A stretch of DNA of 64,000 bases from Cohnella herbarum (GTDB taxonomy: Bacteria; Bacillota; Bacilli; Paenibacillales; Paenibacillaceae): the NCBI RefSeq assembly GCF_012849095.1, contig NZ_CP051680.1, positions 3,498,501-3,562,500 on the forward strand. Reading direction: 5' to 3'. Below the pieces are notes generated by a model. That model ran no database searches and had not been told where the DNA came from. It saw only the letters and a program-made list of their open reading frames with translations. Numbering within the stretch: the first letter of the stretch is position 1; each line of letters opens with the position of its first letter. The translations under genes were made by a program, and so were the position numbers. Of the stretch, positions 1 through 64,000 are shown piece by piece.

Positions 1-33
1 GTCGCCGAACATTTCTATCCGCAACAAGCCTAA
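1..33 (+). CDS. C-terminal end of a gene entering from the left (partial)
   Basis: Frame 1 reads VAEHFYPQQA and stops at TAA (31-33). A strong rho-independent terminator starts 14 bp later, which is the expected spacing for a real gene end. Only ten residues are visible, so no function can be assigned. Confidence 0.5.
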   Translation, partial: VAEHFYPQQA

Positions 34-46
34 CCTGCAAAAAATA

Positions 47-83
47 GGGCACGTAAGCCAGTATCTGGTTTACGTGCCCTTTT
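47..83 (+). terminator. Rho-independent terminator of the left-edge gene
   Basis: A 14-bp stem (47-60 with 66-79, one G-T pair) and a 5-nt loop is followed by TTTT at 80-83. It closes the plus-strand gene that ends at position 33. Confidence 0.85.
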
Positions 84-156
84 CTATTATTTCGTCAAAG
101 CAATTCTGTTGAGAATCGAATGGGTTTTAGCGATGCTAGACTCAGTCAACAGGTCA

Positions 157-444
157 TCAAGTATGATTCGGACGTTCTTCGATCACTTTGACCGCTTTGG
201 TCAGCTCTCTGAGAACGTCGGATTGAAGCTGCGGTTCTAAATAAAGAGCCTTGACGTAAGCCTCTCCCGCTTGACTCGAAGTATAATGCGGAGAAAGGTG
301 ATTTAAGCTGAGCAAAATAATATCGATCCGACATTTCTCGCAATCGCACTTGAGGATTCCTGTTTTCACGTAGTTATCTTCGAATAGATTACCGACAATA
401 GGTTCCATGGCGTTAAGGATAGGCAAGTCGCGAGAGAAAATCAT
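157..444 (-). CDS. ComFB-family protein (late competence development protein type)
   Basis: About 95 residues. The region NAMEPIVGNLFEDNY followed by a Cys-rich segment (CDCEKC), then LSLNHLSPHY and a hydrophobic helix, matches the small ComFB family as I know it. The start is ATG at 444, eight bases after GGAGAG; an upstream in-frame ATG at 513 has no comparable ribosome site. In Bacillus comFB lies in the comF operon, but here the gene stands alone. Members of this family have recently been reported as cyclic-dinucleotide receptors, which would fit a genome with GGDEF/EAL and HD-GYP proteins; that link is inference. The Cys cluster may bind a metal. A palindrome overlaps the -10 box upstream. 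Confidence 0.75.
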   Translation of the reverse strand: MIFSRDLPILNAMEPIVGNLFEDNYVKTGILKCDCEKCRIDIILLSLNHLSPHYTSSQAGEAYVKALYLEPQLQSDVLRELTKAVKVIEERPNHT

Positions 445-476
445 TGTGTACACTCTCCATTGGTTAGCGAATGGGA

Positions 477-498
477 ATTCAGTATCATTATACTGAAT
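477..498 (-). promoter_or_regulatory. Palindrome overlapping the -10 box of the ComFB-family gene
   Basis: ATTCAGTAT-CATT-ATACTGAAT is a perfect inverted repeat with 9-bp arms. On the minus strand it contains TATAAT (492-487), about 43 bp upstream of the ATG at 444. A dyad over a -10 hexamer is the usual layout of a repressor operator. No convincing -35 is visible. Confidence 0.5.
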
Positions 499-583
499 AT
501 AAGAGCGGAACACATTATTAAATTATCCGGCGACGAATCTATCTACTGGATGATTCTATGAGTCTCTTGAAATGATTCGGATC

Positions 584-3500
584 TTAATTATTGCCTCCGT
601 CGAGATGAATCGGATAAAACTCGGACGGATTCCACACCATTCCGCCTCCCCACGTAATGAAACGTTCTTTGCCATGGAAATTACGGAAGAAGAATCCGTA
701 TAACGTATCCGTTTCGCTTGGATCGACGCCGATGCTCGCGAACGGGATCGCTTGAATCGTATTCCAACGATCCGTCCCTACTTCGGCATTGACTTGCCAG
801 ATCCCGTTGTACGTCGGGTCCTGGAACGACTTGTATTCGAACTTCACTTTCAGCGGATTAGAGAAAAATCCGTAATAGGTTCCGCTCTTGTCGCCCGTCA
901 CGTACGTTTCAACCGAGTCGTCCGCCCCGCTTCTCCACCACTCTCCGGGAGCGTCCTCGCTTACGACCATGCCCTCCAAATCGTCATCGAGATTTTCATA
1001 TCCTACATATAAATTTTCGTCGTCCCACAAGAGATACACTTTCGTTACTTCCTGCACTTGATTTCGGGTACCCATCTCGCGGAATTCGGTTACCGGTTGA
1101 ACGCCAACCCAAGGCCCGGCGCCGAAGTCCAGCGCATTCATGATTTGGGCTTTGCCGTAGGTCGTTTTCGTTACGGTTGCAGACAAATTAGGGAGCTCTC
1201 CCACGAGATAAACCATCGTTTCGAATGTCGTTTTAATTGGTTCGATCCTTTTCTTCGCTTGCGGATCCGCCAGTTGCCATGCTTCATCCAAAGCGGATTG
1301 AGCGGCATCTTTAATGCCGGCTTTGATGACGTAATTGCCGATTAACTGGCTTGCCCTGGAATAGACGCCAACCGCCTGCTGATCATAGTTCCAGCCCTGC
1401 TCGATCAGATCGTAATAATTTCTCATCGATTCCGCGGCAGCACCGTATGCCTTCTCCAAAAATTCGGTTTTTAGCGCCTCTAGGTCCGCATCCGGATTCC
1501 AGAACAATTGATTGATGAGCCAATACTGCATCGCGTTCACGCCCCATACGACCCCGTTGTCCAATTGTCCTTCCGGCAACACGCCCATGATGCCTAGATC
1601 GCGATAATACTGCACGTCCACCTGCACCTTCTCGGCAATCGGCCTTTCGTAGACGTCCGTGGCGCAGCATCCGTAATAATTGTACATAAGAACATTGTGC
1701 GTTTTCTGTACCCAGCTTTCGAGCTTAAGCTTATAGGCATAATTCGAATTGCTCTGATCGCTCGTATTGAAAGGGACTCTGACGTCTTCGGCAGCCGGTG
1801 CCATAACGATGATGATATTGTCCTCTAGCTCGACTTTCGGAGGGGTATCCGTAAAAAAGTAAGCAAAAGTCGTAATTTTCACCTTGGGATGGGTTGTTTT
1901 AATATCGGCCGCTATTTTATTGAGAAAAGTGAAGAATACCGTCGACTTATAAGCCGGATCCTCGGGTTGGACGACAAGACCGTCAGGCGTCGTGAAAGGC
2001 TGCCTGCTTAATTGTCCTTGGTCGAAAACCTGGTTATCCATGATTCCGACTCCAAGGTATTCCATGTCCTGAACGGAGAGAAGCTGCCTCATTTCATTCG
2101 CGATAACCCCGGGAACGTCCGGATGATAGAAATTGATTTGGGAATGCTCCAGCGATACGGGAACGTATTCCCCGTTAATTTCATTGTAGTAATCGGGATG
2201 ATCGGCAAAATATTTCTCGTTCGGAAGCCAGAAATCCAAATTGTGTCCAAGAAGGACAGGATTAAGACCAAGAGCAGATTGCCGATCCCAATAATCGATA
2301 TTTCCGATCTCGGCCAGCTTCGCGTTTAACTTGTTCCGAGCCAACATCGATTCGCTGTCCGCGTCCGCATGAAACTCTCCCGCTTTCCCGGAGCCGGTCG
2401 TATGCCATCCGCGCAGCTCAAACGGCGATTTTTCCCTAAAGTCGATTTTGTTCGCAACAAGGGTGGGTTGATTCTCGTAAAGCGTTCCGAAGTCCGTCGA
2501 CCTCGTCCACAGAACGCCGGCATTTTCGGTCAGAAAATCGTACGCGCCGTTTAACGCGCCTCTGGCATTATCCCCGAAAATATAAATCTTGTTACCGGAC
2601 TTTCGTATGGCGAACCCGTCCGTCCCGTTTAAGTAGGCAAGGTCCTCGGGATACATTTCGGATAACTCCGCATTCGTATCGGGAGTTGCCAGAATGATCC
2701 GGACACGGTCGTCGCCGCTAGCGCTTCCGCTACCGTTTCCGTCTGCCGGTTCGGCATCGTCGACGATTTCCGTTAACGTCACGTCATCGATCCACAGCGA
2801 TTCCGTACCCGACATGAAAAAATAGATCCAGTTATACTCGTATACGGAGTTCGCATCAGGCGCATATTCCAACTCAATACGTTGCCATTGATCGTTTACG
2901 TTGACAGCAGTCCGCGCGGTAACCGGGTTATTCCCGCCGTTAGCCAATATCTCGTGAATCTCCATGTTGACGGATCCGGCGGAGGCTCCCTTCACCCATG
3001 CGCTCAGCCTATACCGTTTGCCCGGTTGCAAATCCAGATCTTGCAGAGCCCTGGCAAACATATAATCCGAGCCTTGCAATTCCAACCTTAAAGCACGCGC
3101 TCCGCTCTTCGGTTGTTGATCGTCCCATGCCGCCGCAGGCGAATACCAGCCGTCCGGGAAGGTTCCGGCCGCATTCGCAATTTCAAACCCGGAATTGTAC
3201 ATGAGTTCATGGGAAGGCTCTTCTACGATCTCCGTCAAAGAGACGTCATCCACCCACATGGATTCCGTACCCGACATGAAGAAAAAAATACGGTTATAAT
3301 CGTATTGCGCATTCTCGGCTGGACGATATTCCAGTTCTATAAGCTGCCATTGATCGCTTAAGGTACCAACGGCACGAGCGGTAACCGGATTATTTCCCCC
3401 GCTTGCCAGCATCTCGTGAATTTCCATATTCATTTCACCGGCGCCGGTTGCTTTAACCCACGCGCTTAATTTATACCGCTTTCCTTGTTCCAGTTTTATG

Positions 3501-5584
3501 TTTTGATCCGTGCGCGCAAACATATAGGCGGAGTTCCCCAAATCTAACCTCAGGGAGTATGCACCGCCGTGCCCTACCGCATTGTCTCTTCCGCCGGAAG
3601 GCGAATACCAGCCGGTCGGGCTGCTTCCGTTCGAATTCGATAATTCGAATCCGGGGTTTGCCAGAAGGTTGGGCTCGTAATGTACCGTTAATGTCATCGG
3701 GCTTAACGACGACTCGCCTACGCTGGCCTGTATTGAAATATTATGATTTCCGATCGCCGTCGCGCTCGTAACATACACGGAGCCGACCACGGATTTGTTT
3801 TCGTACCTGGCCAGTTCGATTCCTTCAGGGAAACTCACGGTAATGGGTCCGACTTGACTTTGCGCTAAGTTGACATGTACCGGGGCTTCTTCGTTATTGA
3901 CGAGATGGAGTTGAATCGGGTACTGTCCGCTTTTCTTAATATCCAGTTCGTTAACCGATAGCGCCGCGCTAACGGACGCGTCCGAATTCCACTTATAGAT
4001 CGGTAGTTCGGCGCCGCTAACCAGCTTTATCGTATTTTGAAGCTCTTTCGCGGCAAGCGACAACTTCTCGTTCGCGGACGAGCCGACGAAAATGTCTGCT
4101 TTGGCAATTCCGGATTCAACGATCGTCGCGGATGGTGATGGTGATGGTGTCGGTGTTGGTGTTGGTGTTGGTGTCGGTGTTGGTGATGGTGTCGGTGTCG
4201 GCGTCGGTGTCGGTGTCGGTGTCGGTGTTGGTGTCGGTGTCGGTGTTGGATTTGATACACCGCCGCCACCGCCTCCTCCCGGGTTCCCTATCGTATTCCG
4301 TTGATCGGACGAAACAAGCTCATTTCCGATCGTAGCCGTTACATTCGGTAAGAAGATCACCTTATCGGGCCACTTCCCGAACTTAACGCCGCTAACGTTA
4401 AGCGTAACGGTCTGAACGACTCCATCGCCGCTAATGATCGCAGGAGCATTAAATATCATGACTATCACTTTAGCGGAGCTGCCCAGTTCGAAGTTTACCC
4501 TTCCGGTCATATGCCGGACTTCATCGAATTGTCCATCCAGAACGATCCTAGCGTCGACTTGTTCGTTCGGAACGAGGACGACGACTGTCACGAATCCCTT
4601 GCCTTGCAATTTTCCTTCTTTCAGAATTCCTCCCGAGAGCATTTGAACTTCTTGAATCTCCGTTGTTCCCTCAACCACGATTCGAATCTTAGAGTTCCAC
4701 TTGTCAACGAACAATGGACCCGACAGCCTGGAATCCCGAATGAGAATGCTGTTTTCTCCGCCGCCCAGAACGTAAGTCGATCCCTTGACCGTTACGCCGT
4801 CCAGCAAGATCTCTCCTTCTCCCGCGCCTTGCGTGATAAATAGGTCGCCGGAAACGACCATATTCTTCAGAGAAACGCCGTCCGTATTCACGACGAGATT
4901 TCCGTCAACGTCGGACTTGTAATCTCCCTTGTCTTTATCCAAAGTTCCCATTACGTTATCTATTAATTGCACGACTTCGGAGCGCGTCGTATTTTCTTTG
5001 GGTTTGAACTGACTAGCCCCATTCCCTTTCAAGTACCCTTTTGCTCTTAAAGCCGACACGTCCGAGAGAGCGTAGGGGGCTATAGACGACGAATCCGTAA
5101 AGCCTTTGTTAGCCTTATCGTCCGTCTTCACCTTGAACGCGCGGGCAACGATAACCGCGGCGTCTTGTCGCGTAATCGGTTTGTTAGGCTCGAACCGATT
5201 GCCGCCTGCTCCCTTAATAATACCGGCAGCGTGAAGTCTGATGACATCTTGCGCGTACCAATCCTTTGCTCCCACATCCGAGAACGGATCGATGCCGGAT
5301 AGAGCAGCCGGCAAGTTGACGACCCGATTAATCAAGGCGGCGAACTCGGAACGGGTGACCGGATTATCCGGCCGGTAGTCCTGATCTTCGTATCCCTTGA
5401 GCAAACCGAGTCCTATCCATTTATCCAAGACCCCCTGCGCCCAATGATTCGAAACATCCGCTGTTCTTTGCTCGCTATTGGCCTTTTCGTTTAACGCCAT
5501 AGCTTGAGCCGGCATCAAGACCATTACGATCATGCTTGCAATCAACACGAACGATAGTACACGTTTAGAACGTACCCTTCCCAC
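584..5584 (-). CDS. S-layer-homology anchored DUF4838 protein with two internal carbohydrate-binding modules
   Basis: About 1666 residues, secreted and probably bound to the cell-wall secondary polymer. The start is GTG at 5584 behind AAGAGGGG; the upstream in-frame ATG at 5638 lacks a ribosome site. Order: signal peptide (1-32), three SLH domains (about 43-85, 98-150, 160-212), a beta-helical-looking region (about 220-420), a Gly run, a Thr-Pro hexanucleotide-encoded linker (about 445-484), a segment like the first half of an alpha-glucuronidase N-terminal domain (about 490-530), an Ig-like piece, two CBM4/9-like modules (about 643-790 and 793-950) that resemble each other closely, the second half of that N-domain plus a DUF4838 barrel (about 960-1430, with [12 protein letters not shown]), and a C-terminal CBM9-like beta-sandwich. 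DUF4838 proteins are suspected polysaccharide enzymes; the substrate is unknown. It has its own promoter. Confidence 0.9.
4132..4249 (-). repeat. Hexanucleotide microsatellite encoding the Thr-Pro linker
   Basis: About 20 copies of GGTGTC or GGTGTT (plus strand) lie inside the S-layer-anchored gene. They encode alternating Thr and Pro (with a few Ser), a stiff wall-spanning linker. The unit is a multiple of three, so copy-number change would lengthen or shorten the linker without a frameshift. Confidence 0.9.
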
Positions 5585-5717
5585 AAGATCAGCCCCTCTT
5601 AAATAGATTAACGAGCATACCAAAGAACCCACAGCCATCCGTCGTTCCGCTTCTCATCGAATCGAGGCTTGCTTATGGTTCGAGCTATTCCATATGTCCC
5701 CCCTATAGACACGAATA

Positions 5718-5731
5718 TAAAACGCTTACAA
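5718..5731 (-). promoter_or_regulatory. Possible CcpA cre site at the start of transcription of the S-layer-anchored gene
   Basis: The minus strand reads TTGTAAGCGTTTTA, close to the cre consensus WTGNAANCGNWNNCW with a mismatch at the 3-prime C. It begins about 5 bp downstream of the proposed -10 hexamer, so it covers the likely +1, a position suited to catabolite repression. It is absent from the sister promoter at 20079. Confidence 0.4.
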
Positions 5732-5735
5732 AACA

Positions 5736-5798
5736 ACTATAAATCACATAAATTAGCGGTGCTATTTGCCAATCTTGCTTTCCTTGACATCTATTGCG
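5736..5798 (-). promoter_or_regulatory. Promoter of the S-layer-anchored gene with the shared 38-bp activator box
   Basis: Minus strand: a 38-bp box (5798-5761) containing TCAAGGAAAGCAAG and TTGGCAAATAGC, then 19 nt, then -10 TATAGT (5741-5736). The same 38 bp occur unchanged at 20104-20141, also 19 nt from TATACT. The box ends at the -35 position and no good -35 hexamer is present, as at activator-dependent promoters. The triplet CAA recurs every 9 bp within the box. The likely activator is the AraC-type response regulator at 20147-21820; that is inference. Confidence 0.75.
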
Positions 5799-6465
5799 GT
5801 GTTCTAGTCGCGCATTCGCGCGACTCGTCCGCAAGGCGGCATCCATCCGAAATCCCGAGAAACCGAAATAAAACCTGCGCGATAAAATCATGCCCGTATT
5901 CGTTAGGATGAATGCTATCGTTCATTGTCGACCATTGGTTATCTGATTCTTGGAGCACTAGCTCCTCCCATTCCCGATACACATCGCATAACGGAATCCG
6001 TTCGATTGCGGCAATTTCACGGATCGCATCGACGTAGTGCGGGTAACAGAGCCGGATAGCATTTTCCGGAAGATTCGGATTAATCGGATTCGGCGTAATA
6101 AGGATCATTTCAATTCCCATTGCCCGGACTTGTCGAACAATTGAAGTCAAGTTACTCTTAAATTCTTCCAGTCGTTCCATCCCTTTAGTAGAATCGTTCA
6201 TACCGATCATGAGGGTAATGAGGGAAGGCTGAAAGCGCAGCGCATCTCGACTCAATCGTTCAATGATTCCCCACGTTGTATCGTCGCTTACTCCGGCATT
6301 GAGCAATAGATGCTTTCGACCGAACTTATTTAACAGTTTTTCGTTTAATTTGCCTACATAATTCAGTTTGCCGTGCGCATGATAGTTTTGCTCGGTTATG
6401 GAATCGCCAATACAAACGATAAAACCTTTTTCACGATTTAAGAGCTTAACCCACGGCTTCGACAT
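5791..6465 (-). CDS. SGNH/GDSL hydrolase (probable carbohydrate esterase)
   Basis: 224 residues. The SGNH blocks are visible: GDSIT with the nucleophilic Ser near the N-terminus, a central Gly and Asn in MIGMNDS, and the C-terminal catalytic DSIHPNEYGH with Asp and His. No signal peptide is apparent, so it probably acts in the cytoplasm on imported oligosaccharides, most likely removing acetyl groups (inferred from the family and from the adjacent alpha-galactosidase). ATG at 6465 follows GGAGGG by six bases; upstream in-frame codons have no ribosome site. It is the last gene of the catabolic operon; its stop codon lies at the edge of the promoter box of the next gene. Confidence 0.85.
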   Translation of the reverse strand: MSKPWVKLLNREKGFIVCIGDSITEQNYHAHGKLNYVGKLNEKLLNKFGRKHLLLNAGVSDDTTWGIIERLSRDALRFQPSLITLMIGMNDSTKGMERLEEFKSNLTSIVRQVRAMGIEMILITPNPINPNLPENAIRLCYPHYVDAIREIAAIERIPLCDVYREWEELVLQESDNQWSTMNDSIHPNEYGHDFIAQVLFRFLGISDGCRLADESRECATRTPQ

Positions 6466-6484
6466 TCGGTTCCCTCCATAGATA

Positions 6485-6524
6485 GTAACAGCCTCGCGGA
6501 GTAGTTCACCCGAGAGGCTGTTAC
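6485..6524 (-). other. Intercistronic hairpin between the GH36 and esterase genes
   Basis: Perfect 11-bp inverted repeat GTAACAGCCTC / GAGGCTGTTAC with an 18-nt loop, in the 85-bp gap. On the minus strand it is not followed by a T-run; the esterase ribosome site comes next. It is more likely an mRNA processing or stabilising element than a terminator. Confidence 0.65.
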
Positions 6525-6550
6525 GAATTTGACTCCAATGCTCGCATCGC

Positions 6551-8644
6551 TCACCGCAATTCAAAAATACGCGCCGTAAATTCAGCGGGAAGCGTAACGG
6601 CGAGATGACCTTCCTCCTTATCCCAATACCAATCGCAATCCGCCCGGTTCGGATACCCGCATCGCACCGATAATTCCTTGCCCCCGTATCCTTGGATCGG
6701 AAGCTTTACGTCCTTCGTTCCGCCTTGCAAACGCCATACGGCTAAATAAGTCTTCTCCGGTCCGCGCAATCCTAAGCTAAGCCATGAATCTCCGAATTTA
6801 GGCAATCCGATCGGCCAGAATGGGAGTGCTTGCGGAATATCGTTCCGAATGCTCTTATAGTAGGAAATCCCTTCGCGAATCAACTCGAACCGGTCGGGCT
6901 GGATTTCCGCCAAATGACCGCTTTGATGCACGCGCATGAGGAGGCTATTCACCATATTGAAAATAACTTCTTCTTCGTCTCCTTCTTTCAGCGGATAAGA
7001 CCATGCCGCAGCTTGCTCGGGGGTTACCGCCGTCGGAGCGGCGGCGCTAATCGCGGCGAACTTGCGGTAATCCGTCTGATCGCTTATCGATTGCACGCTG
7101 TGACGGGCCAGCAAAGCATAGTCCATGCGCATGCCTCCGCTGCCGCAATTCTCGATGACCAAGCCGGGATAACGCGCGAATACCTGATCAAGCCACGCTA
7201 AATACGCCCGATTATGCCGGAGCAAACCTTCGCCGAAACTATCCGCATCGACCTCGGTGCCGATTCCCGCATTAATGTTGTAATCCATCTTGATGTAACC
7301 GACCTTGTATTGCGTAACCAATCGGTCGATCACTTCATCGGCATATTGAACCACCCCGGGGTGACGATAATCCAATTGATACCTTCCATGGTCAATGACC
7401 CGTTTTCCGTGACGCATAAAAAACCATTCGTTCGGAACTTGATCCGCCAAAGGACAATGAATGCCCATAACCTCTAACTCGAGCCATAATCCCGGAATCA
7501 AGCCTTTGGCCCGAATATAGTCGAGCACCTCTTGAAATCCGCCCGGAAACCGTCTCGTCGCCGGCTGCCACAGTCCGACGTCGCTCCACCATTCCCCGTC
7601 CGCGTACCAGCCGGCATCGATGCAATAATATTCGCATCCGGCCTTCGCCGCGGCATCGACCAATGGCAAGGTTTTCTCCGTCGTCGGATCGGCGAACAAG
7701 CAATTCATATAGTCGTTGAAGATTACGGGTAGCTTCTCGTTATCCTCGTTCCGGCGGCGAATCGCTCTGCGGTATCGCGTCAATTCGCCGATCGCCCGTT
7801 CGAAATTACCATGAACGATAGCAATGGCGGCCGGTACCGAAACGAACGTTTCGCCCGGCGCGACGTTTTTCCACCAATGGTTTTCATTCTCGGTCGGACC
7901 GCTGATCTGCAAATAGAGTTGCCCTTGGATCGCATCGCTAATCTCCCAGTGCCAGGAACCGTTATTCTCGATCTGCCAACACCATACGGTTTCGGCTTCC
8001 GTATTCTCGTAAGCCCCCATCGGCAGGAAATCGGCGGAAGACCAAGTGCCCGATTTGCTGTAGGAAAGCCGCTTCAAGGAAAAGTCGTTAGCCCTGGAAA
8101 GCCCTAATTCAGGCAGCGTATGGCTTCTCCATTGCAATTCGCCATGCCACGTATTGTGCGGGACGTGCAGGCGGCTTTTCTCTTCCCATGTTCCCGCGCC
8201 TTCCTTGGCTAATCCCGTAAGCGCAAAGGAAGATACGTATTGCAAGGGGAGCGACTCCATTCCGCCATTGGTTACCTCCGTCCAAGAACGAATGACGGAA
8301 ATCCCATCGTAGAACTGGTAATGCACGGTTACCCGCGTCGTTCCGTCCTCCATCGTTATTTCTAATTTTCGTCCATCGTCGTTGCGGATATCCCGATGGA
8401 TGACGTATTTTAACCGTCCGCCCGGCATCGTCCCCGTATATTTGGCAGCGTGGTGGTCGTTCTGATCCTCGCCCGTTACCTGTATCTCCACGATTCGGCG
8501 CACCCGGCGTTCTTCCTCGGCTACAAGATTCCCCTCATCCGAAGGAGAAGCGGAGAGATGCAGCAGACGTACATCCCCGCTATCCGTAATCTCTATATTC
8601 AAATAAATTCCGTTCTCTTGAACGTCGATCGATTGTTGTTTCAT
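6551..8644 (-). CDS. GH36 alpha-galactosidase (melibiase)
   Basis: 697 residues, the usual GH36 length. A beta-sandwich N-terminal domain (1 to about 300) precedes a TIM barrel. The nucleophile region is YIKMDYN, followed by ENCGSGGMRMDYAL and the acid/base block SISDQTDYRKF; these match the GH36/GH27 clan-D pattern. Family members release alpha-linked galactose, sometimes N-acetylgalactosamine, from oligosaccharides. No signal peptide is seen, so hydrolysis is probably intracellular after uptake. ATG at 8644 overlaps the preceding stop as ATGA and sits behind AGGAGG, suggesting translational coupling to the upstream gene. The exact sugar specificity cannot be read from the sequence. Confidence 0.9.
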   Translation of the reverse strand: MKQQSIDVQENGIYLNIEITDSGDVRLLHLSASPSDEGNLVAEEERRVRRIVEIQVTGEDQNDHHAAKYTGTMPGGRLKYVIHRDIRNDDGRKLEITMEDGTTRVTVHYQFYDGISVIRSWTEVTNGGMESLPLQYVSSFALTGLAKEGAGTWEEKSRLHVPHNTWHGELQWRSHTLPELGLSRANDFSLKRLSYSKSGTWSSADFLPMGAYENTEAETVWCWQIENNGSWHWEISDAIQGQLYLQISGPTENENHWWKNVAPGETFVSVPAAIAIVHGNFERAIGELTRYRRAIRRRNEDNEKLPVIFNDYMNCLFADPTTEKTLPLVDAAAKAGCEYYCIDAGWYADGEWWSDVGLWQPATRRFPGGFQEVLDYIRAKGLIPGLWLELEVMGIHCPLADQVPNEWFFMRHGKRVIDHGRYQLDYRHPGVVQYADEVIDRLVTQYKVGYIKMDYNINAGIGTEVDADSFGEGLLRHNRAYLAWLDQVFARYPGLVIENCGSGGMRMDYALLARHSVQSISDQTDYRKFAAISAAAPTAVTPEQAAAWSYPLKEGDEEEVIFNMVNSLLMRVHQSGHLAEIQPDRFELIREGISYYKSIRNDIPQALPFWPIGLPKFGDSWLSLGLRGPEKTYLAVWRLQGGTKDVKLPIQGYGGKELSVRCGYPNRADCDWYWDKEEGHLAVTLPAEFTARIFELR

Positions 8645-10674
8645 AATTCCTCCTGCAACGCGAGCTCAATCATGACGATTCCCCTGCCGGGTACGTATAA
8701 GCTGAATTCCGAGCCTCGCGGATGGACCGGAATTCCGGGGAAATCGGTTAAGACGGTTATCTTGTCGATAGGACGACCCGCATCAAGATGCGCCGATTTG
8801 TAATTGATATGCAGATTGGAGATGAGGACTCGCCAGCGATGGGGAGCCATCTCCAGTACGGCAGCGCGAATGAACGCCTCGTTTTTCAACGCCTTGGGAA
8901 CGTTCGTCCGATCGATGATTGCCTCGACGCATTTGCTCAAGAACGCTTCGCTGACCGGACTGAAATAGAGGCTCTCGACCCAAGATATTCCCTCTTTGAT
9001 CCCGGAAGCTCGAAGCTCCTCTTGTCGTTCAAACTCTACGCTATGCTCCATCGCAAAAGCTTCTACCACTTCACCGTTTCGATCCCTTGTTACGCAGAAT
9101 AACCCGTTAACCTCGCAGCCTATCCGCCACTCGGCGATTGTCTCGATCCGGGAAAAACGCTCCGTCATCCTGCCGATCAGAACCGACGAACCGTTCCGAT
9201 AAGCTAGTACGCTTTGCAATTCATCATCGGGCAATAGATGCAACAGAGTAACGAGAATCGGTCCATCCGTTTCGGGAATATCCATCACGTTTACGATCGT
9301 ATGGAGAGGAGCGCCCCGGGAGATCAATTCCGTCATATATTTGTGAACGGGCCAGTGACGGGTAACGGCATAATCCTCCAAAGATCGGTGGAGCAGCCGA
9401 TCGGACCACACCATACGAACACCGGCAGTCTGACGGGGCTCCCCGTCGAACGCCCCATCCCACCGCTTGGCTATCCAATGCCATCCATCCCGGCTAATGC
9501 CGTCTCCAAGGCAAGCCATAAAACCTCCGGAACAGCGGCTTGTCCCCGACGAATCTTGCAAATACAGGTTGGCCAAAGAATAAATATCCCTTTCCAGCAC
9601 GGTCGGCGCATGGCTAAGGGCATCCCATTGCTCGTTCGTATCTTGGATCGCGTTCAAGCAGATCAGCTTCTGATCCGGCACATAAGCTTTAATGGATAAC
9701 AGCATCGCCGCGAATTCCGCACCCGGCTCGTATTCCGTTTCTCCAGCGCCGGCGGAGAGCGATGCTCCGACGGTTTCGACGACAAAGCCGTCGATCCCCG
9801 ATTTCGCAAGCCGGCGATAATCGACGCCGTAGCGATATACGGCTTCAAAAGGATCTCGGGTCCAAGCCGTGTTCAGGAAAGCCTTTTTCCCTTCCTTGCG
9901 TATGGCTAACATGATTTTGTCCCATAGGCGTCCCCATCGTTCGCAATGAAATCGAATCCATTCGAGACGCCTGTTATTCCAGATCCAATCGGCACGCCGT
10001 TCCATGTCTAGCGGATTTCCGTCGCAACGAACCTCTAATCCTGTATGGAGTTCGACTCCGGTAGCCGCGATGAACTGCTCGACCATATCATCCGAGTAAT
10101 CCGTCTCCGCCAGGCTAAGCCGCGGACTTGTGTATCCGTCTGCGCCATGATAACCGTCAAAACCATAATCCGACATCACTTTTATCAGATCTTGAACGAA
10201 CGCGTCTTCATACCATCTTCCATCCTTAAAGCGCTTAAGCGGATTGATCGCCGGGAAGGCTTCTCCCGTCTTCCTCATCTCGTATAGTTCCGGATGAGCG
10301 GCGCACCATTCGCCTGCCCGCAACGTATCTCCGACATGAAATTGATAAATATCGAAGAAGCTGCAATAGACGTCGATGCCATGTTTCCGCAATTCCGCTA
10401 CGAGATCGCGGAGTTGCAGGTTGGTCCACTCTTGTCTATCGTGCAGCTTGCCGTAAGGGCGCGCTCCGTATGAGCATGCTTCCATCGGCAACTGCCACTC
10501 CGTATCCATGCCTTTATGCGCGTGAACGAAGTCGGGCGTATACAAGAGGAGGAAAATACTCTCCGGGATGAACCCCACAGTATCTAAATAGGCGGCAACG
10601 CCGTAATCGCTTTCCCGATTATCGAACCCGATTAATTCAATCCAGATCCATTTTTCATAACTCGCGGCTTTCAT
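8641..10674 (-). CDS. Unrecognised protein, probably a TIM-barrel glycoside hydrolase-like enzyme
   Basis: 677 residues, no signal peptide or membrane segment. I do not recognise the family. Features that resemble TIM-barrel glycosidases are a strand-plus-acid pattern at YGFDGYHGADGY (about residues 170-181), VEWIRF-like helices, KKAFLNTAW and GIDGFVVETVG near the middle, and a beta-rich C-terminal third. Its place between the permeases and the alpha-galactosidase, with an ATGA overlap to the latter, supports a role in breaking down the imported glycan. The catalytic residues and bond specificity are unknown. ATG at 10674 follows AGAGGTG. Confidence 0.6.
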   Translation of the reverse strand: MKAASYEKWIWIELIGFDNRESDYGVAAYLDTVGFIPESIFLLLYTPDFVHAHKGMDTEWQLPMEACSYGARPYGKLHDRQEWTNLQLRDLVAELRKHGIDVYCSFFDIYQFHVGDTLRAGEWCAAHPELYEMRKTGEAFPAINPLKRFKDGRWYEDAFVQDLIKVMSDYGFDGYHGADGYTSPRLSLAETDYSDDMVEQFIAATGVELHTGLEVRCDGNPLDMERRADWIWNNRRLEWIRFHCERWGRLWDKIMLAIRKEGKKAFLNTAWTRDPFEAVYRYGVDYRRLAKSGIDGFVVETVGASLSAGAGETEYEPGAEFAAMLLSIKAYVPDQKLICLNAIQDTNEQWDALSHAPTVLERDIYSLANLYLQDSSGTSRCSGGFMACLGDGISRDGWHWIAKRWDGAFDGEPRQTAGVRMVWSDRLLHRSLEDYAVTRHWPVHKYMTELISRGAPLHTIVNVMDIPETDGPILVTLLHLLPDDELQSVLAYRNGSSVLIGRMTERFSRIETIAEWRIGCEVNGLFCVTRDRNGEVVEAFAMEHSVEFERQEELRASGIKEGISWVESLYFSPVSEAFLSKCVEAIIDRTNVPKALKNEAFIRAAVLEMAPHRWRVLISNLHINYKSAHLDAGRPIDKITVLTDFPGIPVHPRGSEFSLYVPGRGIVMIELALQEEL

Positions 10675-10702
10675 CTCGCACCTCTTATCAATGGAATTAC
10701 TG

Positions 10703-11587
10703 TCATCCCTTAACGCTTCCGAGCACGATCCCTTTCACGAAAAACTTCTGCAAGAAAGGATAGACGATAAGAATCGGAAGCGCGCCTAGGAAGATTTGCG
10801 CCGCCCTCGTCGTACGCTCGGAAATTTCGAGAATTCCCGCTAGATTTTTCGGATCCATTTTCATGGGATTGCTGTTAATGACCAACAACTGCAAATAAGT
10901 AGAGAGCGGATAATTTTTCGGGAAATTCATATAGATCAGCCCGTCGAACCAAGCGTTCCAATGAAAGACCATCGTAAACAAGGATACGGTGGCCAGGACC
11001 GGATAAGACATGGGCACGTACATCTTCCGCAAGACGAGCCAATGTCCCGCCCCGTCCATGAAGGCCGATTCTTCGATCTCTTTGGGTAATCCCCGAAAGA
11101 AATTGAGCAGCAGAATGACATTGAAGACGGAAACCGCGCTCGGAATGACGAGCGCCCAGATCGTATCGATCAAACCTGTCATGCTGATTACCATATACGT
11201 TGGAATAAGGCCGCCGCTGAACAGGATCGTGAATACGAAAAACCAAGCATAATAGCTGCGAATCCTTAAATCTTTGCGTTCTTTGGAGAGCGGATAAGCG
11301 CACAGAAGCGACAGGCCCATATTGATGACAAAACCAAGGACAAGCCGCTGGAGCGTGATGCCGAACGAGCTAATGAATTCCTGCTTCTGCAAAATATACT
11401 TATAGGATGATAAGGTTAGATCGACGGGAAGCAGTTTCACCAAACCCGCCGATGCCGCAGCGCTGGAACTAAACGAGATCGACAGCACCTGAATCAACGG
11501 CAGAAGGCAAAGTAAGGAAAGCGCAACGAGGAAAGCGTAGTTTCCCGCGACGAACACTTTTCGGCCAAAGGACATCCGATGTTGCAT
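10703..11587 (-). CDS. ABC sugar transporter permease, YtcP/CarB-like
   Basis: About 294 residues with six predicted membrane segments. The cytoplasmic EAA loop, EESAFMDGAGHWLVLRKMYV, is the contact site for the ATPase. It pairs with the LplB-like permease just upstream, forming the usual heterodimer for oligosaccharide import. No ATPase gene is present in the locus. ATG at 11587 is ten bases after GAGAGG; an ATG at 11596 is possible but almost touches the ribosome site. Confidence 0.9.
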   Translation of the reverse strand: MQHRMSFGRKVFVAGNYAFLVALSLLCLLPLIQVLSISFSSSAAASAGLVKLLPVDLTLSSYKYILQKQEFISSFGITLQRLVLGFVINMGLSLLCAYPLSKERKDLRIRSYYAWFFVFTILFSGGLIPTYMVISMTGLIDTIWALVIPSAVSVFNVILLLNFFRGLPKEIEESAFMDGAGHWLVLRKMYVPMSYPVLATVSLFTMVFHWNAWFDGLIYMNFPKNYPLSTYLQLLVINSNPMKMDPKNLAGILEISERTTRAAQIFLGALPILIVYPFLQKFFVKGIVLGSVKG

Positions 11588-11604
11588 TGGAAACATTCCT
11601 CTCG

Positions 11605-12504
11605 TCAGAAAATGCGATAGTTGACCAAGCGATAAGCCAAGAAATAAGAAATCGTGATGAGGACGAACGAAACGAACGATTTGAATAATCCGATCGCCGT
11701 CGCAACGCCGAACTGCGCGTCGAGCAAACCGATACGGTAGATTAACGTGTCTAGGATATCCCCGCTTTGATACACGCTCGGACTGTATAGGTTAAAGACT
11801 TGATCGAATCCGGCATTCAGAACGTTGCCCAAACTTAACGTAGCCATCAGAACGATGACCGGTACCATTCCCGGCAGCGTGATATGCCACGCCTGTCTCG
11901 TATGATTCGCTCCGTCGACGATCGCCGCTTCGTATAAAGAGGGGTTAATTCCCGTAATGGCGGCCAGAAACACGATCGTGCTAAACCCGAACTCCTTCCA
12001 GACGTCGGAGAAAATAAGCACGGCCGGAAACCATTTGTTGCTGCCCAGGAAAAAGATCGAATCCATGCCAACCGCATTCAGAAGTTGGTTAATAATCCCT
12101 TCGGAAGGCGACAGAATATCGACGAGCACGCCGCCGAGAATAACCCAGGATAGGAAATGCGGTAAATAGATAAGCGTCTGAACTCCCCGTTTAATCAGCA
12201 CGTGCTTCAATTCGTTTAGTAGGACGGCAACTAGAATTGGTACCGCTAAGCCTAATAAAATTTTCATGGAAGCGATGAACACGGTATTGCCGAGCACTTG
12301 CCAAATATCGGGCATTTGCAGCACGTACCGAAAGTTTCCGAAGCCGATCCAATCGGAGCCGAACAAGCCGTTGATGGGAATAAATTTCTGAAAGGCGATA
12401 ACGAAGCCGACCATCGGATAGTAGCAATAGATTAATAGGATGAGCACGCCGGGTACGAGCATCAAATGCAAGGGCAGTTCGCGCTTCGTTTTCTTCATAT
12501 TCAT
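11605..12504 (-). CDS. ABC sugar transporter permease, LplB-like
   Basis: 299 residues and six predicted membrane segments. The N-terminal region LMLVPGVLILLIYCYYPM and the EAA loop YEAAIVDGANHTRQAW are typical of LplB permeases. It works with the downstream YtcP-like permease and the binding lipoprotein at 18355-20043. It starts 13 bp after the ASRT-family gene, so the two are cotranscribed. Confidence 0.9.
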   Translation of the reverse strand: MNMKKTKRELPLHLMLVPGVLILLIYCYYPMVGFVIAFQKFIPINGLFGSDWIGFGNFRYVLQMPDIWQVLGNTVFIASMKILLGLAVPILVAVLLNELKHVLIKRGVQTLIYLPHFLSWVILGGVLVDILSPSEGIINQLLNAVGMDSIFFLGSNKWFPAVLIFSDVWKEFGFSTIVFLAAITGINPSLYEAAIVDGANHTRQAWHITLPGMVPVIVLMATLSLGNVLNAGFDQVFNLYSPSVYQSGDILDTLIYRIGLLDAQFGVATAIGLFKSFVSFVLITISYFLAYRLVNYRIF

Positions 12505-12517
12505 CTTGTTCAGTCCT

Positions 12518-12895
12518 TTATTCCGAGTATCCCATCATCCCGATATAAGCCAGATTGGATTGGGCGATATCCATCCTGCCGTATTGGATAATGACTTCGA
12601 TATTGCTTCTGAAACGCAGCGAATACTGGAGCTGCCTATCGAGCCGGATTCCACCGATTTCGTCCGGATGGTCCATTCGAATGCATTTGACCCGTTTGGC
12701 CGGCGAAGCGATTTTAATATTCTCGTCCGGTTCGCGATCCTCGTAATAAATATCCATGAAGATTTCCGCGTCCTCGTCGTGGCAATTCAGAATCATTATC
12801 GCTTCGTGGCCTTCGAAAATTTCTTCGTCCACTCTGCCTTTATAAGGCAAATATCCATCGACGATGTACCAGTTTTTAGCTCCCTCTTTGCTCAT
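12518..12895 (-). CDS. Anabaena sensory rhodopsin transducer (ASRT) family protein
   Basis: 125 residues. The pattern WYIVDGYLPYKG, FEGHEAIMILNCHDEDAEI, IYYEDREP, SPAKRVKCIRMD and IVIQYGRMDI-like end follows the ASRT beta-sandwich family almost block for block. There is no rhodopsin gene nearby. Outside cyanobacteria the family has been proposed to bind small molecules, including sugars, and to sit beside sugar-metabolism genes; this locus agrees with that. It could bind an intermediate of the pathway or modulate an enzyme or the transporter; this is inference. ATG at 12895 lies seven bases after AAGGAGGG; GTG at 12901 is too close to it. Confidence 0.8.
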   Translation of the reverse strand: MSKEGAKNWYIVDGYLPYKGRVDEEIFEGHEAIMILNCHDEDAEIFMDIYYEDREPDENIKIASPAKRVKCIRMDHPDEIGGIRLDRQLQYSLRFRSNIEVIIQYGRMDIAQSNLAYIGMMGYSE

Positions 12896-12907
12896 GTCCA
12901 CCCCTCC

Positions 12908-14104
12908 TTATCGAACCGAAATCGTCGCCGTTTCTTTCCAAGTTTTACTTAAATGCCTGACCAGCTTCGACATCGATTCGTATCCGGTTTCGGTTACGAG
13001 CAAACTTTCTTCGATCCGGTTCGACCCATGCGGATGTCCGAAGAGACTCACGTCCGTATTCACCGTCATTCCCGCAACGAATATCGCTTCGGAGTTCTCG
13101 TCCGGGTAAGGAGATTCGGCTTCCGCCAACCCGCAGCCGTGCAAAGGCGGGTACAGGTCGTATTCGGTGACGTTTTTTTCTTTGAAGTACGCTTTAACCG
13201 CCCGTACCACTTCGCTCTGATTAGCTCCCGCTTTTATCCGGCTTAACGCGGCATCCTCGGCTTCGACCAGAATATCGATAAATTCCTTTTGTTCCTTGCT
13301 CATCTCGCCGGCGACGAAAGGGAAATTCATCGTAGCCACGTATCCCTCGACCTGAACCGCAATAGCGGCCATAATCATGTCTCCGTCTTCTATTACTTTG
13401 CCGGATGCTCTTCCGATGATCGTATTGACCCGTTTCCCGCTTGTTAAGAGACAGAACGGAATATTCTCCGCTCCTTGTTTCGTGCATTCCCCGTATGCGA
13501 GCGACGCCAGTTCAAGCTCCGTCATGCCCGGCTTCACTTGCTCGATCATAAGCTTGTAGCCCTCGTCAGCAATCCTCGCCGCTTCTTGCAAACAGGCGAC
13601 TTCGCTTGCCGTCTTGGTCATTCTGAGCTTGAACAACAACTCGTTCGCATCCACGATTTCGATACCCTCGAAGCTGTGGGCGATGACCTTCATTAAAGGC
13701 TCCGGCATCGCATCGATGCCGACGATTCCTAACCGGCGTAAGGGTTCTTTTCCCTGTATTCCCTTGCGAATCTCGGTCAAGCTCGTATAGTGAGCTTGCG
13801 GATATTCGATCTTATCGGGCACGGTCACGCACGCGAATTCCGGAAGAAGCCGAACATCCGGCCAAGCGCTCATCTCCCGGCAGAACATTTCGCCTTCCGG
13901 AGCGGCGATCACGAAAGGCTCGCCTGTCAGAGTAACCATGACGGCTCCTCTTTCGAACAAGGGCCAGTAATTGCCCATATAACGCAAATTTTCCTTCCTG
14001 TACTCATCGCCGTAGATCAAACAGGCTTGCATCTCATGTTCTCTCATCAGAACTTTTAATTTATCGACTCTTGCGGCGAATTCTTCTTTAGGAATTTTGA
14101 ACAC
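12908..14104 (-). CDS. M24-fold protein with degenerate metal site (creatinase/ectoine-hydrolase type)
   Basis: 398 residues: creatinase-N domain (1 to about 165) and pita-bread M24 domain (about 170-390). In metal-dependent M24 aminopeptidases the ligands are Asp, Asp, His, Glu, Glu. Here the first block reads GDMIMAAIAVQVEGYVATMNF, with both Asp positions lost; the His block (LHGCGL) is kept; the first Glu position is replaced (TVNTDVS); the last Glu is kept (RIEESLLVTETG). This points to a metal-free C-N hydrolase such as creatinase, or a binding protein, not a proline peptidase. GTG at 14104 is nine bases after GGGAGG. It sits between isomerase and ASRT genes in the operon. Confidence 0.75.
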   Translation of the reverse strand: MFKIPKEEFAARVDKLKVLMREHEMQACLIYGDEYRKENLRYMGNYWPLFERGAVMVTLTGEPFVIAAPEGEMFCREMSAWPDVRLLPEFACVTVPDKIEYPQAHYTSLTEIRKGIQGKEPLRRLGIVGIDAMPEPLMKVIAHSFEGIEIVDANELLFKLRMTKTASEVACLQEAARIADEGYKLMIEQVKPGMTELELASLAYGECTKQGAENIPFCLLTSGKRVNTIIGRASGKVIEDGDMIMAAIAVQVEGYVATMNFPFVAGEMSKEQKEFIDILVEAEDAALSRIKAGANQSEVVRAVKAYFKEKNVTEYDLYPPLHGCGLAEAESPYPDENSEAIFVAGMTVNTDVSLFGHPHGSNRIEESLLVTETGYESMSKLVRHLSKTWKETATISVR

Positions 14105-14125
14105 GAAACATTACCTCCCGGGTTT

Positions 14126-15610
14126 CTAGTAAACGACTTTCCGAATTCCCATAAAATCGGCGACGTTCGAAAGCTCTTCCGTCAAATCCCCGTAGCCGAT
14201 AATGCAGTGATGGGCGAATCCCTCTTTGATTAACGCGGCAAGGAACGACTTGATCGGCGTATTGAACTTCACGACGGCGGTGATTTCTTCGCAGGGAATA
14301 TTTTGCGGAATGTGCAGCGCCTCGCCTTTTACGATAAGCATTTTGTAGCCCTCGGCATCGATGATCAGATGGCTGATCGTCACTTCTCCCGGCTTTAACG
14401 TATATTCGAAACCGAATCCCGCCCCTTGCAATCCCCATTGCTCGGGCGAACGGTTGACCTTGACCGTACTCTTGTCCGTCGCGTAATCCGTATCTGCATA
14501 TCCATGGTGAACCATAAGCAAGGCATTAAGCTCTTCGTCGTATTCGCCCCATTCCGCGTAAGCCGGAACCTGACCGCTGAGCATGTTCATCAACGTCATG
14601 ACAATTAGCCCATGGACGTCCCCTTCGGTATTCACGACGTACTTGCCTTCTTCATGCATCATCGTGTTGGCCAAGTAGGAGGTCGTACCTGTCTTCTGTT
14701 CTACGTAGTGTTGGCCCAGCAGCGTAAGCGCGTCCAGCCTGAACCTCTCCAGCGTGTTTCGAAGCGCCACGTAAAACCGGGAGGATTTATAAATATCGTC
14801 CTCGTTTAATCCGACAATATTGAACCGATCCGTCGTCTGCGCGATGATGGCTTCTACTTCTTCCTCTGTCGCTTTGCCGAACTGATCGAGCAAATGATCC
14901 ACCTGAATGGCAATGATGTTCGGTCCCAACGTCCCCTTGATCATCGTCTTATCGTATTCGAAGTCGTACATGCCTCGGAATACATGCCCGATGACGCCGA
15001 TGTTCGTGCTTTTGAGGCTTAAATAGGCTTTGTAAGCACGAATATATTTGGTCATTTCCTCGTAAGCGGCACTATCTTGGATCGAGCCCACGACGACTTT
15101 AAGATCGCGGTACCAGCCCATCTTCTTGAAAGTCGCGGCTAACTGCAGATTGGCGATTAAGGCACTATTTCTCAGAATATTCTCATAATTCGTGGCAAGA
15201 TTAATCTTGTTATTATGCTGCGTGTTGAATAAAATGACCGGAACGTGGCGGACATGCTCCAAAGCTTGGATCGCCATATAATCGGGGCAATACGTTCCGG
15301 CTACGTACACGATCAGATCGACCCGCTCGTTAGCGAGCTTCTGGCCCGCGGCCTCCGCCGCATCCAACGTATCGATTATTCCCGACCAGACGACTTCGTC
15401 CCGATTCAGGTACCGGCGTAAATGATCGTATACGCAAGTCATATCCGCCGTAACGTTGGCTTTCAAGGTGTCCGGAAACATCCGCCAGTATTCGAAAAAC
15501 CCTAACGTGATCAATCCGATCTTCAATGGTTTATCCTTGACCCTAGCGGTCAGTAAATCTCCGAAAACGTTGCCTTTCGCGGTTTCAAACGATTCTATCG
15601 TTTCAGTCAT
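14126..15610 (-). CDS. L-arabinose/L-fucose isomerase-superfamily protein
   Basis: 494 residues, near the length of AraA. TLGFFEYWRMFP at the N-terminus, VYVAGTYCPDYMAIQAL, FNTQHNN and the C-terminal FLAALIKEGFAHHCIIGYGD resemble the AraA/FucI fold, where conserved Glu and His residues hold Mn. The expected reaction is an aldose-ketose isomerisation of a sugar released by the operon hydrolases, but divergence is too great to name the sugar. ATG at 15610 overlaps the previous stop as ATGA, with AAAGGAAATGG upstream. No sugar kinase or aldolase follows in the operon, so the product must leave to another pathway. Confidence 0.75.
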   Translation of the reverse strand: MTETIESFETAKGNVFGDLLTARVKDKPLKIGLITLGFFEYWRMFPDTLKANVTADMTCVYDHLRRYLNRDEVVWSGIIDTLDAAEAAGQKLANERVDLIVYVAGTYCPDYMAIQALEHVRHVPVILFNTQHNNKINLATNYENILRNSALIANLQLAATFKKMGWYRDLKVVVGSIQDSAAYEEMTKYIRAYKAYLSLKSTNIGVIGHVFRGMYDFEYDKTMIKGTLGPNIIAIQVDHLLDQFGKATEEEVEAIIAQTTDRFNIVGLNEDDIYKSSRFYVALRNTLERFRLDALTLLGQHYVEQKTGTTSYLANTMMHEEGKYVVNTEGDVHGLIVMTLMNMLSGQVPAYAEWGEYDEELNALLMVHHGYADTDYATDKSTVKVNRSPEQWGLQGAGFGFEYTLKPGEVTISHLIIDAEGYKMLIVKGEALHIPQNIPCEEITAVVKFNTPIKSFLAALIKEGFAHHCIIGYGDLTEELSNVADFMGIRKVVY

Positions 15611-16458
15611 TGCGTTCCATTTCCTTTCAAAGCTCTATATTTTAAGCTGTTCCCCAACAAACGAACCGCGTTATCGTGGATAATATTACGAATATCCTCG
15701 TCCCCGATACCGGAGAACAGAACGCTTCCGAGCATATAATGCGGGTCGTACCAAGGGAAGTCCGTCCCGAACAGCACCTTCTCCGAGGAAGCTTCCCGTA
15801 CCATCTTCCGAACCATCCCGTTCAGGCGGCCCGTATCGCATAATTCCAAATAGACATTAGGCTGCGACTTGGCAAGCTGAATGGCGTAATCGGTCTCTCC
15901 AGGCGCAGAGTGCCCGAGCAGAAACTGAATATTCTTATAGGTGCGCGCCAATTCAGCGATCATCTGCGGAGGATTATACGCACTGTGTCCCCACGTATGG
16001 GAAAGTAGAAGCAATCCTCGTTCGTTGGCGAATTCGTAAATTTTGCGAAACTTCTCCCCCGTAAGCGGGTATTTGTGATAATCGGGAAGCAGCTTGAATC
16101 CAACGTAACCTTCCACGCCGTCGAACTCGGCCAGATCCCTTTCCAGATCATGATCATAGTGGGGATTTACGACATAGTAACCGTAAATTTTATCGGGATG
16201 TCGCTTCATGGCCTCCCGGATTTCCGAATTCCCGCCGACCGGATCGAACAACGCGCTATGCGGAGCCGAAATAATCCATTCTATATTTTCCCGTTCCATT
16301 GTCCGAATCATCGTCTCCAGCTTCGCTTCGGGCAGATAGGTGCCGTAGAAAGCTCCCATGTGCGTATGCATGTCTATCATGGACACGCTCGACAATTTCC
16401 CGGTCTCCGCGAACTCCCTGGCCAATTGCGACTTATTCGTCATTGTCCGTAGGCTCAT
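15607..16458 (-). CDS. Amidohydrolase-2 family metal-dependent hydrolase
   Basis: 283 residues, a TIM barrel. Metal and active-site residues visible: IDMHTHMG (HxH), SHTWGHS, LGHSAPG and FGTDFPWYDP. The family hydrolyses lactones or decarboxylates small acids. Here a sugar-lactone or related substrate is plausible because of the phosphotriesterase-like gene two places upstream. Its ATG at 16458 overlaps the stop of the sister gene as ATGA behind GAGGTG. Cytoplasmic. Confidence 0.8.
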   Translation of the reverse strand: MSLRTMTNKSQLAREFAETGKLSSVSMIDMHTHMGAFYGTYLPEAKLETMIRTMERENIEWIISAPHSALFDPVGGNSEIREAMKRHPDKIYGYYVVNPHYDHDLERDLAEFDGVEGYVGFKLLPDYHKYPLTGEKFRKIYEFANERGLLLLSHTWGHSAYNPPQMIAELARTYKNIQFLLGHSAPGETDYAIQLAKSQPNVYLELCDTGRLNGMVRKMVREASSEKVLFGTDFPWYDPHYMLGSVLFSGIGDEDIRNIIHDNAVRLLGNSLKYRALKGNGTQ

Positions 16459-17240
16459 AATTTCACCTCGCCGAGCATTCTCTCCAGATTGACATGCGCG
16501 ATATTCTCGATGTGCTCTCTGGCAATTCCTGAACCGAGCAATGCGGCCAGCGGTCCGCCGATCGCGTTGCTAGGGAAATCCGAACCGAAGAGCAGGCGTT
16601 CCGATCCGAATTTGTCGCAAATTTCCTTGATCTCCCCGGAGGCCTGCATATCCCCCGTCTCGATATAGAAGTTTTTGTAGCTCCTGAATAAGGGGAAGGT
16701 AAGCCGGGAGTGGCTCCATAAACCGTAATTATGGAGAATGACCGTCATGTTCGGATATTCCCGCAGAACGCTATAGATTCCCTGCCACCCTTCGCTTGGA
16801 GAGAGGTACAGCGGAATTCCCGCCGCGGCGATTTCGCCTAACAATTCACCCATCGCGACGGAGTTCAATTGATACCGATTACGTTCCGGATAAGCTCTGA
16901 GCAGTTTCACCCCGTTCGCCTTCATCGCCGGAAACAAATGCTCGGGCGCATATTGGCTTTCGGTGATCGGCGGCAAAATCGTCCAAGTCGGAAGCAACCG
17001 ATCCGGCGATTTGACCGTCTCGGCAACGATTGCCCGGTTCCCGTAATCCGGATCGACGTCCGCCATCGTATTGTGGCTGACTACCGCTCCGTCGATTCCG
17101 CAGAAATCAAGCGCCTCAAGCAGCTCCTCTGCATTACGAGCTTGTTCTACCTTCTCTCTCACGATAAGGTTCTCATGGTTAACCACTTCGTAATTCACCG
17201 TCTTGTAGCCGATTGAGCAGCTGCAATCCATGATTTTCAT
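16455..17240 (-). CDS. Amidohydrolase-2 family protein lacking the N-terminal HxH
   Basis: 261 residues, clearly related to the following gene: the C-terminal FGSDFPSNA block and central LHNYGLWSH block align. The N-terminal metal motif is missing: the sequence is MDCSCSIG where the sister has IDMHTHMG. Either it uses a different metal arrangement or it is a non-catalytic partner of the neighbouring enzyme. ATG at 17240 follows AGAGGTG. The overlap of its stop with the sister start suggests equimolar expression. Confidence 0.75.
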   Translation of the reverse strand: MKIMDCSCSIGYKTVNYEVVNHENLIVREKVEQARNAEELLEALDFCGIDGAVVSHNTMADVDPDYGNRAIVAETVKSPDRLLPTWTILPPITESQYAPEHLFPAMKANGVKLLRAYPERNRYQLNSVAMGELLGEIAAAGIPLYLSPSEGWQGIYSVLREYPNMTVILHNYGLWSHSRLTFPLFRSYKNFYIETGDMQASGEIKEICDKFGSERLLFGSDFPSNAIGGPLAALLGSGIAREHIENIAHVNLERMLGEVKL

Positions 17241-17256
17241 GAAGCACCTCTTGAAT

Positions 17257-18303
17257 TCAATCTTTGCCGTCGTCCAGAAACTCGGCCGGATTTCGACACA
17301 TTAAGGTTTTAATCTGCTCGGAAGTAATCCCTTCGTCTTCCATCATGGGAATAATGTTCGTAAGAACATGGTCATACCCCCACCCGCCGTAACGGTGCAA
17401 ACAGGTTTTCAGGCAAACGTCGTTGGAGATTAATATTTTCGAAAGAAAACCCGCGTCGATGAGTTGCTTTATCGCTCTGACTCTCTCGATGTCTCTGGCG
17501 AAGAGTCCCCTTAAAACGCTTCTGTCCCTCTTGTCGGCGTAAAATTCCTTGCCGAAATTATCGAATTCCACGTAGACTCCCAGGTTAAGAAGGTCCTTCA
17601 AATAATCCATCTTAATATCGACGTCAATGTGATTGATGCATATTTTTTCAGCCGCGGCGCCATGCTCGGTAAGAATGTTCACGACTTCATAACCGTTCGT
17701 AGCATACAGATCCGTATGCACGTGCAATCCAAGACCGGTCTCTTTTTGAACGATCGCCGATGCGATCAAAGTCTTCTTCTCGTTCGGATAGATGATCTCG
17801 CTTGTTCCGATCTCGCCTATTACGCCCGCTTTAATATCCGTTCCATCCATGCCGTATTCGATCTCGGATAAAATTTCTTCGGCGATTCCCTCTATCGTCT
17901 TGCCGTCCATGTCGCCTGGATGCGATTTGTTAATATAGTACCCGCAGCCGGCTACGATCTTGATGTCCAATTCCCTTGATAACCCGGCTAGCAAAGAGGG
18001 ATCCCTGCCTATGTCCCGCAGCGTAAGATCGACAAAAGTCGTCCCTCCGGCTTTCTTGAACTTCAGCAACTCATCCCTGACGACCCCCTCGTCGTCTATC
18101 ACCGCATTGTCTAGAACGGCATAAGGATTACGCATTAATTTACCGATATTCGTGAGGTCGACTTGCTCCCGCGCCAATTTTTTGCGTGAGATCTCGCTGA
18201 CGGCGGGCACTAAGCTTCTTAAATCAATGAAGGCATGCTCATGCGGCAATACCCATCCCAAGCTATCCGCCCGAACGCTTCCCGTTACGGTCATAACGGA
18301 CAT
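17257..18303 (-). CDS. Phosphotriesterase-homology (Php-like) hydrolase
   Basis: About 348 residues. Metal ligands fit the PTE superfamily: HEHAFID (HxH), a bridging Glu in VIGEIGTSE as in E. coli Php rather than carboxylated Lys, HVHTD, INHID and a final Asp in SNDVCLK. Related proteins hydrolyse lactones and phosphorylated sugar lactones more often than phosphotriesters, and a lactonase role fits this locus. The start at ATG 18303 is eight bases after AGGAGG; ATG at 18321 is less well placed. Cytoplasmic, directly downstream of the binding lipoprotein. Confidence 0.85.
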   Translation of the reverse strand: MSVMTVTGSVRADSLGWVLPHEHAFIDLRSLVPAVSEISRKKLAREQVDLTNIGKLMRNPYAVLDNAVIDDEGVVRDELLKFKKAGGTTFVDLTLRDIGRDPSLLAGLSRELDIKIVAGCGYYINKSHPGDMDGKTIEGIAEEILSEIEYGMDGTDIKAGVIGEIGTSEIIYPNEKKTLIASAIVQKETGLGLHVHTDLYATNGYEVVNILTEHGAAAEKICINHIDVDIKMDYLKDLLNLGVYVEFDNFGKEFYADKRDRSVLRGLFARDIERVRAIKQLIDAGFLSKILISNDVCLKTCLHRYGGWGYDHVLTNIIPMMEDEGITSEQIKTLMCRNPAEFLDDGKD

Positions 18304-18354
18304 CCTTTTCGCCTCCTGCATCCTCGTGCTTCATACCTCCCGGGCATTGAAGCT

Positions 18355-20043
18355 TTATCTGCTAGCTTTCCACTTTGCTACTTCTTCCGTTATGGTATCT
18401 CCGCCAAGCTTCTTCCAATTCGCCGCGAATTCATCGAAAGCATCGATCGAAGACTCTCCCATCACGATTTTCGTGAACGTCTCCAATTCCATTTTCAGCA
18501 ACGTCGCTTGTTTCTCGACCATCGTCGGCGTAGGGCCGGAAATAAACTCGGTCATTTGAAAACCGTCGTTCTTATGGTAGTCATAGAGTAGTTCGATAGC
18601 GTCATAGAATCGGGTATATCCCCAACCGGATTTATCTCCGCCATTGAAAGCATTGATGGCTTTATAGAAACTCGCTTGACCGGGATTGCTCGCTATGTTC
18701 AGGAGAGATTCGTCCTGCTTCTCCAGCGCGTTCTTCACGTCCTCGTACAACTCGACGTTCTGAATGGGATTGGAAGCTTGAACCAATGCATATTGCCATT
18801 TGCCGACATCGCCATTCTGATTCATGTCGGTCAAAGGATATTTCGTTCTATCCCACTGATAACTGGCTGCGTTAAGCAGTTTAACCACGGCCTCCGGGTG
18901 CTCCATCCCTTTGCGAACGACGTAATATTGATTGACATTGTAAGGGGTTTGCGGCTTAGCCTTCTGCCCGTCGATCGATGGAAGTTGGAACGGTTTCCAC
19001 TCCATGTTTTCGTCCAGCGCTTTACCATCCAAGAACAACAACGGAGACCAATCCGCGCCGAAGAACATTCCCAGTTTGCCGGCATTGGCGGTTTGGATGA
19101 ACTTCTCCTTGTCTTTCACTCCGAACTCGCGGTCGATATAGCCGTCTTTATACATTTGCTGCAGCTTCTCCAACGCTTGTTTCATTTCCGGCTGAATGCT
19201 TCCGTATACGATATTGCCCGATGCATCCGCAACCCAGCTTTTCGGATAGGCGTGATAACCGTTGAAGAATCCGTCCAGACCCGGTTCTAGACCGTAGAAA
19301 TCTTTAGTGGCTCCCAATCCCTGAGTATCTTTCTTATTGTTGCCGTCCGGATCCTGATTGACGAACGCTTCCGCGATCTTGAAGACGTCCTCCATCGTTT
19401 TCGGTTCGGGCAGATTAAGCTTTTCCAGCCAATCCGTACGTATCCAAAGCAGGGAAGCGAAATCGAATGATCCCGGGTTCACCGGCAACCCCAGCAACTT
19501 GCCGTTAAAAGTAGCCGATTCGAGACCTACCCCGCCGTCCTTCTTTAACATTTCTTTGGCAAGAGGAGTACCGTATTTCTCCAGAGCTTCGGTTAAATCG
19601 ACCAGTTGATCGGCTTCCACCAGTTGGTTGAATTGAATGCCGTTGACGGGCATAATGTCCGCCAGTTGACCGGAGGCCATGGCAATGTTGAATTTTTGCT
19701 CGTATTGCGACGGATCGGATACCCATAAATATTTAAGCTTGATGCCGAATTCGTTCTCGTATAATTTCGTCCAAGCGTTGTTGTCGATCGTTTCTCCGTT
19801 TTCGAACTTCGTCGTCGGATCTAGCGTTCTGATGGCGGTCACCTCGATCGGCGGATCGATCTTGCCCATCGGATCGATCGCGGTTTCGCCTCCGCCGTTC
19901 GCGGCGCCTTCATTCGTTTGGCTTGCCTGCGAATTGGACGGTTGCGCGTTATTCCCTTCGTTTTCCTTCGCGCAAGCCGAAGCAAGAACAAGCATACAAG
20001 CCAATACGGTAAACCCGATCCATTTTGCGGACTTCCTCTTCAT
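18355..20043 (-). CDS. Extracellular sugar-binding lipoprotein (LipO/LplA type)
   Basis: 562 residues. A lipoprotein signal with lipobox LASAC (cleavage before Cys near residue 24) is followed by an Asn/Gln/Ser-rich tether and a large family-1 solute-binding fold. This long class always pairs with LplB/YtcP permeases, here seven genes downstream in the same operon. It captures the oligosaccharide at the outer face of the membrane. ATG at 20043 follows GGGGGA. It is the first gene after the activator-box promoter. Confidence 0.92.
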   Translation of the reverse strand: MKRKSAKWIGFTVLACMLVLASACAKENEGNNAQPSNSQASQTNEGAANGGGETAIDPMGKIDPPIEVTAIRTLDPTTKFENGETIDNNAWTKLYENEFGIKLKYLWVSDPSQYEQKFNIAMASGQLADIMPVNGIQFNQLVEADQLVDLTEALEKYGTPLAKEMLKKDGGVGLESATFNGKLLGLPVNPGSFDFASLLWIRTDWLEKLNLPEPKTMEDVFKIAEAFVNQDPDGNNKKDTQGLGATKDFYGLEPGLDGFFNGYHAYPKSWVADASGNIVYGSIQPEMKQALEKLQQMYKDGYIDREFGVKDKEKFIQTANAGKLGMFFGADWSPLLFLDGKALDENMEWKPFQLPSIDGQKAKPQTPYNVNQYYVVRKGMEHPEAVVKLLNAASYQWDRTKYPLTDMNQNGDVGKWQYALVQASNPIQNVELYEDVKNALEKQDESLLNIASNPGQASFYKAINAFNGGDKSGWGYTRFYDAIELLYDYHKNDGFQMTEFISGPTPTMVEKQATLLKMELETFTKIVMGESSIDAFDEFAANWKKLGGDTITEEVAKWKASR

Positions 20044-20078
20044 GTCTTATCCCCCTACTTATTTTTGCCTGCTCCGTA

Positions 20079-20141
20079 AGTATAAAAGATCGAAAAAAGC
20101 GTAGCTATTTGCCAATCTTGCTTTCCTTGACATCTATTGCG
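20079..20141 (-). promoter_or_regulatory. Promoter of the uptake/catabolic operon with the shared 38-bp activator box
   Basis: Box at 20141-20104, 19-nt spacer, -10 TATACT (20084-20079), about 36 bp before the lipoprotein ATG. The box is identical over 38 bp to that at 5761-5798, with the same spacer length, while the spacers themselves differ. It lies six bases after the response-regulator stop codon. Absence of a -35 hexamer suggests activation by a protein bound to the box. Confidence 0.78.
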
Positions 20142-20146
20142 CTCTT

Positions 20147-21820
20147 CTATTTATGATAGAGATCCCTATATTCTTGCGGCGTCATTTTGAACGCTTTCTT
20201 GAACGATCGGTTGAATTGCGGAGCGGCTTCGTAACCGACTCGGGTCGCGATCTCTTGAATCTTCAATTCGGATTGCGCCAATAAATCCTGCGCTTTGCCC
20301 ATTCTCTCCTCGGTAATGTAATCGGAGAGCATTCTTCCGGTCATTCGTTTGTAGATGCGGGACAAATAAGTTGGACTGTGGTGCACTAACATCGAGAGCT
20401 TGGTCAAAGAAAGGTCTCCTCCGAGATGGGACTGAACGTAGCTATGGATAGTGGCGATCAATCGCTCGCTCTGCTCTTCGGGCGCAGGCTCGCAATGCTC
20501 CAGAAGATCGTCGGCTACCGCGGCCAAATAAGCAACGGCTTCGTCCCAAGATCCATGGGCGTCATATTGCGTCGTTTTCCCAAGATCCATTCTCACGAAC
20601 AAATCGTGGAATACCCCTATTCGAATCGCATAAGAAATCAGAATCAACGATAGAGTGTGAAAGGTTTCCAGCCGATAAGGATATTCGGGCAAAGCGACTT
20701 GATTCACGATGTCGTCCAACAACCGTTTGAAGCTCTCCCTATGCCCGCTTGCCAAATATTGCTCCAGAAGCTCGATCTGCTTTTTAACGTGTTGAGATTC
20801 CGCGAAGGGAATGCCGCGGGTAGACGCCGAGCGTTGTCCGAACTGATTCGAGTCTTGGATCAACAGCTCTTGCCCGCTGTACGAACTCTGTCCTAGCAAA
20901 GCTTTCAGGTAGTGAAATTGCGCTCCGACGTAGCTCCATTCGGATGGCTCCCGCGCCATGACGAGAGAGATCGATAACTTCAACAATCGTTTGCACGTTT
21001 GTTGCACGGCTTCCATGATGCCGTATACCCTTGTTCTCATCTGCTCATAGTCCCGACTCTCTTGCTCTTCCTCCCGATTATCCGTCCGAGAATAAGGCTT
21101 GGGCTGCATAAACCACGCCAGTTTATTGGATTCGAACGTTACGGATACGCTTGAGACCGTCGGGGACAAATATTCTTCCGCTACGTTCTGACAAGCATTG
21201 AGAAGCAATGTACGGTCTACTTCGCTTGCGCCTTCCATCCACTCGTCAACCCTGCCCATGACCAGAAATACTTTCTTATCCGACTTGAGTGGAATCTCGG
21301 ACTCTTCGAATCTTTTCCGGACTTCTTTCAGGGAAGATGAAGGTTCGCGCATCAACTCGAAAAGCGTATTTCTTTGCAACGCCGGAATCGCCAGCTGCAG
21401 CTTCTTTTTCGCGTTCAACAGATAACGCGCGCCGTCTTCCGCTTGATCCAACTCCGCGAACGCCTTGTCCACGGCTGCGAGAATGACGTGATCATCCTCG
21501 TTTTTCAGCACGTAATCCACGACGCCGCCGGCTCGAATGGCATGGCGCGCGTAATCGAAGTCGTTGTACCCCGTCAGGAAGATCACCTTGCAGCGAGGCC
21601 AGCTCTCGACGATTTGCTTGTGCAGCTCGATTCCGCTCATTCCCGGCATGCGAATATCCGAAATGACGACGTCGATCCGGGTTTGCTTAAGGCGGTCCAA
21701 TGCCTCGTATACGTTGTAAGCGCGGTAAGCCTCCAGCTCCAAATGCGAGGTTTCCTCCAGCATTCGGTAAATGCTGTTGACGATCACGGGCTCGTCGTCG
21801 ACGATCAGTAGTCGTTTCAT
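20147..21820 (-). CDS. YesN-type response regulator, receiver plus AraC DNA-binding domain
   Basis: 557 residues. The receiver domain has acidic DDE at the N-terminus, phospho-acceptor Asp55 in VVISDIRMPGMSG and Lys in the LKNED block. A long linker (about 130-440) leads to two AraC helix-turn-helix motifs at the C-terminus (LTKLSMLVHHSPTYLSRIYK and IQEIATRVGYEAAPQFNRSF). It is coupled by an ATGA overlap to the sensor kinase gene. It most likely activates the two promoters that carry the 38-bp box; binding is not shown by sequence alone. Confidence 0.93.
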   Translation of the reverse strand: MKRLLIVDDEPVIVNSIYRMLEETSHLELEAYRAYNVYEALDRLKQTRIDVVISDIRMPGMSGIELHKQIVESWPRCKVIFLTGYNDFDYARHAIRAGGVVDYVLKNEDDHVILAAVDKAFAELDQAEDGARYLLNAKKKLQLAIPALQRNTLFELMREPSSSLKEVRKRFEESEIPLKSDKKVFLVMGRVDEWMEGASEVDRTLLLNACQNVAEEYLSPTVSSVSVTFESNKLAWFMQPKPYSRTDNREEEQESRDYEQMRTRVYGIMEAVQQTCKRLLKLSISLVMAREPSEWSYVGAQFHYLKALLGQSSYSGQELLIQDSNQFGQRSASTRGIPFAESQHVKKQIELLEQYLASGHRESFKRLLDDIVNQVALPEYPYRLETFHTLSLILISYAIRIGVFHDLFVRMDLGKTTQYDAHGSWDEAVAYLAAVADDLLEHCEPAPEEQSERLIATIHSYVQSHLGGDLSLTKLSMLVHHSPTYLSRIYKRMTGRMLSDYITEERMGKAQDLLAQSELKIQEIATRVGYEAAPQFNRSFKKAFKMTPQEYRDLYHK

Positions 21821-23565
21821 GTCTGTTCTCCTTTGTCGTTAGGGATATAAATCCAAACCCGCATACCGCCCATGGAACCCCGCTCGATCTCCAATCCGCC
21901 GCGTTCGCCGTACTTCAGCTTCAAACGGCGCTGGATGTTTATTAGCCCCGTGGTCTCTCCTTCTTCCTCGGACGATAGCTTCCGGTTCATGGCGGCCCAT
22001 TGCTCATCCGACAAACCAATCCCGTTATCCTCTACCGTGAAGATGAATTTGTCCGCGTCCGAAGCGAACCGAATCTCCAATCTGCCTTCCGATACGACTT
22101 CGCCGAGCCCGTGTTCATAGGCGTTCTCTACGAGCGGCTGCAAGATCAAGCGCGGGATTGTAACGCCATGGAATTGTTCGGGTAGCGGCTCGAAATCCAC
22201 GAGAATTCGATTGGAGAATCGGACGTTCTGAATTTCCACGTATGAGCGGACATGGATAACCTCGTGTTCGACCGGTACTTCTTCAAGCCCGTTTCTCGTA
22301 ATATAGTGAAAATAGTCTCCTAGATTTTTGGAAACCAATTCAGCCGTTTCATTCTCGTCGTGCTTAATCAGCCTGTGCAAAATAAAAAAGGTGTTATAGA
22401 GGAAATGAGGGGTGATCTGCATCTGAAGCTGCTTCAACTCGGACTGCTGCAGCCTGATCTTCTGCACGTAAAGCTCGTCGATCAACGTCTTCAGATTCAG
22501 TACGGTTCTTTCGAAGCGATTAAAGATATACCCGAATTCGTCCTGCCGGGACGACGGAAGCGCCGAGCTGAAATTGCCTGCCTCCACGCTTCTGAATCGT
22601 TTGATCAAACTCTGAAGCGGACGATGGATCAAGAGATAAATCCCGTAGGAGAATAAAACGACAATGATAAAAGAACTGATAACGAGCAGCCAGAACCAGA
22701 TCCCGTAAGTTTTTAACTGCCCTACGATCACGTTCTCAGGAAAATAGAAGAGGAGCGAAGCGTCAAGAAACGTCGATTTTTCGTAGACGGCCATGTACTT
22801 TTCCTTGCCGACTTCCACTTGCCTCGCGAAAATCGCGGACCGATCGATGTTCTCCGCTACTTTCTCCCTGATTTCGGCCAACGGTTCCGGATATTTATCG
22901 TTGGCAATCATCCAATTCTCGTTGAACAGAATTGCCCCGCCGTCCTGCGGAAAAGTATTCAACGCGTTTGTTAGCGCTTCCATTGAAAGCTCGATGTTTT
23001 GTATGAATTGAGGAACTTTCTCCGTCTTCGACAAGTTGCTCGGGTACGTTAAATTCAAATATAAACGATCCTGCCACGCGGTAATCGGAATTCCGCTCGT
23101 ATAGGTAGCTTTGGCAATTGCCACCGCTTCCTCCGCCGAAGTCGGCGTATCCTCCGCGCTTGATGTCGATACGGTACCGTTAAGCGAATGGATGTACACG
23201 CTGATGTCTTTAATATAAACGCTGGACTCCTTCAAAGTCGTTAGCTTAAGCTTAAGATCGTTGATCGCCTTCGTACGCTGATAATCGGACATAATCGATA
23301 AGGAGTTGCTGAGCTGCATGAGATCCTCATCGTTAACGAATTGTTGTTGCGTCCGAATGACCCTCTCGAGTTCCTTCTCGAGCAACGTGAAATAATAATG
23401 GATATTCATCGTAATCGAGTTGGATATTTGATTTTTTACTTCTTGCTTACCCAGATTGTTCAGCACGAGACTTAGCGTAAATAACGGCAAAGTGATGACG
23501 AGAAACGTGAGGACAAGCTTCGGAAAAATGGGAATATTATCGATTCTTCGCTTAATCTCTATCAA
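21817..23565 (-). CDS. YesM-type sensor histidine kinase
   Basis: About 582 residues. Two membrane segments (about 17-38 and 285-310) flank an extracellular sensor domain; a HAMP domain follows, then the His_kinase block QITPHFLYNTFF with the phospho-accepting His and an HATPase domain with NAYEHGLGE and DNGIGL. TTG at 23565 is seven bases after GGAGGAGGG; upstream in-frame ATG at 23628 overlaps the promoter. It presumably senses the glycan or its occupied binding protein. An insertion sequence ends 70 bp upstream. Confidence 0.92.
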   Translation of the reverse strand: MIEIKRRIDNIPIFPKLVLTFLVITLPLFTLSLVLNNLGKQEVKNQISNSITMNIHYYFTLLEKELERVIRTQQQFVNDEDLMQLSNSLSIMSDYQRTKAINDLKLKLTTLKESSVYIKDISVYIHSLNGTVSTSSAEDTPTSAEEAVAIAKATYTSGIPITAWQDRLYLNLTYPSNLSKTEKVPQFIQNIELSMEALTNALNTFPQDGGAILFNENWMIANDKYPEPLAEIREKVAENIDRSAIFARQVEVGKEKYMAVYEKSTFLDASLLFYFPENVIVGQLKTYGIWFWLLVISSFIIVVLFSYGIYLLIHRPLQSLIKRFRSVEAGNFSSALPSSRQDEFGYIFNRFERTVLNLKTLIDELYVQKIRLQQSELKQLQMQITPHFLYNTFFILHRLIKHDENETAELVSKNLGDYFHYITRNGLEEVPVEHEVIHVRSYVEIQNVRFSNRILVDFEPLPEQFHGVTIPRLILQPLVENAYEHGLGEVVSEGRLEIRFASDADKFIFTVEDNGIGLSDEQWAAMNRKLSSEEEGETTGLINIQRRLKLKYGERGGLEIERGSMGGMRVWIYIPNDKGEQT

Positions 23566-23594
23566 AACGACTCCCTCCTCCTTTTTTTCTCCAC

Positions 23595-23623
23595 AGTATA
23601 CGACGGCAACTATTTTTATCCAA
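23595..23623 (-). promoter_or_regulatory. Promoter of the kinase-regulator operon
   Basis: Minus strand: TTGGAT (23623-23618), 17-bp spacer, TATACT (23600-23595), then the kinase TTG at 23565. The inverted repeat of the insertion sequence starts 12 bp upstream, so the core promoter is intact. Confidence 0.6.
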
Positions 23624-23626
23624 GAC

Positions 23627-23634
23627 AAAAAAAA
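23627..23634. repeat. Target-site duplication, left copy
   Basis: Eight A residues directly before the left inverted repeat; eight A residues also follow the right inverted repeat at 25311-25318. An 8-bp duplication is plausible, but a homopolymer makes the exact length uncertain. Confidence 0.6.
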
Positions 23635-25310
23635 CTACGACTGACGAATTAACTAACAAGGATTTCCATTAGCCTCTGTCGAAGATAATTAGAACTCACT
23701 TTGACGGAGGTTTCTCATGCCATTGCCTAAGAACCGAATCATTCCGGAACAAAAGATTTACTTTAAACCAGAAGTTACTTGTTGTGTTCAATGTGGTGGA
23801 AAGTTGAAACGAAGTCACACAGCTTGGAAGAAAAATATATCCACCTTACATGGTGTCATTCAAGCTTGGAGCATGGCTTATGTATGCGCAAATCCAAGCT
23901 GTTCATTTCCAAAAACCTACTACAAATCAGTGGAAGCAGATTCACTGGCTATGAAGCACACTTCATATGGTTTTGACGTGCTTGCTTTAGTTGGTCAGCT
24001 ACGTTTCAAGCATCATATGACCATAGCTGAGATCACGGAAGAACTAACTGGACGGGGTGTGGCCACATCAGAGCGAAATGCCCAAAGACTTTATGAGCGT
24101 TATCTGACGCTATTGCGTTCAAGTGTAACGGAATTTGTAAAAGAACAGCTTAAGCAGGTTGTCGATCTACGTAAAGGAATTATGATCTCGATGGATGGTG
24201 TGCAGCCAGAGAAAGGTAATGAAACCCTGTATGTTATTCGAGAAGTATTCAGCGGAACGATTCTTGTCGCCAAGAACGTCAAAAGCAGTTCTACTGAAGA
24301 ACTAAAAAGTCTTATTCAACCCGTTATCGATCTTGGATTTCCAATCATCGGAATCGTGACAGACGGACAACAGTCTATTCGGCTTGCCATGGAATCCCTG
24401 CTTCCTGAAGTGCCCTATCAGTACTGCCAGTATCATTACTTGAAGGATATTGCCAAGCCCATTGTAGAACTGGATCGGAAATTAAAAACCGGCATCAAGA
24501 AAAGTCTCCGAGGAATCCGAGCTATTGAACGGAAGCTGGTTAAAGACAACTCCGAGGATTCAGAAATTGCGAAGGATTATCTAGCCGCTGTGCGCTCGGT
24601 ACTACTTGAAGATGGGAACCCTCCTTTAGATTTGCCAGGCATTCGAGTGTTTGAAACATCCGAAGTCATACAGGCATCGCTGCTAAGCTGCCTGAGTAAA
24701 AAAAGAGCCATCTCTACTCCAAAACGTATTTAGAATTTTCAGTAAACTTGAAGAGTATCGCTCATTGTATGAAGAAGTAAAGCGCTGGTCATACGCTCTA
24801 CAGCATGTCGCCACCGTCCTCAATCCCACAGTTGACCAAAGCAGCGATTCCGTACGGTTCCATATGCATTGCTTACTTCAATGGCTAGATGTAACTTACT
24901 CAAAAGAATCCGACCATCCGATGTTATCTAATTTAAAGAGTTACACAAAAGGGTTTTGGAAGGGTTTGTTTACCTGTTACGACTACCCTTATCTTCATCG
25001 TACGAATAATGACCACGAAAGATTTTTTCGTAAAACGAAGACACGACACCGTAGGATGACAGGACTCCGAAGCTGGAACGAATATATCGTCCGCTCCGGA
25101 GAGTTTGTTGTGTTCGTCGATGATGCACTCCGCCAAAGCAATCTCATTGAACGACTTCAAAGTGTAAGCTATGCCGAATTCCAAAACGAGCGGCAAAGAT
25201 GGTTTCGTCGATTAGAGGAAACCACCAAACGTCGACGATTTAGAAGAAACCCTGCAAAGTATCTTCAAGCACTTGAAAATAAGTATTGCATGTTAATTGG
25301 TCAGTCGTAG
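23635..25310 (+). mobile_element. Insertion sequence, 1676 bp, DDE/MULE-type transposase
   Basis: Terminal inverted repeats of 19 bp at 23635-23653 and 25292-25310 match at 18 positions (both begin CTACGACTGAC reading inward). One transposase reading frame fills the element and its stop codon TAG is the last three bases of the right repeat. Poly-A flanks of eight bases suggest target duplication. Base composition is AT-richer than the neighbouring genes, consistent with recent arrival. I did not assign a named IS family. Confidence 0.9.
23717..25310 (+). pseudogene. IS transposase split by a one-base frameshift at a run of seven A
   Basis: The first frame (23717 to 24733) encodes an N-terminal zinc-finger-like CxxC, the first Asp (SMDGVQPEKG), the second Asp (IVTDGQQS) and a CxYH motif (QYCQYHYLKD). 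The second frame, open across 24696-25310, carries the catalytic Glu region (NDHERFFRKTKTRHRR). Removing one A from the A7 run at 24698-24704 fuses them into one 530-residue protein reading LSKKEPSLLQ across the joint. A -1 slip does not join them. It may be a dead copy or one rescued by slippage on the A-run. ATG at 23717 follows GGAGG. Confidence 0.85.
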
Positions 25311-25318
25311 AAAAAAAA
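25292..25318. repeat. Right terminal inverted repeat and right target duplication
   Basis: Positions 25292-25310 form the right 19-bp inverted repeat, with 18 of 19 matching the left end; 25311-25318 are eight A, the mirror of the left flank. Confidence 0.8.
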
Positions 25319-25341
25319 CGCCCCGGCTTATGATCGGAGCG
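25311..25341 (-). terminator. Terminator of the CWC gene, interrupted by the insertion sequence
   Basis: On the minus strand CGCTCCG, a 9-nt loop and CGGGGCG (one mismatch) are followed by eight T. The insertion sequence abuts the end of the T-run, so the T-tract is duplicated on both sides of the element. Confidence 0.7.
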
Positions 25342-25394
25342 GATGCATCTATCCTATTTATTTTCCATGCACTCGATTATTATCTAATCCTGCC

Positions 25395-25592
25395 TTAACC
25401 GAATTTCTCCACGCAGGCCTTGCAAATGCACGCTTTCCTTCTTTTCTCATCGGGAATGGACTTGAATATTTCCGGCGGAAAAGTCGCGCTGCTGCACCAA
25501 CAAGTCCCTTGCGGCATTCCGATCAAATTTCCGCATCCGTTGCTTTCTCCGCATAAAGGGCATAAACTCGGATCCACTTTGTCGTTCGTCAC
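25395..25592 (-). CDS. Cysteine-rich CWC family protein
   Basis: 65 residues with seven Cys in the pattern CPLCGESNGCG, GTCWCSS and CICKACVEKF, which matches the short Cys_rich_CWC family; metal binding is likely but the role of the family is unknown. The start is GTG at 25592, with GGAG about nine bases upstream. It is a single-gene unit with its own terminator. Confidence 0.8.
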   Translation of the reverse strand: MTNDKVDPSLCPLCGESNGCGNLIGMPQGTCWCSSATFPPEIFKSIPDEKRRKACICKACVEKFG

Positions 25593-25710
25593 GCGTCACC
25601 ACTCCGTTCCTTATTCCTTGTTTCTAGTTCGATTCGATGTCCCACGGTAACTATTCTAGCAGATTACGAAACGGAAGCCGTGATGTCAAGGCTGCCTTCC
25701 CGATGAATAG

Positions 25711-25740
25711 AAAAAAGACCGCCCCGCTCCGGGACAGTCC
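25711..25740 (-). terminator. Terminator of the dehydrogenase/isomerase operon
   Basis: Minus strand: a 10-bp GC-rich stem with two G-T pairs (GACTGTCCCG / CGGGGCGGTC), a 4-nt loop and then six T, starting 8 bp after the stop codon at 25748. Confidence 0.85.
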
Positions 25741-25747
25741 ACATGCA

Positions 25748-26632
25748 TTAGTTTCTAGCTTTAAGGAATTTAACCGCAGCGGCGATGTCCGCTTCCGGAT
25801 TCGCGCCGACTTCGCGCTCGATCGTCAGGTATCCATTGTAACCGATGTCCCTGAGCGCTTTCAGGTAGGCATCCCAATCGACGCCGCCCTCTCCGAGCGG
25901 AACTTCGCGGAACGCGTCTCCCGATTCGGCATCCTGCGCGATCTTCTCGTGATCGAGCGGATCGAAGCCCAACGCTCCGTAGATCAAGCGCGGATCGACT
26001 TCGCGCAGACGAATGCCGTCTTTGGCATGCGTATGAACGATATAATCTTTCAGATTGTGGACGCCTTGAGCCGGATCGTCTCCGGTTACCATAACCATGT
26101 TCGCCGGGTCAAAGTTGACGGATAAACCCTTCGAGCTTAGTCCGTCGAGGAAACTCTTCAGATGCGCCGAAGTTTCCGGTCCCGTCTCGATAGCGAAATA
26201 AGCGTTCATGCTCGTCGCGTATCTGCTAAGCTCGTCGCAAGCCAGATGCAGCGATTCGTACACTTCGCTATTCCTATCTTCCGGCACGATGCCGATATGG
26301 GTCGTCACGACGTTCGTTCCGAGTTCTACGGCCAAATCCAGAATTCGCTTGGACTTCTCGATTTTCGCCGGATTGGCGTTCTTATCTTGGAATCCATGGC
26401 CTCCGAGATCGCCTACCAAAGCCGAGATTTGCAACCCTAGCGATCCGATATACGATTTCCACTCTTGACGCGCCGCCGCGGATAAGTTCGCCGGATCCAT
26501 CTCTCCCGACACGGCGTATATTTGCACTCCGTCCGCCCCTACGTTCTTGGCTTTAACGAGTCCTTCTCTTACTCCGACGCGAAAGCTATCCACGATAACT
26601 CCGATTTTCCATGGTTGAATGATCCCTGACAT
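25748..26632 (-). CDS. Sugar phosphate isomerase/epimerase (xylose-isomerase-like TIM barrel)
   Basis: 294 residues. GADGVQIYAVSG near the N-terminus, THIGIVPED, YFAIETGPE, NFDPANMVM, HTHAKDG and GEGGVDWDAYL are the metal-binding and strand-end blocks of the AP-endonuclease-2-like sugar isomerase family. Members isomerise or epimerise sugars, inositols or keto-sugars. It is the third gene of an operon with a Gfo/Idh/MocA dehydrogenase, a pairing seen in inositol-like and 3-keto-sugar pathways. The substrate is not readable. ATG at 26632 follows GGGAGTG. Confidence 0.85.
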   Translation of the reverse strand: MSGIIQPWKIGVIVDSFRVGVREGLVKAKNVGADGVQIYAVSGEMDPANLSAAARQEWKSYIGSLGLQISALVGDLGGHGFQDKNANPAKIEKSKRILDLAVELGTNVVTTHIGIVPEDRNSEVYESLHLACDELSRYATSMNAYFAIETGPETSAHLKSFLDGLSSKGLSVNFDPANMVMVTGDDPAQGVHNLKDYIVHTHAKDGIRLREVDPRLIYGALGFDPLDHEKIAQDAESGDAFREVPLGEGGVDWDAYLKALRDIGYNGYLTIEREVGANPEADIAAAVKFLKARN

Positions 26633-26654
26633 TCCCTATCACTCCCTATTAGAT

Positions 26655-27512
26655 TTAGATTTCTTCCCATATCCGCCGAACGTTGTCCAAAGCGATCTTA
26701 GTCGCTTGAATGCAAGGCTCCATGCCTTCGAACTCGATAGACAAGTACCCGTCGAATCCCGACTCCTTCACCGCGCGCAACGATGCCCGGGTATCGAGAT
26801 CCCCTTGGCCCGCGATCGCTCCGCGCAAGTAAGCGCCGTTCGCGGATCGGAACCAGCCGTCTCCCGGATTAACGGTTTCCGGCCGAATATAGAAGTCCTT
26901 AACGTGTACAATGGAGGCAATCTTAACGTTATTCCGCACGCCGACGACCGGATTCTCGTCTACGCACACGAAATTGCCGATATCGAGCGTAGTGCGGAAG
27001 TTCTCGCGATCGACTTCGTTTACGATAGCGTGCACGCGATCGCTCGCTTGTACATAGTACCCATGGTTTTCGATGCTTGTCGTGATGCCGTATTGCGACG
27101 CGTAGTCCGCGATCGTGCGGCAAGCCTCCACCAATTTCGGAAAATCGGCCATGAACTGCCGAATCGACGTATCCTTGGAATTCGCGACGTCATGCCGCAT
27201 CAGCTTCGCGCCTAGCGCTGCCGCGACGTCGACCTCGCGTTTCACGCGTTCGATCTCAAGCGCGAACGCTTCGTCGTTTAACCCCGCGAAATTAGCTCCG
27301 ATCGCGTAGTTGGATATCTCGATTCCCGCTTCCGCGGCTTTGCTCTTAATCGCTTCCACCATTGCCGGATCATTAGTCAGATCAAACCCTAGAGGAACGA
27401 TCTCGACATGCTCTCCGCCTAGCTCCGCGACGCGTCCGACGACTCCGACGAAATCCAATTCCCCGCTTTGCACGGCCTGCCACAAACTATATGAACTGAT
27501 TCCTAATTTCAT
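26655..27512 (-). CDS. Sugar phosphate isomerase/epimerase, second copy
   Basis: 285 residues of the same TIM-barrel family as the next gene but only distantly similar. Blocks: GGEHVEIVPLG, LMRHDVAN, TSIENHGYY, TTLDIGNFV, VHVKDF and YLSIEFEGMEP with the expected Glu, Asp and His metal ligands. ATG at 27512 overlaps the dehydrogenase stop as ATGA. Two isomerases after one dehydrogenase suggests an oxidise-isomerise-reduce route. Confidence 0.85.
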   Translation of the reverse strand: MKLGISSYSLWQAVQSGELDFVGVVGRVAELGGEHVEIVPLGFDLTNDPAMVEAIKSKAAEAGIEISNYAIGANFAGLNDEAFALEIERVKREVDVAAALGAKLMRHDVANSKDTSIRQFMADFPKLVEACRTIADYASQYGITTSIENHGYYVQASDRVHAIVNEVDRENFRTTLDIGNFVCVDENPVVGVRNNVKIASIVHVKDFYIRPETVNPGDGWFRSANGAYLRGAIAGQGDLDTRASLRAVKESGFDGYLSIEFEGMEPCIQATKIALDNVRRIWEEI

Positions 27513-28579
27513 AGTTTGACTTCCTCGCCCTTGGCCGCAGATTCATAGATTCCGCACAATATTTTCATGATTTCCACGCCGTCTTCAACCGGGCTGATCT
27601 GTTTCGTCCCGTTAACGATGCAATCTATAAAATGATTAATTTCGTTATTGAACGCCGGTTGTCCCGTAAATCCGGCCGTACTGTCGGTTTGCGGCTGAAT
27701 GTTAAGTATCGTATCGTACTTCTCGGTCACGATTGCAATTTCCGGATCGATCTCGAAGCTGCCTTTCTCGCCGTAAACCCTGACCAAGCCTTCGTCTTTT
27801 TTCGCATGCAGCGAATAACTGACGTCGACCATAATGGATGCGCCGTTCTCGAAACGGATGATCGCGCTGGCGAGATCCTCGACCGTATTTTTAGAAGCGT
27901 CGTAATCCGCCGCTTTGTAGAAGGACAAATGCTTGACGTTGGAACGATTGCCTAGCTTGTTGTAAGTGTTGGCGCTAACCGCCGTCGCTTTGGGCTTGCC
28001 CATCAAATACCAGCAAAGGTCGATGACGTGCACGCCGATATCGATCAAAGGCCCGCCTCCGGAACGCTCGACGTCCGCGAACCAACCTCCCGGATTGCCA
28101 AGCCGGCGCAGAGTCGATGCTTTGGCGTAATACAGATCTCCGAATTCTCCCTTATCCACGAAATCGCGAAGCATGACCACGTTGGGATCGTATCTTCGAA
28201 CGTACCCGACTTGAAGCAGCTTGCCGGAAGAACGCACCGCTTCTTCGACTTCGTACGCTTCTTCCATCGTGCGGCAGAGCGGTTTTTCCACGAGCACATG
28301 CTTGCCGGCCTTAAGGGCGGCAATGCTGATCGGAGCGTGAGTGTTGTTCCACGTGCAGATGCTGACCGCGTCAATGTCCGAATCCGCAAGCAGCTCGCGG
28401 TAATCGGTAAATACTTTGTCCGCTCCATATTTCGTTGCGACCTGGCGAGCTCTATCTTCGTTTACGTCGCAGATCGCGGAGATTACCGCATCCGGATTGC
28501 TTGCATACGCTGTTAAATGCGTCTCCGAAATAGAGCCTGTACCGATGACGCCAATTCGAATCCGTTTCACATTACTCAA
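27509..28579 (-). CDS. Gfo/Idh/MocA family NAD(P)-dependent sugar dehydrogenase
   Basis: 356 residues. N-terminal Rossmann motif IGVIGTGSISETHL, the EKP motif (VEKPLCRT) near residue 98 and the active-site block LIDIGVHVIDLCWYLMG are all present. It oxidises a sugar or cyclitol. The start appears to be TTG at 28579, with GGGAGTG upstream. It is the first gene of a three-gene operon, divergent from an AraC-type regulator. Confidence 0.9.
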   Translation of the reverse strand: MSNVKRIRIGVIGTGSISETHLTAYASNPDAVISAICDVNEDRARQVATKYGADKVFTDYRELLADSDIDAVSICTWNNTHAPISIAALKAGKHVLVEKPLCRTMEEAYEVEEAVRSSGKLLQVGYVRRYDPNVVMLRDFVDKGEFGDLYYAKASTLRRLGNPGGWFADVERSGGGPLIDIGVHVIDLCWYLMGKPKATAVSANTYNKLGNRSNVKHLSFYKAADYDASKNTVEDLASAIIRFENGASIMVDVSYSLHAKKDEGLVRVYGEKGSFEIDPEIAIVTEKYDTILNIQPQTDSTAGFTGQPAFNNEINHFIDCIVNGTKQISPVEDGVEIMKILCGIYESAAKGEEVKL

Positions 28580-28700
28580 AGCTCAACACTCCCTATGCTC
28601 ACTTTTGTTCTCAATTCGTATTATAATGGGAATATGAGCGGTTACCATGCAATAGCATGCTCTTTATTTGTACGATCGTGCTCTACTAGGAGTGGTAAAC

Positions 28701-29579
28701 TTGGAAAAGATATCCCATTTACGTGAACCGATGCCTATGCCTGATCCATCGTTCCCCATTAAGATCAACCCCCTGCAAACCGAAAAAAGGGTAGTAGGAG
28801 AAACTTTATTCGTCCATCATTGGCATGAACACATGGAATTCTTGTTTTTCATCACCGGAAGCGCGACCATCGAGTGCGGCTCCGTCCCGATCGCGTTCCA
28901 AGCCGGCGATCTATGCGTCGTGAATAGCAATGAGCTGCACTACGGGATTTGCGGAAGCGAGGATATATCCTATTATGCGATGATCGTCGATCTCTCTTTG
29001 CTTCACAGCCATGCCGTCGACGCGATAGAGACGAAGTTCATTACACCAATCACGAAAAATCGGATTTTGTTCCAGAACCGAATCACGGGCGACAAAGAAA
29101 TTTCCCGTTGCATGTTCGCGATCGTAAGGGAACTCGAACATAAGGAACTGGGCTACGAACTCTCGATTAAATCCTACTTATATTTGCTCCTTTCGCTCCT
29201 CGTGCGCAATTATGTAGCGACAGTGTCGGAGCTCGACGAATATCGGCATAAACTGAAAGAACTCGAACGTCTCGCTCCCGTGTTGAAGCACATCGACGAT
29301 AATTACCGGGACAAGCTGCCGGTGCAGCAACTCGCCGATCTCGCCGGTCTGAGCAGATTCCATTTCAGCCGATTATTCAAGCAAGTGACGGACAAGTCGT
29401 TAGTCGACTACATTAATCTGGTGAGGATCAACAAATCCGAGCGCCTGCTCCGCGGCAAGCAGATGAACATCTCGGAGATCGCCCTTGCGACGGGCTTTAG
29501 CGATATTTACTACTTCAGCCGCACGTTCAAGAAATTCAAGAAAGTGTCCCCCTCCGAATGGAGGAACAGTATCTTATAA
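28701..29579 (+). CDS. AraC-family regulator with N-terminal cupin
   Basis: About 292 residues. The cupin half contains HHWHEHMEFLFF and AGDLCVVNSNELH, the ligand-sensing barrel; two helix-turn-helix motifs follow (LPVQQLADLAGLSRFHFSRL and ISEIALATGFSDIYYFSRTF). TTG at 28701 follows AGGAG by eight bases and is preferred to an upstream TTG at 28668. Divergent to the dehydrogenase operon, which it probably controls in response to the sugar. Confidence 0.9.
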   Translation: MEKISHLREPMPMPDPSFPIKINPLQTEKRVVGETLFVHHWHEHMEFLFFITGSATIECGSVPIAFQAGDLCVVNSNELHYGICGSEDISYYAMIVDLSLLHSHAVDAIETKFITPITKNRILFQNRITGDKEISRCMFAIVRELEHKELGYELSIKSYLYLLLSLLVRNYVATVSELDEYRHKLKELERLAPVLKHIDDNYRDKLPVQQLADLAGLSRFHFSRLFKQVTDKSLVDYINLVRINKSERLLRGKQMNISEIALATGFSDIYYFSRTFKKFKKVSPSEWRNSIL

Positions 29580-29621
29580 TCGCAAGAGCCGATTATCCCC
29601 AATCAACTTACGTACCCGCTT

Positions 29622-30191
29622 CTATAACAACATCCGATTTTTCGTAAAACGATTCGCATAAGAGGAGGCGACGCACGCATCCGGCTTCACTCGCGGAGCG
29701 TACATGCCCATCGCCTCCACCCGTTCGACCATTTCCTGAACGTATAATGCGGTTTTATTGACGACCGGCTCCGTCCCCGCATCGATATCGATAAACGTCT
29801 CCAGCATTGCCCCTTGATACACATAAGGAAGCAACAAATCCTCCATCCGAGTGACGACCCCCGCATCGAAATATCCGGCCACCCTTTGCGAAAAAGACGT
29901 TTCCAGCGTCAGCTTCTCCCGAATGGAAGTTAATTGCCTCGGAACGGCTAATTGCCGGTAACAAGCCCACGCGCCTCTTCCGACTCTGTGAATGACGATT
30001 CCCGTTACGAATTTGGTATGACCGCGGTGTACCTGACTATCCGTACCGATTACGAAATGGTAGGTGCTACTGGGATCCTTCGAGATAAAACGAAGAATTC
30101 GCTCAAGCACCTGATCCAGACTCAAATCTTTTTCCGACAAATTCTGAAAGCAAAGCTGATCCCAAGTCGAGATCGTGCTCATCATCGTCAC
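29622..30191 (-). CDS. YkuK-family RNase-H-like protein
   Basis: About 189 residues. YHFVIGTDSQVHRGHTKFVTG and FIDIDAGTEPVVNKT match the YkuK (RNaseH_like) family, a group of unknown function with a conserved DSQ motif. The ribosome site AGAGG lies eight bases before GTG at 30191; ATG at 30185 is also possible. Monocistronic, with no link to its neighbours. Confidence 0.85.
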   Translation of the reverse strand: MTMMSTISTWDQLCFQNLSEKDLSLDQVLERILRFISKDPSSTYHFVIGTDSQVHRGHTKFVTGIVIHRVGRGAWACYRQLAVPRQLTSIREKLTLETSFSQRVAGYFDAGVVTRMEDLLLPYVYQGAMLETFIDIDAGTEPVVNKTALYVQEMVERVEAMGMYAPRVKPDACVASSYANRFTKNRMLL

Positions 30192-30267
30192 CGTTTTCAC
30201 CTCTGCGATGCATGCTGTTATCCATGACTAGTGTATGGCGATGACGACCGGACTCGAACCACGACAT

Positions 30268-30296
30268 TTTACTCCATGGACGACGCGCACTATAAT
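30268..30296 (+). promoter_or_regulatory. Promoter of mqnB-mqnD
   Basis: TTTACT (30268-30273), 17-bp spacer, perfect TATAAT (30291-30296), 48 bp before the mqnB ATG. Confidence 0.6.
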
Positions 30297-30344
30297 AAGT
30301 AAAGTAGGTTGACGCGAATGCCCAGCTAAAGGGGATTGAATATC

Positions 30345-30998
30345 ATGAAAAGGATTTTGGTTATGACCGCCGTAGAGGCGGAAAAAGAAGCGTTTCTGCG
30401 AGGCGTTCGCGGGGATAGCCGGTTTGATGTTCATGAGGCGGGAGTCGGACCGGTCTCGGCAGCGGTAAGCACGGCTATGGTCTTGTCGTCCAGCGCGTTC
30501 GAATACGATCTGGTCGTTAGCGCCGGTATAGGCGGCGGATTCGTTGGACAAGCCGATATCGGCTCGATCGTCATCGCCAGCGAATCGATCGCGGCGGATC
30601 TAGGCGCGGAAACGCCGGAAGGGTTCACCGGAGTGGACAAGTTAGGGTTCGGCACGAACCGGTTGCCTGTGGAGGAGAAGCTGAGCTCCCGATGGGTTGA
30701 GGCTCTAAAGGCGGACGGGCAAGCCGTCCGTTATGGCCCGGTCCTTACTTTGTCTACGGTAACCGGTACCGCGGAGACAGCCGCGTTGTTGGCTGAACGT
30801 ATTCCGGGCGCCGCCGCCGAAGCGATGGAGGGTTATGGCGTTGCCGAAGCGGCCAGTCGCCGCGGCGTACCTTTCGTCGAAATTCGCGCCATTTCAAATG
30901 CGGTCGGACCGCGCGATAGAGCCGCTTGGCGAATCGGCGACGCTCTAGCCGCATTGGAAACGGCAAGCTATCATTTATTGGAGGCTATTTCATCATGA
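30345..30998 (+). CDS. mqnB: Futalosine hydrolase
   Basis: About 217 residues of the nucleosidase/phosphorylase fold: VMTAVEAEKEAFLRG, AGVGPVSAAVSTAM, SAGIGGGFVGQADIGSIVIA and AEAMEGYGVAEAA are characteristic of MqnB. It removes the base from futalosine in the alternative menaquinone pathway. ATG at 30345 follows AAGGGGA. It overlaps mqnD by ATGA, and the pairing with mqnD makes the assignment firm. Confidence 0.92.
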   Translation: MKRILVMTAVEAEKEAFLRGVRGDSRFDVHEAGVGPVSAAVSTAMVLSSSAFEYDLVVSAGIGGGFVGQADIGSIVIASESIAADLGAETPEGFTGVDKLGFGTNRLPVEEKLSSRWVEALKADGQAVRYGPVLTLSTVTGTAETAALLAERIPGAAAEAMEGYGVAEAASRRGVPFVEIRAISNAVGPRDRAAWRIGDALAALETASYHLLEAISS

Positions 30999-31825
30999 AA
31001 ATCGCGTATTCTCCGTGTCCGAACGATACTTTCGTTTTCCACGCATTGGTACACGGCCTTATCCCGGGCGCTCCCTCTTTCGAGGTGACCTATGCCGATA
31101 TCCATATTACGAACAACTTGGCCGCAAGCTCGAACGATTTGGATATCATGAAAATATCCTATGCCGCATTGCCATGGATTCTGCCCGAGTATAAACTCAT
31201 CCCTTGCGGAGGAGCGCTCGGTCGAGGTTGCGGCCCGCTCGTATTAACCGCCGGAGGCGATGGGAATGCCGCCTCCCTGTCGGGCAAACGGGTCGCCGTT
31301 CCGAGCGAACGTTCAACGGCTTACCTGCTATTCCGGCTGTGGGCTGCTCGGAACGTTCCCGGAGGCGTCGGCGAAATCGTCGTGATGCCGTTTCACGAAA
31401 TCATGCCCGCCGTTCGCGACGGAATCATGGATGCCGGTCTCGTCATACACGAAGCTCGCTTTACTTATCAGAACTATGGCCTCTCCCAAGTCGTCGATCT
31501 GGGCAATTGGTGGGAAGGCGACACCGGTCTGCCTATCCCGTTGGGAGCGATCATCGCTCGCCGTTCTTTGGATCTGAGTGCGATTCGCGAATGGATTCAA
31601 GCTTCCGTTGAATACGCATGGAACAATCCCGAGGCGTCCAGAAGCTACGTGATGGAGCATGCCCAGGAAATGGATCCGAGCGTAGCCCAATCCCACATCG
31701 ACCTCTACGTGAACGAGTTCACGGCCGACTTGGGCGACGACGGCTTCGCGGCCGTGACGACCTTGCTCCAACGTGCCATGGACGAAGGTTTGGTTCCGTG
31801 GATGGACTTGGCTTCTCTTCGATAA
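30995..31825 (+). CDS. mqnD: 1,4-dihydroxy-6-naphthoate synthase
   Basis: 276 residues with MKIAYSPCPNDTFVFHALVHG at the N-terminus (written through residue 20 as MKIAYSPCPNDTFVF), DIMKISYAALPWI, GCGPLVL and DAGLVIHEARFTY, the periplasmic-binding-like fold of MqnD. It converts the cyclic de-hypoxanthinyl futalosine to dihydroxynaphthoate. ATG at 30995 is preceded by GGAGG and overlaps the mqnB stop. mqnA, mqnC and mqnE are not in the window. Confidence 0.92.
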   Translation: MKIAYSPCPNDTFVFHALVHGLIPGAPSFEVTYADIHITNNLAASSNDLDIMKISYAALPWILPEYKLIPCGGALGRGCGPLVLTAGGDGNAASLSGKRVAVPSERSTAYLLFRLWAARNVPGGVGEIVVMPFHEIMPAVRDGIMDAGLVIHEARFTYQNYGLSQVVDLGNWWEGDTGLPIPLGAIIARRSLDLSAIREWIQASVEYAWNNPEASRSYVMEHAQEMDPSVAQSHIDLYVNEFTADLGDDGFAAVTTLLQRAMDEGLVPWMDLASLR

Positions 31826-31840
31826 CCCTCGTGGCCTCAC

Positions 31841-32031
31841 CATTGTCGCAAAATGCGACTATGGCGGAGCAATCCAAACGAAACGCACTCTCATTGTCGC
31901 AAAATGCGACAATGGCGGGGCAATCCAAACGCAACGCTCTCTCATTGTCGCAAAATGCGACTATGGCGGGGCAATCCAAACGCAACGCTCTCTCATTGTC
32001 GCAAAATGCGACTATGGCGGGGAACCGAAGG
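31841..32031. repeat. 51-bp tandem repeat, nearly four units, each with a perfect hairpin
   Basis: Units begin at 31841, 31892, 31943 and 31994, exactly 51 bp apart; the fourth is truncated. Each contains the inverted repeat GTCGCA-AAA-TGCGAC, extended to ATTGTCGC/GCGACAAT in unit 2. Units differ by only a few bases. It starts 15 bp after the mqnD stop. There is no variable spacer, so it is not a CRISPR. Confidence 0.92.
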
Positions 32032-32052
32032 AATAACCAAATACAAAAATAA

Positions 32053-32105
32053 AAAACCTCCAGTCCGCATGAGCTCAATAAGCTCACGTAGGCACTGGAG
32101 GTTTT
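32053..32105. terminator. Bidirectional terminator between mqnD and the FliD-like gene
   Basis: AAAACCTCCAGT pairs with ACTGGAGGTTTT across a second small stem (GAGCT/AGCTC), giving a T-run in both directions. It serves converging transcripts. Confidence 0.88.
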
Positions 32106-32146
32106 CAATAATTGCCATTCACTTGAGCTCTAGAAGCTCGCTCTCG

Positions 32147-33394
32147 TCACATAAATCCGTTAACCAATAGTCCGGTCGTCGGGAAGGGTAAATAGGATTG
32201 CATAGTTGACTGGTAAGTCGCGTATTGTTGCATGGTATGCATTTGCTTGTTCAATAAACTGCTTGCAGAAACGTCATTGAAGCGATCAGTCGCTTTATCC
32301 AAGCTTCTTGCCAGTCCGCCGATCCCGCTGATCGTTTTGCTCGTTTGTTCGAAATTAGCGTTTAAGCTTTTCGTGAACGCGGCTTCGTCCAGCTTCAACG
32401 TGCCGTCCGCGTTTTGCCTAATGCCGATTCGCTCATAGGAAGCCGAGCTCACCGCATCCCCCAGACTTCTAGCGACTGTCGGACTCATGTAGCCGCTCGC
32501 TTCCTTTAATCGGTCGCGCATCGCATTATATCCGGAGATCAAAGCTCCAACTTGCTCTAGCGCCTTTTTCCCGTCCGGGCGAACCGTGATCTCGATCTCT
32601 TCCGATGTTGTCGGCTTAAGCAACGTCGCGGAAACCTTCCCCTTCTCTAGTTCGATCGCGTTGGATTGCGAAGTCTGGGCCGCTCCGCCGTTCACGGTAT
32701 AGATCGCATTAGTAGCTGCCGAAGTTACCGAAGCAATCCCGGAGGAAGCCGCGGCGTTCCCCGACTCGTCCGTCACGTCGAATGCCTGATCCGTCCCCGT
32801 CTTATCGCTGCTCAACACGAGCTTGCTCTTCCCCGTCTCGGAGTCGTTAACCACGTTTGCCGTAATTCCCGTTTTCGCTTCGTTAATCGCGTTCTTCAAC
32901 TTCGTTAGCGCTTGTTCGTTCGTATCCGTCGCCGCGATATGGCTCGAGATCGTAGTCGATTTACCGCCTATCGTTAACTTAAATCGATTTTCTCCGCTCT
33001 GTATCGCGGTCTGGCTTCCTTTATTTAATTCCGTCCCGCTGTTGATCTGCGATTGGGCGATCGATTGTGTTTTGATTTTATAGCTTCCTATTGAAGCTTC
33101 GTTTCGCGCGGATGCGGATACGGCCTTATTATCGGAAGATAACGCCTCTCGTGCTTGCAAGGACGAAGTGCTTTTGTTCAACAAGCCGTTCGCCGTCGTC
33201 TGGACCTTCTGGGTTGACGCAAGAAAGTCAACGATGCCGGTCGCGGCGGTCTTCACGAATCGCTCGTACGGATTCGGATAGGAGTTCAACCAAGAATTCG
33301 CCGGTTGCCTATAGGTCGACGAATGGAACGGAGTATACAATTCCCGCGAAACCGGAGGTACGGTTTTGTTAGCGGCGCCAATGGAATATAACAA
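32147..33394 (-). CDS. FliD-like (flagellar cap/hook-associated protein 2) protein, orphan
   Basis: About 415 residues. The middle and C-terminus show FliD features: IKTQSIAQSQINSGTELN, NRFKLTIGGKS, a hook-IN-like AIYTVNGG segment, ALISGYNAMRDRL and a C-terminal coiled coil. The usual FliD N-terminus (SGLASGIDT-type) is missing and is replaced by an unrelated Ser/Tyr-rich stretch. No flagellar genes are nearby. It may be a specialised cap paralogue or a non-flagellar protein. TTG at 33394 is eight bases after GAGGAGG. Confidence 0.7.
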   Translation of the reverse strand: MLYSIGAANKTVPPVSRELYTPFHSSTYRQPANSWLNSYPNPYERFVKTAATGIVDFLASTQKVQTTANGLLNKSTSSLQAREALSSDNKAVSASARNEASIGSYKIKTQSIAQSQINSGTELNKGSQTAIQSGENRFKLTIGGKSTTISSHIAATDTNEQALTKLKNAINEAKTGITANVVNDSETGKSKLVLSSDKTGTDQAFDVTDESGNAAASSGIASVTSAATNAIYTVNGGAAQTSQSNAIELEKGKVSATLLKPTTSEEIEITVRPDGKKALEQVGALISGYNAMRDRLKEASGYMSPTVARSLGDAVSSASYERIGIRQNADGTLKLDEAAFTKSLNANFEQTSKTISGIGGLARSLDKATDRFNDVSASSLLNKQMHTMQQYATYQSTMQSYLPFPTTGLLVNGFM

Positions 33395-33709
33395 GTTGCC
33401 AGCCTCCTCATCGCCCAAATTTTCTCATTTTCACGTAATTTCAATATAACATCCTCATCTTTTTTACACAATCAACCAATTAAAGAAACAAATCGTGAAA
33501 TTCGCATGCACGATGAGGAGTCAAAAGAGCTCAATTGGCGCAATCTATCCTTTATTGAGGGCAAATGGAAATCGATCTATTAAGTAGATCATTCCAATGC
33601 ATAATAATGACTATTTCCGAACAAAGAAATGCATTAGAATGGAAACAGGTGCGTACGGCTTCAACTTGGCGCCGATGTTTTGACTAACATGAATGCAGAG
33701 GGATGCACA
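33395..33709. other. Upstream region of sucA
   Basis: No gene. It contains a perfect dyad GATCTA-TTAAG-TAGATC at 33574-33590 and an ATGCAT motif that recurs at 33597-33602 and 33632-33637. These could be operator sites for sucA; no clear -35/-10 pair was found. Confidence 0.4.
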
Positions 33710-36607
33710 ATGTCAGATCACAATGAAAAAATGCAAGGGTTATGGCAGCAGTTTTTCGGTCCTAATCTAGGCTACATCCAAGAACAGTACGATATTTACT
33801 TACAGAACGCCGATGCGGTTAGCCCGCAATACCGCGAGTTATTCGCCCAATATGGCGCTCCTCCTCGCATTGAAGAGGGCACCGTTGCTCAGAAATCCTC
33901 CGTCGAACAACCGCAAACGCGCGGAACGTCGGCTGTAACCGACGCTAGTTTGCTTAAGAAAGCTATCGCTGCAGGCCAATTGGCTTGGAATATACGCGCT
34001 TTCGGTCATCTTGCCGCGGACATCGATCCGCTCGGCCTTAGCTTCAAAGCAAGCTCTGAGATGATCGAGCCAAGCACTTACGGATTAAATGAAGATGATC
34101 TCAAACAACTGCCTCCCGACTGTATCTGGGAAGACGCTCCTTATGCGCTGAACAATGCGTGGGAAGCCGCTCAGAAGCTGCGCGAGGTCTATACGGGCCC
34201 GATCGCTTTCGAATTCGGACACGTCCATGCCGAAGCGGAACGCAAATGGCTGAACCAACGCGCGGAAGCCGTCATTCCTTCCACTAAGCTGTTGAGTTCC
34301 GAACGCGAAGCTTTACTTAGAAAATTGCTTGAAGCCGAACAATTCGAAGATTTCCTACAGCGCACTTTCGTCGGACAGAAACGTTTTTCCGCCGAAGGGG
34401 TCGAAGCGCTTATTCCGCTTGCGGACGAAATCGTTCACGAGCTTACGAACGACGGAGCGCGCCACATTGCTATCGGCATGGCTCATCGCGGTCGTTTGAA
34501 CGTGCTCGCCCACGTACTGGGCAAGCCTTACGGCAATATATTCTCGGAATTCCATCACTCGCCTAACAAAAATCTCATCCCGTCGGAAGGTTCGATCGGC
34601 ATTAATTACGGCTGGACCGGAGACGTGAAATACCATTTGGGCGCAAACCGTTCCATTCAATCCGGCGAGACGGCGGAAACGCGTATTACGTTGGCGAACA
34701 ACCCGAGCCATCTCGAGTACGTGAACCCGGTTGTCGGCGGGTATGCCCGAGCGGCGCAAGAAGATCGCAGCAAGCCGGGTTACCCGGTGCAAAATCTCGA
34801 TTTGGCCGCGTCCATCGTTATTCACGGCGATGCGGCGTTCTCAGGCGAAGGCATCGTTGCCGAGACGCTTAACTTCAACAATCTGCGCGGTTACACGAGC
34901 GGCGGAACGATTCATATTATTGCCAACAACCGGATCGGTTTTACGACGGAGAGCCATGATTCCCGCTCCACTCACTACGCGAGCGATCTAGCTAAAGGCT
35001 TCGAAATCCCGATCGTCCACGTTAACGCGGACGAACCGGAAGCCGTCATCGCGGCTGCTCGTATGGCCAGCGAATATCGCACTTTATTCAAGAAGGATTT
35101 CTTGATCGATCTGGTCGGCTACCGCCGTTACGGCCACAACGAAACGGACGATCCGGAAACGACGCAACCGCTGATTTACAAAAAAGTAAGAGCTCATTCC
35201 ACGGTCAGCCGTCTTTATGCGGACAAACTGATCAAAGAAGGGCACTTGTCGGAAGATGCCGCTGAACAGATCAAGCGCGACGTACAGAACAAGCTGAAGA
35301 CGGCTTACGATCAAGTCAAAGGTCAGGAGCACAAAGACTCCGTCCACCAATCGCAGCCGACTGCCTTTAACCCAAGCGAAGCCAAGCCGGCAACGTCCGT
35401 TCCGATGGATAAGCTTCGCAGCATCAATAAGGGCTTGCTCAAGTGGCCGGAAACGTTCAAAGTCTACGGAAAGCTGCAACGTATTCTCGAGCGTCGGGCC
35501 GATGCGCTTAACGACGGCGAGAAAGTCGATTGGAGCCATGCCGAGACGTTGGCGTTCGCTACGATACTTGCGGACGGAACGCCGATGAGGCTGAGCGGAC
35601 AAGACGTGGAAAGAGCGACTTTCGCTCACCGGAACCTCGTTCTTCACGATTCCGAGACGGGCGATACTTTCTGCCCGCTTCATTCGCTCCCGGAAGCGAA
35701 TGCTTCCTTCGCGATTCATAACAGTCCATTATCCGAAGCCGGCGTGCTTGGATTGGAATACGGCTACAATGTTTATGCTCCCGAAACGATGGTTATCTGG
35801 GAAGCGCAATTCGGCGATTTCATGAATGCCGCGCAAGTGATCATCGATCAATTTATTTCCGCGGGTCAATCCAAATGGTCGCAACGTTCCGGATTGGTCA
35901 TGCTGTTGCCGCATGGATACGAGGGTCAAGGACCCGAGCACTCCAGCGCGCGGATGGAACGGTTCCTTCAGATGTCCGGCGAGGCTAACTGGACCGTCGC
36001 GTATTTGTCCAGCGCCGCCCAATATTTCCACCTGCTTCGCCGTCAAGCATCGATCATGAATACGAAAGACGCTCGTCCGCTTATCGTGATGGCGCCTAAG
36101 AGCATGATCCGCAACCCGCTCGTCGCGTCTCCGGCTAATCTGCTTAGCGAAGGTTCTTTCCAAACCGTCGTCGAACAGCCTGGACTGGGTCTGAATCCGG
36201 CCCGCGTGGAAAGACTTGTATTGTGTACCGGTAAAGTCGCGATCGACTTGGCGGAAGAACTGAACAAATCGGCGGACGTTAACCGCGATTGGTTGCATAT
36301 CGTCCGCGTCGAGCAGCTCTATCCGTTCCCGAAACATGAGCTCAAAGCGATCGTGGACCGTTATCCGAACTTGACCGAAGTTCTGTGGGTTCAAGAAGAA
36401 CCGAGAAACATGGGCGCGTGGAGCTATATCGAACCGCGTATTCGCGACATCGTCGAAACTTCCAAGACGACGGTCAGCTATAACGGACGTCCGAAACGTT
36501 CCAGCCCGGCGAGCGGCTACCAACAAATTCACGCTTTCGAGCAGCAGTTTATTATTAATCAAACCTTGGTTCAGAAAAAGAAATCCGCAGTTAAATCCGG
36601 GAGGTAA
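33710..36607 (+). CDS. sucA: 2-oxoglutarate dehydrogenase E1 component
   Basis: 965 residues, the family's usual length. GMAHRGRLNVLAHVLGKPY, the thiamine diphosphate block GDAAFSGEGIVAETLN, NNRIGFTT and the C-terminal transketolase-like domain (LLPHGYEGQGPEHSSARMER, written in part) are all present. It decarboxylates 2-oxoglutarate and passes succinyl to the lipoyl domain of SucB. ATG at 33710 lies eight bases after AGAGG; ATG at 33680 has no ribosome site. It forms an operon with sucB, six bases apart. Confidence 0.97.
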   Translation: MSDHNEKMQGLWQQFFGPNLGYIQEQYDIYLQNADAVSPQYRELFAQYGAPPRIEEGTVAQKSSVEQPQTRGTSAVTDASLLKKAIAAGQLAWNIRAFGHLAADIDPLGLSFKASSEMIEPSTYGLNEDDLKQLPPDCIWEDAPYALNNAWEAAQKLREVYTGPIAFEFGHVHAEAERKWLNQRAEAVIPSTKLLSSEREALLRKLLEAEQFEDFLQRTFVGQKRFSAEGVEALIPLADEIVHELTNDGARHIAIGMAHRGRLNVLAHVLGKPYGNIFSEFHHSPNKNLIPSEGSIGINYGWTGDVKYHLGANRSIQSGETAETRITLANNPSHLEYVNPVVGGYARAAQEDRSKPGYPVQNLDLAASIVIHGDAAFSGEGIVAETLNFNNLRGYTSGGTIHIIANNRIGFTTESHDSRSTHYASDLAKGFEIPIVHVNADEPEAVIAAARMASEYRTLFKKDFLIDLVGYRRYGHNETDDPETTQPLIYKKVRAHSTVSRLYADKLIKEGHLSEDAAEQIKRDVQNKLKTAYDQVKGQEHKDSVHQSQPTAFNPSEAKPATSVPMDKLRSINKGLLKWPETFKVYGKLQRILERRADALNDGEKVDWSHAETLAFATILADGTPMRLSGQDVERATFAHRNLVLHDSETGDTFCPLHSLPEANASFAIHNSPLSEAGVLGLEYGYNVYAPETMVIWEAQFGDFMNAAQVIIDQFISAGQSKWSQRSGLVMLLPHGYEGQGPEHSSARMERFLQMSGEANWTVAYLSSAAQYFHLLRRQASIMNTKDARPLIVMAPKSMIRNPLVASPANLLSEGSFQTVVEQPGLGLNPARVERLVLCTGKVAIDLAEELNKSADVNRDWLHIVRVEQLYPFPKHELKAIVDRYPNLTEVLWVQEEPRNMGAWSYIEPRIRDIVETSKTTVSYNGRPKRSSPASGYQQIHAFEQQFIINQTLVQKKKSAVKSGR

Positions 36608-36613
36608 ACAGCA

Positions 36614-37888
36614 ATGCATGACATTATAGTACCAGCGATGGGCGAATCCATTACGGAAGGAACGATTTCCAAATGGATCGTCAAAGTCGGAGACAGCGTC
36701 AAACAAGGCGACCTCTTACTGGAGCTTGAAACGGATAAAGTAAACTTGGAAATAAGCGCCGAGCAAGACGGCGTGATCTCCGAGATTCTTGCAGGCGAAG
36801 GCGATACGGTAAAAATCGGCGAATCCGTCGGTAAAATCGGCGCGGCCGGCCAAGCAACGGCTCCGGCAGCTGCTCCTGCACCTGTGCAAGCTAGCGCCCC
36901 GGCAGCGGCCCCAGCTCCTGCTGCGCCAGTTGCTGCTCCGGCACAACCGGCGGTAGCTTCCGGCGGAAACGATAGCTCTTCCACGCTGGCCACTCCGGCA
37001 GCAAGAAAGCTCGCACGCGAGAAAGGCATCGACCTGAATACGTTGCCTGCGCGCGATCCGATCGGTCGTATCCATGCGAACGATGTCGCTTCGGCGGGTA
37101 CTGCGTCTGCTGGCGCACCTGCACCCGCGCCGCAAGCGGCGGCAGCGAAAGCACCGGCCGTCGACAAGCCGACTTCCAACTCGAACAAACCGGAAGAGCG
37201 CAAACGGATGTCCCGCCGTCGCTTGACCATTGCCAAACGGTTGGTCGAAGCGCAGCAAACAGCTGCCATGCTCACGACTTTTAACGAAGTCGACATGTCC
37301 GCCATTCTCGAGATTCGTAAACGCCGCAAAGACTCCTTCAAGGAGAAACACGAAGTCGGATTGGGCTTTATGTCCTTCTTCACCAAAGCGGTCGTAGGCG
37401 CGTTGAAAGCATTCCCGCACTTGAACGCTGAAATCAACGGCGAAGATATTATCGTCAAAAAATACTACGACATCGGCATCGCCGTTTCCGCTAAAGAAGG
37501 TTTGGTCGTTCCGGTTCTCCGCGAAGCCGACCGTCTCGGTTTCGCCGAAATCGAGCGCACGATCGTTCAACTCGCCGGCAAAGCCCGCAACAATACGCTG
37601 GAATTGTCCGAGCTGCAAGGCGGAACGTTCACGATCACGAACGGCGGCGTATTCGGCTCCTTGCTGTCGACGCCGATCCTGAACGCGCCTCAAGTCGGTA
37701 TCCTAGGCATGCACAAGATCCAACTTCGTCCGGTCGCGATCGATGCCGAGCGCATGGAAAACCGTCCGATGATGTACATCGCCCTCTCCTACGACCACAG
37801 AATCGTGGACGGAGCGGAAGCCGTGCAATTCCTCGTCAAAATCAAGGAAATGCTCGAAGATCCGGAAACGCTGCTTCTCGAAGGTTAA
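36614..37888 (+). CDS. sucB: Dihydrolipoyllysine succinyltransferase (2-oxoglutarate dehydrogenase E2)
   Basis: 424 residues: lipoyl domain with the modified Lys in ETDKVNLEI (about residue 42), an Ala/Pro linker, an E3-binding domain ([16 protein letters not shown]) near residue 125, a second Ala/Pro linker, and the acyltransferase domain ending in [16 protein letters not shown] with the catalytic His. It transfers succinyl to CoA. The dihydrolipoyl dehydrogenase gene is not in the window. A terminator follows 22 bp after the stop. Confidence 0.97.
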
Positions 37889-37910
37889 TATCCTATAGAA
37901 GAAGTGAAAA

Positions 37911-37973
37911 CGCCCCCTATCTCACTGTCTGCACCTCTGTGTGCTAGCAGGGATATGGGGGTTTTTTGCGCGT
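37911..37973 (+). terminator. Terminator of sucAB
   Basis: CCCCCTATCTC pairs with a 3-prime arm ending GATATGGGGG (a small bulge), followed by TTTTTT. Confidence 0.85.
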
Positions 37974-38076
37974 TCGCAAAATTACGGTTAATCCACCGAT
38001 TAGCGATATGCTCTAAGGCAATCCAATCGCATTAGGAATCGCACATTGTTCAGGCTGCTCACTTCGATAGTTTCAG

Positions 38077-38262
38077 TCTAACGGAGCCCACAGCTCTTAT
38101 TCTGCTTAAAAAGTTACTTTTCGAATTCTAACGGAAATGAGCGCTCTTATTCAAGTATTTTCCAACGAAAACAAGTCACATGAGCATAAATAAAGGCTCC
38201 TAGTTCCGTTACAATTTGAATACGCCCGTTTTCGTCAAAATAACGTCGATGGGTTCCGTTAG
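38077..38262. repeat. Four-copy phased intergenic repeat in a large inverted arrangement
   Basis: The 9-mer TCTAACGGA occurs at 38077 and 38127 (plus strand), and its reverse complement form TTCCGTTAC/TTCCGTTAG at 38204 and 38254. Both pairs are spaced exactly 50 bp. The plus copies also share GCTCTTATTC seven bases on, and the reverse copies share a weaker ATTT-rich version. The region (37974-38380) has no gene. It resembles the small intergenic repeat families of Paenibacillus genomes, from memory. Confidence 0.75.
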
Positions 38263-38380
38263 AAAGCAACTCTCTTGGAGGGCGTTATGCTCCCCTATCT
38301 ATTAATTTTTTTCCACTCTCGTATACTTCAAGAAAATTATGTATAATTAAGTAAATAAATGCTGAGGGGAGCGTAGCTGG

Positions 38381-39016
38381 TTGGAGTCTCTCATCTACAT
38401 ACTCATTTATACTCTTGAAGCGTTTTGTACGATTTCGGCTAGCTATATGATGTTTCGGTTCCCTTTCAAAGAGTTTATCGGAAAAAAATTAATTCTCAGC
38501 GTCCTCTTAGCTACATTCTCTTATTCGACAAGAGATATAACAGTCATTAATGAATTTACCATTATCGTGCCTGTAACTTATCTTATTTCCTACACCCTGT
38601 TTATTAAATTCGTCAGTAAAATTCGGATTTTATGGGCGTCCGTTATGATGATAACGGGTTACGCTCTCGTCGGTACCGTTCAAATGATCGTATTTCTGCT
38701 CTATGATGCTTTCGGAGTGGAAATGGCGACCGTCCAAGGCAGTCTATCGTACTTGGTATTAGGACAAGTTCTAACAGCTGCCATTGCATTCCCCTTTTCC
38801 TTCTTCTATTATTATCGCGGTTTCGGGTTCACCTATGATTTTCCTTCGTGGCGGTGGAAGCACCTCTGGCTAGTCCTGCTAGAAGTCTTATTGATTGCCC
38901 TTATCTTTCGATTTCTTCTAGTTAACAACCTAACCTTGACGATTGCTGTCGGTGCTACTCTTTCAGTACTGCTTATTCTGAGTCAGAAATTGGAGAAGGA
39001 GGACAACCTAAAATGA
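38381..39016 (+). CDS. AgrC-like polytopic membrane protein without a kinase domain
   Basis: 211 residues with six or seven predicted membrane helices (about 4-25, 37-50, 59-78, 83-108, 119-144, 160-180, 184-200) and a short charged tail (SQKLEKEDNLK). The size and topology match the N-terminal sensor part of AgrC/FsrC-type histidine kinases, but the protein ends where the dimerisation and ATPase domains would begin, with the next gene starting by ATGA overlap. The start is TTG at 38381 behind GAGGGGAG. A peptide receptor or exporter role is inferred from position, since no sequence motif was recognised. Confidence 0.7.
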   Translation: MESLIYILIYTLEAFCTISASYMMFRFPFKEFIGKKLILSVLLATFSYSTRDITVINEFTIIVPVTYLISYTLFIKFVSKIRILWASVMMITGYALVGTVQMIVFLLYDAFGVEMATVQGSLSYLVLGQVLTAAIAFPFSFFYYYRGFGFTYDFPSWRWKHLWLVLLEVLLIALIFRFLLVNNLTLTIAVGATLSVLLILSQKLEKEDNLK

Positions 39017-39531
39017 ATTGGAGCCGTAAGTTAGCAGACAACTTAGCGCTTAAAATTCACGCGGCCAATCCTCATCATCCGATCAGTCTTCCTGTCCAGA
39101 GATATGCGATCGAAACGATTGTTACGAATACAACAATAATTATCATTTCATTATTTTTGGGTCTCTTACTCGAACAAGCGTTACAAGTTCTCACTGTAAT
39201 AGTCGCTTTTCCCCTGTTACGATTTGTAACAGGCGGTCACCATTTCAAATCGCCTACTGCTTGCATTATAACGACAATTATTGGCTTTAACACAATACCG
39301 ATGCTCGCCCAAAATATTCAATCGACATCCGCTACACTTGCTCTAACTCTAGGAAGTCTTCTGCTATGTCTCGTATTTGCTCCGCAAGGAAAACGCGCCA
39401 TCATCAAGCAACAACAGATTATCAAGCTTGTAGGAGGGGCGATTATCACCGTAAATTTACTGGTCATGTCTCCCGTTCTCGCCATAGCATTTTTCCTGCA
39501 AGCTTTAACTCTTATACACTTCAGAAGATGA
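39013..39531 (+). CDS. agrB: AgrB-type membrane endopeptidase
   Basis: 172 residues, four or more membrane helices. The catalytic arrangement Arg70, His77 and Cys84 (in LLRFVTGGHHFKSPTAC) has the same spacing as S. aureus AgrB, where His and Cys form the active site. It cleaves the C-terminal tail of AgrD and forms the thiolactone ring. ATG at 39013 overlaps the previous stop and follows GGAGG by nine bases. An AgrD gene follows 14 bp later. Confidence 0.92.
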   Translation: MNWSRKLADNLALKIHAANPHHPISLPVQRYAIETIVTNTTIIIISLFLGLLLEQALQVLTVIVAFPLLRFVTGGHHFKSPTACIITTIIGFNTIPMLAQNIQSTSATLALTLGSLLLCLVFAPQGKRAIIKQQQIIKLVGGAIITVNLLVMSPVLAIAFFLQALTLIHFRR

Positions 39532-39545
39532 GGAGGTGAAAGAAC

Positions 39546-39674
39546 ATGAAAAAAATCAAGCTAATGTCATTGTTCGCGCTTTCTTCTATTTTAGGAATCG
39601 TTGCCTTTGCACAAGCTTCCTTTGCTTGCCAGTTAGGTATGTACGACCCTGAACTACCTGAAGAATTGCAGTAG
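39546..39674 (+). CDS. agrD: AgrD-type cyclic lactone autoinducer prepeptide
   Basis: 42 residues: an amphipathic basic leader (1-27, MKKIKLMSLFALSS...), then Cys28 and the core CQLGM or CQLGMY, then an acidic tail DPELPEELQ. The tail aligns with the PKEL-type recognition tail of AgrD, with PEEL in the same place. The predicted ring joins Cys28 to Met32 (or Tyr33). The gene has a perfect GGAGGTG ribosome site and sits 14 bp after agrB. It is too short for routine gene calling, so it is easily missed. Confidence 0.88.
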   Translation: MKKIKLMSLFALSSILGIVAFAQASFACQLGMYDPELPEELQ

Positions 39675-39683
39675 GAGGAGCTT

Positions 39684-40055
39684 ATGGAATGGATAAAGGA
39701 GCTCCCTGTAAGCCGAGACCCTAAAGGTGCAACAGGCATCGTGTCATTGCCATTGGACTCCATTCTATATATCCACTTCTACGAGGCCGTTATTCAAGTC
39801 CATACCGCAACAGAAATGTATTACTTCACGTTAGGGAGCAATCTAAGCTTGCTTGTCGATAACCTCAACAACTCGGGATTCCATTTCGAGAAAACCGATC
39901 GTGCGCAGGTCGCAGATTATCGACGAATTAGCCATATCGAGAAAACCGAGTTTTTTCAGTACAGAGGTTACTTCGAGGGTACGGCCAAATATGTGATCTT
40001 CTCGGAAAGCAATTACAGGAAAGCCGCGAAAATATTAAAGGATCGCTCGAAATAG
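39684..40055 (+). CDS. Stand-alone LytTR-like DNA-binding protein
   Basis: 123 residues. PLDSILYIHFYEAVIQVHT and the region TLGSNLSLLVDNLNNSGFHF resemble the beta-rich LytTR domain found at the C-terminus of AgrA-type regulators; no receiver domain precedes it. The match is moderate and by eye. ATG at 39684 follows GGAGGAG, nine bases after the agrD stop. It could be the transcription factor of the peptide system, but how the signal reaches it without a kinase is open. Confidence 0.7.
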   Translation: MEWIKELPVSRDPKGATGIVSLPLDSILYIHFYEAVIQVHTATEMYYFTLGSNLSLLVDNLNNSGFHFEKTDRAQVADYRRISHIEKTEFFQYRGYFEGTAKYVIFSESNYRKAAKILKDRSK

Positions 40056-40072
40056 AGCGATCCTTTAATATT
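40031..40072 (+). other. Perfect 18-bp hairpin across the LytTR stop codon
   Basis: 40031-40048 is the exact reverse complement of 40055-40072, with a 6-nt loop. The arms include AAAGGATCGCTC. It contains the last codons and stop of the LytTR-like gene. No T-run follows, so it is not a typical terminator; an RNA end-protecting or control element is possible. Confidence 0.7.
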
Positions 40073-40087
40073 AACAATCCAATCGTT

Positions 40088-40120
40088 AAAAGTTCTCCGC
40101 CTACTCGGCGAAGAGCTTTT
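40088..40120. terminator. Bidirectional terminator after the agr-like operon
   Basis: 14-bp stem with two G-T pairs (AAAAGTTCTCCGCC / GGCGAAGAGCTTTT), 5-nt loop; T-run on both sides. Confidence 0.8.
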
Positions 40121-40124
40121 CTTC

Positions 40125-40222
40125 ACATATCAGAAAGTATAAATGATTTTCTATACTCTTCTGATATGTCTCCGACATAAACGTTCCCCCGCCATCCCTA
40201 AGGACGGCGAAGAACGTTTATG
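40125..40222. repeat. Two further inverted repeats upstream of the M23 gene
   Basis: ACATATCAGA (40125-40134) pairs with TCTGATATGT (40160-40169), with an inner AGTATA/TATACT; CATAAACGTTC (40176-40186) pairs with GAACGTTTATG (40212-40222), with an inner CCGCC/GGCGG. Function unknown; they lie 84 bp or more before the M23 start. Confidence 0.6.
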
Positions 40223-40305
40223 CTTGTTTTACGAGGAAAAGGTCGACAAAAGGGTTAAAATAAGGCAAAATGTCGATAAGATCACCATGGAAAAGGAGAG
40301 CTTTC

Positions 40306-41475
40306 GTGAAACGGAAATTATTACTGTTGGTAGCCATGTTCTTGGCAGTCGGACTAATTACTCATCCTTACCATGGACAAGCTTTATCCGATATCGAGAA
40401 AATCGACAATGAACTGAAAAGCCTCAAAGAAGATATGGATAGGGCACAACATCAGCAGAGATACGCAAAGAAAAGCGTCCAAGAATTAACCGGCAAAAAG
40501 CAAGCTTCCAAAGAAGATTTAGAAGCCATTATCGGACGAATCGATCAGATTCAGCAGAAACTGGATACGACGCAATCAAACATAGCAATAGCGGAAGAAA
40601 AGTTGCTCCGTACGGGAGAAGAGCTGGAAGAAGCTATTAAGCAGTTAAATAATCGCAAAGAACTGATGGACTCCAGAATTCGCATGGCTTACACCGCGGG
40701 ACCTGTTTCCTATTTGGACGTTCTGTTTAGCTCCGCAAGCTTTTCTGATTTCCTAGATCGCTTCAACACGGTGGAATCGATCGCGGCGCAAGACCGCAAC
40801 ATTGCGCAGGAGCATCAAAACTATTCGGAGTCGGTCGCGCAGAAAAAGGAACAAAGAGGACAAGAGTTAAACAATGTGAAAGCACTCTACGCTCGGCTGC
40901 AAACCCAAAAGGCCGAGCTGCAGCAGCAAGAATTGGATAAAGAAGTCATGATCGCTAACCTTGACAAGAAGATCGAAAGCCTGGAAGAAATCAGCGAAGA
41001 AGCCGAGAAACAGCTGACGGAATTCGTAAAGAAGGCTTCGGCCCTTGAGGCGAAAAAAAATCGGATCAAGAACTATTATAAGGGCGGCAAATTAGGCATG
41101 CCGTTGAAAGACGATTATCGCCTGTCCTCCCCATTCGGTTATCGCATTCATCCCATCACCGGGAAAAGTAAGCTTCATGGAGGCTTGGATATGGCTGCTC
41201 CTAAGGGAACGGCTGTTTATGCCGCAGAATCGGGAGTCGTTCTCGGAGCTCGCTGGATGAATGATTACGGCAATGCGATCGTTATCGATCATGGAGGCAA
41301 CTTATCGACTCTATATGGTCATTTAAGCGCTATTCACGTGAAGGAAGGCGAGACCGTCAAAAGAGGCGAGAAAATCGGACTCGTAGGCTCCACCGGCGTC
41401 TCGACCGGCAATCATCTGCACTTCGAGGTTCGCAAAGATTATGAACGGGTTAACCCCGAGCCTTATTTGAAGTAG
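40306..41475 (+). CDS. EnvC-like M23 peptidase with N-terminal coiled coil
   Basis: About 389 residues. A signal peptide (LLLLVAMFLAVGLITHPYHGQA, in part) is followed by a long coiled coil (about 30-255) and a C-terminal M23/LytM domain with the metal ligands in HGGLDMA and HLHFEV. All three zinc-binding positions are present, so the enzyme may cut peptidoglycan cross-bridges itself. GTG at 40306 follows AAGGAG by seven bases; ATG or TTG upstream lack a ribosome site. It is surface-exposed and probably involved in wall remodelling or cell separation. Confidence 0.88.
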   Translation: MKRKLLLLVAMFLAVGLITHPYHGQALSDIEKIDNELKSLKEDMDRAQHQQRYAKKSVQELTGKKQASKEDLEAIIGRIDQIQQKLDTTQSNIAIAEEKLLRTGEELEEAIKQLNNRKELMDSRIRMAYTAGPVSYLDVLFSSASFSDFLDRFNTVESIAAQDRNIAQEHQNYSESVAQKKEQRGQELNNVKALYARLQTQKAELQQQELDKEVMIANLDKKIESLEEISEEAEKQLTEFVKKASALEAKKNRIKNYYKGGKLGMPLKDDYRLSSPFGYRIHPITGKSKLHGGLDMAAPKGTAVYAAESGVVLGARWMNDYGNAIVIDHGGNLSTLYGHLSAIHVKEGETVKRGEKIGLVGSTGVSTGNHLHFEVRKDYERVNPEPYLK

Positions 41476-41526
41476 GGGGCACATTCGTCCGATATTTGCA
41501 TTCCGGCTTACAACGTCCTTACAAGC

Positions 41527-41563
41527 AAAAATCCCGTTCCGCGCATATCGCGGAACGGGATTT
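41527..41563. terminator. Bidirectional terminator
   Basis: AAAATCCCGTTCCGCG pairs with CGCGGAACGGGATTT, with a 5-nt loop; it lies between converging genes. Confidence 0.85.
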
Positions 41564-41582
41564 CGTATTCGCGCATGATTCT

Positions 41583-42527
41583 TCAATCGGCTACTAGCAG
41601 AGCTGCCCCGATCGCTCCTGCTTCTTTGCCTAGAAGCGGACTAACGATCTTCACGTTCGATCTCATCGAGCCGATACCGCGATCGGCAATCGCCTCGTTC
41701 ATCGGTTCTAACAACGGAGCGCCGATGCTGGAAGCCCCGCCCCCGAGCACGATGACCTCCGGATTCATCATATGAATGAGACTCACCAATCCATTGCCCA
41801 GCGCCTGTCCCGCATCGCGCAACACTCCGACGGAAAGCTCGTCTCCGAGCGCAGCCGCTTCCGCGACGTGACGGGACGTAATCGGATTTCCGCCGGCCTT
41901 CTCCGTTAGAAGAGCGGCCTTCTCCGGGAACTCGGCTACGAGTTGCTGTGCCCGCCTTCCGATCGCCGTTCCCGAAGCGTACAATTCCAAACATCCGACA
42001 TTGCCGCAGAGACAGCGAGGGCCATTCAAATCGATCGTAATATGACCAAGCTCCCCTGCGCTTGAATCTCTGCCGCGGATTAGCTTGCCCGCGCTGATCA
42101 ATCCCGCTCCGATGCCGGTGGACACCGTGACGTAGACGCAGTTTTTCGTTCCCCGTCCGGCTCCTACCGCCCATTCTCCGTATGCCGCCGCATTCGCGTC
42201 ATTTTCCAAATTCACGGGAACTCCGAACTCCTGCCCCAACAGTTTACCTAGCGGAACTTGATTCCAGCCCAGGTTCGAAGCATAAGCGACGATTCCTTCT
42301 TCCGCATTTAACGTACCCGCGGTCGCAACGCCGATGCTTGCGAGCTGTTGGGACGGCTCCAAACAGGATTTAATCAATTCGATCATTCTCCGAATAACGG
42401 GTTCGGAGCCCTCGTGCGCGTTCGTGCTCGTTTCCGATTTCTTTAGGATTTCTCCTTGCTCGTTCAATATGACCGCTAGAATTTTAGTGCCGCCTAAATC
42501 GATGCCTGCATAAACTTTGTTATTCAT
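41583..42527 (-). CDS. ROK-family sugar kinase (glucokinase-like)
   Basis: 314 residues. N-terminal phosphate motif AGIDLGGTKI, ENDANAAAYGEW catalytic segment, GELGHITID and the zinc-binding CLCGNVGCLE are typical of ROK kinases. It phosphorylates glucose or a related hexose. Nine bases separate it from the ROK repressor upstream, and both probably respond to the same sugar. No signal for the exact hexose is visible. Confidence 0.9.
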   Translation of the reverse strand: MNNKVYAGIDLGGTKILAVILNEQGEILKKSETSTNAHEGSEPVIRRMIELIKSCLEPSQQLASIGVATAGTLNAEEGIVAYASNLGWNQVPLGKLLGQEFGVPVNLENDANAAAYGEWAVGAGRGTKNCVYVTVSTGIGAGLISAGKLIRGRDSSAGELGHITIDLNGPRCLCGNVGCLELYASGTAIGRRAQQLVAEFPEKAALLTEKAGGNPITSRHVAEAAALGDELSVGVLRDAGQALGNGLVSLIHMMNPEVIVLGGGASSIGAPLLEPMNEAIADRGIGSMRSNVKIVSPLLGKEAGAIGAALLVAD

Positions 42528-42535
42528 AACTAGAA

Positions 42536-43732
42536 CTAACCTCCATGTGAATCCAGAACGGATGCGCTGAATATTTTTTGAAGCATTAACGTAGCCGAGC
42601 CGTACAAAGCCCCTTTCTCGCCGAAGGAAGCTTGCAGAACCCTCTCTCTCGTAAACTTGAACGGAAACGGAAAGCTTTCAAGCGCCGCTCTCAGCTTCTC
42701 CGTAAGTTTGGCGGAACGATTCATCCAGCCTTCAAGAACGACGACCTCGGGACTGATGAAATTAACCGTGCTTGCGATCGTTAACCTTGTCACGCTAATG
42801 ATATGGTCGAATACCGGTTCCAACCAACTCTCGCCCTCTTCGTAGCGAGCGATAACCTCGTCGAAAGATTCAGGGATCGCCAAACCTTGTTCCTTGGCGA
42901 GGAATTGGCATTTGTTCAGAATGAACGGGCTGGTGAGAACCGTTTCCACGCAACCGATTTGACCGCAATTACAGATTTTCCCGTTAGGATCGACCGGAAT
43001 ATGACCGATTTCGCCCGCCGCTCCGTTATATCCCGAATGAATTTGCGAATTCAGGATAATTCCCGCTCCGATGCCTTCGTTGATCGTTAGATAGAGCAGA
43101 CTGCTCTTATCTTTGCCTGCTCCGAAATAATGCTCGGCGAAAGCGGCCGCGTTGGAATCGTTAACGATTCTGACGGGAACGTTCGGGAACACTTCCGAAA
43201 TTTGTTTTCTCAGGTTGAAATTCGAAAGCTTCAAGAAGCTGGAATAGAGGACGGTCTCTTCGTTCTCGTCGATAATTCCCGGAGTCGATATCCCGATCCC
43301 CATAATCAACTCTGCATTTAAGGATTCAACCTGGTTCATGCAATCTTTCAGCGCGGCGTTGATCTGTTCAGCCAAGGAATCGTTGCCGATCGCTATCGTA
43401 GTCTTCATCTCGGTAATGCATTGCCCGTGAAGGTTCATCACTGCGCAGATTAACGATTGATTCCCTATCGAGATTCCGATGACGTATCCGCCGTTTTTGT
43501 TGATCTGCAGAGATATCGCTCTTCTTCCCGCTCCGGATGACGGCTTCTCGCCGACTTCTTCTACGAAGTTCTTTGCCATTAATTGTTCTATAAGGACGGA
43601 AACCGTCGTAGCGCTAAGTTTTGTCATCTTTGTGAGCTCGGCCCGGGTGATTCTCCCCGATCTATGAAGCAAATTCATGATCATCGCCGTATTAATTTCC
43701 TTCATTAACTGCAAGTTTCCCTTTATGCGCAA
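42536..43732 (-). CDS. ROK-family transcriptional repressor (NagC/XylR type)
   Basis: 398 residues: winged helix-turn-helix (RITRAELTKMTKLSATTVSV, about 28-47) and a ROK domain with NDSNAAAFAE and the zinc block CNCGQIGCVE. It lies immediately upstream of the ROK kinase and may repress this operon until sugar binds. TTG at 43732 is about 11 bases after AGGAGG. The target operator is not identified; a near-symmetric AT-rich stretch lies at 43775-43800. Confidence 0.88.
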   Translation of the reverse strand: MRIKGNLQLMKEINTAMIMNLLHRSGRITRAELTKMTKLSATTVSVLIEQLMAKNFVEEVGEKPSSGAGRRAISLQINKNGGYVIGISIGNQSLICAVMNLHGQCITEMKTTIAIGNDSLAEQINAALKDCMNQVESLNAELIMGIGISTPGIIDENEETVLYSSFLKLSNFNLRKQISEVFPNVPVRIVNDSNAAAFAEHYFGAGKDKSSLLYLTINEGIGAGIILNSQIHSGYNGAAGEIGHIPVDPNGKICNCGQIGCVETVLTSPFILNKCQFLAKEQGLAIPESFDEVIARYEEGESWLEPVFDHIISVTRLTIASTVNFISPEVVVLEGWMNRSAKLTEKLRAALESFPFPFKFTRERVLQASFGEKGALYGSATLMLQKIFSASVLDSHGG

Positions 43733-43874
43733 AGCCCACCTACCCTCCTAACCGAACTTCATTCTACACAGTTTATCATAAAATCGAATTATTTAATTCA
43801 CTGGACTTAATTAATTCCGCCAACCCTATTTCTCTCGCTTAACCTGGCAAAACCGAATTAAATTCCGTCCGCTC

Positions 43875-45467
43875 TCAACTCACCGTCTTTATCCAATCTC
43901 TGGCTTGTTTAGCAGGGAGCGGCTTGCTGAACAAGTAACCTTGGATGCAATCGCATTCGTATTTCTTCAAATAGTCCAACTGCGCGTACGTTTCAACGCC
44001 TTCCGCCACCACCTTGATTCCCAATCCCTGGGCCAATCGGATGACGAGTCCGGTTAACGGTTGGTGATCCATGTTGTCCGGAATTTGCTCGATGAAGCTC
44101 TTGTCGATCTTAAGCGTCGTAATCGGAAGCTTCATAAGATGACTAAGCGACGAGAACCCTCTGCCGAAGTCGTCCAATGCGATGTTCACGCCGTGCTCTT
44201 TCAGTCGGGAGAGCTTGTCCGCAATCTGATCCAAAGATTCGATGACCATTGATTCCGTCACCTCGAGTTCCAAGTAACGCGGATCCAATCCCGTTTCGCG
44301 CAAAACATTCATGACCGTTTCGACGTAACGATGCCCCAGCAATTGGACGACGGACACGTTCACGGAGACGATCGGCGCAAGGTGACCGGCCTCATGGACG
44401 GTCTTGATGAATTCGCAAGCCGTACGGAGAACCCATTCCCCGATCGGAACGATCAGATGCGTTTCCTCGGCGATCTTAATGAATTGATCGGGCGGAATGA
44501 AGCCGAGTTCGGGACTGTTCCATCGGATTAAAGCTTCGAACCCCGCCGCGTCGGAGCTGCCTAGGTGAATCTGCGGCTGATAGTGAAGCACGAACTCCCC
44601 GTTATCCATAGCGAAGCGAAGAAGACGTTCCATTTCCGCCCTATGTTGAAGAGGAACGCTTAAAGCGTCCTCGTAGAAAGCGAAGCTATTTTTTCTGTTC
44701 CGCTTCACCTGGTAAAGGGCGATATCCGCGTTCTTCAGCAATTGATCCAGCGTACGGCCATGCGTCGGAAAATGCGAGATCCCCACGCTGCATGTCATAT
44801 GCATCCTGTGTTCGCCAACCGCGAAAGAGCTCTCGAACAAATCCATCAGCATCTCGACCCTCACCTGCAATCGATCCTTGGATTGTCGGGTCACGACGAC
44901 CCACTCGTCGCCTCCAAGCCGGTAAAGCTGCTCTGCGGGATTAAGCCAGTCGGTTAACCGAGCAGAGATTTCCTTAATTAGCCGGTCGCCGAATGCATGC
45001 CCCAGCGTGTCATTGACGTATTTGAAATCATCCAAATCAATGTAAAACAGAGATACGTCCTTTAATATTCGCAAGTTCTCATACAAAGCCAGTCGATTCG
45101 AAAGTCCGGTGAGTTGATCGCGAAAAGCAACCTGGCGAAGCTCTTCCCGGCTTTGCAGCAATTGCGAGTATTGATGTTGGAGCTTACGTTCCGTCACGCT
45201 CATGCGGAAGGTGGTCCGATAAATCAGATAGAATAGCAGCAAAGCCGTCATTCCGATATAAAACCAACCCTTGATTAAGCTAAAACGGGCAAACAGCTCT
45301 TTGTTCGGCACAAGGGCATTCAAAGCCTGATCCGAGAACAAGATCCACAATGCTCCGCAGATCAAATATACCAATGATATTCTTAACGATGCCGCGAACG
45401 GCAAGCCGGCCTGCAACTTTGTTGAATGATTCGGCTTCCGATCTTGGTATTGAACTTGCTCCCTCAT
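43875..45467 (-). CDS. GGDEF-EAL protein, cyclic-di-GMP turnover
   Basis: About 530 residues. Two membrane helices near the N-terminus, then GGDEF with site RLGGDEW (last residue Trp instead of Phe), then EAL domain with FEALIRW, EVTESMVI and DDFGRGFSSL. The EAL active-site residues are present, so phosphodiesterase activity is likely; cyclase activity is possible but uncertain. ATG at 45467 follows GGGGAGG; upstream ATG at 45560 lacks a good site. Confidence 0.9.
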   Translation of the reverse strand: MREQVQYQDRKPNHSTKLQAGLPFAASLRISLVYLICGALWILFSDQALNALVPNKELFARFSLIKGWFYIGMTALLLFYLIYRTTFRMSVTERKLQHQYSQLLQSREELRQVAFRDQLTGLSNRLALYENLRILKDVSLFYIDLDDFKYVNDTLGHAFGDRLIKEISARLTDWLNPAEQLYRLGGDEWVVVTRQSKDRLQVRVEMLMDLFESSFAVGEHRMHMTCSVGISHFPTHGRTLDQLLKNADIALYQVKRNRKNSFAFYEDALSVPLQHRAEMERLLRFAMDNGEFVLHYQPQIHLGSSDAAGFEALIRWNSPELGFIPPDQFIKIAEETHLIVPIGEWVLRTACEFIKTVHEAGHLAPIVSVNVSVVQLLGHRYVETVMNVLRETGLDPRYLELEVTESMVIESLDQIADKLSRLKEHGVNIALDDFGRGFSSLSHLMKLPITTLKIDKSFIEQIPDNMDHQPLTGLVIRLAQGLGIKVVAEGVETYAQLDYLKKYECDCIQGYLFSKPLPAKQARDWIKTVS

Positions 45468-45580
45468 GGCTCGGCCTCCCCTGCGTTGAGATGCACGGGC
45501 TGTGTTCTCCGCGACGACCTTTAGTAACACAATTCTCCATAAAACAAGGGAATCCTTCACGCTCGATCAAACTCCTACTA

Positions 45581-47131
45581 TTAGGAAGAAACCGTATTCG
45601 AAGGCGACTCGGTATGCGAGGTCCTTTTTCTTCGAGTGAGCTTCCATTTCCGTGAAGATACGGCAAGAGATGTACAGCCAAAGCTAGCTATTACAATAAA
45701 GAAAGGAAGGACATCCAATCGATAACGAGTTTGAATTTCAATGATCAAATGAAGCGCCGAATAGGCTAGTAAAAGTAATATTGGAAACGATATAGCCGAT
45801 ATTCGCCAAGTCGATAGGAGTGTTCCCGCGCCTCCGGAACGAGTGCTTTTCCATTGGTGAAACAATAGCATGATTATCGAAAACCATCCGAAGAGAGCAT
45901 ACGCCGCATATTGACTTCTTTCGACCGCAACTAGCTTCAATTGCCAATCGTACGTATTTTCGATCGCTCCTAAGCTCCAATTCACCGAATCATCCGTGCC
46001 TGCCCACATTATGGACCATTTTTCCAGGAAAAGCGCAGCAACTTCAACCGGATCGTTTAGCCGTTCCTTTAGGATCGCTAACTCCACTTCATTCCGTTCG
46101 GGACCCAAAGGATAATTCACTACGTACCGAGCATCTTTATCGTTCCATTGTCCTCCCGATTCCGCATTTAACCCCACCATGAATTTCCAGTAGGGTTCCT
46201 GGTTCGAGTTTAGCTTTAATTCCGTTATACCGGCAGCGATCAAGGAATAGCTAACGAGCTGTTGTACGACGATATATACAGCGATGAAACTCGCGCCTTT
46301 TTTGACAATCGTGCCGACTCGTTGCTGCCATCTTCCCGCTTTCATCGATTCGAACAAAACGACGAACAACAAAAATATACCAACATAAAAGGAGCCCATA
46401 GGACGGAAAACCGACCCTAGAGCAAAGCACAAGGCGACCGCCATCGAGCCCGATATTCCGTTTCTTCCTCTATGCGTCACGGCGATGCAGCAACCTGCCG
46501 CGAATAACAACGTCGATAGATGCTGGTTCGTTAGTACCGAGCTCATAATGATATTAGGAATGTAAGTCGCATACATAAGTCCGGCTATTCGCCCGCTCGT
46601 TTCCCCGAATAGGCTTGCCGCCATACGGTACACGATCCATACGGTCAGCGTCTCGAACAATGCGTTAAATAGCTTAAGCGGAACTAATGAAGCTCCGAAA
46701 ATCCGCACAATTAATCCTTCATATAAAGTGTAGCCCAGTTGGTAAACCCATCGGATATAATAATCCATTTTACTGAATGAAAAATCCCCGTCGGCAGCCT
46801 TAATCGCATAATCGTACATCACCTTAAAGTCCGACACGGGCTGGGTGTCCACGGATAGAACCCATGCAACCCGGGAACCCAGCGCGATAACAATCAAAAC
46901 AACAGCGTAAATCCCCCGGGAAATCGGACGGTTAAGCCAGCGTGAGATCACCCCGTACCCAATAACCGCGCTAAGCGTAAATCCTACAGTGGCGGTGATC
47001 GAACCCGTTACTCTTATTCTATCGAGAAGAGCGATTATGACTATGGATATAAAGAACAAAAGGCCAGACCACATCAAAATTCTCATTGCGTTTAAGGGTA
47101 CGGGATGACTTCGTTGTCCGTGATCGTTCAT
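45581..47131 (-). CDS. GT-C fold membrane glycosyltransferase (family-39 like)
   Basis: 516 residues with about ten to twelve membrane helices. Near the start of the first large loop, SDFKVMYDYA carries the Asp typical of GT-C enzymes that use polyprenyl-phosphate sugars. The target (protein, lipid or teichoic-acid type) is unknown. It is followed by the GGDEF-EAL gene after 113 bp; no functional link is implied. Confidence 0.75.
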   Translation of the reverse strand: MNDHGQRSHPVPLNAMRILMWSGLLFFISIVIIALLDRIRVTGSITATVGFTLSAVIGYGVISRWLNRPISRGIYAVVLIVIALGSRVAWVLSVDTQPVSDFKVMYDYAIKAADGDFSFSKMDYYIRWVYQLGYTLYEGLIVRIFGASLVPLKLFNALFETLTVWIVYRMAASLFGETSGRIAGLMYATYIPNIIMSSVLTNQHLSTLLFAAGCCIAVTHRGRNGISGSMAVALCFALGSVFRPMGSFYVGIFLLFVVLFESMKAGRWQQRVGTIVKKGASFIAVYIVVQQLVSYSLIAAGITELKLNSNQEPYWKFMVGLNAESGGQWNDKDARYVVNYPLGPERNEVELAILKERLNDPVEVAALFLEKWSIMWAGTDDSVNWSLGAIENTYDWQLKLVAVERSQYAAYALFGWFSIIMLLFHQWKSTRSGGAGTLLSTWRISAISFPILLLLAYSALHLIIEIQTRYRLDVLPFFIVIASFGCTSLAVSSRKWKLTRRKRTSHTESPSNTVSS

Positions 47132-47275
47132 ATGTTTTGTACTCCTCCTCCTCGCTCCTCATCCATTATAGCTTTTCGCAAGTTGGATAAATTTCAGGAA
47201 TGAAACGATATTGTGACAAAATAAAATGCCTATTGAAATGGCAGAGCAATAAGATTATGATAGGGACATCGAAAG

Positions 47276-47295
47276 AATGTGAATTAAATCACATT
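47276..47295. promoter_or_regulatory. FNR-type box 1
   Basis: Perfect dyad AATGTGA-ATTAAA-TCACATT. TGTGA-N6-TCACA is the Bacillus FNR consensus and also the Crp consensus of other bacteria. It lies 125 bp upstream of the NADH oxidase gene start. Confidence 0.65.
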
Positions 47296-47300
47296 ATCGG

Positions 47301-47354
47301 TTTGGTGTTTGGTGTTTGGTGCTTGGTTCTTGGTGCTTGGTGTTTGGTGCTTGG
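47301..47354. repeat. Heptanucleotide tandem repeat
   Basis: About seven imperfect copies of TTTGGTG (some CTTGGTG or CTTGGTT) between the two FNR-type boxes. Confidence 0.85.
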
Positions 47355-47380
47355 TATCGATGCTGCTCCGCACCTTATTA

Positions 47381-47396
47381 TGTGAAATAAATCACA
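47381..47396. promoter_or_regulatory. FNR-type box 2
   Basis: TGTGA-AATAAA-TCACA, 23 bp before the NADH oxidase ATG. A position this close to the start suggests repression, or activation from box 1, depending on the promoter. No clear -35/-10 was found. Confidence 0.6.
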
Positions 47397-47419
47397 ATAC
47401 TATCTAGGAGGAACCCTCT

Positions 47420-48760
47420 ATGAAAATCATCGTTATTGGTTGCACCCATGCCGGAACGGCTACCGTTACCCAAATGGCTAAGCTTTACCCTGATGCCGAT
47501 ATTACCGTATACGAGCGTAATGATAACGTATCTTTCCTATCGTGCGGCATTGCGCTTCATGTCGGGGGCGTCGTTAATAATGCGGAGCAGCTTTTCTATT
47601 CGAACCCTGAACAATTGAAAAGACTCGGCATCAACACAAAAATGCGCCATGACGTCCTCAGCATCAATACGGATCGAAAAACCGTAAGAGTACGCAACCT
47701 CGTAACCAGAGAAACCAACATTGACACTTATGACAAGTTGGTAGTGACAACGGGCTCGTGGCCGATTATTCCGCAAATGGAAGGCATCGGGTTGGACAAC
47801 ATTTTACTATGCAAAAATTACGCGCATGCCCAGACCATCATTCAAAAAGCCGAAAGCGCAAGAAAGATCGTCGTCGTAGGCGCCGGATATATCGGAATCG
47901 AGCTTGTGGAAGCTTTCGAGCAATTAGGCAAACAGGTTACTTTGATCGATAATACGCCGCGCGTACTGTTCAAGTATTTGGATGAGCCCTTTACGGATCT
48001 GGTGGAAACCGAGTTAAAAACACGGGGAGTCGAGTTAGCGCTCGGACAGTGCGTTACAGCATTTACCGGAGAAAATAATCAGGTTCATAAAGTCACGACG
48101 ACCGCCGGTCAATACGAAGCCGATCTTGTTATTCTTTGCATCGGATTCCGCCCTAATACGGCTTTGCTGCAAGATCAAGTGGAAATGCTCCCTAACGGCG
48201 CTATCCTCGTTGATGAATACATGCGCACGAGTTGTCCGGATGTATATGCCGCCGGCGATAGCTGCGCGATCCGGTTTAACCCGACCGGCAAACACGCTTA
48301 CATTCCTCTGGCCACGAACGCCGTCCGGATGGGAACGCTCGTTGCCCGCAATTTGATTAAACCAACGATTAAGTACCTAGGAACGCAAGGCACTTCGGGA
48401 ATTAAGATTTTCGACTATAATATCGCATCGACGGGGATGACGGAACAAGCCGCTCTTGACGCGGGAATGAATGTGAAAGAAATCACAATAAACGACGACT
48501 ACCGTCCGGATTTCATGCCTACGCATGAAAAAGCGTTGTTGAAGGTCGTTTACGAAGAAGAAAGCGGAAGAATCGTCGGCGCGCAGGTTCTATCGAAAGC
48601 GGATCTGACGCAATCGATCAACACCCTATCGGTATGTATCCAGAACAACATGACGATGGACGAGCTCGGATTCGTCGACTTCTTCTTCCAACCTCATTAC
48701 AACAAACCTTGGAACTTGCTGAACCAAGCGGGTTTGCAAGCCTATTCGACGGTCGGTTGA
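47420..48760 (+). CDS. FAD-dependent NADH oxidase / CoA-disulfide reductase family
   Basis: 446 residues. FAD motif IIVIGCTHAGTATV, single redox-active Cys in NVSFLSCGIAL (residue 42 region), second Rossmann motif IVVVGAGYIGIEL and FAD-contact AAGDSCAI. The lone Cys42 matches the Nox and CoADR group, which reduce oxygen to water or CoA disulfide. Two FNR-type boxes upstream imply control by oxygen. ATG at 47420 follows AGGAGG. Confidence 0.9.
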   Translation: MKIIVIGCTHAGTATVTQMAKLYPDADITVYERNDNVSFLSCGIALHVGGVVNNAEQLFYSNPEQLKRLGINTKMRHDVLSINTDRKTVRVRNLVTRETNIDTYDKLVVTTGSWPIIPQMEGIGLDNILLCKNYAHAQTIIQKAESARKIVVVGAGYIGIELVEAFEQLGKQVTLIDNTPRVLFKYLDEPFTDLVETELKTRGVELALGQCVTAFTGENNQVHKVTTTAGQYEADLVILCIGFRPNTALLQDQVEMLPNGAILVDEYMRTSCPDVYAAGDSCAIRFNPTGKHAYIPLATNAVRMGTLVARNLIKPTIKYLGTQGTSGIKIFDYNIASTGMTEQAALDAGMNVKEITINDDYRPDFMPTHEKALLKVVYEEESGRIVGAQVLSKADLTQSINTLSVCIQNNMTMDELGFVDFFFQPHYNKPWNLLNQAGLQAYSTVG

Positions 48761-48796
48761 TCCAACCGGATTCCCGGCTTCATGTTCTACCCGGAG

Positions 48797-49732
48797 TTAT
48801 TCCGACAAGGATGATCTCGGAATCAAGTAAGGCGTTAATTCAATAGCCGCATCCGTGGCCAGGAACGTATTTCTCGCTTCCGCTTCCAAGACCGCCAGAT
48901 CCTCCGGTTTGTAGCGGGAGCTGAAGTGCGTAAGGATCAGCCGTCCAACCTCCGCATCCCGCGCGGTTTCCGCAGCCTGCACCGAGGTGGCGTGACCGTA
49001 TTCATCGGCTTTATCGGCGAGATCATGCGCGAACGTCGCCTCGTGAACCAACAGATCCGCGCCTTGCGCCAGCTTCACGGCATTGGGGCATGGCTTCGTA
49101 TCCCCCAATACCACGACGACGCGACCGGCTATCGGATGGCCGACCACATTCGATGAGCGAACCGTCCGCCCGTCTTCCAATACCACGTCTTCGCCCGATT
49201 TCAGCCTGCCGTAAGCGGGACCTGAAGGAACGCCCAACTCGGCAAGCAACCGAGTATTGAGGGCTCCGACTCTAGGAAGCTCGACGACTCTGTATCCGAA
49301 GCTATCGATCCGGTGATCCAATAGGGCTGCTTCTACGCTGAAAGCCCCATCCTCGAACACCGTTCCTTCCTCGATTTCACGAATGTGCAAAGGATACCCC
49401 AAATGAGTTTCGGAAATCCGCAACGCGGTTTCGGTAAACTCGCGCAGTCCCGGCGGTCCGTACAGCTCCAACGGTTCGGTTCCGCCTAGCGACGCCCTGC
49501 TGCTTAATATACCCGGAAGTCCGAAGAGATGATCGCCGTGAAGGTGAGTAATGAACAGCTTCTCTAAGCGGCTTAATCGGAAAGGCGTGCTCAACAACTG
49601 ATGCTGAGTCCCTTCCCCGCAATCGAACAACCAGAACGTTCCCCTATCCTGCGGCATGCGCAGCGCGATGGACGTCACGTTCCTACCCGAAATAGGCATG
49701 CCGGCGCTTGTTCCTAAGAACCAAAGCTCCAT
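48797..49732 (-). CDS. rnz: Ribonuclease Z
   Basis: 311 residues. FLGTSAGMPISGRNVTS and ITHLHGDHLFGLPGIL (HxHxDH) with LDHRIDSFGYRV, LGDTKPCP and LTHFSSRY are the RNase Z signature. It matures the 3-prime ends of tRNA. ATG at 49732 follows GGGGGAAGG. Converges with the oxidase gene. Confidence 0.95.
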   Translation of the reverse strand: MELWFLGTSAGMPISGRNVTSIALRMPQDRGTFWLFDCGEGTQHQLLSTPFRLSRLEKLFITHLHGDHLFGLPGILSSRASLGGTEPLELYGPPGLREFTETALRISETHLGYPLHIREIEEGTVFEDGAFSVEAALLDHRIDSFGYRVVELPRVGALNTRLLAELGVPSGPAYGRLKSGEDVVLEDGRTVRSSNVVGHPIAGRVVVVLGDTKPCPNAVKLAQGADLLVHEATFAHDLADKADEYGHATSVQAAETARDAEVGRLILTHFSSRYKPEDLAVLEAEARNTFLATDAAIELTPYLIPRSSLSE

Positions 49733-49852
49733 TTCCTTCCCCCCTCACGGGTATAGCTTGTGCCATGTGCGTGCTCTTTAATCTATGCAACTCACCCACC
49801 GGCACATCATGCCACTTCTCGCAGCAAGCTGCGGAAAATGAACCGGAAGCGA

Positions 49853-50071
49853 TTAAACCCCGGTACGCCGCTTTTGATTATTTTGCACCTTGTGAATCTG
49901 AGTTTTCATTTTCTTGCCATCCGTCGAGTGATTGCCTTGTCGCCCGTTCGCTTGCTGCTGCGCCTGTTTTTTTCTCTCCAGAATACGTTTGATCGCGTCT
50001 GCCTGACTCGGCTTCTTCGATTGGTCCGCGTCGACGTTAGGGTCGACGCGATTTGTATGATTGTCGCTCAT
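49853..50071 (-). CDS. Small basic protein of unknown function
   Basis: 72 residues rich in Lys, Gln and Asn, with the core DAIKRILERKKQAQQQ. ATG at 50071 follows GGGGTG by seven bases, so it is probably expressed. I do not recognise the family. No signal peptide, no membrane segment. It lies between divergent and convergent genes without a clear partner. Confidence 0.55.
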   Translation of the reverse strand: MSDNHTNRVDPNVDADQSKKPSQADAIKRILERKKQAQQQANGRQGNHSTDGKKMKTQIHKVQNNQKRRTGV

Positions 50072-50265
50072 TTGATCACCCCATATCCGTTTTACTTGTC
50101 TATTTTACAACATCGAAGCCCTTTCATCATCATCTAAATCTATTCCCCATTTCCCATCGTTCGATCCGAGAGATTCTCCCGATCGATCGGAAAGAAATTC
50201 CAACACAATTGGACAATAATCCTTATAATAGAGTAGATAGCAATTATACTTGCGGGGTGTAAGCG

Positions 50266-50646
50266 ATGAGATTTATAGGTTTGTTACTCGTTTGCTGTCT
50301 TATTTTGACGGCCTGCGGCAATGGCTCGAAATCAAACTCCAGCGATAATGCGCACGCAGCCCATAAACCGACGTTGGATGTCAAACTGAACGTCACTGGA
50401 AATCAGGTTACCGTAACCGTGGACACGGACATGACGATCTCGCCGGAGCACTATGGCAAGGGACGCAAAGCAGGAGAAGGACATATCCATATGTATTTGG
50501 ACGACCAAAATAAAATCAGCGTTACGGAGGGTCAACACGTGTTCTCCGATCTTACCTCCGGCAAGCATAAATTAAAAGTATCCTTGCACAACAATGATCA
50601 CACCCCGTATGACGTGACTGAAACCTACGACTTCGATATTCAATAA
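50266..50646 (+). CDS. Small secreted lipoprotein
   Basis: 126 residues with lipobox LTAC (Cys17), a His- and Ser-rich tether and one beta-sandwich-like domain containing GEGHIHMYLDD, SEGQHVF-like and LHNNDHTPYD segments. The many His residues may bind metal. ATG at 50266 follows GGGGTG. It precedes a sensor kinase by 24 bp and may be its cotranscribed accessory; the function is unknown. Confidence 0.75.
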   Translation: MRFIGLLLVCCLILTACGNGSKSNSSDNAHAAHKPTLDVKLNVTGNQVTVTVDTDMTISPEHYGKGRKAGEGHIHMYLDDQNKISVTEGQHVFSDLTSGKHKLKVSLHNNDHTPYDVTETYDFDIQ

Positions 50647-50670
50647 CTTCCTTAATACAGGAGAAACGTC

Positions 50671-52167
50671 ATGCACAGAAAACTAAGCCTGCAAAGTCGA
50701 ATTATCATTCTCGTCACCACCGTAACCGTCCTCTTGATGTCCGTTATCGTCTGGTTCGATTCCTACAGCCTGCAGAAATCCGTCGAAGAAACCTACGTAA
50801 GCCAATTGGACGGGATGACGACGGCCATCAACGGCAGATATGAAGAATCCCACTCCATACAAGACGTCCAGCAAATATTCGACTATATCCAGTACAAAGA
50901 CGGCAACGTATTGCAGCTTACCCTGTACGGAGAAGACGAAGTTCTGGCCTCGACGGACCGCAATTTGATCGGTCAACCCGCCCCGCCAGGACTGCTGCAT
51001 GCGCTCGAGCTTGAAAAAACGCTCGTCGATCGCATCCGTCACGATGACGACGGCATTCCCAAAGACAAGCTTACGGCACCGCTTAAGGAAGACGGCGTGA
51101 CCATCGGGGCCATCGAATTGCTCGTGAACACTTCCGAAAGCAGGGAGTTGATTCAAGACCGAATCCAATTCATCATCGGCGTCGGACTATCGATATCCGT
51201 GCTCCTGTTGTTCGCATTGTCCCTTATCATCCGCAAATTGCTGATCCGTCCGTTATTGAAAATTCGGGAAGCCGCCATCTCCGTGAAAAAAGGCTCTGCC
51301 TACAAGGAGATCGTCCTCGACTCCAGCCAGGAGATTAACGAGGTTGCCTCAGCCTTCAACGAAATGGTTCATAATCTGGAAGGCCGATACAAAGAGCTCC
51401 AGCTCGCGCAGAAGCAGCTCGTGGAATCCGAGAAGATGGTCGCGCTAGGCAATCTGGTTGCCGGGGTATCGCATGAGATCAACACGCCGATCGGAATCGG
51501 CGTTACGGCGGCCTCGTACATGGACGAGAAGTCCAAAGCTTTCCTAGCCCTGTTCCAAGACGGCAAAATGAAACGGTCGGACCTCGAAGACTATCTCAAG
51601 ACCGTTCGGGAGACGACTGGGATGATCCAAAGTAATCTATTCCGTGCTTCTGAGCTCATACGAAGCTTCAAGCAAGTCGCCGTGGACCGTTCTATCGATA
51701 CCAAGCGCAGGTTCATGATGAAGGAATATATCCAGGAAGTCCTTATTAGTCTTCAACCTAATCTGAAGAAAACGAAACATCGGGTTTCGCTAACCGGCAA
51801 GGAAGAGCTCTTGCTATTCAGCGATCCCGGCGCAATCTCGCAAATCATCACTAACTTAATCATGAATTCGATTATCCACGCTTACTCGCAGGAAGACGTA
51901 GGCCATATCCAGATCGACGTGACCTCTCATCTCAACGAGCTTACATTGCACTATTCGGACGACGGAAAAGGCATGTCCCAGGAAATCGTCGATCAAATTT
52001 TCAATCCTTTCTTCACGACGAACCGGGGCGGCGGCGGTACCGGACTAGGCATGCATATCGTCTACAATCTAGTCACGCAGTCTTTGTACGGAACGATTAG
52101 ATGCGAGAGCACCGTAGGCGAAGGTACGCATTTTATTATCCAAATTCCAATGATGAACGAGGGATGA
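50671..52167 (+). CDS. Membrane sensor histidine kinase
   Basis: 498 residues. Two membrane helices (about 10-30 and 168-190), an extracellular sensor, HAMP (about 191-245), a phospho-acceptor block AGVSHEINTPIG and an HATPase domain with NLIMNSIIHAYS, DDGKGMS and GGTGLGMHIV. The next gene encodes its likely partner, four bases downstream. AGGAG precedes the ATG at 50671. Confidence 0.9.
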   Translation: MHRKLSLQSRIIILVTTVTVLLMSVIVWFDSYSLQKSVEETYVSQLDGMTTAINGRYEESHSIQDVQQIFDYIQYKDGNVLQLTLYGEDEVLASTDRNLIGQPAPPGLLHALELEKTLVDRIRHDDDGIPKDKLTAPLKEDGVTIGAIELLVNTSESRELIQDRIQFIIGVGLSISVLLLFALSLIIRKLLIRPLLKIREAAISVKKGSAYKEIVLDSSQEINEVASAFNEMVHNLEGRYKELQLAQKQLVESEKMVALGNLVAGVSHEINTPIGIGVTAASYMDEKSKAFLALFQDGKMKRSDLEDYLKTVRETTGMIQSNLFRASELIRSFKQVAVDRSIDTKRRFMMKEYIQEVLISLQPNLKKTKHRVSLTGKEELLLFSDPGAISQIITNLIMNSIIHAYSQEDVGHIQIDVTSHLNELTLHYSDDGKGMSQEIVDQIFNPFFTTNRGGGGTGLGMHIVYNLVTQSLYGTIRCESTVGEGTHFIIQIPMMNEG

Positions 52168-52171
52168 CATA

Positions 52172-53758
52172 ATGGATCGCAATCAACAAGACGATTTCCT
52201 TATCTTTGCAGAGGATGAACAAGAAAATATCGCCGGAGCCGGATATGTCAAAGAACGTTGGAAAGTCATTATCGTGGACGATGAAACGGAAGTCCATAAC
52301 GTTACCCGCATGGTGTTGAGCGACTTCGAGTTCGATGGCAAATCGTTGGAGTTCATTAGCGCATATAACGAAACGGAAGCGCTCCAAGTGATTAAGGACA
52401 ATCCGGATACGGCCATCATTCTGCTCGACGTCGTTATGGATCAGGACGACTCGGGATTAAGAATCGTTAAATACATACGCGAGCAGTTAAAGTACCATTG
52501 GGTTCGAATTATTTTGCGTACGGGACAGCCCGGACAAGCTCCGGAGAAGATCGTCATCACGAACTACGATATTAACGACTATAAAGAGAAAACCGAGTTA
52601 ACTTCGCAGAAGCTGTTCACGACGATCATGTCGGCGTTGCGTTCCTTCAGGGATATTATGGTCATCGAGAACAACAAGATCGGCTTGGAAAAGATCATTA
52701 ATTCGTCCGCCGATTTATTCGAATTAAAATCGATGAGAAAATTCGCTTCCGGCGTTCTAACTCAATTGACCTCGATCATGAATTTGAACAAGAACGCGCT
52801 TCATTGCAATAGCTATGCCGTTTCCAAAGGCCAGGAAGCCATATATATTCTGGCGGCGACGGGCGATTATTGCCCGGATGAGAACGTTAGAGTCGAAGAA
52901 GTCGTTCCCGAGCACGTCCTGAGAAGTATCGAAAATACGTTCCGGGAAAAAAAAGGAGATTTCTTCGACGACCACTTTACTTGGTATTTCGAAAGCAAGA
53001 CGGGGAGCGAGAACGTCATCTATTTCGAAGGCTCCGTCAAATTAAACGAATGGAACCGGTATTTGATCGAAATCTATTGCTCTAACGTATCCGTCGCTTT
53101 CGAGAACATCTATCTGAACGAGGAAGTCGAGAACACCCAGAAGGAAATCATTTTTACGTTGGGCGAGATCGCCGAAACCCGTTCCAAAGAAACCGGGTAC
53201 CACGTGAAGAGAGTCGCGGAATATTCCAAGCTGCTCGCACTCAAATACGGGATGCCCGAGGAAGAAGCCGAAATCGTCAGGCTGGCCTCTTCCATGCACG
53301 ACGTCGGCAAAGTCGCCGTACCCGATGCGATCTTGAATAAACCGGGCAAGCTCACATCCGAAGAATTCGAAACGATCAAGAACCATACCATCCATGGCTA
53401 TGCGATGCTTAACCATTCGAACCGCGAGATTATTAAGACCGCGGCCATTATCGCCCATCAACATCACGAGAAGTTCAACGGACAAGGCTACCCGAACGGA
53501 TTGTCGGGGGAGAACATCCATATTTACGGAAGAATCGCCGCATTGGCCGACGTATTCGACGCTCTTGGAAGCGAAAGAGTCTATAAGAAGGCTTGGCCGC
53601 TCGAAGAGATACTGGATTATTTCAGACAAGAGAGCGGACAGCATTTCGACCCCCGCCTCGTGTCGATTTTCTTCGATAATCTTCCGGGAATTCTTAAGAT
53701 CAGAGATCAGTATACGGACGCCGCTAATTACCAAAGCGAACCTGAAGCTTTAACCTGA
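52172..53758 (+). CDS. Response regulator with DUF3369 and HD-GYP phosphodiesterase
   Basis: 528 residues: receiver domain with phospho-acceptor Asp86 (ILLDVVMDQDDSG), a DUF3369-type middle region (about 160-320) and an HD-GYP domain with MHDVGKVAVPD and HHEKFNGQGYPNGLSGE. HD-GYP domains break down cyclic-di-GMP. Together with the kinase upstream it forms a signalling pair that lowers this second messenger. A terminator follows. Confidence 0.92.
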   Translation: MDRNQQDDFLIFAEDEQENIAGAGYVKERWKVIIVDDETEVHNVTRMVLSDFEFDGKSLEFISAYNETEALQVIKDNPDTAIILLDVVMDQDDSGLRIVKYIREQLKYHWVRIILRTGQPGQAPEKIVITNYDINDYKEKTELTSQKLFTTIMSALRSFRDIMVIENNKIGLEKIINSSADLFELKSMRKFASGVLTQLTSIMNLNKNALHCNSYAVSKGQEAIYILAATGDYCPDENVRVEEVVPEHVLRSIENTFREKKGDFFDDHFTWYFESKTGSENVIYFEGSVKLNEWNRYLIEIYCSNVSVAFENIYLNEEVENTQKEIIFTLGEIAETRSKETGYHVKRVAEYSKLLALKYGMPEEEAEIVRLASSMHDVGKVAVPDAILNKPGKLTSEEFETIKNHTIHGYAMLNHSNREIIKTAAIIAHQHHEKFNGQGYPNGLSGENIHIYGRIAALADVFDALGSERVYKKAWPLEEILDYFRQESGQHFDPRLVSIFFDNLPGILKIRDQYTDAANYQSEPEALT

Positions 53759-53770
53759 ACCTTCAACCGA

Positions 53771-53806
53771 AAAGGAGAGTCCCGGTCGACGGGACTCTCC
53801 TTTTCA
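53771..53806 (+). terminator. Terminator of the kinase/HD-GYP operon
   Basis: AAAGGAGAGTCCCG pairs with CGGGACTCTCCTTTT, with a 5-nt loop; T-run on both sides, so it may serve both directions. Confidence 0.88.
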
Positions 53807-53818
53807 TATTCGACTGAT

Positions 53819-54409
53819 TTACTGAGCCGTGTACAAGAACCGTTCGATGACCGCCAACCGATCTTCGTTCAGCGGTCCCGTGTTGTCGAACATCAATACG
53901 CTGTTCGCGGGAAGTTCCCACTTCGGCAACCTCACCGCTAACGAACGACTGAATTCATCCCAATGCTCGAGCTTCCAACGATCCAGCTCCGTCGCTCTCA
54001 TCCCGATTCGATCACGATAATCGTCTATACTCGCAAGATGAACGACGACGACCTTAACCTCTACGGGATCAGAGGAATCACCGATTCGATGCAACTGCTG
54101 CCGAATCCAATTCGGATCTTCGCTCTCCTTCGTGAATGGACCGATTACGAAAACATCCGTCCCGATCGCCGCGTTCTCGAGCGCGGCATCCATCGTGATC
54201 CGATAGCCCAGATCCCGGCACAAACACTTATATTCCGGGGAATCCCGATCCTGAGGATCTAACCCGGCTAACGTCATTATCGCTTCCGCCGCCGGACGCA
54301 GCAGCGTATCCATGTCGAGTACCGCGGCTCCGCGCTTGCCCGCTACCCGCTTAGCCAACGTCGTCTTTCCCCCGCCGGCTCCTCCTATGAAAAATACCAA
54401 TTTCGGCAT
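53819..54409 (-). CDS. P-loop kinase-like ATPase (AAA_33 type)
   Basis: 196 residues. Walker A GGAGGGKTTLAKR near the N-terminus; Walker B-like VFVIGPF; a substrate-lid region with MRATELDRWK. Such small kinases phosphorylate nucleosides, sugars or other small molecules; the substrate is unknown. Single gene in its neighbourhood. Confidence 0.75.
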   Translation of the reverse strand: MPKLVFFIGGAGGGKTTLAKRVAGKRGAAVLDMDTLLRPAAEAIMTLAGLDPQDRDSPEYKCLCRDLGYRITMDAALENAAIGTDVFVIGPFTKESEDPNWIRQQLHRIGDSSDPVEVKVVVVHLASIDDYRDRIGMRATELDRWKLEHWDEFSRSLAVRLPKWELPANSVLMFDNTGPLNEDRLAVIERFLYTAQ

Positions 54410-54437
54410 TCGAGTTTTCTCCCGTCATTCCTGATCG

Positions 54438-55442
54438 TTACCAGAAAATTTCCTCGTAAACGAATCCGTCCTCGCCGTACAAGTTAATCAACCCCGAAGT
54501 AATGCCTTTGCTTAGAGGCAACAGATAACCTCTTTGGTCCCCGATATCGAACTTCAGCTTCTTCGTCTCTCCCTTGTTAGACACAGAGATGACGCATGAA
54601 GTTATTCGATGTCCCTTAGCTTTATCGTAAATGACGACGCTCATATATCCATGCGATCTCTTGAACGATATGCCTTCCTTGTCCTCTCCGACGGAGATCA
54701 TCATATTTTCCTGCCCAAGCTTCCCGTTGCGCAATCGTTGAATGGAGTATGTGCTGGCTTCGTCCTCTCTAACCTCCAGAACGACGGCCTCGTATTTGGA
54801 AACGAGCTTATAATCGACGATCGGGAGTTTACGTTCGGCGATATAGGCCTTCAGTTCCTCTTCCGTAATCGCCTTAGCGGCCTCTTCATCCCATTCGACC
54901 GGATATTCGCCAACCCATTCCGCCCATTCCTCCGGCGATTCCAATTCGCTGCGGTACTTCTCCCCTGTAATCACTAGCGCGGATTTGGTCCGGTTATCCC
55001 ATTTTACTTCGATTCCGAGCGCTTCCGCGAAAGGACGCAGCGGAATCATAGCTTCTTCTCCTTGCAGGAACGGAACGGCTCCTTCGAGATCGCCCGTATG
55101 GGAGGTTTCCCTTTCTCCGCTCATCTGACGGTACCGGAATGTCCCCTGACCGAGCACGAAGCCGATGTTCACATCGTCGCGATAAATGGAAACGGATCGG
55201 GTACCCTGCTCTTCCGCGATTAGAAACTGACCCTGAATTTGCGGATGCTCGACGAACCGGACGGGAACGAACACTCGTCCGTTGTTTACGACGGCCGGAA
55301 GAGTTTTCGGGAACTCGACGAGATTATCGTTCAGGACGATCTGGGTTGCATATAAGGATTTGGACTCAGAAGCATAGATCTGTGATGGCAGGCTAAGTAC
55401 AACGCATAATCCCAAAGTGATCAGTATGTTTTGTTTTCGCAT
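54438..55442 (-). CDS. Secreted protein with copper-amine-oxidase N-domain
   Basis: 334 residues. Signal peptide (LITLGLCVVLSLPSQIYA), then a Cu_amine_oxidN1-type stalk domain (about 30-150, with RVFVPVRFVEH and MIPLRPFAEALGIEVKWD), then a unique C-terminal region with an acidic segment and no recognised domain. The stalk domain is a wall-associated module in Bacilli and has no oxidase activity. ATG at 55442 follows AAAGGTCGG. Confidence 0.8.
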   Translation of the reverse strand: MRKQNILITLGLCVVLSLPSQIYASESKSLYATQIVLNDNLVEFPKTLPAVVNNGRVFVPVRFVEHPQIQGQFLIAEEQGTRSVSIYRDDVNIGFVLGQGTFRYRQMSGERETSHTGDLEGAVPFLQGEEAMIPLRPFAEALGIEVKWDNRTKSALVITGEKYRSELESPEEWAEWVGEYPVEWDEEAAKAITEEELKAYIAERKLPIVDYKLVSKYEAVVLEVREDEASTYSIQRLRNGKLGQENMMISVGEDKEGISFKRSHGYMSVVIYDKAKGHRITSCVISVSNKGETKKLKFDIGDQRGYLLPLSKGITSGLINLYGEDGFVYEEIFW

Positions 55443-55663
55443 TTTGTCCGACCTTTCGGGTGCTTTTGCCTATCTATTCGCTCCTGTGAGCGAAAATCCC
55501 TTTAATCGACAGGACTTTTCCCGCAAGTCCGATTGCAAATGGCGGCGCAGGAACGAAATCTCACGTGTCGTCCGTTTGGCGAATCGCAAATATTAGTATC
55601 AAGTCTTAGTATCTTATTATATAATTTGATTGGAAATCACCATTAGCTAACGGAGGAGATCAG

Positions 55664-56161
55664 ATGGATGACTTTGCGAAAAATCTTCTGACAACTAGAG
55701 AGCGATTGTTGAACGAGATTTCATCCCTAAGCGACGATGAATTCAATCGTACATTCGAGACGAGCCGTTGGAGTATCGCTCAAATCTGTCATCATTTGTG
55801 GAAAACGGAAACTTTGTTCGGAAAAGCGATTTTAAATGGGCTTGACCAAGGAACTTCGTCGCGAACGGAACGAAAACCGATTCAAGTCGTATCGGATATG
55901 TCCACGAAGTATTCGGCGCCTAAAATATCAGAACCCGGTTCGGGCCCTTTTCAAGTTCCACGGATCATCGAACTATTAAGCGACTCGAGAAATAAGTTCT
56001 TGGGCGTTCTCGACAAGATCGAAGACCCCTCCATTTTGAAGGAAATAACCGTGTATAATCCTCGGTTCGATGAATTGCCTCTGGATCAATGGATCGAACT
56101 GTTATATTTACACGAGCAAAGACATATCGAGCAAATCAAAAATCTCAAAGCGCTTAGCTAA
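55664..56161 (+). CDS. DinB-family protein
   Basis: 165 residues, a four-helix bundle. RWSIAQICHHLWKTE and the C-terminal LLYLHEQRHIEQI carry the His residues of the DinB metal site. The family includes thiol-transferases and proteins of unknown role. GGAGGAG precedes ATG at 55664. Nothing near it suggests a specific substrate. Confidence 0.85.
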   Translation: MDDFAKNLLTTRERLLNEISSLSDDEFNRTFETSRWSIAQICHHLWKTETLFGKAILNGLDQGTSSRTERKPIQVVSDMSTKYSAPKISEPGSGPFQVPRIIELLSDSRNKFLGVLDKIEDPSILKEITVYNPRFDELPLDQWIELLYLHEQRHIEQIKNLKALS

Positions 56162-56169
56162 TACGACGT

Positions 56170-56619
56170 TTAAGGGTCGACCCGTTTTCGATTTTTCAAC
56201 CAGCCGGCAAAGCCGTTTACGAGGAACAGCAACACGCCGACTTCTATCGCATGATCCGCCACGTTAAGAATGCCTCCCGAGCGGATGATAAAATCGGTCA
56301 CTTGGCCGAACAATAGGCGATCCACCCCGTTCCCTACGGCGCCTCCCACGAGAAAACCCAAGCTTATACCGATAAGTGCGCCTTTCGCTTGGCCAGAACG
56401 CCGATAATAGACGACTCCGATGACGAATAGAACCGCTAACACGCCGAACAGTCTCCCGTAACCTTGGAATAGGCTGCTGGCCATGCCGCTATTCTCGTAA
56501 TGCGTAAACCGGATTCCCCAAAGCGTCGCGTACTCTCCGACTTCAATGTGGATACGAACGAGTATTTTCGTCATCTGATCAACCAAGACGACGAACAACG
56601 CAATGACATAGAACAACAT
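56170..56619 (-). CDS. lspA: Lipoprotein signal peptidase (SPase II)
   Basis: About 149 residues with four membrane helices. Catalytic Asp residues lie in GNGVDRL and NVADHAI, with ENSGM as the usual N-x-G block. It cuts prolipoproteins such as the two binding proteins and the lipoprotein in this window. ATG at 56619 follows GGAG; the upstream in-frame ATG at 56688 falls in the terminator of the preceding operon. Confidence 0.9.
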   Translation of the reverse strand: MLFYVIALFVVLVDQMTKILVRIHIEVGEYATLWGIRFTHYENSGMASSLFQGYGRLFGVLAVLFVIGVVYYRRSGQAKGALIGISLGFLVGGAVGNGVDRLLFGQVTDFIIRSGGILNVADHAIEVGVLLFLVNGFAGWLKNRKRVDP

Positions 56620-56673
56620 GAAGCTCCAACTCCCTTGCCGGTTGTCCCTCCAGTATAGCTCATCTCGACTCGA

Positions 56674-56712
56674 CGGCAAAAAAAGCATCCTGCGAAAGGA
56701 TGCTTTTTGCCG
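56674..56712 (-). terminator. Terminator of the second sugar ABC operon
   Basis: CGGCAAAAA(GC)ATCCT pairs across a 5-nt loop, with A/T runs in each arm; it lies 32 bp after the last permease gene. Confidence 0.85.
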
Positions 56713-56744
56713 CCGAGAACAGGACGTTGTCTCTCTATATATTC

Positions 56745-57620
56745 CTATCCCTTCACCGCGCCAAGGCTTAACCCTCTAATAATATACCTCTGGAAAAAGA
56801 GAAACACCATTAACGGGGGTAATAGCGTCATGCTCAGTATCGCGAACCGTACGTTCCAATTAATCGTCGAACCCGGATAAATAATCTTCGTATAGATCGC
56901 CGCGGCAAGCGGCAGCTTATCTTCCTGCATGACCAAGCTAGACCAATAGAAGTCGTTCCAGGCCGTCGAAAATCCCAATAATACGAGAGTCATCAGAATC
57001 GGCGCGGACAGCGGAACGGCAATGCCGATAAAACAACGCCATTCGGAAGCTCCGTCCATTCTCGCCGATTCGAACAGCTCTTTGTGGATGCCGTCGAAAA
57101 AATTTTTCAGAAGAAGCAAGTAGAACGCGTTCGCGCAGGCAGGGAGCCAGAAAGCCCAATAGCTGTTTAACAGCCCCAACTCCTTGAGGTTCAAGAAGTT
57201 CGGAATCAGATAAGACGCCGATGGGATCAGCAACGTCGTCATGAAGTACAGAGTGATCCATTTCTTAGCAGGCACCCTTAAGTGCGATAGGCTGAATGCG
57301 GCGAGTCCCATGAAGATCAGCGAGAAGAACGTATTCCCAGCGAAAATCAAGATCGTATTCTTGAAGTGCAAGCCGATGTTCAGATAGGTTAACGATTCCC
57401 GATAATTCCCCCATAACCATTCGCTCGGAAAGAAAGGGGCGGGAAAAGCGAAAAATTCTTCCGTCGATTTCAGCGAATTCAAGAACGTATTGACGAACGG
57501 ATACAACATCGATAGCGAGATCAGTGCAATGCACGCAACCATCGCGGCGTACACGACTTTTACGCCGAATTTGCGAAAATCGTAGCGCGACATGATCGCT
57601 CGTTCATGGGCTGCCTTCAA
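56745..57620 (-). CDS. ABC sugar transporter permease, MalG-like
   Basis: 291 residues, six membrane helices, EAA loop FESARMDGASEWRCFIGIAV. The start TTG at 57620 overlaps the stop of the previous permease (TTGA) and follows GGGAGG by nine bases. It works with the MalF-like partner and the binding protein at 58595-60052. No ATPase gene is present. Confidence 0.9.
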   Translation of the reverse strand: MKAAHERAIMSRYDFRKFGVKVVYAAMVACIALISLSMLYPFVNTFLNSLKSTEEFFAFPAPFFPSEWLWGNYRESLTYLNIGLHFKNTILIFAGNTFFSLIFMGLAAFSLSHLRVPAKKWITLYFMTTLLIPSASYLIPNFLNLKELGLLNSYWAFWLPACANAFYLLLLKNFFDGIHKELFESARMDGASEWRCFIGIAVPLSAPILMTLVLLGFSTAWNDFYWSSLVMQEDKLPLAAAIYTKIIYPGSTINWNVRFAILSMTLLPPLMVFLFFQRYIIRGLSLGAVKG

Positions 57621-58522
57621 GCTTCGTCGCCTCCCTTGCGAAACTTGATCGTCAAGATCGAGAAGATGACCAAGACGACGAACATAAGCACTCCCATCGC
57701 GCTTGCTTTCCCGAAATTAAAGAAAGTGAATGCCTCTCTCGTCGTAAGAAGAAGATACGTTAACGTCGCGTTATCGGGTCCTCCGCCGAACATGAGCAGC
57801 TGCGATTGGAACGCTTGAGACGTTGCGATCAACTGCAGAACGGCTAGCAGCACGATCAAGTTTTTCAAGCTGGGAAGCGTCACGTACCGGATTCTGGCCC
57901 ACACGCCCGCTCCGTCCAGCTCCGACGCCTCGTACAGATCCTTCGGGATGGCGGCTAGTCCGGCAATGTAGATCAACGTCGCGCTACCGAAGTTCTGCCA
58001 CGTCTCCAAGATGATCAGCGAAAATACGGCATGCTCTTTGCTATAGAAATCAAAGCTAGGCAATCCCAAGAAATTCAAGAACGAATTGATAGGACCTACC
58101 GGATCGTAGAACCATTGCCACATCCCGTACAGCACGATGGCCGGAATAATGCTGGGCAGATAACCGATGACCCTGGCGGGTCCCTGAAACCATTTCAGTT
58201 CGGACACGGCTATCGCCATCGCGATCGGTACCCAGAACCCGATCAATAGAGCCAATCCCATATAAACGAGCGTATTTTGGATAGCCGTGTAGAAATCCGG
58301 ATTGCTTAGAACTTCATCGTAATTTTGCCATCCGACGAAGGCATTTCCGCTAACGAAATCTACATTATAGAAGCTGTAAGACACTCCCTTAATAATCGGC
58401 ATCCATAAGAAGATAAAAAAAATAACGATCTCCGGCACCAGGAAGAGCAATCCCCAGAAATACCACGGCTTGCGCCTAGGCTTTACCGGTTTTCCGATCG
58501 GAGAATCCAATTGCAGCTCCAT
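57617..58522 (-). CDS. ABC sugar transporter permease, MalF-like
   Basis: 301 residues, six membrane helices; EAA loop YEASELDGAGVWARIRYVTL. It forms the membrane channel with the downstream permease. It starts 72 bp after the binding-protein gene, with a perfect hairpin in the gap. Confidence 0.9.
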   Translation of the reverse strand: MELQLDSPIGKPVKPRRKPWYFWGLLFLVPEIVIFFIFLWMPIIKGVSYSFYNVDFVSGNAFVGWQNYDEVLSNPDFYTAIQNTLVYMGLALLIGFWVPIAMAIAVSELKWFQGPARVIGYLPSIIPAIVLYGMWQWFYDPVGPINSFLNFLGLPSFDFYSKEHAVFSLIILETWQNFGSATLIYIAGLAAIPKDLYEASELDGAGVWARIRYVTLPSLKNLIVLLAVLQLIATSQAFQSQLLMFGGGPDNATLTYLLLTTREAFTFFNFGKASAMGVLMFVVLVIFSILTIKFRKGGDEA

Positions 58523-58547
58523 CTTCCCACTCCCCGTCTATGGATCA

Positions 58548-58575
58548 GGGTCTATACGGGCTTCCGTATAGACCC
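58548..58575 (-). other. Intercistronic hairpin between binding-protein and permease genes
   Basis: GGGTCTATACGG pairs perfectly with CCGTATAGACCC, with a 4-nt loop. No T-run follows on the minus strand. Such elements commonly raise binding-protein mRNA over permease mRNA; that is inference here. Confidence 0.8.
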
Positions 58576-58594
58576 TTCTCGTTTTCCCTCGTTG

Positions 58595-60052
58595 CTATTC
58601 GATTTTCACTTTGTCGAAGGAGCCCTTCTGAAGCTTGGCTGCCGTATCGTCGAGAATTTTCTGCAGATCCAGATCGCCTTTGCTCGTGAACACCTTCTGG
58701 ATCGCGTTTGCCATCTCGCCGTAGTAGGCTTGAGTCTCATAGGTCGCTTCAGGTTTGGATTCCATCAGCTTGCTGAGCTCCGGGGAATATTGATAGACGT
58801 TGTCGTGCTTCGCTAAGATCTCTTCGTATTTCTTGCCGTATTCCGAGCTGTCGTTCCAATAGTTGATCAGTTGCGGAACATAGACTTGATTTTTCGCTTT
58901 CTGCGAAGTAATTTGCGCATCGATCGAATCCAGGTACGCATCGGTGAAATATTCATCGACGACGAAATCGAATGCGGCTTTCTGTTGTTCCTTCGTAGCC
59001 AATCCGTTGATGACCTTATAATTGCCGCCGGCCACTCCGACATGCTTGCCGCCCTTCGTCACGGAAGGAATCGGATAGAGCAGCACGTCGTCCTTGTTGA
59101 TGCCGCCTTGATTGATCGCTCCGTCGAGCGCGTTGCCGCTTCCGCACATGACCATCGCTCCGCGTCCTTGGTTAAACAGCGTTAGAGCGTCTCCGTAACC
59201 CAATGCCCAGTTTTTCGGAATGACGTTCGCGTCCTTCAGATCCTTATAGAACTGTAACGCTTGGAGCCCCGCTTCGGAGTTGAAGGCCGCCGTTACTTTG
59301 CCGTCCGCGACGGTCTGAACCTCCCCTCCGGCCGAATAGAGGAAGTTCGTCCAGTTCCATCCGGCTTCGGTTCCTTTGCCCATCGGGATGAAACCCGCGA
59401 TGCCCTTGGCCGGATCGTTAACGGCTTTCGCGGCTTCGATCAATTCGTCCCATGTCCAGTCGAGCGGAGGCAACGGAACCCCTTTCGCTTCGAACAGCTT
59501 CTTGTTGATCGTAATCGTCATTCCGTAAGCATCGATCGGAATGCCGTATGTTTTGCCTTCGATGACGTAGGGCGCCAACGCGAATTCGTTCAGATCTTTC
59601 GCATACGGCCAGTTGGCGAGATGATCGGTCAAATCGATGATCCATTTTTTGCTAGATAACAGTTTGCCTTCCGTCGCCCACGTCGTGAATTCCGTTTGGG
59701 CGCTGTTCGATGCCATCTTGATCGCGATTTCCGTATTTTCGTACTTCCAGTATTTCGGCGTTATCGTTACGTTCGGATTTTTGGCTTCGAACCGTTTGAT
59801 CTTCGCGTCCAAGGTCGCGTTTTCCTCGGTCTTATCCGCAGGGAACGCATAAGCGACGATGCTGACCGGATCCGCGTTCGCCGGCGATGGCGACGGCTCC
59901 GCCGAGCTTCCCTCCGCGGCAGGATCGGAAGAAGTCGCCGATGGCGAAACCTCGCTCGAAGCGGACGGTTCGTTATTTCCGCTACCGCAACCTGCCAACA
60001 ACAGGATCATGAGCGCCAGCGCGCTGATTAGCAAACTTTTTCTCCGTTTCAT
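58595..60052 (-). CDS. Extracellular sugar-binding lipoprotein (family 1)
   Basis: About 485 residues. Signal peptide with lipobox LLAGC (Cys near residue 20), a Ser/Pro/Ala-rich tether and a family-1 solute-binding fold with WTWDELIEAAKAVNDP and GRGAMVMCGS. ATG at 60052 follows GAGGGGATAAGG; upstream in-frame codons lack a site. It delivers a sugar to the two downstream permeases. Confidence 0.92.
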   Translation of the reverse strand: MKRRKSLLISALALMILLLAGCGSGNNEPSASSEVSPSATSSDPAAEGSSAEPSPSPANADPVSIVAYAFPADKTEENATLDAKIKRFEAKNPNVTITPKYWKYENTEIAIKMASNSAQTEFTTWATEGKLLSSKKWIIDLTDHLANWPYAKDLNEFALAPYVIEGKTYGIPIDAYGMTITINKKLFEAKGVPLPPLDWTWDELIEAAKAVNDPAKGIAGFIPMGKGTEAGWNWTNFLYSAGGEVQTVADGKVTAAFNSEAGLQALQFYKDLKDANVIPKNWALGYGDALTLFNQGRGAMVMCGSGNALDGAINQGGINKDDVLLYPIPSVTKGGKHVGVAGGNYKVINGLATKEQQKAAFDFVVDEYFTDAYLDSIDAQITSQKAKNQVYVPQLINYWNDSSEYGKKYEEILAKHDNVYQYSPELSKLMESKPEATYETQAYYGEMANAIQKVFTSKGDLDLQKILDDTAAKLQKGSFDKVKIE

Positions 60053-60110
60053 TTTTAACCTTATCCCCTCTCGACTCTTCGATTCATCTTGCATATTTAT
60101 CATAAAACCC

Positions 60111-60141
60111 CGATATATCCCAAGTCGATGTGCGATATATC
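60111..60141 (-). promoter_or_regulatory. Direct repeat upstream of the binding-protein gene
   Basis: CGATATATC at 60111-60119 and again at 60133-60141, 22 bp apart, about two helical turns. Each copy is nearly self-complementary. It is the candidate operator for the adjacent AraC-type regulator (60180-61508). A -10-like TATGAT lies just downstream on the minus strand. Confidence 0.45.
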
Positions 60142-60179
60142 GTTTGAGAAGGGATAAATTATGATCGGCGTCCATTCGA

Positions 60180-61508
60180 TCAACTTTTGATTTCCGATGG
60201 ATTCACGCCGAAATGCTTCTTGAAGATTTTGCTGAAATGCTCCGGCGACTCATAACCGATCTCGTCGGAAATCTCGTATCTGCGCATGTCCGTCGTCAAT
60301 AACAACCGTTTGGCCTCTTCCATTCGCAGCTTCGTCACGTAATCCCATAGATTCATGCCCGCGATTTTCTTAAACAAGTAGCTAAGATAATTCGGACTCA
60401 GACAGATCGACTCCGCGATTTCCTGAAGCTTCAAGCCCTTCTGACGGTAATTCCCGTCGATATATTGAATGGCGCTATGGATAAAAGAGTTGTTATCCTC
60501 GAGAATCTGTTTCGTGATAGGGATCCCTCCGGTCGAAGGAAGCTCTTCGTGCTTGCCGAAATCCCCAATGTAAAATACGTTATGGTCGCTATGCACGCCG
60601 CTCCAGCGAATCGCTTCGTTCGCTTCCTTATAGAGCGATACCCAAGCGGGAATCCCTTCCCGGACGCGGCTAATTCCGATCACGTTATGCAGATGGATAA
60701 ATTTCAGCAGGTTGTTATGGAGCAATTGGGCGATCATCGTCTGCTCGTTCAGTTGGGTCGGACTAGCCATCTCATCCTCCGTAAACTGCAGAACGACCGC
60801 GAGCGTGTGGCTTCCGCTATAGAAAACGAGGCTATCCCAACGGCTTAACGTTTCTTCTACGACGTTCAGAGCGGCATACCTTAACAGGTTCCTGTCACGG
60901 AAGGAGCGAATGTCGGTTTTGAACAGCCCCGCTTTCGATAAGTTCAGTTCGATCGCGAGCATGCAATAAAAGGGTCCCTCGAACCGGCAGCCTAGGTAGG
61001 CGAACACTTCATCGACCTCTTCTTCGGCGACTCCTTCCGACACGAGCTCGTTCAAGATATGATTGCGATTCGAGGCCATATCCTCGAAGACGAACTTCTG
61101 GTGAAAGGTGGCTTCCGATATCGAACGCCGCTGCGTATCCCGTTCGGTCAGGAACGTATGTACCGCCCGCACGAGCTCTGCTGGAACGACGGGCTTGACG
61201 ATGTACTCCTTCACGCCGAACCGCAACGCCTTCTGCGCGTACTCGAATTCTCCGTGCGCCGACAAAACGATAATCGGAACCATCGGGTTTTCCGTGAATA
61301 TCGTCTCGATCAGTTCGATACCGCTCATCAAATCCATCTGGATGTCGGTGATGATCAGATCGATTTTCTCCAGCCGAATATAATCGAGCGCTTCGAATCC
61401 GTTATTGGCGACGAACACTTCGGCGATGCCGATTCCAGCGTTCATCAATACGGTAGCGACGCCCATGCAGATCATCGGCTCATCGTCTACCACCAGCACG
61501 TGATACAT
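60180..61508 (-). CDS. YesN-type response regulator, receiver plus AraC domain
   Basis: 442 residues. Receiver with phospho-acceptor Asp55 (LIITDIQMDLMSG) and KP at IVKPVVP; two helix-turn-helix motifs near the C-terminus (LQEIAESICLSPNYLSYLFK and RYEISDEIGYESPEHFSKIF). It is transcribed with the sensor kinase, 16 bp downstream, and probably controls the sugar operon that follows. Confidence 0.93.
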   Translation of the reverse strand: MYHVLVVDDEPMICMGVATVLMNAGIGIAEVFVANNGFEALDYIRLEKIDLIITDIQMDLMSGIELIETIFTENPMVPIIVLSAHGEFEYAQKALRFGVKEYIVKPVVPAELVRAVHTFLTERDTQRRSISEATFHQKFVFEDMASNRNHILNELVSEGVAEEEVDEVFAYLGCRFEGPFYCMLAIELNLSKAGLFKTDIRSFRDRNLLRYAALNVVEETLSRWDSLVFYSGSHTLAVVLQFTEDEMASPTQLNEQTMIAQLLHNNLLKFIHLHNVIGISRVREGIPAWVSLYKEANEAIRWSGVHSDHNVFYIGDFGKHEELPSTGGIPITKQILEDNNSFIHSAIQYIDGNYRQKGLKLQEIAESICLSPNYLSYLFKKIAGMNLWDYVTKLRMEEAKRLLLTTDMRRYEISDEIGYESPEHFSKIFKKHFGVNPSEIKS

Positions 61509-61524
61509 AGGATCTCCCCCTGCT

Positions 61525-63309
61525 CTATTCTTGCTCGCTAGAATGGTCTTCCGTAGTTGCCGGAAGGGTCATAAGCACTCTTGTTCCGCCCCCGAATCGC
61601 CGTTCGAACCTTATGCCGTATTCCTCGCCGAAATGCAGCTTGATTCTCTTATTGACGTTCAGAATGCCGAAGCCTTCCCGGGTATGGGTTCCGTTCGCAA
61701 TGGCGTTGAACTTGTCGATATCCGCCGATTTATACCCGTTATCCTCGATCGCGATAAGCACCTCTTGCTCCCGGATTTCCATCGCGATCCGCAGTTGCCC
61801 TTCGCTGTCCATTTTACGGATGCCGTGAATAATAGCGTTCTCCGCCAACGGCTGAAGCACGACCTTCGGTATAAGGTACGGCTTGACGGCTTCGTCGATG
61901 TCCCAAACGATCGAGAAAACATAGTTGTTTCGCTTCAACTGCAATCTCAAATAAGCTTCGATATGGTTCAGTTCCTCCGCGATCGGAATCAACGTTTTCC
62001 CGCGGCTTAAGCCGATTCTCATCAAGAGGGAGAGATCCCGTATCATCTCCGCCGATTCCGTATTGCCCTCTATCGTCGTACGCCAGAAGATCGATTCGAG
62101 CGTGTTATAGAGCAAGTGGGGATTAATCTGGGAATGCAGAATCGTAAGCTCGGCTTCCTTATGCTTGAGCTCCAAGTCGTACTTGTCGTGTATCGTCTGG
62201 TTCAGCCGCTTGGTCATCTCTATGAAAGCGTTGTTGAGCAGGCCGATCTCGTCCCGCCGCGTCACCTTGAAATCGTTCGTAAGCGGTCTTCCCGGCTCAA
62301 ATGACCGGCTTAATCTGGCTAATCTCGAGAGGGGACTAAGGATATGCCGGAAAAAATAAATGCTCGCGATCAACAGCACGCAGAAATAGACGATCATCAG
62401 GTAGTTCACGAGCTGCCTTACCGCTTCGTGCTCCCCTATGATAGAACTGATCGGGATCTTAAATAGAAGCTTCGTGTCGCTGCTGAAGCTTCTATGAACG
62501 GCATAGAGCCACGATTCGTTGCCGCCGCGATCGATAAATACGCCTTCCGAGGCGCGGAAAATTTGCTGCGGAAGCCTGAACACGGTGCCGATCCCAAGAT
62601 CGGACGTGTTCGCCAGCACCTCGTTCGCTTTGTTCAACAGGACGATCTGCCCGTCCTTCGGAATCTTAAGCGACTCCAGGTCCTTCTGCAGCAGCGAGTC
62701 CAAACCCGTCATTACGATGACGCCGCTCGGCGTACCATCGTCCAGATCGTTATTCATGCTGCGAATGTACGCGGCCGTCTTGAGTCCGTTCGGGTTATTC
62801 CCCAGTTGGTTCATAATTCGAATAATGCCTGTTCCCCTCGCGTTAATCGCGTCTTGAAACCAACTTGACGAAGAAGTATCGCATGCGAAAAACACCCCGT
62901 TCTGCTTAACGTCCGAAGGAGGCGCAAAAGGATAATCGTCCGCGATGGCGGGAATGAACACCGCGAAGTTGATGGCGTTCTTGGAGTAACCGGTAAGCAG
63001 CTTATCCAGCGATAAATATTTCTGCAGGTGATCGTATTCGCTAAGTTCGGTCGTATCGAACATCATCTGCGTTTCCGGCGTGAACATGAGCTTCTCCGTC
63101 GTCCCGTCGACCGACGTAATATCCCGGTCCAACGTAAGATGGCTCGTCTTGACCAATTCGAACAACGTGTCGCCCATCTGGTCCTCGGTTATCTCGGCTA
63201 CCTTAACCGACACGATCCAATAAGCGACCAAGATCGGAATCACGACAAGAATAATGATGAATACGACCAGTTTCTGAATCAAATTCATTCTCGATAGCCA
63301 TCTCAACAT
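61525..63309 (-). CDS. YesM-type sensor histidine kinase
   Basis: 594 residues. Two membrane helices (about 12-36 and 295-318) with an extracellular dCache-like sensor, HAMP, His_kinase block HSQINPHLLYNTLE and HATPase domain with NAIIHGI and EDNGY. It pairs with the next gene. The start is uncertain: ATG at 63309 has a weak ribosome site and ATG at 63288 is an alternative. Ligand unknown, presumably the sugar of this operon. Confidence 0.9.
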   Translation of the reverse strand: MLRWLSRMNLIQKLVVFIIILVVIPILVAYWIVSVKVAEITEDQMGDTLFELVKTSHLTLDRDITSVDGTTEKLMFTPETQMMFDTTELSEYDHLQKYLSLDKLLTGYSKNAINFAVFIPAIADDYPFAPPSDVKQNGVFFACDTSSSSWFQDAINARGTGIIRIMNQLGNNPNGLKTAAYIRSMNNDLDDGTPSGVIVMTGLDSLLQKDLESLKIPKDGQIVLLNKANEVLANTSDLGIGTVFRLPQQIFRASEGVFIDRGGNESWLYAVHRSFSSDTKLLFKIPISSIIGEHEAVRQLVNYLMIVYFCVLLIASIYFFRHILSPLSRLARLSRSFEPGRPLTNDFKVTRRDEIGLLNNAFIEMTKRLNQTIHDKYDLELKHKEAELTILHSQINPHLLYNTLESIFWRTTIEGNTESAEMIRDLSLLMRIGLSRGKTLIPIAEELNHIEAYLRLQLKRNNYVFSIVWDIDEAVKPYLIPKVVLQPLAENAIIHGIRKMDSEGQLRIAMEIREQEVLIAIEDNGYKSADIDKFNAIANGTHTREGFGILNVNKRIKLHFGEEYGIRFERRFGGGTRVLMTLPATTEDHSSEQE

Positions 63310-63565
63310 GACTGAATCATCCGTCCTGCACTCGTATTGTAAAGCCGAACGACTTCGTCGAGCTTAAGTCGACAATAGAGTCGTTCATATAGAGCGTTCA
63401 GATGGCCTCTCCATCTATCATAGGAACCTCGAGGACCGGGGGCGATGTTCGATTTCATGAATATGCGGTGTTTTGTTACGATCGCTATCCGTTTATTGTG
63501 ATTATCCCACACTTCGTCAGGCCGTCAATCCTGACGCTTACGTTATCGGCCGTTATTATCGGCAT
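63310..63565. other. Intergenic region upstream of the second sensor kinase
   Basis: No gene or clear promoter seen. The only structure noted is a short dyad CGTCAG / CTGACG around 63516-63537. Short open frames here have no ribosome sites. Confidence 0.4.
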
Positions 63566-63609
63566 ACAAAAAGAGCCATCCCCAGTCCAATGACTTCGGG
63601 ATGGCTCTC
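63566..63609 (-). terminator. Terminator of the right-edge DinB gene
   Basis: Minus strand: GAGCCATCCC pairs across a 16-nt loop with GGGATGGCTC, followed by TTTTT; it lies 49 bp after the stop at 63658. Confidence 0.8.
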
Positions 63610-63657
63610 CGCGCATTATTCGAATGTATTGTATTAGATCCAATCGGACCGCTCAGC

Positions 63658-64000
63658 TTACTGGCTGCGTCCGTTTTTTTGAATAAACGAGATTTGCCCC
63701 GAATGAATTCCGGTATGATACATTAACCTTCCGACTGCTTCCAGAGGAGACGACGCGCCGAAGGAAGACTCCACGCGTTGTTGCCAGGCTTCATCCGTAA
63801 GACTTCTCATCGCTTCGATGAGATTGTCGTTCGATGCTTCGAGCAAGGCGATTAACTCCTCTTTATTAAGAGGCGGCTCATCGTTGCCCTCTTTACCGCG
63901 GCTTAAAGCAGCCTTCGCTTCTTCCGGGATGCTTCTGCCGAAGTACCATTCCGCGAACATGAACTCGACTTCCGCGTTATGGCGAAGCAAAGACCCAATC
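63658..64000 (-). CDS. DinB-family protein, N-terminus outside the window (partial)
   Basis: At least 114 residues are visible in frame from the right edge (IGSLLRHNAEVEFMFAEWYF onward) and there is no stop before 64000. AEVEFMFAEWYFG and the C-terminal YHTGIHSGQISFIQ carry the DinB-like His and Glu positions. TTG at 63990 lies inside the conserved helix, so it is not the start. Function unknown beyond the family. Confidence 0.8.
   Translation of the reverse strand, partial: IGSLLRHNAEVEFMFAEWYFGRSIPEEAKAALSRGKEGNDEPPLNKEELIALLEASNDNLIEAMRSLTDEAWQQRVESSFGASSPLEAVGRLMYHTGIHSGQISFIQKNGRSQ

Follow-up and report, generated by a model that had tools for sequence, protein, structure and literature searches.

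An agr-type operon of Cohnella herbarum with neither histidine kinase nor receiver domain: a candidate for direct-contact peptide signalling

The agr system, a model for quorum sensing by peptides, is taught as a phosphorelay, the staphylococcal type comprising AgrB, AgrD, the histidine kinase AgrC and AgrA, a regulator with a receiver domain. In a stretch of 64,000 nucleotides from the Cohnella herbarum genome (the window), a four-gene operon encodes an AgrB, an AgrD, a membrane protein of the AgrC type and a LytTR protein, with no histidine kinase and no receiver. How might a signal pass from the membrane to DNA in such a system? The first-pass annotation, made from the letters alone, described the path as missing or different and offered three answers: direct contact between the membrane protein and the LytTR protein, a kinase encoded elsewhere, or peptide export only.

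Here we describe the parts of the operon, their relatives and the evidence that bears on each answer. We consider that the operon probably represents a kinase-free agr system, in which an AgrC-type receptor for a cyclic peptide would control a LytTR protein by direct contact. We also lean, slightly, to the broader reading that direct-contact quorum sensing by cyclic peptides, using an AgrC-related seven-helix receptor and a LytTR protein after loss of both kinase and receiver, is widespread in Paenibacillaceae, two other families and phages. If this is true, the same kind of sensor can drive transcription through direct contact, systems of the LytTR Regulatory type gain a defined chemical input, and there is a testable model for the loss of phosphotransfer by two-component systems.

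Operon anatomy

The four genes, which the annotation had called tightly coupled, lie as it described on the plus strand, with overlaps or gaps of at most 14 bases. The features of the locus are as follows.

38340..38347, + strand: extended -10 element TGTATAAT, putative operon promoter
38364..38371, + strand: putative ribosome-binding site of the receptor gene, read off the sequence
38381..39016, + strand: kinase-less AgrC-type receptor, 211 aa, TTG start, seven predicted transmembrane helices, profile match to AgrC-type sensor halves
39013..39531, + strand: AgrB peptidase, 172 aa, R70/H77/C84, PF04647
39546..39674, + strand: AgrD signal precursor, 42 aa, predicted ring CQLGM followed by YDPELPEELQ, TIGR04223
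39684..40055, + strand: lone LytTR DNA-binding protein without receiver, 123 aa, PF04397 and AgrA LytTR fold
40037..40066, + strand: inverted repeat at the end of the LytTR gene, possible operon end, read off the sequence

To judge from its conservation, the operon is real and maintained. The whole gene order is preserved in the Cohnella loci L005-L008, and third codon positions take most of the substitutions in all four genes (C. herbarum operon with L005, L007 and L008), so that all four are under purifying selection. Upstream, the eight bases of the extended -10 element are identical in all seven rows of an alignment of the C. herbarum operon with six relatives (two rows, L008 and L032, being alike), and the same alignment keeps the GGAG block of the putative ribosome-binding site; a consensus scan gave no -35 match for the -10 element. 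The inverted repeat at the far end was not reported by a terminator scan, because no T run follows it. PADLOC gave no match.

AgrB matches PF04647 at 65.1 bits (cut-off 23) and carries R70, H77 and C84, counted on the translation, which we take to be its catalytic residues; AgrD matches TIGR04223 at 20.0 bits (cut-off 19), and both assignments agree with the annotation. The AgrD cysteine stands 10 residues ahead of a conserved P-x-E-L, and the size of the predicted ring assumes an analogy with AgrD of S. aureus. Among close relatives the ring residues vary (CQLGM, CQYGM, CGFGL, CAWGL) and the flanks are conserved, as expected for a specific signal. The four AgrD peptides of the C. herbarum genome also differ at the ring, so they are likely to be four separate signals. 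Across the loci surveyed, L005-L008 included, a pattern score found AgrD-like peptides in 107 of 121 AgrB sets; the residue ten before P-x-E-L is Ser in 46 and Cys in 28, and in the remaining 33 it is shifted or both are absent.

The LytTR protein matches PF04397 (26.8 bits, cut-off 22.6), and its structure model (pLDDT 92.5) retrieves 4g4k, 4xqj and 3bs1 in Foldseek (E 1.4e-4 to 7.7e-4), all of them AgrA LytTR structures. The lone LytTR-like last gene of the annotation is borne out in both ways, and the possibility it had allowed for, that this gene might prove unlike LytTR, falls away. Four named relatives of the protein, 84-88% identical, all come from Cohnella.

Up to E 10 the receptor matches nothing in Pfam or NCBIfam, but the profile of its family finds the N-terminal half of AgrC-type proteins adjoining AgrB. 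The structure model has seven helices (pLDDT 88.7, pTM 0.84), and positive charges fit the predicted topology, in which the N terminus lies outside and the C terminus inside. Since the best Foldseek match of the model in the PDB has E 0.63, no solved structure supports it. A sequencing error truncating a full kinase, against which the annotation had cautioned, is rejected as the origin of the short receptor, its length being preserved in relatives: among 22 proteins found by a receptor search, 17 measure 188-216 aa, one has 268 aa, the extra length being an earlier start, and four have 122-173 aa, including a shortened reading of the operon's own receptor gene. That search was unable to list proteins more than 1.75 times as long as the query, which a survey of genomes can do.

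The receptor family and its AgrC-type relatives

In such a survey, the receptor profile (A3) matched in 77 of 118 Paenibacillaceae genomes, from 16 of 19 genera. We analysed 135 receptor copies out of 141 survey rows, and found AgrB and LytTR genes with profiles from the four loci of the C. herbarum genome itself. The order receptor-AgrB-LytTR, for which the annotation had proposed to search other Paenibacillaceae, occurs in 101 of the 135 copies; 16 loci have AgrB but no LytTR, 8 have LytTR but no AgrB in the fetched stretch, 7 have neither, and in 3 AgrB lies elsewhere in the fetched stretch. By frame length and a read-back check, none of the 135 copies leaves room for a kinase domain on the receptor: 133 frames are of 278 aa or less, and the candidate kinase fusions, frames of 311 and 425 aa, are upstream read-back. 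The survey thus gave no kinase frame for the receptor family, which disposes of the annotation's reservation that homologues of the first gene might carry one. The 112 LytTR frames in the surveyed loci measure 109-186 aa, none of them long enough to hold a receiver alongside LytTR. The arrangement is the usual form in the receptor family, and not the isolated oddity that the first-pass annotation saw in it; the parts and distribution of the kinase-less system are solid.

The genome of C. herbarum is uniform in this respect, with all four AgrB genes in receptor-AgrB-AgrD-LytTR loci whose receptor has no kinase, each combining a receptor of 211-219 aa with AgrB, AgrD and either a single lone LytTR protein or two. 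It encodes seven LytTR proteins, five in agr loci; outside these loci are a fusion of an ABC ATPase with LytTR and a LytTR protein of 129 aa that stands alone, and a receiver is absent from all seven. At 616-1809 of locus L009, an ABC transporter ATPase is fused to a LytTR domain, and another ABC ATPase-like gene follows. A GHKL-type match was present in the fetched locus for 9 of 139 receptor genes; at five loci of the genus Cohnella (L030, L062, L070, L072, L087), a GHKL kinase frame of 448-460 aa is divergent from the kinase-less agr operon. The frame of L030 lies at 3812-5161, and L072 has two such frames.

Beyond the family, a profile of 70 rows (A5) matched in 52 of 299 genomes of the class, and kinase-less receptor frames were present in two further families. 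Such receptors pair with a lone LytTR protein, together with AgrB, at L173-L176, L178, L209 and L210; the one exception seen is L205 (the same locus as L179), where receptor and AgrB are followed by a receiver-LytTR protein of 253 aa, its receiver found in Pfam. Loci L206-L208, from another family, hold a kinase-less receptor and AgrB, with no LytTR within stretches of about 8.5-9 kb. Five weak A5 matches (E ~1e-4) that were fetched, L215-L219, were set aside, having no AgrB, LytTR or GHKL match at E <1; one of these proteins looks transporter-like.

A5 also matched frames of about 390-490 aa, and all 14 of those fetched adjoin AgrB (one AgrB being in two fragments). Seven of them (L198-L204) show the phospho-acceptor His and the N and G boxes in alignment, save L198, whose frame breaks off ahead of the G box with the rest of the ATPase in the next frame; the three tested in Pfam have HATPase_c and SPOB_a. 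In seven AgrC-type proteins adjoining AgrB (L191-L197), phospho-acceptor His, N and G boxes are absent from the alignment; a GHKL profile gave partial matches in five (E 4e-8 to 6e-5), and three tested in Pfam had no ATPase match.

With hhalign, A5 aligned to the sensor halves of seven intact-box kinases (97.4%, E 9.1e-12, 143 columns) and of six degenerate kinases (99.4%, E 1.3e-21, 183 columns); the test is not independent, since both sets were found with A5 itself, and it took in AgrB-linked AgrC-type proteins and no characterised AgrC, while the AgrB neighbours are independent. The profile check against sensor domains that the annotation had suggested was therefore positive as far as AgrB-linked AgrC-type sensor halves are concerned. 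The reading of the receptor as the sensor half of AgrC-type proteins is supported by these alignments, and homology likewise favours the annotation's view of an AgrC-like membrane protein that ends where the kinase would start, beside a LytTR protein without receiver.

An unrooted tree of 91 sensor domains sets the kinase rows apart by a branch at 100/97 and the degenerate rows by one at 96/93; the kinase-less rows need two changes, because two long rows fall weakly with the kinases. LytTR proteins were found beside four of the degenerate-kinase receptors (L191, L193, L194, L195; 240-245 aa), and the two tested in Pfam have a receiver. Since the stretches fetched around the seven intact kinases contained no LytTR gene, the link between kinase and receiver rests on these four degenerate-kinase loci. 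It is possible that the relatives with degenerate kinases are an intermediate stage. At L196 and L197, a soluble kinase is encoded separately, ahead of the AgrC-type degenerate-kinase gene, and the one tested in Pfam has HisKA and HATPase_c.

Paths from the membrane to DNA

Direct contact is the best supported of the three paths, because kinase and receiver are absent across the family, receptor-LytTR pairs occur without AgrB, and the conserved face of the receptor is, by prediction, the cytoplasmic one. By homology, AgrB would cut and cyclise AgrD, and the cyclic peptide would accumulate outside. The 211-residue protein, predicted to be an AgrC sensor half of seven helices with its N end outside and its C end inside, would use its cytoplasmic loops and C-terminal end, in place of the kinase, for direct binding of the lone LytTR protein. 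In the absence of peptide the receptor may keep LytTR inactive at the membrane, and once peptide is bound LytTR may be released, bind DNA and raise the operon and its targets, although in both states the sign could be the reverse. Such a circuit would operate like the LytTR Regulatory Systems, which consist of a membrane inhibitor and a LytTR protein, except that its signal would be an Agr peptide.

Across 75 kinase-less receptors, conservation is 0.485, 0.501 and 0.444 in the cytoplasmic loops (5, 3 and 10 positions) and 0.238, 0.263 and 0.169 in the outside loops (6, 11 and 3 positions), a roughly twofold difference over few positions (18 versus 20). On this pattern, the conserved cytoplasmic face could be a common docking face for LytTR and the variable face could bind the peptide. 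Residues 26, 149, 150 and 152 are R, G, F and F in the receptor family (Y at 152 in the C. herbarum operon), and nine kinase rows mostly differ. A C-terminal [RK][RK][ED] is common in the family, reads K-L-E in the C. herbarum operon, and has its K/R part also in degenerate-kinase rows. Counting against direct contact are the lack of upstream direct repeats, the reversed gene order, the 16 of 135 loci without LytTR, the receiver-LytTR protein of L205 and the divergent kinases.

Peptide export only, or a role in immunity or as an accessory, would have the membrane protein aid AgrB or protect the producer while LytTR follows its own signal, as the 16 loci with receptor and AgrB but no LytTR, and the 7 in which the membrane gene has neither, would lead one to expect. 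We think this unlikely, because LytTR is present in 101 of the 117 loci with AgrB next to the receptor; moreover, 8 loci have receptor and LytTR without AgrB, AgrD has the variable ring and conserved flanks of a specific signal, and the domain homologous to the receptor is the peptide sensor of AgrC.

A kinase acting in trans, by which a full AgrC-like GHKL kinase elsewhere would read the peptide or be recruited and its phosphorylation would reach LytTR via another protein, is weakened by the lack of any receiver-LytTR protein in the C. herbarum genome for a kinase to act on, and we regard it as improbable. The genome does encode AgrC-like GHKL kinases, at least two of them (445 and 449 aa, with SPOB_a and HATPase), recognised among five inspected proteins from 20 HATPase_c_5 matches; one is divergent from the fourth agr locus, as similar frames are at four loci of the same genus, and at two loci from other families a gene for a separate soluble kinase stands ahead of a degenerate AgrC-type gene. 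The HATPase_c_5 search gave no match in the window, however, the nearest listed being more than 300 kb from the operon, and in ten genomes of the same genus one of 33 LytTR frames has 200 aa or more (284 aa). Among 20 relatives, LytTR frames of 249-272 aa are present in other genera.

Direct coupling of the opposite sign or by regulated proteolysis, with the peptide-bound receptor either recruiting LytTR to the membrane and activating it there or making it accessible to a protease, is also consistent with this anatomy and conservation, but the studied precedent, the LytTR systems of Streptococcus mutans, is inhibitory, and we judge this version the least probable.

Known systems and phage cassettes

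Like staphylococcal agr, the C. herbarum operon has AgrB with the presumed catalytic residues, an AgrD precursor with ring residue and P-x-E-L tail, a relative of the AgrC sensor half (by comparison with AgrB-linked AgrC-type sets) and a LytTR domain of the AgrA fold; unlike it, the operon has neither the histidine kinase domain of AgrC nor the receiver of AgrA, and its order is receptor-AgrB-AgrD-LytTR.

HdrRM and BrsRM of S. mutans, LytTR Regulatory Systems (Zou et al. 2018, PMC6193735), resemble the operon in joining, within a single operon, a lone LytTR protein and a kinase-less membrane protein, in our case modelled with seven helices. They differ from it in that our receptor is related to AgrC, has the first place among the genes and goes with AgrB and AgrD. 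According to section 9 of that paper, the rule for such systems is a regulator gene upstream of the membrane gene, the S. mutans-type order, with the reverse order in LRS-like operons of Bacteroides; here the receptor is first and LytTR last. The 8 loci with receptor and LytTR alone have the make-up of a LytTR Regulatory System, in reverse order. The membrane protein of the S. mutans systems is an inhibitor of the regulator, and 'AgrB' and 'Paenibacillus' are absent from the main text of that paper. A further mark of LytTR Regulatory Systems is a set of direct repeats that lie some 10 bp upstream of the -35 of the operon. The operon is agr by its signal half and like a LytTR Regulatory System by its output half, and a full member of neither.

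Direct repeats of this kind were not found: over 125 upstream stretches, 21-bp direct repeats were not above shuffles. An excess of 6-mers repeated at exactly 21 bp (21 against a shuffled mean of 11.8, the largest of 20 shuffles being 17) was gone over all spacings, and an excess of 10-bp repeats (11 of 125 versus 2.2) was discarded as a regulatory site, having no motif in common on inspection. The motif CCACTYT, picked after looking, occurs in 9 of 128 upstream stretches versus 1.3 expected (largest of 40 shuffles, 4); it resembles a half-site of LytTR Regulatory Systems and stands at 38312-38319, as well as upstream in L029, L030, L103 and others. Three copies of TTCCGTTA(G/C)A lie at 38127-38263, and the repeat recurs across the genome at spacings of 50 and 77 bases. 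The upstream repeat TTCCGTTASA was rejected as a LytTR site, because it is found genome-wide (98 matches versus 54 in the reversed control) and is absent from Cohnella L005-L008.

Kinase-less cassettes also occur in integrase-bearing phages of Brevibacillus laterosporus and Paenibacillus larvae. In the Brevibacillus phages Emery, Davies and Abouo and the Paenibacillus phage Harrison, the cassette includes AgrB, a LytTR-like gene, a small frame and either a single receptor or two (L211 33812-36223; L212 4244-6659; L213 4244-5923; L214 2840-4504). The receptor profile finds all six phage receptors (E 4.8e-35 to 1.4e-49), and the LytTR profile finds all four of the LytTR genes (E 1.2e-15 to 1.7e-19); the Emery LytTR is under the Pfam cut-off (19.1 versus 22.6 bits), and that of Harrison, named a peptidase in its record, is above it (29.1 bits). 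These cassettes came from a search with the Emery AgrB, which gave 11 phage records, four cassettes being examined; no phages were found with the AgrB of the C. herbarum operon, and a scan of viral contigs with the Emery receptor gave no match. In Davies, Abouo and Harrison the cassette has an integrase or recombinase gene as its neighbour, and in Emery a XerC-type recombinase lies about 2 kb off, so that lysogeny control is an obvious idea for what the cassette might do.

Hargreaves et al. (2014, PMC3901668) reported that Davies, Emery and Abouo carry AgrB, AgrD and one or two membrane proteins, which they proposed may be AgrC homologues lacking the ATPase domain. Those membrane proteins match the C. 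herbarum-type receptor profile, and the LytTR-like gene of the cassettes, found here, is not named in the relevant passages of that paper, where 'LytTR' has two uses, for C. difficile and for Pseudomonas phages. Phage AgrB is listed in PMC4909266 and PMC4168068, in whose text the word LytTR is absent, as are 'Paenibacillus' and 'Brevibacillus' from that of PMC13151043. Among the open-licence matches listed, a set outside which most subscription-journal papers lie, no title or opening of an abstract describes an AgrC-type kinase-less receptor with a lone LytTR protein; the nearest published systems are those of Zou 2018 and Hargreaves 2014.

In AgrD-like peptides of L122, L128, L133, L141 and L149, and in phage small frames, both Cys and Ser are missing from the ring position; examples have I, L or M there, followed by Lys, as in the phage frame at 35732-35848 of L211.
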